A stretch of DNA of 16,842 nucleotides from Eggerthellales bacterium UBA948 (GTDB lineage: Bacteria; Actinomycetota; Coriobacteriia; Coriobacteriales; UBA8131), in contig DBCW01000089.1 of NCBI GenBank assembly GCA_002293265.1, positions 16,053 through 32,894 of the forward strand, given 5' to 3'. This document shows positions 1-16,842 of this stretch, in pieces. The position numbers and the translations under genes were made by a program. Numbering within the stretch: position 1 is the stretch's first letter; every line of letters starts with the position of its first letter. The notes beneath the pieces are model-generated. The model was not told the DNA's origin. It was given only the letters and a program-made list of their open reading frames with translations, and made no database searches.

Positions 1-1674
1 ATTGATGAATGGAATGGCAGTAAGCGTGTCAAGTTAAGTGTCATAAATGCTTTTATTCTCAATAGTTCAAGTAATGGACAAGGAATGCAGGATAAAAGCT
101 TGGTAATAAATGGCTCTCATACGAAAACTGAAGTGGAGCAGTTTACGCAAGAAGAAGAGCTGGCAGAAAAACTAATTGGCGAAAAAGTAACCTTACATCA
201 AGCGCAAAAGCAAGCATTAATTGATTTGGATAAAGGACTTTCAGTTTTATCCATCATGGCTACAGGGCGAGGAAAATCATTAGTTTTTCAGATCCATAGC
301 GCTCGTTTAGCTCTTAAAAACAAGAGCGCGAGCGTTTTTGTTTATCCGTTAAGAGCGTTGATCTCTGATCAGTGCCGCACTATCAATGCGGGGTTTTCTA
401 AACTTGGTCTTTGCGCCAAAGCGCTAACAGGAGAGATATCATCACAGCAAAAAGATGCTGTCTTTAGTGATCTGTACGAAGGGAAAGTTGATGTAATACT
501 TACAACCCCGGAGTTTTTTCAACTACATAGCTGGCGTTTTGCCGGCTCCAATCGTATTCATTTTATCGTCTTTGATGAGGCGCATCATCTTGCTACAGAA
601 AAACTGGCAAATCGAAAGGCCTACTGTCTGACATCCAAACTGCAACAGTTATTTAGAGAAGCACAATACTTGGCTGTGACGGCAACTGCAAATGATCAGA
701 TATGCAAGACCATATGCCAAACACTAAGGATCGATAAAGTAATTATTGACGAGTATAGGAGAAAAAACCTAGATATAAATGATGTTCGCAATGCTAACGA
801 TCGAGACAGTTTTTTAATTGATGTAGTTAACGACAGAAATAAATCGGTGGTATATGTAAACTCGCGTGCTTCAGCTGTGAACTTAGTAAGGGATATAAGA
901 AAAGCACAATCTAAAAGCAAAATAAGTGAAGACGTTGCAAGTTGTGTGACTTTTTATCATGCAGGACTTGAGAAAGCCATAAGAAAAGAAATCGAGAACG
1001 ACTTTAAGAATGGCATTATTCAAACGCTCGTATCCACCAGTGCTTTTGGAGAGGGAATAAATATCCCTGATATCCGAAATGTAATCCTATTTCATTTACC
1101 TTTTAATCTGATCGCATTCAATCAAATGGCCGGCCGTGCAGGCAGGGATGGTGCAAACTCCAAGGTTCATTTGATGTTTCAGAAATCAGATGTGCAGTCC
1201 AATCGAAAAATCCTCAACACCAATTGCCCGTCAAGACAAGATCTGATTACAGTTTATCGTGCATTGATAAGTTATTTAAAAGATAATAGTCTTGGTCAAG
1301 ATTTCGTCTTAAAAAACAACTACATAACGACACTAGGTAAGATTTGTAACGAAATAGATAAGCAGATGCAACCCGATACTGATTTTATTTATAACGCCCT
1401 AATGATATTTGAGGAGCTTGAGCTTATCTCCGTAGATGAGATTGGCGATGAGTTTAAGATAGATCGGTGCAACAACCAAAATAAGGTTGAGCTAAAATCG
1501 AGCATCAGATACGCAGAAGCAATCGAAGAGCTGCAATTATTTGAGCAATTCAAGGACTGGGCGTTTACAACTTCTGTTGATACTATGAGAGAATATATTG
1601 TAAGTCCGATAACGCCTACTGCAACAATGTCCAGAACAAAAGGTGTCTTGCAGACAGTTGGCCATAACGCTTAA
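1..1674 (+). CDS. recJ: RecJ-RecQ fusion: C-terminal part of RecJ exonuclease joined to a RecQ-like DNA helicase (5' partial)
   Basis: The frame is open from base 1, so the ATG at 85 is internal and the gene starts upstream of the window. The first codons read IDEWNGSKRVKLSV, which resembles the last strand of the RecJ OB-fold domain. A superfamily 2 helicase follows: Walker A MATGRGKS (GRGKS codons 265-279), DEAH (574-585), motif III VTATAN (about 679-696) and motif VI QMAGRAGRDG (about 1123-1152), all in RecQ style. After motif VI there is no cysteine cluster, so the RecQ zinc-binding region appears to be missing, leaving about 170 residues that could include a winged helix. RecJ degrades single-stranded DNA 5' to 3' and RecQ unwinds ahead of it in recombinational repair, so a fusion makes functional sense. 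recJ lies close to rel in many Firmicutes (recJ-apt-rel-dtd), which supports the assignment. Helicase identity is firm; RecJ identity rests on a short tail plus context. Confidence 0.85.
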   Translation: MDEWNGSKRVKLSVINAFILNSSSNGQGMQDKSLVINGSHTKTEVEQFTQEEELAEKLIGEKVTLHQAQKQALIDLDKGLSVLSIMATGRGKSLVFQIHSARLALKNKSASVFVYPLRALISDQCRTINAGFSKLGLCAKALTGEISSQQKDAVFSDLYEGKVDVILTTPEFFQLHSWRFAGSNRIHFIVFDEAHHLATEKLANRKAYCLTSKLQQLFREAQYLAVTATANDQICKTICQTLRIDKVIIDEYRRKNLDINDVRNANDRDSFLIDVVNDRNKSVVYVNSRASAVNLVRDIRKAQSKSKISEDVASCVTFYHAGLEKAIRKEIENDFKNGIIQTLVSTSAFGEGINIPDIRNVILFHLPFNLIAFNQMAGRAGRDGANSKVHLMFQKSDVQSNRKILNTNCPSRQDLITVYRALISYLKDNSLGQDFVLKNNYITTLGKICNEIDKQMQPDTDFIYNALMIFEELELISVDEIGDEFKIDRCNNQNKVELKSSIRYAEAIEELQLFEQFKDWAFTTSVDTMREYIVSPITPTATMSRTKGVLQTVGHNA

Positions 1675-1711
1675 TGAGAAAATCCGGTAACTATATGAGA
1701 TGTGAAAGATT

Positions 1712-4015
1712 ATGATCGACGATATTTTTAAAGTTGAGACCGAAGAAGTTGATGATATCGCCAGTGCATATGATCAACTCATACAGCATGCCCAAACATA
1801 CCTAAACGACGCTGAGATGGATCAGATCAAGCATGCTTATGAGCGTGCGGAAAAAGCGCATGCCGGCCAAGAACGTAAAAGCGGCGAACCATTTATAAAT
1901 CATCCACTTCAGGTTGCCATAACTATCGCCGAACTTCATCTGGATGTAGACTCAATTACCGCAGCGATACTTCATGATGCCGTTGAAGATACCAGCATGA
2001 CTTTAGAAGACGTGAAAAAAGAGTTTTCTGACGAGGTAATGGAACTAGTTGATGGCGTAACCAAAATCACACGCATAGATATCGAGACTCTCTCTGAGCA
2101 ACAGGTCAATAACATCCGCAAAATGCTTTTAGCTATGTCTAAGGATATTCGTGTAATCATCATTAAGTTGGCTGATCGTTTGCATAATATGCGTACTTTG
2201 TACGCTTTGCGCGAAGATCGACGGATATTTAAAGCTCGCGAGACTATGGAAGTATTTGCGCCACTGGCTCACCGTCTTGGGATCAACTCGATAAAGTGGG
2301 AGCTTGAAGATCTGGCGTTCTTTTATCTTGAGCCGTCTCGCTTTCAGCAAGTGTCTCGTATGGTCAAAGACTCCAGAAGTGCCAGAGAAGAGTATCTAAG
2401 CTCGACAATTAAAGTGCTTGCCGGTGAATTTGATAAGATGAGGATATACGCCAAGATAACAGGGCGTCCCAAGCATTTGTACTCGATATATCAAAAAATG
2501 GCTCAACGAGGAAAAGACTTCTCGGAGATATATGATCTGATTGCGCTGCGTGTGATAGTAAACTCAATCTCTGAATGCTATTCCTGTTTGGGCGCTGTGC
2601 ATACCTTGTGGCCGCCGATGCCGGGGCGCTTTAAAGACTACATTGCCATGCCCAAGATGAATATGTATCAAAGCTTGCACACAACGGTCATAGGCCCTGC
2701 CGGTCGTCCTTTGGAAATTCAGATACGCACTAAAGAGATGCACCATATGAGCGAATACGGTGTAGCGGCTCACTGGAATTACAAAGAAGGCAAAAAGAAG
2801 ACTGCAGATGCACAGATAGATGAGCAGCTATCTTGGATCAGACAGATGATTGATTTTACTGATGACAATGTTGATCCGCGAGAGTTTATGGAGACCCTCA
2901 GACAAGGTCTAAACTATACAGAGGTCTTTGTTTTCACGCCTAAAGGTGAGGTTGTCAGATTGCGCGCCGGTTCTACACCGATTGATTTTGCTTATGCCAT
3001 CCACACCGAAGTAGGCAACCACTGTGTTGGAGCCAAGGTAAACGGCAGTATTGTGCCTTTGACTCATGAGTTGCAAATGGGCGATAGGGTAGAGGTGCTT
3101 ACGCTCAAGAACTCAAGCCCTTCACGTGATTGGCTAAATATCGTGCGAACTCCCTCGGCAAGGTCAAAGATACGCGCGTGGTTTACACGTGCCAGCAAGG
3201 ACGACGATATTGTGCATGGCCGCGATCTTCTTGCAAAGGAAACCCGCCGGCATGGATTGGGTATTTCCGGTTCACGTTCTTTGAAAGCTTTGCGAAGTGT
3301 CTCGGAGAGTCTGGGGCACAAAGATGTGGATGATCTGCTGGCCTTGATCGGAACAGGAAAACAAAGTGCCAGGCAAATTGCTAACAAGTTACTAAAAGAG
3401 TCTTCTGACCAAGTTGAAGTTGAAGATCATAATATTCCGGAAAAACTTCTTGGCATGGTCGCAAATAACTCATCTGCGCTTGAGCCTTTAAAGCCAAAAT
3501 CGACTAAAGCTTCCAGGGGTTCATCGGGAGTTGTAATAAAAGGTCTTGATGATGTTTTAGTACGTTTATCACATTGCTGTAACCCCGTGCCCGGCGATGA
3601 AATTATAGGTTTTGTTACGCGTGGGCGGGGAGTTACCGTGCATCGCGCTGATTGTCCAAATGCAAAAGCGCTTATGAGCAACATGGAGCGCATAATTAAA
3701 GTGGATTGGGCCTCTGATAATCAGGGGCGTGATGTATATAATGTCGAGGTATTTATTGAAGCTATTGACCGTTTGCGTCTCTATCAGGATGTGACCGTAG
3801 CGCTAGGAAGTAGCGGTGTAAACATACTCAATGCGACTATGTCCACCCATAAAGACGGAATTGTTGAGATGAGATATCTTTTTGAGGTAAGCGAAATTGC
3901 ACATATTGAGAAAATTCTTCGCGAACTCAGGGCTATAGATGGTGTAATAGATGCCCGACGCACTATGCCCGGCGAAGCTATTAGAAGAAAAAAGAGAGGC
4001 CTGGACGCTATATGA
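1712..4015 (+). CDS. rel: Bifunctional (p)ppGpp synthetase/hydrolase Rel (RSH family)
   Basis: This 767-residue protein has the full long-RSH layout. The N-terminal HD hydrolase has H64, H88-D89 with E92-D93 (LHDAVEDT) and D155 (KLADRLHNM). The synthetase domain (about 240-360) has RFKD at 306-309, MYQSLHTTV and EIQIRT at 335-340. A TGS domain follows (about 403-465), then a zinc-finger/CC region with HCCNPVPGDE at 621-630 and H644/C648, and a C-terminal ACT domain (about 676-750). The RxKD form of the synthetase motif, rather than ExDD, together with an intact HD site, marks a bifunctional enzyme that both makes and degrades the stringent-response alarmone. The C-terminal regions normally dock on the ribosome to sense uncharged tRNA. 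The gene starts 37 bases after the helicase stop behind a weak GTGAAAG ribosome site, and its stop overlaps the next start (ATGA), so it is probably in an operon. Confidence 0.97.
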   Translation: MIDDIFKVETEEVDDIASAYDQLIQHAQTYLNDAEMDQIKHAYERAEKAHAGQERKSGEPFINHPLQVAITIAELHLDVDSITAAILHDAVEDTSMTLEDVKKEFSDEVMELVDGVTKITRIDIETLSEQQVNNIRKMLLAMSKDIRVIIIKLADRLHNMRTLYALREDRRIFKARETMEVFAPLAHRLGINSIKWELEDLAFFYLEPSRFQQVSRMVKDSRSAREEYLSSTIKVLAGEFDKMRIYAKITGRPKHLYSIYQKMAQRGKDFSEIYDLIALRVIVNSISECYSCLGAVHTLWPPMPGRFKDYIAMPKMNMYQSLHTTVIGPAGRPLEIQIRTKEMHHMSEYGVAAHWNYKEGKKKTADAQIDEQLSWIRQMIDFTDDNVDPREFMETLRQGLNYTEVFVFTPKGEVVRLRAGSTPIDFAYAIHTEVGNHCVGAKVNGSIVPLTHELQMGDRVEVLTLKNSSPSRDWLNIVRTPSARSKIRAWFTRASKDDDIVHGRDLLAKETRRHGLGISGSRSLKALRSVSESLGHKDVDDLLALIGTGKQSARQIANKLLKESSDQVEVEDHNIPEKLLGMVANNSSALEPLKPKSTKASRGSSGVVIKGLDDVLVRLSHCCNPVPGDEIIGFVTRGRGVTVHRADCPNAKALMSNMERIIKVDWASDNQGRDVYNVEVFIEAIDRLRLYQDVTVALGSSGVNILNATMSTHKDGIVEMRYLFEVSEIAHIEKILRELRAIDGVIDARRTMPGEAIRRKKRGLDAI

Positions 4016-4659
4016 TAGTTGAGCGAGTTGAAGTAATGATATCTCCGGGTTTTACGGAGAATTGCTACATTATCAGTGAGGATACAAGCAAGGATTCTGC
4101 GGACGACAAAGTTGTTGTGGTCGATCCGGGTGCTGATGCTAAAAAAATCCTTGCAAAAGTGGGCAAGAGAAAAGTTGAAGCGATAGTTTTAACACATAGA
4201 CATTACGATCACATTGGAGCTCTTCGCGAAATTTATGATGCCACCGGTGCAGTAGTCATTGCTCACAAACATGACGCTGCAAGTATTTCCGGTGAAGAGC
4301 CTGACATTACCTCAAGCATGTTCAGCAAAGCAAAGTATGTACAAATTGACCGCATTGTTGAGGAAGGCGACATTATCTCTTTGGGGAATTCGCAGCTGCT
4401 TGTGATGCATACACCCGGGCATACGATTGGAAGCATGTGTCTGCTTGACATGAACAGCAAGGTTCTTATCGCAGGCGATACTATATTTTATCAGGCTGTA
4501 GGACGCACCGATCTACCTAGTGGAAGTGTCGAGCAACAACGAGGGAGCGTGCGTGCTTTGGCAAAATTACCTGACGATATTGTTATCTACCCCGGACATG
4601 ATGAAAATACATCCATAGGACATGAAAGAAAATTCGGTGTCTTATATGGTATTAATTAG
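4012..4659 (+). CDS. Metallo-beta-lactamase-fold hydrolase, glyoxalase II-like (YcbL type)
   Basis: The 215-residue protein carries every metal ligand of the glyoxalase II branch: THRHYDH (H62, H64, D66, H67), HTPGHT with H137, GDT with D156, and YPGHDENT with H196. It also has the GRTDLPSGS segment (164-172) typical of YcbL-like small hydrolases. The expected chemistry is binuclear-metal hydrolysis of a thioester such as S-lactoylglutathione or a related low-molecular-weight thiol ester; the actual substrate cannot be read from the sequence. It is shorter than classical GloB (about 250 residues), lacking most of the C-terminal helical domain, which is normal for YcbL. Its ATG overlaps the rel stop by four bases, implying translational coupling. 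A glyoxalase-II-like gene close to rel is also the arrangement in Mycobacterium tuberculosis. Confidence 0.9.
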   Translation: MIVERVEVMISPGFTENCYIISEDTSKDSADDKVVVVDPGADAKKILAKVGKRKVEAIVLTHRHYDHIGALREIYDATGAVVIAHKHDAASISGEEPDITSSMFSKAKYVQIDRIVEEGDIISLGNSQLLVMHTPGHTIGSMCLLDMNSKVLIAGDTIFYQAVGRTDLPSGSVEQQRGSVRALAKLPDDIVIYPGHDENTSIGHERKFGVLYGIN

Positions 4660-4668
4660 CGAGCAGTT

Positions 4669-6453
4669 ATGTATATAGCGATAGTGCAAAATAATCCTGT
4701 AGTTGGCGATATACGCGGCAACAGCGAACGAATCTTAGAGTCACTGGACTCGTTGATGAACAGTCTTTATCCTCCGGACTTGGTTATATTTCCGGCGCAT
4801 GCTTTAACGGGATCTCCTGTAAAAGGTTTAGAAACTTCTGATGCGTTTGCCGGCGAATGTTTAGCAGGCGCCCACAACCTCATTGCCAAAGCATCTTTAC
4901 CTACTTTGATAGGCACGATGATTCCGCAGCCTCTGGCTGATGAAATGGGATTCACTAATGAACCGGAGATTTTATACTGCAAAGACGGTGCCGGTGGAGC
5001 ACTTGGTTTTGTAGATGTTAACAACGATTGGCCTTATGATCAGTATGCGTCAAGCATTACTGTGTTGTTGGAAGGCCACACTGTAAGCATCCTGCAAGAC
5101 GAATACCCTGAAAACAATGACGATTTTTCTGAATGTGATGCAATAATATTGATGCTATCCAAAGAGTATCGTGGAACCAATACGATGTTTACGGCATCAT
5201 CACAAGTCTCATATATAAAAAGCATTGCCAAGAAAAATAATGCATGGGTGATCGTAGCAAACTTGGTCGGAGCACAAGATGCGACAGTATTTGACGGGGC
5301 AAGTTTGGTGGTCAATCAAAAAGGTGATGTGGTTGTTGCTGCAAAGCCATTTGAGGAAGATGTTATAAGTTTTAATATCAATTTTGATGTAGGAAAATCC
5401 CCGGATGCAACGAGTAGCAGTATCGAAGCTACTACAAATAATGCCGAGCAGGACTTGCTGCATATCGGCACACAAATTATTAAACCATTGTTGCCATACG
5501 AGGCTGATTGGAAAGCTTTGTGCTTATTTGTTAAGGACTATGTATCAAAAAACGGCTTCAGCGATGTCGTACTTGGATTATCCGGTGGACTAGACTCAGC
5601 TGTCACTGCCGCTATTGCATGTGATGCATTAGGTTCTGAACGCGTACACGGGGTTTTGATGCCTAGTGAAATCTCAACAGAAGAATCTTTGACAGATGCT
5701 AAAGAACTGGCAGAGCTTTTAGGTATTAAGACTTATGAGATTCCGATAAATAAAGCAGTTGCTGCTTTTGAGGATCTATCTATAGCTGCAATAGGCAACC
5801 CCGGCTCTGAATTGGCGCGACAAAACATACAATCCCGTATGCGCATGCTCATCTTGATGCATCTTTCAAATACGTATGGTTTCCTTCTACTCAACACGAC
5901 TAATAAGTCGGAATGTGCTATGGGTTACTCTACATTGTACGGTGATACTGCCGGAGCTATATCTCCATTGGGCAACATTTACAAGACAGATGTCTATGGG
6001 TTAGCAAGCTGGCGTAATGAACGATCGTTTGTGATACCGCAAAACTCCATAGACAAAGAGCCATCAGCAGAATTAAGCGTAGGGCAAAAGGACACAGACT
6101 CTTTACCACCATATGACATACTGGATCATATTTTACGTATGCATGTCGAAGAAGGTCTTGGTGTAGATCAAATATTGGAATATACTGCACACAATGCTTT
6201 TGCGCAGGCACTTACCAGTGATCTGGTGAAAGATGTATTAAACAAAGTAAAGAATGCTGAGTTTAAGCGACGCCAAGAACCTCTGGCGCCAACATTAGGT
6301 TATGTAGATATGAATGAAGATAGGAATTGGCCCGTGACAAATGGTTTCAATGACCGAGACGATTTGGTAGTGTCTGATTTTGACGCAGATAGCTACTTGT
6401 CAATGATTGAAAGCTGGAAGATGCCCGATGGATGGGACTTCCTTGCAAACTAA
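4669..6453 (+). CDS. nadE: NAD+ synthetase NadE, two-domain form with a degenerate glutaminase domain
   Basis: The 594-residue protein has the two-domain length of glutamine-dependent NAD+ synthetases. The C-terminal synthetase half is intact: the ATP-pyrophosphatase loop LSGGLDSA (304-311), NKSECAMGYSTLYGDTAG (412-429), PSAEL (465-469) and FKRRQ (532-536). It should amidate deamido-NAD to NAD+ using ATP. The N-terminal nitrilase-fold half (about 1-240) is recognisable (NNPVVGDIRGN, NLVGAQD, VFDGAS), but its catalytic triad is gone. The usual FPELALTG is FPAHALTG, placing Ala43 at the Glu position; the Lys-containing KxxLPNY stretch is GFVDVNNDWPY; and the ICED cysteine motif reads ILQD (141-144), with Leu142 at the Cys position. 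The enzyme is therefore predicted to use free ammonia or a separate ammonia donor. It starts nine bases after the hydrolase stop behind a weak ribosome site, and its 3' end overlaps the transporter gene. Confidence 0.93.
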   Translation: MYIAIVQNNPVVGDIRGNSERILESLDSLMNSLYPPDLVIFPAHALTGSPVKGLETSDAFAGECLAGAHNLIAKASLPTLIGTMIPQPLADEMGFTNEPEILYCKDGAGGALGFVDVNNDWPYDQYASSITVLLEGHTVSILQDEYPENNDDFSECDAIILMLSKEYRGTNTMFTASSQVSYIKSIAKKNNAWVIVANLVGAQDATVFDGASLVVNQKGDVVVAAKPFEEDVISFNINFDVGKSPDATSSSIEATTNNAEQDLLHIGTQIIKPLLPYEADWKALCLFVKDYVSKNGFSDVVLGLSGGLDSAVTAAIACDALGSERVHGVLMPSEISTEESLTDAKELAELLGIKTYEIPINKAVAAFEDLSIAAIGNPGSELARQNIQSRMRMLILMHLSNTYGFLLLNTTNKSECAMGYSTLYGDTAGAISPLGNIYKTDVYGLASWRNERSFVIPQNSIDKEPSAELSVGQKDTDSLPPYDILDHILRMHVEEGLGVDQILEYTAHNAFAQALTSDLVKDVLNKVKNAEFKRRQEPLAPTLGYVDMNEDRNWPVTNGFNDRDDLVVSDFDADSYLSMIESWKMPDGWDFLAN

Positions 6454-7441
6454 CACAAAAACTATCAACCGCTCTACAAACGTTAAATCCAGTTTCATAC
6501 TCACAATCACAGCACTAATTTGGGGATTAGCTTTTGTTGCCCAACGCTCCGGTATGGAATTTGTCGGACCATTCTTGTTTATGGGCATTAGGATGCTTTT
6601 GGGTGCACTTACTTTGGTGGTCATAGTTGTTTTGATGGATTTCGTCCGCAAGATGCGCAAAAAACCAATTGATGACAATAAAAGTCTTGATAATCCTAAA
6701 TCTGAGCCCAATGCTTCAAAACTAACAGGCACGACCTTGCTCAAGGCAGGATTGGCATGTGGAGCAGTGCTTTTCTTAGCCGGCTCTGCGCAGCAAGTTG
6801 GGTTAGTGTTTACCACTGCATCAAAAGCCGGCTTCCTCACAGCTTTGTATATTGTGTTGGTGCCGATTCTCGGGCTTTTCATTAGACATAAAACTCACTG
6901 GAATACATGGTTGAGCGTAGCAATAGCGGCGGTAGGTCTATACTTTCTCTGCATAAAAGACAGCTTCATTATGGAGCTAGGCGATATTTCTGTGTTGGGT
7001 GGAGCATTTTTTTGGGCGTGCCATATCTTGGTCATAGATCACTTTGTAGCTGACCTCAAGCAACGCGACATTCTCAAGCTTTGCGTTGCTCAATTTATAG
7101 CCGCTGCCGTATTGGCGTTTATTGCCTCGCCGATGCTTGATGGGTTTTTTGCATCCGGCACATTTGATCTGTCTGCAATCACTGCTGCCATGCCGGCAAT
7201 TCTATTTACCGGCATTTTATCTACAGGTGTGGCATTTACCTTGCAAGCTATTGGACAGCAGGGATTAAACCCCTCGGCTGCATCGATTATAATGAGCTTA
7301 GAATCGGTATTTAGCCTTATTGGCGGAATGCTGATACTCAGTGAAATACTGACAATGCGCGAGTGGATAGGCTGCGTCTTGATGTTTGTTGCCGTTATCC
7401 TCTCACAATTGCCCGTTAAAGACAGTAAGCGGCTTACCTGA
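6428..7441 (+). CDS. DMT-superfamily transporter, EamA family
   Basis: A hydrophobic protein of 337 residues made of two EamA repeats (about 22-150 and 165-320), around ten membrane helices in total. The first repeat opens with ALIWGLAFVAQRSGM, a classical signature of this family; the second contains GGAFFWACHILVID. A hydrophilic loop of about 30 residues rich in Lys and Asp separates helices 2 and 3. Members export amino acids, metabolites or nucleotides across the inner membrane; the substrate cannot be predicted. I chose the ATG at 6428 because GGAAG (6416-6420) lies seven bases upstream. A TTG in the same frame at 6407 would add seven residues but has a poorer ribosome site. Either start overlaps the end of nadE, so the two are probably translated from one message. 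Confidence 0.9.
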   Translation: MDGTSLQTNTKTINRSTNVKSSFILTITALIWGLAFVAQRSGMEFVGPFLFMGIRMLLGALTLVVIVVLMDFVRKMRKKPIDDNKSLDNPKSEPNASKLTGTTLLKAGLACGAVLFLAGSAQQVGLVFTTASKAGFLTALYIVLVPILGLFIRHKTHWNTWLSVAIAAVGLYFLCIKDSFIMELGDISVLGGAFFWACHILVIDHFVADLKQRDILKLCVAQFIAAAVLAFIASPMLDGFFASGTFDLSAITAAMPAILFTGILSTGVAFTLQAIGQQGLNPSAASIIMSLESVFSLIGGMLILSEILTMREWIGCVLMFVAVILSQLPVKDSKRLT

Positions 7442-7489
7442 CCAGCTAATTGTGTTAATCTATTACCAACCACTCGAATATTGATTATT

Positions 7490-7495
7490 AGGAGG
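7490..7495 (+). promoter_or_regulatory. Strong ribosome-binding site that fixes the GTG start of the aldolase
   Basis: AGGAGG lies five bases before the GTG at 7501. It is the strongest Shine-Dalgarno on the + strand of this window, which fits a highly expressed glycolytic enzyme and supports the non-ATG start. No convincing -35/-10 pair was found in the 59 bases after the transporter stop. Confidence 0.8.
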
Positions 7496-7500
7496 ACATA

Positions 7501-8439
7501 GTGGAAAAACTTACCGCGAAGCAAGTTGCTGTTCCTGCGGACGTACTACCTGAGGCATGCGAAACATATATTGACAACTACCTGTCTGCCACACAAGGTA
7601 CAGGACGACTGATGCTTTATGCTTGTGACCAAAAAATTGAGCACATGAATGGAGATTTTTTTGGAGAGGGCATTGACCCTGCCGATAACGATCCGGAACA
7701 TTTGTTTAGAATTGGCGCACAAGGTGTTGTTGGTGTATTAGCCGGGCAAAAAGGTCTTGTTGCTCGTTATGCTGCCGACTATCCCGAGATCAACTATCTG
7801 ATCAAGATGAATTCCAAGACCAATCTTATCGGCACAAAACAAGATGACCCTTATTCTCCACAGCTATATTCTTTGGAGTCAGTATTGGCCATGCGTGATG
7901 CCGGAGTGAATATCGTTGGTATTGGATACACAATCTACCTTGGCTCTGAGTACGAAGCCACAATGATGGGAGAGGCTGGCGAGCTGATCGCAGAAGCACA
8001 TGCTGCCGGCTTGATCGTTGTGTTGTGGATTTACCCACGTGGCAAAGCTGTAGAAAACGAAAAAGATGCCGATCTAATCGCCGGTGCTGCCGGTGTGGCA
8101 TTATGCCTAGGTGCAGATTTCGTAAAGGTGAACCCACCAAAAGCTACCGATGGTGCAACTTCATCCGAGCTATTGGCTCGTGCCTCTGAGGCAGCCGGTC
8201 GCACCGGACTGGTATGTGCAGGTGGATCAACAGTTGATGCCAAGAGTTTCCTGACTCAACTATGGGAGCAAATCCACGTAGGCGGTGCTTGCGGCAACGC
8301 AACCGGACGCAATATACATCAACGCTCACTTGACGAAGCCGTACGTTTGACCAAGGCCATCAGTGCCATAACTCTAGCTGACTACGATGTAGAAGAAGCT
8401 TTAGACGTATTCGAAGGAAAAGAAAACTTCATGCTCTAA
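7501..8439 (+). CDS. fbaB: Class I fructose-bisphosphate aldolase, DhnA/FbaB (archaeal-type) family
   Basis: The 312-residue protein aligns by eye with E. coli FbaB along its length: LMLYACDQKIEHM (38-49; FbaB has SILPVDQGVEH), YLIKMNSKT (99-107; FbaB FLVKLNHNE), VGIGYTIYLGSE (139-150), VVLWIYPRG (173-181), and GADFVKV (204-210), whose Lys209 corresponds to the Schiff-base lysine. A glycine-rich phosphate-binding stretch follows (CAGGST 219-224 and GNATGRN near 266-272). It should cleave fructose-1,6-bisphosphate to glyceraldehyde-3-phosphate and dihydroxyacetone phosphate without metal. It is separated from the upstream transporter by 59 bases and has its own strong ribosome site, so it may be transcribed alone. 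A hairpin covers its last codons. Other members of the family are transaldol-type enzymes (LsrF, AroA'), but the overall match is closest to FbaB. Confidence 0.88.
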   Translation: MEKLTAKQVAVPADVLPEACETYIDNYLSATQGTGRLMLYACDQKIEHMNGDFFGEGIDPADNDPEHLFRIGAQGVVGVLAGQKGLVARYAADYPEINYLIKMNSKTNLIGTKQDDPYSPQLYSLESVLAMRDAGVNIVGIGYTIYLGSEYEATMMGEAGELIAEAHAAGLIVVLWIYPRGKAVENEKDADLIAGAAGVALCLGADFVKVNPPKATDGATSSELLARASEAAGRTGLVCAGGSTVDAKSFLTQLWEQIHVGGACGNATGRNIHQRSLDEAVRLTKAISAITLADYDVEEALDVFEGKENFML

Positions 8440-8464
8440 AAGCTTTATCATTTTGAGCATGAAG
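8427..8464 (-). terminator. Rho-independent terminator for the - strand overlapping the aldolase stop codon
   Basis: CTTCATGCTC (8427-8436) pairs perfectly with GAGCATGAAG (8455-8464), and the stem continues with AAAA/TTTT after a one-base bulge. Read on the - strand, the stem is followed directly by TTTTCTTTTCC, a proper U-tract. It would end transcripts from the methionyl-tRNA synthetase while lying within the last codons and stop of the convergent aldolase gene. Confidence 0.7.
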
Positions 8465-8478
8465 TCGAGTAATCTAAA

Positions 8479-8522
8479 CGAGTGTTTTACGGGTGATAGA
8501 TATGTCGTCCGTAAAACACTCG
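8479..8522. terminator. Long perfect hairpin between convergent genes, probable bidirectional terminator
   Basis: CGAGTGTTTTACGG (8479-8492) and CCGTAAAACACTCG (8509-8522) form a 14-base-pair perfect stem with a 16-base loop. It sits between the ends of the aldolase (+) and the methionyl-tRNA synthetase (-). Neither side has a full T-run: + strand GTATTATT, - strand TTTAGATTA. It is therefore a terminator or mRNA-end stabiliser by position more than by U-tract. Identical 10-base copies of TAATCTAAAC flank it at 8470-8479 and 8530-8539. Confidence 0.6.
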
Positions 8523-8538
8523 GTATTATTAATCTAAA

Positions 8539-10614
8539 CTAATACTGACTAGGATGGCGCTCGAAGAAATCTGTGCGTGGCGGGAGTTGTTTAATCTTGT
8601 GCGCGCCTTGGGTCAACTCATCGGCCGAGACAAAGACCTCGAATCCGTCAAAAACATGCTCCCACGAGAAGAACTTACGCTTTGTGGTGGTTTTTTCAAG
8701 GTTTAAATACTCGTATATCATCTCGGTACCCTGTGGAACTATTGGATGCATGAGAACAGTGCATACTCTCAGTAAATAAAACGCATTGCGTAAGACGCTT
8801 ATGCGAGCCTCAATGTCTTCTCCGGCTTCGCGGATGGCATCTGACCAGTACTTGTTGGATTTGCGTATGTATTCTGCTGTTAGTTGCGAAACAACATGAA
8901 ATTCCTGCCTATACATCAAATGTTCATACTCAAGTATTGTGTTTTTTGCATCTTGGATAAGCTCGGCGGCAACCTCACCTAGTGGCATCATATCATTGTT
9001 GTCTTTCTGCGCAGTATAAAAACACGAGCGAGCCAAGCGATTGAAAACGTTTGTGAGTAACGTGCCTTCTTTAAGCACCGGATCAGCGTCTTTTTCATTT
9101 GCTGCCGGGTTTAGTGGCTTGGGTTGAAAACTCACCGGCTTGAGTCCTAAACCGAGCGCCATGAAGTGCGCCCTCAGTTGCTCCGCTGTGTAGTAATCAA
9201 GCAGTTCGTCAGCCATTGGCGGCTTTATTGCACCTGATGATGAGGCTTTTTTATCTAAAAACAGCAGGTGGTAGTTAGCGATTAGTTTTGATTGTTGCAG
9301 ATCGCCGGGCAGGGGAGTAGCCTGTGGTTTATGCTCGGATGGTAGTGCTGCCCAAAGTGCCGTTTGTGCCACGCCGTAAAAGTAAATATTGTCTTGACCA
9401 ATAAATTGATAAACTGTTGCATCCTGAGAGCACCAATAGTCGCGCCAGTCTTTCGCATCGTCATTTTCTGCGACCTCTAGTCGAGCAGCGTTAAGTGTTT
9501 CAATGCCTTGACCGCAGTTATCAACGTATGTTTTGGTAAAGCTTATCGGAGCCCAAAGCGACTCCGGCCATACCCAAACTGTCAGATGCTCCACACCGTT
9601 TATTACGGGGGCAGGTACTCCCCAGCTAATATTTCCGGTGAGCCTGAACGGCACTAATGCCTTACCTGTACGATAGCGTAGCTGCTCGGAGTCTAGTACT
9701 CTTCGCGCCGTATCGCGGTCGTCCAGATTGGCAAATTCTAACTCAAAGGATTGCTTGCCTTTTTCAGCACTGCGGTATTCGTGTTTTGGCATGGTGTCTT
9801 TTAACTCAAAATAATCTGCTTCATATTCGTTTTTAACGTAGATGATAGGCGCGACTAAAAACTCATCGATCGTATTAGTTACCACATCGCGAGTTTCATT
9901 GTTTGTGCGCTGTAGCTCGACGTACTCTTTTAAGAGATCGCGCATTTTAGGTAGATCAAAGTACCAATTCTCAACGTTGTGCATGACTGGAGTGTTTCCG
10001 GTGAGTGCACTTTTAGGATTGATCAGATCTGACGGCATATATTGATGTCCAAGGTCGCACTCATCCGCGTAAGCGTTTTCTGATTTGCAGCTAGGTATCG
10101 GACACTTGCCAACAACTTGGCGACCATTTAAAAAGCTTTCTGCCTCTTCATCGTAAAACTGAGCAGTAGATTCCAACTTAAGGTGCCCATTTTTATAGAG
10201 TTTTTCGATAATTTCTTGAGTCATCTGATTGTGGGTCTCTTTGGATTTGCCCATGCCGGAACCCTCAAAAATATCGAGAGAGATGTTGTAATTCTTTAGC
10301 GAGTTAACTTGAGCATCGTGATTTTTTTGTACATAGTCCTCTATTGTACCGCTATATGTTTCGTCTTCAGTCAGCTTGCGATAACCTTCTTCAATGGGGG
10401 AGCCATAACAGTCTGTACCGCTTATAAACAGTACATTCTCCTCACCAATCCTGTCTCTTAGGAACCTAGCGTAAACGTCTGCCGGTACAAATACGCCACC
10501 GATGTGCCCAAAGTGAAGACCTTTGTTGCCATAAGGCATGCCTGCGGTAACTATCGCTTTTTTAGGAAAACTTGGTCGACCATTGCTTGTAGGGGGTGTT
10601 GTATTGTTGCTCAT
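8539..10614 (-). CDS. metG: Methionyl-tRNA synthetase, divergent KMSKS and zinc motifs
   Basis: A 691-residue class I aminoacyl-tRNA synthetase that charges tRNA-Met. It has AGMPYGNKGLHFGHIGG near the N-terminus (24-40, HIGH-type ATP site), SGTDCYGSP (65-73), the zinc-knuckle insertion CPIPSCKSENAYADEC (171-186) followed by DLGH, MetRS-specific NPKSALTGNTPV (199-210), ISWGVPAPV (329-337) and FIGQDNIYFYG (404-414). The second signature loop reads KKASSSGA (455-462) where KMSKSRG is expected, so the last lysine is lost. The knuckle is three Cys plus His190 instead of four Cys. The C-terminal anticodon-binding helical domain is present and the protein ends at LPPRTDFFERHPSQY without a tRNA-binding dimerisation domain. 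It is transcribed divergently from the class II aldolase; the leader shows no T-box motif. Whether this is the only MetRS of the cell cannot be told here. Confidence 0.9.
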   Translation of the reverse strand: MSNNTTPPTSNGRPSFPKKAIVTAGMPYGNKGLHFGHIGGVFVPADVYARFLRDRIGEENVLFISGTDCYGSPIEEGYRKLTEDETYSGTIEDYVQKNHDAQVNSLKNYNISLDIFEGSGMGKSKETHNQMTQEIIEKLYKNGHLKLESTAQFYDEEAESFLNGRQVVGKCPIPSCKSENAYADECDLGHQYMPSDLINPKSALTGNTPVMHNVENWYFDLPKMRDLLKEYVELQRTNNETRDVVTNTIDEFLVAPIIYVKNEYEADYFELKDTMPKHEYRSAEKGKQSFELEFANLDDRDTARRVLDSEQLRYRTGKALVPFRLTGNISWGVPAPVINGVEHLTVWVWPESLWAPISFTKTYVDNCGQGIETLNAARLEVAENDDAKDWRDYWCSQDATVYQFIGQDNIYFYGVAQTALWAALPSEHKPQATPLPGDLQQSKLIANYHLLFLDKKASSSGAIKPPMADELLDYYTAEQLRAHFMALGLGLKPVSFQPKPLNPAANEKDADPVLKEGTLLTNVFNRLARSCFYTAQKDNNDMMPLGEVAAELIQDAKNTILEYEHLMYRQEFHVVSQLTAEYIRKSNKYWSDAIREAGEDIEARISVLRNAFYLLRVCTVLMHPIVPQGTEMIYEYLNLEKTTTKRKFFSWEHVFDGFEVFVSADELTQGAHKIKQLPPRTDFFERHPSQY

Positions 10615-10771
10615 TTTGCGTTTTTCAGCTCTTCTCTTAAAGTTGTCGGCTAATTATGTGCTCGCTATTTGCAGCCCAAAATGGATTACGATAGCGTTAC
10701 CAAACATTGTTAATAAACACTTGCTCATATATCCTTGAAATTATCGCATAAACTTACACGATTGGATAAGC
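10615..10771. promoter_or_regulatory. Divergent intergenic region with a possible + strand promoter
   Basis: These 157 bases separate two divergent genes and must hold both promoters. On the + strand, TTGTTA (10707-10712) and TATCCT (10730-10735) are 17 bases apart and could serve the class II aldolase, with four of six matches in each hexamer. On the - strand I see only weak candidates. The A-rich leader before the synthetase start contains AGAAGAG but no strong ribosome site and no T-box. Confidence 0.3.
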
Positions 10772-11476
10772 ATGGCTGACTTTGATTTTGGTCAATTTAC
10801 TAAGGGCTTTATGAATGGCGTAAGCAACGTTGCCGATAATGTTGCAACTGTTGCCAAAGAAACAACCGGTGATGTCTTTCGCCATAAGCAGTTTGGCGAC
10901 ATTGGGCGCGATCTTGTTGCAGCCGGTTTAACCACCAGTCATGGTGGAAATCTGAGTGTAAGTGATGGCGACTCCATTTGGATATCTGGCACCGGATCTA
11001 TGCTTGGACACATGTCTTCAAACGATGTTTGTAAAGTCTTCATGTCACCAACAGATCTGGACGAAAAAGCCTCTATGGAACTTGTTGTGCACAGAGCCAT
11101 GTATAATGCATGGTCAGCTCTTTGCAGAGAGCAGGACGTGCCTTTTGGCACAAAGGCTATTATTCATGCTCATACAAAATACACAACCTACCGATCGTTG
11201 GTTGATGATGTTATTGATCCAAAAGATTCAGAAGGCAAGTTGGTCTTGGGAAACTCAGTGCCGGTCTTGGTTGTTGATGAGGCAGTAGCTAGTGAAGAAG
11301 TTGCAACCCAAATGGCTGCGATAATTACAGGTGGAGGTTTTATTGGTGTTGTTCGCGGGCACGGACCTTTTGTTCTTGCCGATACGCTTGAGGATGCTTT
11401 AAGGCTTATATCGTGCCTGGAATACTCATCGGAATTATTGACCATATTTGATATGACGGGAAAAATGCCACTTTAA
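10772..11476 (+). CDS. Class II aldolase/adducin-family protein (FucA/AraD-like)
   Basis: The 234-residue protein has the family landmarks: HGGNLSV (57-63), ISGTGSMLGHM (71-81), MELVVHRAMY (102-111) with the catalytic-type Glu103, zinc ligands H132 and H134 in IIHAHTKY, and the third ligand H197 in VVRGHGPFVL. Members either cleave sugar phosphates such as fuculose-1-phosphate (including 5-deoxyribulose-1-phosphate in 5'-deoxyadenosine salvage), epimerise ribulose-5-phosphate, or act in methionine salvage; the sequence does not decide between these. The first 35 residues (FTKGFMNGVSNVADNV and following) precede the conserved core and look like an amphipathic tail. An internal ATG at 10811 preceded by AAGGG is a possible shorter start, while the ATG at 10772 has only a weak GGATAAG site. 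It lies one base upstream of queA and is probably co-transcribed. Confidence 0.82.
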   Translation: MADFDFGQFTKGFMNGVSNVADNVATVAKETTGDVFRHKQFGDIGRDLVAAGLTTSHGGNLSVSDGDSIWISGTGSMLGHMSSNDVCKVFMSPTDLDEKASMELVVHRAMYNAWSALCREQDVPFGTKAIIHAHTKYTTYRSLVDDVIDPKDSEGKLVLGNSVPVLVVDEAVASEEVATQMAAIITGGGFIGVVRGHGPFVLADTLEDALRLISCLEYSSELLTIFDMTGKMPL

Positions 11477-11477
11477 C

Positions 11478-12545
11478 ATGACAAGATTAGACCTTTTTGA
11501 TTACAAGCTACCTGAAGATTTGATAGCTCAATACCCAACAAGTATTCGCGACGAATCACGTCTGTTGGTACTAGATAGAGCCACCGGCTTACTACAAGAC
11601 AAGCATTTTTTTGATTTACCGGATTATTTACAAGCCGGAGATGTATTGGTGCTCAATGATTCACGTGTCATCCACACAAGACTGCTTGGCACCAAACAAG
11701 ATACCGGCGCTAATATCGAGCTCTTTTTGCTTAAGCAAGTTGGAGATGACAAAGATATTTGGGAAGCGCTAGCACGTCCTGCCAGAAGACTTAAAATGGG
11801 TGACCGAGTTACCTTTTCAGGTGATGATAAAACGATTACGGCACACGTTTTGAGTAAAAATGAATCCGGATCTGTTATTGTTTCGCTTGAACACGTTGGT
11901 GATTTATACGATGTCTTACAGCATGTAGGACATGTTCCCTTGCCGCCATACATCGATCGCTCAGATGAGCAAACGGACGAAACGCGTTATCAGACGGTCT
12001 TTGCTAATGACCCCGGATCTGTTGCGGCACCTACAGCGGGCTTGCATTTTACAACTGAGCTACTAGAGCAATTAGATAAAAAAGGTGTTGAGGTAGCGCG
12101 AGTAACGCTTCATGTTGGGCTGGGAACTTTTCGACCGGTACAAACTGAGCACATTGAAGATCATCTTATGCACGAGGAAATCTATTATATTTCTGATGAG
12201 AGTGCTGCGATTATTAATGCGGCAAAAAATGACGCTAGGCGTATTATATGTATTGGAACAACTTCGGTGCGCACACTTGAAAGCTCGGCGGATTATGCAG
12301 CAACAAATCAAATGACAAGCAGTGTGCTTCCCGGATGGGGGAGCACAAACATATTCATATATCCCGGAGGCAAAGAGTTTAAAGTGGCAGATGCACTGGT
12401 AACAAATTTCCATCTGCCAAAATCAACACTATTGATGCTTGTCTCAGCATTCTATGACCGAGAAAAAATCTTACAAGCTTACAATCACGCTATAGCAAAT
12501 AAATACCGTTTCTTTAGCTACGGCGACGCAATGCTGATTATTTAA
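11478..12545 (+). CDS. queA: S-adenosylmethionine:tRNA ribosyltransferase-isomerase QueA
   Basis: At 355 residues this is a typical QueA. Visible signatures are FDYKLPEDLIAQYP (7-20), LVLNDSRVIHTRLLG (57-71), ELFLL (81-85), GHVPLPPYI (151-159), the PGSVAAPTAGLHFT block (179-192), THVGLGTF-like LHVGLGTFRPV, GTTSVRTLES and the C-terminal TNFHLPKSTLLMLVSAF. The enzyme moves the ribosyl part of S-adenosylmethionine onto 7-aminomethyl-7-deazaguanine at the wobble position of tRNA to make epoxyqueuosine, releasing adenine and methionine. tgt, the usual neighbour, is not adjacent in this window. The ATG follows the class II aldolase stop by one base and lacks a strong ribosome site, suggesting coupled translation. 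Confidence 0.96.
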   Translation: MTRLDLFDYKLPEDLIAQYPTSIRDESRLLVLDRATGLLQDKHFFDLPDYLQAGDVLVLNDSRVIHTRLLGTKQDTGANIELFLLKQVGDDKDIWEALARPARRLKMGDRVTFSGDDKTITAHVLSKNESGSVIVSLEHVGDLYDVLQHVGHVPLPPYIDRSDEQTDETRYQTVFANDPGSVAAPTAGLHFTTELLEQLDKKGVEVARVTLHVGLGTFRPVQTEHIEDHLMHEEIYYISDESAAIINAAKNDARRIICIGTTSVRTLESSADYAATNQMTSSVLPGWGSTNIFIYPGGKEFKVADALVTNFHLPKSTLLMLVSAFYDREKILQAYNHAIANKYRFFSYGDAMLII

Positions 12546-12662
12546 GTAAAGAGCCGGATTGTTTGCTAACGGTCTCACCCTCACGGGTTCCGTTCCAACA
12601 AAAAAAGTGAAAATTCTGAGTAAAAAACCTGCATAACGTTTAGTACATGTAGAAAAAGGGCT

Positions 12663-12705
12663 CCCCGAAATGCTTGAGGGAGCGCAGCGAGTGAGCATTT
12701 TGGGG
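12663..12705. repeat. Palindromic intergenic element with 13-base arms
   Basis: CCCCGAAATGCTT (12663-12675) pairs with GAGCATTTTGGGG (12693-12705), all thirteen positions pairing if G-U is allowed. The loop GAGGGAGCGCAGCGAGT can compete, since GCTCCC upstream can pair with GGGAGC in the loop. Read on the - strand, a TTTTT run follows five bases after the stem. The GAGCGCAGCGAGTGAG wording is like that of many dispersed palindromic repeats, but only one copy is in this window. Confidence 0.45.
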
Positions 12706-12726
12706 ATAAGATCGCCGTAACGTAAC

Positions 12727-12763
12727 AAATCTCAGAATCCAACTTGTTTGGGTTCTGAGATTT
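12727..12763. terminator. Strong hairpin, probable terminator shared by queA and the former tRNA gene
   Basis: AAATCTCAGAATCC (12727-12740) and GGGTTCTGAGATTT (12750-12763) form a 14-base-pair stem with one G-U pair and a nine-base loop. The A/T ends of the stem give U-runs in either direction, and TTTTT occurs at 12771-12775 on the + strand. It lies just downstream of the tRNA 3' end on the - strand and is the first strong stem with T-runs after queA on the + strand. Confidence 0.6.
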
Positions 12764-12782
12764 CGTGGAGTTTTTGGCGATC

Positions 12783-12806
12783 TGGTGCCCGAGGTGGGAG
12801 TTGAAC
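12783..12806 (-). other. tRNA 3'-end fragment: attachment-site (att) core of the integrated element, probably tRNA-Leu
   Basis: Read on the - strand, the 24 bases from 12806 to 12783 give G53, a T-loop TTCAACT, the 3' T-stem strand CCCAC, the acceptor strand CTCGGGC, discriminator A and CCA. Immediately upstream on that strand (GAAA) there is no matching T-stem strand and no tRNA body. Integrases of the tyrosine family commonly insert into tRNA 3' ends, rebuilding the gene on one side and leaving such a fragment on the other; the integrase gene lies 183 bases away. The implied 5' acceptor strand GCCCGAG with A73 fits a tRNA-Leu, but this is an inference. The complete tRNA is expected beyond the right end of the window. 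Confidence 0.75.
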
Positions 12807-12988
12807 TTTCAATTAGGGTATGCATAACTCGTAATTTAATGCAAATTTACAGGTAGAATCGCTGTGCATCGCCATACATCGCCATACAAAGTTGTGCATT
12901 TCCCACACGCAGCCCACACGCGCCAAAATTTATTATACTTAGATACAAATAATCTAAACATGCTTTATGCAAGGTTGCAGATAATAGG
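12807..12988. repeat. Element end with short direct repeats, probable integrase arm-binding sites
   Basis: Between the tRNA remnant and the integrase stop lie several short repeats: CATCGCCATA twice in tandem (12867-12876, 12877-12886), TGTGCAT twice (12863-12869, 12893-12899), CCCACACGC twice (12902-12910, 12913-12921) and the inverted pair TGCAA-GG-TTGCA (12968-12979). No gene is seen. Clustered short direct repeats next to an att core are what arm-type integrase sites look like, but which of these bind protein is not known. Confidence 0.45.
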
Positions 12989-14077
12989 TTAAGCATTGCC
13001 ATAACCCCTATCTAAAATCGCAGCAGCCTCTTTCACATCTTGCTTGAGCGGCTTGACGTATTTATTGTAAGTGGTCGTTATTGTCGTGTGTCTGAGTATC
13101 TTTGATACGTGCTCAATTGGCACTCCTGCTTTAATGGCAGCAGTTGCAAAACAATGCCTAAGAGACTGGGCGGTAATCTCCGGCAGCTTGTGCTTTTTGA
13201 CGAACGCAACCATATGCCTGTTTAACTGATGCGTCTTCATACGTCCTTGTGTATGGACGCAAACCGCACCTATTCGCAAGCTATCACCTTTGATTTCTTT
13301 CAACTGCTTAGCGGCATACTCAGACATCGGAATAACGTCTTTAGATTGCTCTGTCTTGGTGTCGCCAAGTTCATAGCCGTTTTCAATTCGGACGTATCCT
13401 TGTCTGATTGTGATCTCGCGGCTCTTGAAATCAATATCTTTCCAGTCCAACCCCAAAATCTCACCCGGACGTAGTCCAAAACAAAAGCCCAAGACAAGCA
13501 CTGGGCGAAGTGTAGGAGTAGCCAAATCAATAATACGCTGATGTTCTTTAAGGTCGCTTATGACAGCACCCTCGTGATTACGGTCTGTATCCTTTTTTGG
13601 AGGTAGTTTAAAACGACCTGCCGCCGGGTTAGTTTTAATAAGCTCCATCAGTACGGCTTCACCTAAGATTGCTCGCAGCGTGTCTCTGAAATTCTTGGCT
13701 GTCTTATTTGTTGCACATCTTGAGAGGTGACGTTGAATTTCAAGGCGGTTGATTGCTGCAACTTCTCGGTTTCCAAATGCTGGCATTAGGTGGTTTTTGA
13801 TGATGGACTTATAGATACGTAGGGTAGTCTTGCGTAAGGCTTCCTGCTTAGCTGGCATATAATAGATATTTACGAACTCTTGAAATGTGATTCTATCGCT
13901 ACGTCCGTTGGATACAGATTTTAGAGACTCATATTCTGAATGCGCTCGCTTGGCTTCACGCATTGTCTTGCACGTTTTAGTGCGCCTGTCTGGCTTGCCA
14001 TTAAGCTTATAGCCAACCTCTACTTCCACGCGATAGCGGATTTCCCCTGATTTGGTTTTATAGGTTGAAATTGACAT
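12989..14077 (-). CDS. Tyrosine-recombinase integrase of the mobile element
   Basis: From the chosen start the protein has 362 residues: an arm-binding N-terminus (1-55, SGEIRYRVEVEVGYK...), a SAM-like core-binding domain (about 64-150) and a catalytic domain (about 170-360). Catalytic residues visible are R203 in FGLRPGEILGL, K241 in DTKTEQS, R307 in QSLRHCFAT, H330 in ILRHTTITTT and the nucleophile Y340 in YNKYVK. The first histidine of the usual HxLRH box is Gln304. The enzyme would integrate and excise the element at the tRNA-end att site nearby. I use the ATG at 14077 because GGAGGGG (- strand of 14080-14086) precedes it; an upstream in-frame start at 14149 would translate through a perfect hairpin and adds residues unlike the family. 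Confidence 0.93.
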   Translation of the reverse strand: MSISTYKTKSGEIRYRVEVEVGYKLNGKPDRRTKTCKTMREAKRAHSEYESLKSVSNGRSDRITFQEFVNIYYMPAKQEALRKTTLRIYKSIIKNHLMPAFGNREVAAINRLEIQRHLSRCATNKTAKNFRDTLRAILGEAVLMELIKTNPAAGRFKLPPKKDTDRNHEGAVISDLKEHQRIIDLATPTLRPVLVLGFCFGLRPGEILGLDWKDIDFKSREITIRQGYVRIENGYELGDTKTEQSKDVIPMSEYAAKQLKEIKGDSLRIGAVCVHTQGRMKTHQLNRHMVAFVKKHKLPEITAQSLRHCFATAAIKAGVPIEHVSKILRHTTITTTYNKYVKPLKQDVKEAAAILDRGYGNA

Positions 14078-14084
14078 TGCCCCT

Positions 14085-14135
14085 CCGTTCACGACAACGG
14101 GACAATCTGCGAACATGAAACACATTCGCAGATTG
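14085..14135 (-). promoter_or_regulatory. Two hairpins in the integrase leader, the nearer one touching the ribosome site
   Basis: CAATCTGCGAA (14103-14113) and TTCGCAGATTG (14125-14135) form a perfect 11-base-pair stem with an 11-base loop. Next to it CCGTT (14085-14089) pairs with AACGG (14096-14100) around a six-base loop, and this second stem overlaps two bases of the integrase ribosome site (14080-14086). They lie between the DUF2283 stop and the integrase start. No U-tract follows the large stem, so control of integrase translation or of message processing is more likely than termination. Confidence 0.55.
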
Positions 14136-14149
14136 CGCATTTGTTTCAT

Positions 14150-14419
14150 CTACGCAACTTTGAAGCTAGGAAACTCAATAGTTAAAGGTTGGTCAGTTTT
14201 AATATCAAGTTTTGATGGTAGATCGCCATAAACTTCCTTGAAGTCGAAAATCTCAATTCCTGCAAATTCACCATCTGGATAACCAAATAACACGGAAATG
14301 TTGGGAGATATATCTACAACATCAGTGCAGGAATCACCATAATCACCGTACTTTACATAAAGCGTGTCAGTGATGGGATCATATGAAATCTGTTTTATGT
14401 CTATGCTTATCGTTTTCAT
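14150..14419 (-). CDS. DUF2283-domain protein
   Basis: A protein of 89 residues with the DUF2283 pattern: YDPITDTLYVKYGD (12-25), then a run of strands DVVDISPNISVLFG and the closing GEFAGIEIFDFKEV (50-63). Family members are small beta-rich proteins with no known function, often found near toxin-antitoxin genes and mobile elements; some sit beside DUF4258 partners, which are not seen here. I use the ATG at 14419, preceded by AAAAAAGG eight bases upstream. The frame stays open to an ATG at 14485 that has no ribosome site. It lies between a 58-residue protein and the integrase on the same strand. Confidence 0.7.
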   Translation of the reverse strand: MKTISIDIKQISYDPITDTLYVKYGDYGDSCTDVVDISPNISVLFGYPDGEFAGIEIFDFKEVYGDLPSKLDIKTDQPLTIEFPSFKVA

Positions 14420-14542
14420 AAGGTGATGCCTTTTTTCATATGCACCAGTTTTGAGAAAGAGCCAATCGTACTTGTTCTTTGCCATGATACCACAGGTGAC
14501 GGCTCGGTTTTAAGACTTCTTCTATTTCTTGGATATCTTCTG

Positions 14543-14719
14543 TTAAGAGACTTTCGCGCGTCTCCCCAAGCTCGCTGCTATCTCCATACGTAATTGCGCT
14601 TTCCTGCGCTCTTGAATCTGTTGATCCGTCTTCTTGGAGTTCTGTTTCCGAAGATCGTTCAGCGCTTGGGGGTCGTAAAGCCCGAAACTCGGAATTATCC
14701 CTCTCATTAGCGTTTTCAT
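14543..14719 (-). CDS. Small basic protein of unknown function (58 residues)
   Basis: I do not recognise this protein. It reads MKTLMRGIIPSFGLYDPQ, followed by a charged, probably helical segment rich in Lys, Arg and Gln (NDLRKQNSKKTDQQIQERRK) and ends GRRAKVS, so it is strongly basic. It is supported mainly by its signals: AGGAG five bases before the ATG at 14719 and a good TATACT -10 box upstream. A GTG six bases earlier is too close to the ribosome site. A 102-codon frame overlaps it on the same strand but is Ser/Glu-rich and less protein-like. The gene lies between HicB and the DUF2283 gene. Confidence 0.5.
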   Translation of the reverse strand: MKTLMRGIIPSFGLYDPQALNDLRKQNSKKTDQQIQERRKAQLRMEIAASLGRRAKVS

Positions 14720-14745
14720 GATCACTCCTTTTTCTGTGTTCCAAT

Positions 14746-14751
14746 AGTATA
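14746..14751 (-). promoter_or_regulatory. Probable -10 box for the 58-residue protein
   Basis: On the - strand TATACT lies about 20 bases before the AGGAG site of the small gene, a five-of-six match to TATAAT. No good -35 is seen at the right distance (nearest is CAACAA). The AT-rich stretch at 14752-14785 would lie in the spacer and upstream. Confidence 0.4.
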
Positions 14752-14824
14752 GCCTCTTCTCTTTTTAAATTGTTGCAGCTTTATTGATTTTGCAGGTAAC
14801 GGTTTGTTGGTACTTTGGTGACTT

Positions 14825-14859
14825 AGCGAGGCTGTATCTTGGTGGATGGTAGCCTCGCT
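14825..14859. terminator. Hairpin terminator directly after hicB
   Basis: AGCGAGGCT (14825-14833) and AGCCTCGCT (14851-14859) form a perfect nine-base-pair stem with a 17-base loop, starting five bases after the hicB stop. The T-rich run (TTGTTTATA) follows on the + strand side, while on the - strand the stem is followed by AAGTCACC. It is thus better as a + strand terminator, although its position suggests it also ends the hicAB message. Confidence 0.55.
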
Positions 14860-14863
14860 TTGT

Positions 14864-15184
14864 TTATATCCTTGATACAAGCAACTGGTTTATTGATACG
14901 CCTTGCTCCGCTGCTTCAATAGCGATTCGCTGATGTTGTTCTTTAGGCATTCTCAAACGAATGTTGCCGGAGTATGGTTTTTTCGTGAACGGTACGGGAA
15001 TAACATCGCCGTCTTTTTCCATTTCATTAAGTAGGAATCTTACCAATTCCACCATCCCGTTAAAGGCTTCTGCTTGAGTGTCTTCAACGCTTGATAACCG
15101 TGGAAATTCAGCAACGGTAGCTATGTAGGCTTTGTCTTCTTCTGACCAAAAAACACGGTACGTATAATCTTCTGCTTTATGCAT
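14864..15184 (-). CDS. hicB: HicB-type antitoxin
   Basis: A protein of 106 residues with the HicB partial-RNase-H-like fold at the N-terminus (YTYRVFWSEEDKAYIATVAEFPRLSS, with TQAEAFNGMVELV) and a C-terminal DNA-binding tail SGNIRLRMPKEQHQRIAIEA ending in SINQLLVSRI, a ribbon-helix-helix pattern. HicB neutralises HicA and represses the hicAB promoter. The start is set at the ATG at 15184 because GGAGG (15194-15198) is nine bases upstream; the ATG at 15193 in the same frame abuts that site and cannot use it. The gene overlaps the end of hicA by eight bases, so translation is coupled. It would repress the inverted-repeat operator in front of hicA. Confidence 0.88.
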   Translation of the reverse strand: MHKAEDYTYRVFWSEEDKAYIATVAEFPRLSSVEDTQAEAFNGMVELVRFLLNEMEKDGDVIPVPFTKKPYSGNIRLRMPKEQHQRIAIEAAEQGVSINQLLVSRI

Positions 15185-15428
15185 CGCTTTCATCCTCCAA
15201 CCTGTCTATGGCACTTAAAACCTGCTTAACTTGATACGATTTTGCATAGCCACCTTTATCTTGTATGTTTACCCATGGGTCACCTTGCCATGGTGTTTTA
15301 AATACATGGTGCGAACCTCTAACTTTTGGACTACCAAAATAGTGAGTACAAACCCTTAAACAGTCTGAAAAGCGTACATTGTTTGGGCTGTTTCTCATTG
15401 CCGCCAAGATGTCTTTTACTGATGCCAT
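15177..15428 (-). CDS. hicA: HicA-type toxin (mRNA interferase)
   Basis: A protein of 83 residues with the HicA double-stranded-RNA-binding-like fold: SVKDILAAMRNSPNNVRF at the N-terminus, VRGSHHVFKTP (36-46) containing the conserved GSHH box with the catalytic-type His40/41, and GGYAKSYQVKQVL (59-71). HicA cleaves mRNA and tmRNA in a translation-independent way and is held inactive by HicB. The ATG at 15428 is preceded by AAAGGAG at four bases. At 83 residues it is somewhat longer than the shortest HicA proteins of about 60 residues. It is the first gene of the hicAB pair, as usual, and is transcribed from the promoter at 15443-15478. Confidence 0.88.
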   Translation of the reverse strand: MASVKDILAAMRNSPNNVRFSDCLRVCTHYFGSPKVRGSHHVFKTPWQGDPWVNIQDKGGYAKSYQVKQVLSAIDRLEDESDA

Positions 15429-15442
15429 AAGTCTCCTTTGTC

Positions 15443-15478
15443 TTGCCTTATGGTACCATATATAACACCATTTGGCAA
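15443..15478 (-). promoter_or_regulatory. hicAB promoter embedded in an inverted-repeat operator
   Basis: On the - strand TTGCCA (15478-15473) and TACCAT (15455-15450) are 17 bases apart, a plausible sigma-70-type pair. The same bases form an inverted repeat: TTGCCTTATGGT (15443-15454) and ACCATTTGGCAA (15467-15478) match at ten of twelve positions. The perfect 12-base palindrome TATGGTACCATA (15449-15460) adds a further half-site. This spacing of TATGGT/ACCAT half-sites fits binding by HicB dimers and autorepression. Confidence 0.65.
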
Positions 15479-15485
15479 GTTTAAC

Positions 15486-16103
15486 TTACTTATCGGTGTG
15501 TGCACGTATATACCGTTTCATCTGTGCGTCAAATTCTTTGTCACGCAAGTATTTATCTTTTCTTTCTTTGATTTCGTCATCAATAGCTCTACGTTCTTCT
15601 GCTGACGGATAGTCATTTTTCAAAACTCTTGTAACATACCTTGACCAAAATATTTCATTCGGTATTTCGTCTTTATTGGCTGGTACATTTTCCTTGTCGA
15701 TGCACCCATATCTTTCAAGGTCGCCCAATATCGTCTTGTACGTCTCTACTTCTTCCACCGTTCCACTTAGTTTTTCTTGGATGTGTCTCTCTCGTGTCTC
15801 TTGTGTAAGGCTGTCCAGAAATGTAAGTTCGTCTTGTCGTTCTTTGGCTTCTTTGTCTGTTTGTATGTGGAGTGGTGCTCCAACCTCTTTGATAATAGCT
15901 CGCATCTTTTTGGTGTCTTCATTGTTGCTCAAAAACATCTCTATTAGCATTCCGATTGATATGCCAAAGGCAAGAAATGAGATAGACCAAAACGCAACAA
16001 CCGCAGGGTTATATGACGTTGCGGACGAACTCAAAACTATGGCAGCGACGATAGAAACCGCACCGACGATAATGGTAGCTATTATTCCTTTTCTGTTCCC
16101 CAT
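15486..16103 (-). CDS. Two-helix membrane protein with a long charged cytoplasmic domain, linked to the repressor
   Basis: I do not recognise a named family. From the chosen ATG the protein has 205 residues: two membrane helices (about 7-25, IIATIIVGAVSIVAAIV, and 34-58, PAVVAFWSISFLAFGISIGM), a short loop between them, then about 145 highly charged residues with helical and coiled-coil character (KERQDELTFLDSL, EERRAIDDEIKERKDKYLRD). The ATG at 16103 begins two bases after the repressor stop, so the two genes are translationally coupled; an earlier in-frame ATG at 16139 lies inside the repressor gene. Membrane proteins in this position next to a prophage repressor are often lysogenic-conversion or superinfection-exclusion factors, which is an inference here. 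The 3' end lies only eight bases from the hicAB operator. Confidence 0.72.
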   Translation of the reverse strand: MGNRKGIIATIIVGAVSIVAAIVLSSSATSYNPAVVAFWSISFLAFGISIGMLIEMFLSNNEDTKKMRAIIKEVGAPLHIQTDKEAKERQDELTFLDSLTQETRERHIQEKLSGTVEEVETYKTILGDLERYGCIDKENVPANKDEIPNEIFWSRYVTRVLKNDYPSAEERRAIDDEIKERKDKYLRDKEFDAQMKRYIRAHTDK

Positions 16104-16105
16104 AT

Positions 16106-16771
16106 CTACCGTCGTCTCTGCCAAGGTATGACGGCACACACCATCTTGCCCAACACCTTGAAGTACGGAGCGTCCGGGTCATCGGATGCAAGAAAACGTA
16201 CACGATGCCGGTCATTCGTGCTGTCGGGTTTTAGGAACACCCCCTCGGGCGCGAACTTCACATGTTTCAGCGTCGCGTCATCGCCGTTGACGATGACGGC
16301 CGCGACATCATTTTCAGTAAGCTCCGTCTCTGGGTTCTTGATGGGTGCTATAGCTACGTAGGTACCGTCCTGCACGATCTGATTCATCGAATCTCCTGAC
16401 GCGACGACGTAAAAGACATTGGGGTATTCCTCAAGTATATCCGGCGGTATCCAGTATTTTTCATCGGATTGCTCTATCGCTTCGCGTTCTTCACCAGCAG
16501 CAATGCGCCCTACTACTGTGGCATATGTATATGATGGTACAGCGGTTATGCGCCGCCCCTTTTGGGAAGCCAGACCGAACGTATCGGAAGTGAGGTCGTC
16601 CATAGTTATCCCGTAGTGGTCTGCTATATTTTTTATGTAGTTTACTTTGGGTTGTGCCCCTTGCTTCCATTGTGTGATAGCAGATGGTGAAACACCTGCA
16701 ATATCCGCTAACGTATCCTGTGTAATGTCATGTCTGACCATCAATACTTCGAGGTTATCAAAAAGAGACAT
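16106..16771 (-). CDS. Prophage CI-like repressor: XRE helix-turn-helix plus S24 (LexA-type) peptidase domain
   Basis: The protein has 221 residues. Residues about 17-38 form the helix-turn-helix (TQDTLADIAGVSPSAITQWK). A linker leads to the cleavage site in GRIAAGEE (Ala92-Gly93), and the S24 domain has Ser128 in ASGDSMNQIV and Lys169 in ATLKHVKF as the Ser-Lys dyad. It should keep the element silent and self-cleave when RecA is activated by DNA damage, inducing excision. The ATG at 16771 has AGGAG eight bases upstream, preferable to a GTG at 16780 overlapping that site. The G+C content is uneven: about 56 % by hand count over 16141-16320 inside the S24 part, against about 36 % over 15541-15720 in the neighbouring gene. 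The next gene is two bases downstream. Confidence 0.93.
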   Translation of the reverse strand: MSLFDNLEVLMVRHDITQDTLADIAGVSPSAITQWKQGAQPKVNYIKNIADHYGITMDDLTSDTFGLASQKGRRITAVPSYTYATVVGRIAAGEEREAIEQSDEKYWIPPDILEEYPNVFYVVASGDSMNQIVQDGTYVAIAPIKNPETELTENDVAAVIVNGDDATLKHVKFAPEGVFLKPDSTNDRHRVRFLASDDPDAPYFKVLGKMVCAVIPWQRRR

Positions 16772-16790
16772 AATAATCACTCCTAGCTAA

Positions 16791-16842
16791 AATATTAAGA
16801 ATACTTTACTTCATGTTAAATATATTTACAAAACTTAATATT
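16791..16842 (-). promoter_or_regulatory. Repressor promoter with palindromic operator candidates
   Basis: On the - strand TTAACA (16819-16814) and TAATAT (16797-16792) are 16 bases apart and precede the repressor ribosome site. The region is bracketed by a perfect nine-base inverted repeat, AATATTAAG (16791-16799) and CTTAATATT (16834-16842), and contains the 12-base palindrome TAAATATATTTA (16817-16828) over the -35. These are candidate binding sites of the repressor; a divergent gene probably begins beyond the window. Confidence 0.5.

What the first reader, a model, noticed from the sequence alone, without database searches (positions are those of the whole stretch)
4669..5400. NAD+ synthetase whose glutaminase domain has lost all three catalytic residues
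The nitrilase-fold half is retained, but the Glu of FPELALTG is Ala43, the Lys-containing KxxLPNY stretch is replaced, and the Cys of ICED is Leu142. The synthetase half is intact. The domain may survive as a scaffold or regulator, and ammonia may come from another protein or from the medium. The loss in one gene of every residue needed for glutamine use, with the domain kept, is worth study.
Basis: partly seen in the sequence, partly recalled or inferred. Interest (0 to 1): 0.7.

Follow-up and report, generated by a model that had tools for sequence, protein, structure and literature searches.

The report
NAD synthetase with a dead glutaminase
This uncultured bacterium appears to make NAD with an enzyme whose glutamine-splitting half has lost every catalytic residue yet is still kept by selection, and relatives show what can come next: some have dropped that half, and others have let the second half die too and still keep the whole protein.

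Summary
Confirmed, and far wider than the window. The ORF 4669-6453 is a 594-aa two-domain NadE with an intact synthetase half; its glutaminase half has Ala at the Glu site, no Lys and no Cys. None of the 120 homologues listed shows Glu, Lys or Cys at these columns (7, 12 and 4 are gaps), while 20, 20 and 19 of 20 NadE from sister orders do. None of the domain's own Cys or Lys is well conserved, so the triad has not moved. The dead domain is not decaying: its rate relative to the synthetase (1.43) matches that of live glutaminase domains (1.47), it keeps the interface loop, and it models as a nitrilase fold. Best reading: an ammonia-dependent synthetase carrying a pseudo-glutaminase scaffold, as in human CPS1. 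Relatives show three fates: domain kept dead (the window's family and others), shed (Eggerthellaceae, 23 of 24 loci read), or both halves dead beside a second NadE (Coriobacteriaceae and Atopobiaceae; motifs gone in 80 of 80 named loci, ruvC next door in 74). First and third share a C-terminal tail ending in Asn. The shed form is at odds with a published scheme without later fission.

The parts
4669..6453 (+). nadE, 594 aa, two-domain NAD+ synthetase with pseudo-glutaminase domain
   Evidence: PF02540 E 9.1e-71, PF00795 E 1e-7 over residues 184-240 only; NF010588 397.9 bits, below its cut-off of 479
4669..5388 (+). pseudo-glutaminase (nitrilase-fold) domain, residues 1-240
4795..4797 (+). codon of Ala43 at the catalytic Glu site
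   Evidence: alignment with 20 NadE of sister orders
4996..5031 (+). residues 110-121 GALGFVDVNNDW in place of the Lys motif KxxLPNY
5089..5109 (+). residues 141-147 ILQDEYP in place of the Cys motif ICEDxW
5389..5493 (+). linker, residues 241-275, low confidence (pLDDT under 50 at 244-265)
5494..6282 (+). synthetase (PP-loop) domain, residues 276-538, with SGGLDS, NKSE and PSAEL
6283..6357 (+). extended C-terminal loop (RNWPVTNGF), a synthetase-glutaminase interface element
   Evidence: kept in dead two-domain relatives, absent in 7 of 7 single-domain f2 rows scored
6358..6450 (+). C-terminal tail ending WDFLAN-COOH, low-confidence in the model
   Evidence: 93 of 96 closest homologues end in Asn; block pLDDT 49-69
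1712..4015 (+). RelA/SpoT-type (p)ppGpp synthetase/hydrolase, likely same operon
   Evidence: PF13328, PF04607, TGS, ACT
4012..4659 (+). metallo-beta-lactamase-fold hydrolase, overlaps the relA frame by 4 bases, 9 bases before nadE
   Evidence: PF00753 E 1.1e-35; order relA-MBL-nadE also in L067, L069, L074, L075

Best explanation
The gene makes an ammonia-dependent NAD+ synthetase. The C-terminal PP-loop domain adenylates nicotinic acid adenine dinucleotide with ATP and amidates it with free ammonia (inferred from the intact motifs). The N-terminal nitrilase domain should be unable to hydrolyse glutamine, because all three catalytic residues are gone (loss shown, inactivity inferred). It is retained, docked on the synthetase through the extended C-terminal loop, as a structural or allosteric scaffold (inferred). 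The triad was lost in an ancestor of the order (Coriobacteriales in the sense of the genome search, with Eggerthellaceae), most simply once (inferred from distribution and tree). Descendants then kept the dead domain, shed it (Eggerthellaceae), or, with a second long NadE in the genome, let the synthetase site die as well while still keeping the whole protein (Coriobacteriaceae, Atopobiaceae).
Against: No biochemistry; ammonia use is inferred. The MAG is 83% complete; neither AmtB nor PII was found in it, while 16 and 21 of 33 genomes of the family have them. Equal relative rates do not show what the domain does. Single-domain NadE of f11, f13 and f14 of the class branch next to the order (support 92), so the point of triad loss is not fixed. 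Inner forks of the order are mostly weak. In f7 (one row, L040) the domain and loop are eroded. One genome of the window's family, G008, carries a long canonical NadE instead (L053).
Confidence: 0.78

Rival explanations
1. The dead domain is a neutral relic on its way to being lost; Eggerthellaceae show the end point.
For: 23 of 24 f2 loci of this NadE type have no N-domain, and G194 of that family still has a dead one. The domain is more eroded in f7.
Against: Relative rate equal to live glutaminase domains and omega 0.096 in a same-genus pair; Gly48, Gly201, Asp204, Gly210 and Gly219 kept in 99-100% of close homologues, as in live enzymes; interface loop kept; no stops inside the window-family matches.
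Confidence: 0.08
2. The pseudo-domain has become a ligand or partner sensor, with the Asn-ended C-terminal tail as a docking peptide, linking NAD synthesis to another process such as the (p)ppGpp enzyme encoded just upstream. It does not exclude the scaffold reading.
For: Family-specific conserved residues at the place of the old Lys motif (LGF 112-114) and at Glu100 and Glu63; 93 of 96 close homologues end in Asn and 21 of 23 doubly dead ones in F/I-S-x-Asn; 0 of 705 other ORFs in the neighbourhoods have the tail motif; relA-MBL-nadE order kept in both f1 and both f4 loci looked at.
Against: No ligand or partner is known; the tail is low-confidence in the model and absent from the f4, f6, f7, f8 and f9 rows; the order relA-MBL-nadE was not found in the other 16 loci; the RelA link is context only.
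Confidence: 0.3
3. Ammonia is delivered by a glutaminase of another protein that docks in place of, or on, the dead domain.
For: Two-subunit NAD synthetases with separate glutaminase subunits exist (PMC3376133, passages). PF00795 matches above 60 bits outside nadE occur in six of 33 family genomes.
Against: None in the own genome, and none above 60 bits in the other 26; the dead domain already occupies the interface.
Confidence: 0.06
4. The active site moved: other Glu, Lys and Cys residues of the domain do the catalysis.
For: Glu63, Glu98 and Glu100 are conserved in close homologues.
Against: No Cys or Lys of the window's domain is well conserved; the Cys is missing from its column in all 116 rows with a residue there.
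Confidence: 0.02

Closest known systems
Glutamine-dependent NAD+ synthetase, short type (PRK13981/NF010588; 5kha, 4f4h, 3n05)
   Same: Two-domain architecture, fold, synthetase motifs, interface loop; 3n05 aligns over 493 residues at rmsd 2.1
   Different: All three glutaminase residues lost; below the NF010588 cut-off (397.9 against 479); extra C-terminal tail
Ammonia-dependent single-domain NadE (NadE-NH3)
   Same: Presumed nitrogen source; synthetase domain
   Different: Still carries the nitrilase domain and the interface loop that single-domain enzymes lack (PMC3376133, passages)
Human carbamoyl phosphate synthetase CPS1
   Same: Fused glutaminase-like domain lost its catalytic Cys, is kept, and the enzyme uses ammonia from outside (PMC4655335, passages)
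   Different: Different glutaminase class (the CPS1 triad is His-Glu-Cys); the Cys alone is reported replaced in human CPS1, here all three are gone; here relatives also show shedding and a doubly dead form
Doubly dead NadE-like protein of Collinsella, Enorma, Olsenella and Atopobium
   Same: Homologous along both domains, same lost triad, same kind of Asn-ended tail
   Different: SGGxDS, NKSE and PSAEL also lost (80 of 80 named loci); coexists with a long NadE; next to ruvC

Membership tests
Glutamine-dependent NAD+ synthetase (NadE-Gln) | N-terminal nitrilase-fold domain fused to a PP-loop synthetase domain | tested here: met
Glutamine-dependent NAD+ synthetase (NadE-Gln) | Catalytic Glu-Lys-Cys triad in the nitrilase domain | tested here: not met
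Glutamine-dependent NAD+ synthetase (NadE-Gln) | Extended C-terminal loop contacting the glutaminase domain (one of the signature elements of PMC3376133) | tested here: met
   RNWPVTNGF at residue 552; the other elements (helices alpha9, alpha18) were not tested
Glutamine-dependent NAD+ synthetase (NadE-Gln) | Score above the NCBIfam equivalog cut-off NF010588 | tested here: not met
   397.9 bits against 479
Glutamine-dependent NAD+ synthetase (NadE-Gln) | Glutamine used as nitrogen donor | not testable with these tools
   needs an enzyme assay
NAD+ synthetase (TIGR00552 domain) | PP-loop SGGxDS and NadE motifs, score above cut-off | tested here: met
   210.3 bits against 63.65; SGGLDS, NKSE, PSAEL
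Ammonia-dependent single-domain NadE | Single synthetase domain | tested here: not met
   594-aa two-domain protein
Ammonia-dependent single-domain NadE | Ammonia is the physiological donor | not testable with these tools
   inferred only
Pseudo-glutaminase domain (as in CPS1) | Fold kept, catalytic residues lost, sequence under constraint | tested here: met

The most novel reading that the evidence does not exclude
An old loss of glutaminase catalysis turned NadE of this order into a two-part regulatory or scaffold protein with, in four families, a new Asn-ended docking tail. That second job is important enough that, once a replacement NadE was present, Collinsella and Atopobiaceae let the synthetase site die too and kept the protein as a pure pseudoenzyme next to ruvC.
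Probability: 0.35. Interest if true: 0.8.

Novelty: new variant of a known kind. Interest (0 to 1): 0.62.

Why it matters
It gives a graded natural series for one fused amidotransferase: live, half dead, domain shed, both halves dead. It shows that a noncatalytic glutaminase domain can be under as much relative constraint as a live one. [quoted passage not shown] It flags a protein of unknown job in nearly every sampled genome of Coriobacteriaceae and Atopobiaceae that still passes the Pfam NAD_synthase cut-off (two examples). Automatic names such as 'NAD+ synthase (glutamine-hydrolysing)' are likely wrong for the window's family.

Tried and rejected
A lone oddity or sequencing error: rejected, because none of the 120 listed homologues has the triad. 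A triad shifted to other residues: rejected. A second full nadE or a stand-alone nitrilase in the own genome: none found, MAG incomplete. A docked C-terminal tail filling the old glutamine pocket: considered because a C-terminal Asn resembles glutamine; the monomer model gives the tail low confidence, so it is neither supported nor excluded. The tail as a proteome-wide tag: no sign in these neighbourhoods, 0 of 705 other ORFs. dN/dS near 1 in distant Atopobiaceae pairs runs against strong constraint if taken at face value; I do not rely on it, as these pairs are 34-47% identical and such estimates are saturated. In the second tree three SGGKDS sequences (stem 6.1) fall inside the Eggerthellaceae single-domain group, which I take as long-branch attraction. 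Paper searches that gave no report of the finding; only this library of open papers was searched, and from the hits I read passages of five (PMC6946656, PMC3376133, PMC7196632, PMC4403557, PMC4655335) and otherwise listings. A link of the tail to sliding-clamp or cell-division peptides was considered from memory and dropped for lack of evidence.

Full report
What is there. The window is part of contig C26 of an 83%-complete metagenome genome. Its closest relatives with a source's organism name are 'Coriobacteriales bacterium' MAGs. The ORF at 4669-6453 encodes 594 aa: a nitrilase-fold domain (1-240), a low-confidence linker, a PP-loop NAD synthetase domain (276-538), an extended C-terminal loop, and a 31-residue tail ending WDFLAN. 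It follows closely on a RelA/SpoT enzyme and a metallo-beta-lactamase-fold hydrolase, probably in one operon. The order helicase, RelA, MBL, NadE recurs in the two f1 and two f4 loci among the 20 larger loci compared (L074, L075, L067, L069) and in none of the other 16.

The observation. The catalytic residues of this family are a Cys, a Glu and a Lys (PMC6946656, passages). Aligned with 20 NadE from sister orders of the same class, the window has Ala43 at the Glu column and no Lys or Cys; the Cys column is ambiguous between residues 142 and 144. In those 20, Glu and Lys are kept in 20 and Cys in 19. In the 24 window-family loci aligned, none is kept. The search listed the best 120 of 5048 homologues under threshold. 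None of the 120 has E, K or C at these columns (a residue is there in 113, 108 and 116), and 119 keep SGG[ILV]DS, the other being SGGLDC.

The series in relatives. Labels f1-f10 are families as given by the genome search, whose 'order' follows GTDB and includes Eggerthellaceae (NCBI now splits off Eggerthellales); f1 is the window's family. (a) Dead glutaminase, live synthetase: f1, f4, f6, f7, f8, f9, the f3 genome G034 and the f2 genome G194. (b) Domain shed: f2, which is Eggerthellaceae, since G080 shares its 3,377,915-base contig with Arabiibacter massiliensis and the G118 protein is closest to an Eggerthella one. Of 24 f2 loci of this NadE type, 23 have a synthetase with no N-domain in any frame of the fetched stretch. 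Of other f2 genomes, G088, G184 and G270 have SGGKDS-type enzymes (L106, L105, L107) and G106 a long NadE; G194 has a further two-domain NadE with the triad motifs (L097). All 23 proteins of this kind listed (P0121-P0143) lack the triad, SGGxDS and NKSE. In all 80 named loci fetched (the best 80 of 113 confirmed), patterns for the Glu, Lys and Cys motifs, SGGxDS, NKSE and PSAEL are absent. Among 197 genomes of the order (194 at least 90% complete and at most 5% contaminated), a profile of this protein matches at E 1e-60 or better in 58 of 58 f10 and 60 of 62 f5; G104 has no match and G287 only a weak one. That profile also finds related live NadE at such E-values (G034, G004), so for the genomes not read the double loss is inferred. 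All 120 f5 and f10 genomes hold a long NadE above the NF002730 cut-off, and so does one f2 genome, G106, and no other of the 197. Five of these long NadE were read: all five have the Cys and SGGxDS motifs, four the Glu pattern and two the Lys pattern I used. In close f5 pairs both halves of the doubly dead protein are constrained (omega 0.011 and 0.035 for L038/L100; 0.33 and 0.64 for L047/L054), and the model keeps the NadE fold (mean pLDDT 82.9, top PDB match 3n05). The interface WP motif, in contrast, is mostly lost there. A ruvC motif lies within 328 bases downstream, same strand, in 74 of 80 named loci (median 109).

The tree. On the synthetase domain the order's 44 rows, dead, shed and doubly dead, are one side of a branch with SH-aLRT 100 against the 20 sister-order rows; most inner forks are weak. 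With 62 rows including other single-domain enzymes of the class, shed and dead groups lie together under a fork of 96; the shed group sits beside most dead ones with f3 and f7 outside (85). Holding shed and dead rows as one clade is not rejected (p-AU 0.746, better likelihood than the free search), but three long-branch SGGKDS rows fall inside the shed group and the root of this tree is weak. The simplest reading is that a fused enzyme lost its N-domain. [quoted passage not shown] Against a tidy story, single-domain NadE of f11, f13 and f14 (same class, other orders) branch next to the order with support 92, so the order of triad loss and domain loss there is open.

The tail. Of the 96 closest homologues 93 end in Asn, most often as F-L-x-N; the three exceptions look cut or frameshifted at the end. 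Of the 23 doubly dead proteins listed, 21 end F/I-S-x-N. None of the 20 sister-order proteins, 2 of 24 more distant dead ones and 2 of 43 controls end in Asn. Of 80 named doubly dead loci 79 end in the motif; the other runs off its contig. In 100 loci my simple gene caller found 771 ORFs: 61 of 66 NadE-like ones and 0 of 705 others carry the motif. The five long NadE read do not have it. Families with the tail are f1, f3, f5 and f10. It is low-confidence in the model, so a partner-binding peptide is the simplest guess; no partner is known.

Mechanism. Shown: the triad is gone, the synthetase motifs are intact, the modelled fold and interface loop are kept, the sequence is constrained. Inferred: the enzyme uses free ammonia, and the dead domain serves as scaffold or regulator. 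Human CPS1 is the precedent: an inactive glutaminase-like domain with the catalytic Cys replaced by Ser, and ammonia taken from outside (PMC4655335, passages). A partner glutaminase is unlikely here, since the only PF00795 match in the own genome is nadE; six of 33 family genomes have other matches above 60 bits. Ammonium transporters are found in 16 and PII in 21 of 33 family genomes, neither in the own MAG, which is incomplete.

Verdict. The finding is real and is one member of an order-wide pattern. The pseudo-glutaminase itself is a new variant of a known kind (CPS1-like). The natural series, and above all the doubly dead protein kept with a conserved tail in nearly all Coriobacteriaceae and Atopobiaceae sampled, is what a specialist would find surprising. 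I found no report of it in the searches, which cover open-licence papers only.

Noticed in passing
L116-L195 (named Collinsella, Enorma, Olsenella, Atopobium and relatives); L038, L043, L047, L050, L054: A two-domain NadE-like protein with both active sites lost (80 of 80 named loci) is kept next to ruvC (74 of 80) in genomes that hold a separate long NadE.
   Followed up: partly
window 6433-6450 and C-termini of P0001-P0096 and P0121-P0143: Near-invariant C-terminal motif F/I-L/M/S-x-Asn-COOH on a low-confidence tail, found on NadE-like proteins of families f1, f3, f5 and f10.
   Followed up: partly
L090 (G109, sister order) and P0145, P0150, P0153, P0180: Loss of the catalytic Cys by alignment (Gly in four, Asp in P0180) with Glu and Lys columns still filled, outside the dead clade.
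   Followed up: no
window 12989-16780, - strand: Mobile-element-like block: integrase, DUF2283 protein, HicB-type protein with a small HicA-like ORF (15177-15428, no Pfam match; the HicA label is recalled), and a Cro/S24 repressor.
   Followed up: no
G008 (L053), G106, G088 (L106), G184 (L105), G270 (L107), G042 (L044): Scattered genomes of the order carry other NadE types (long, or single-domain SGGKDS), suggesting repeated replacement of nadE. G042 also has the start of a two-domain relative cut by its contig end (L045).
   Followed up: partly
G007:C4 and G007:C86: One window-family genome has two copies of the dead-type NadE; its stated contamination is 7%, so this may be two strains.
   Followed up: no
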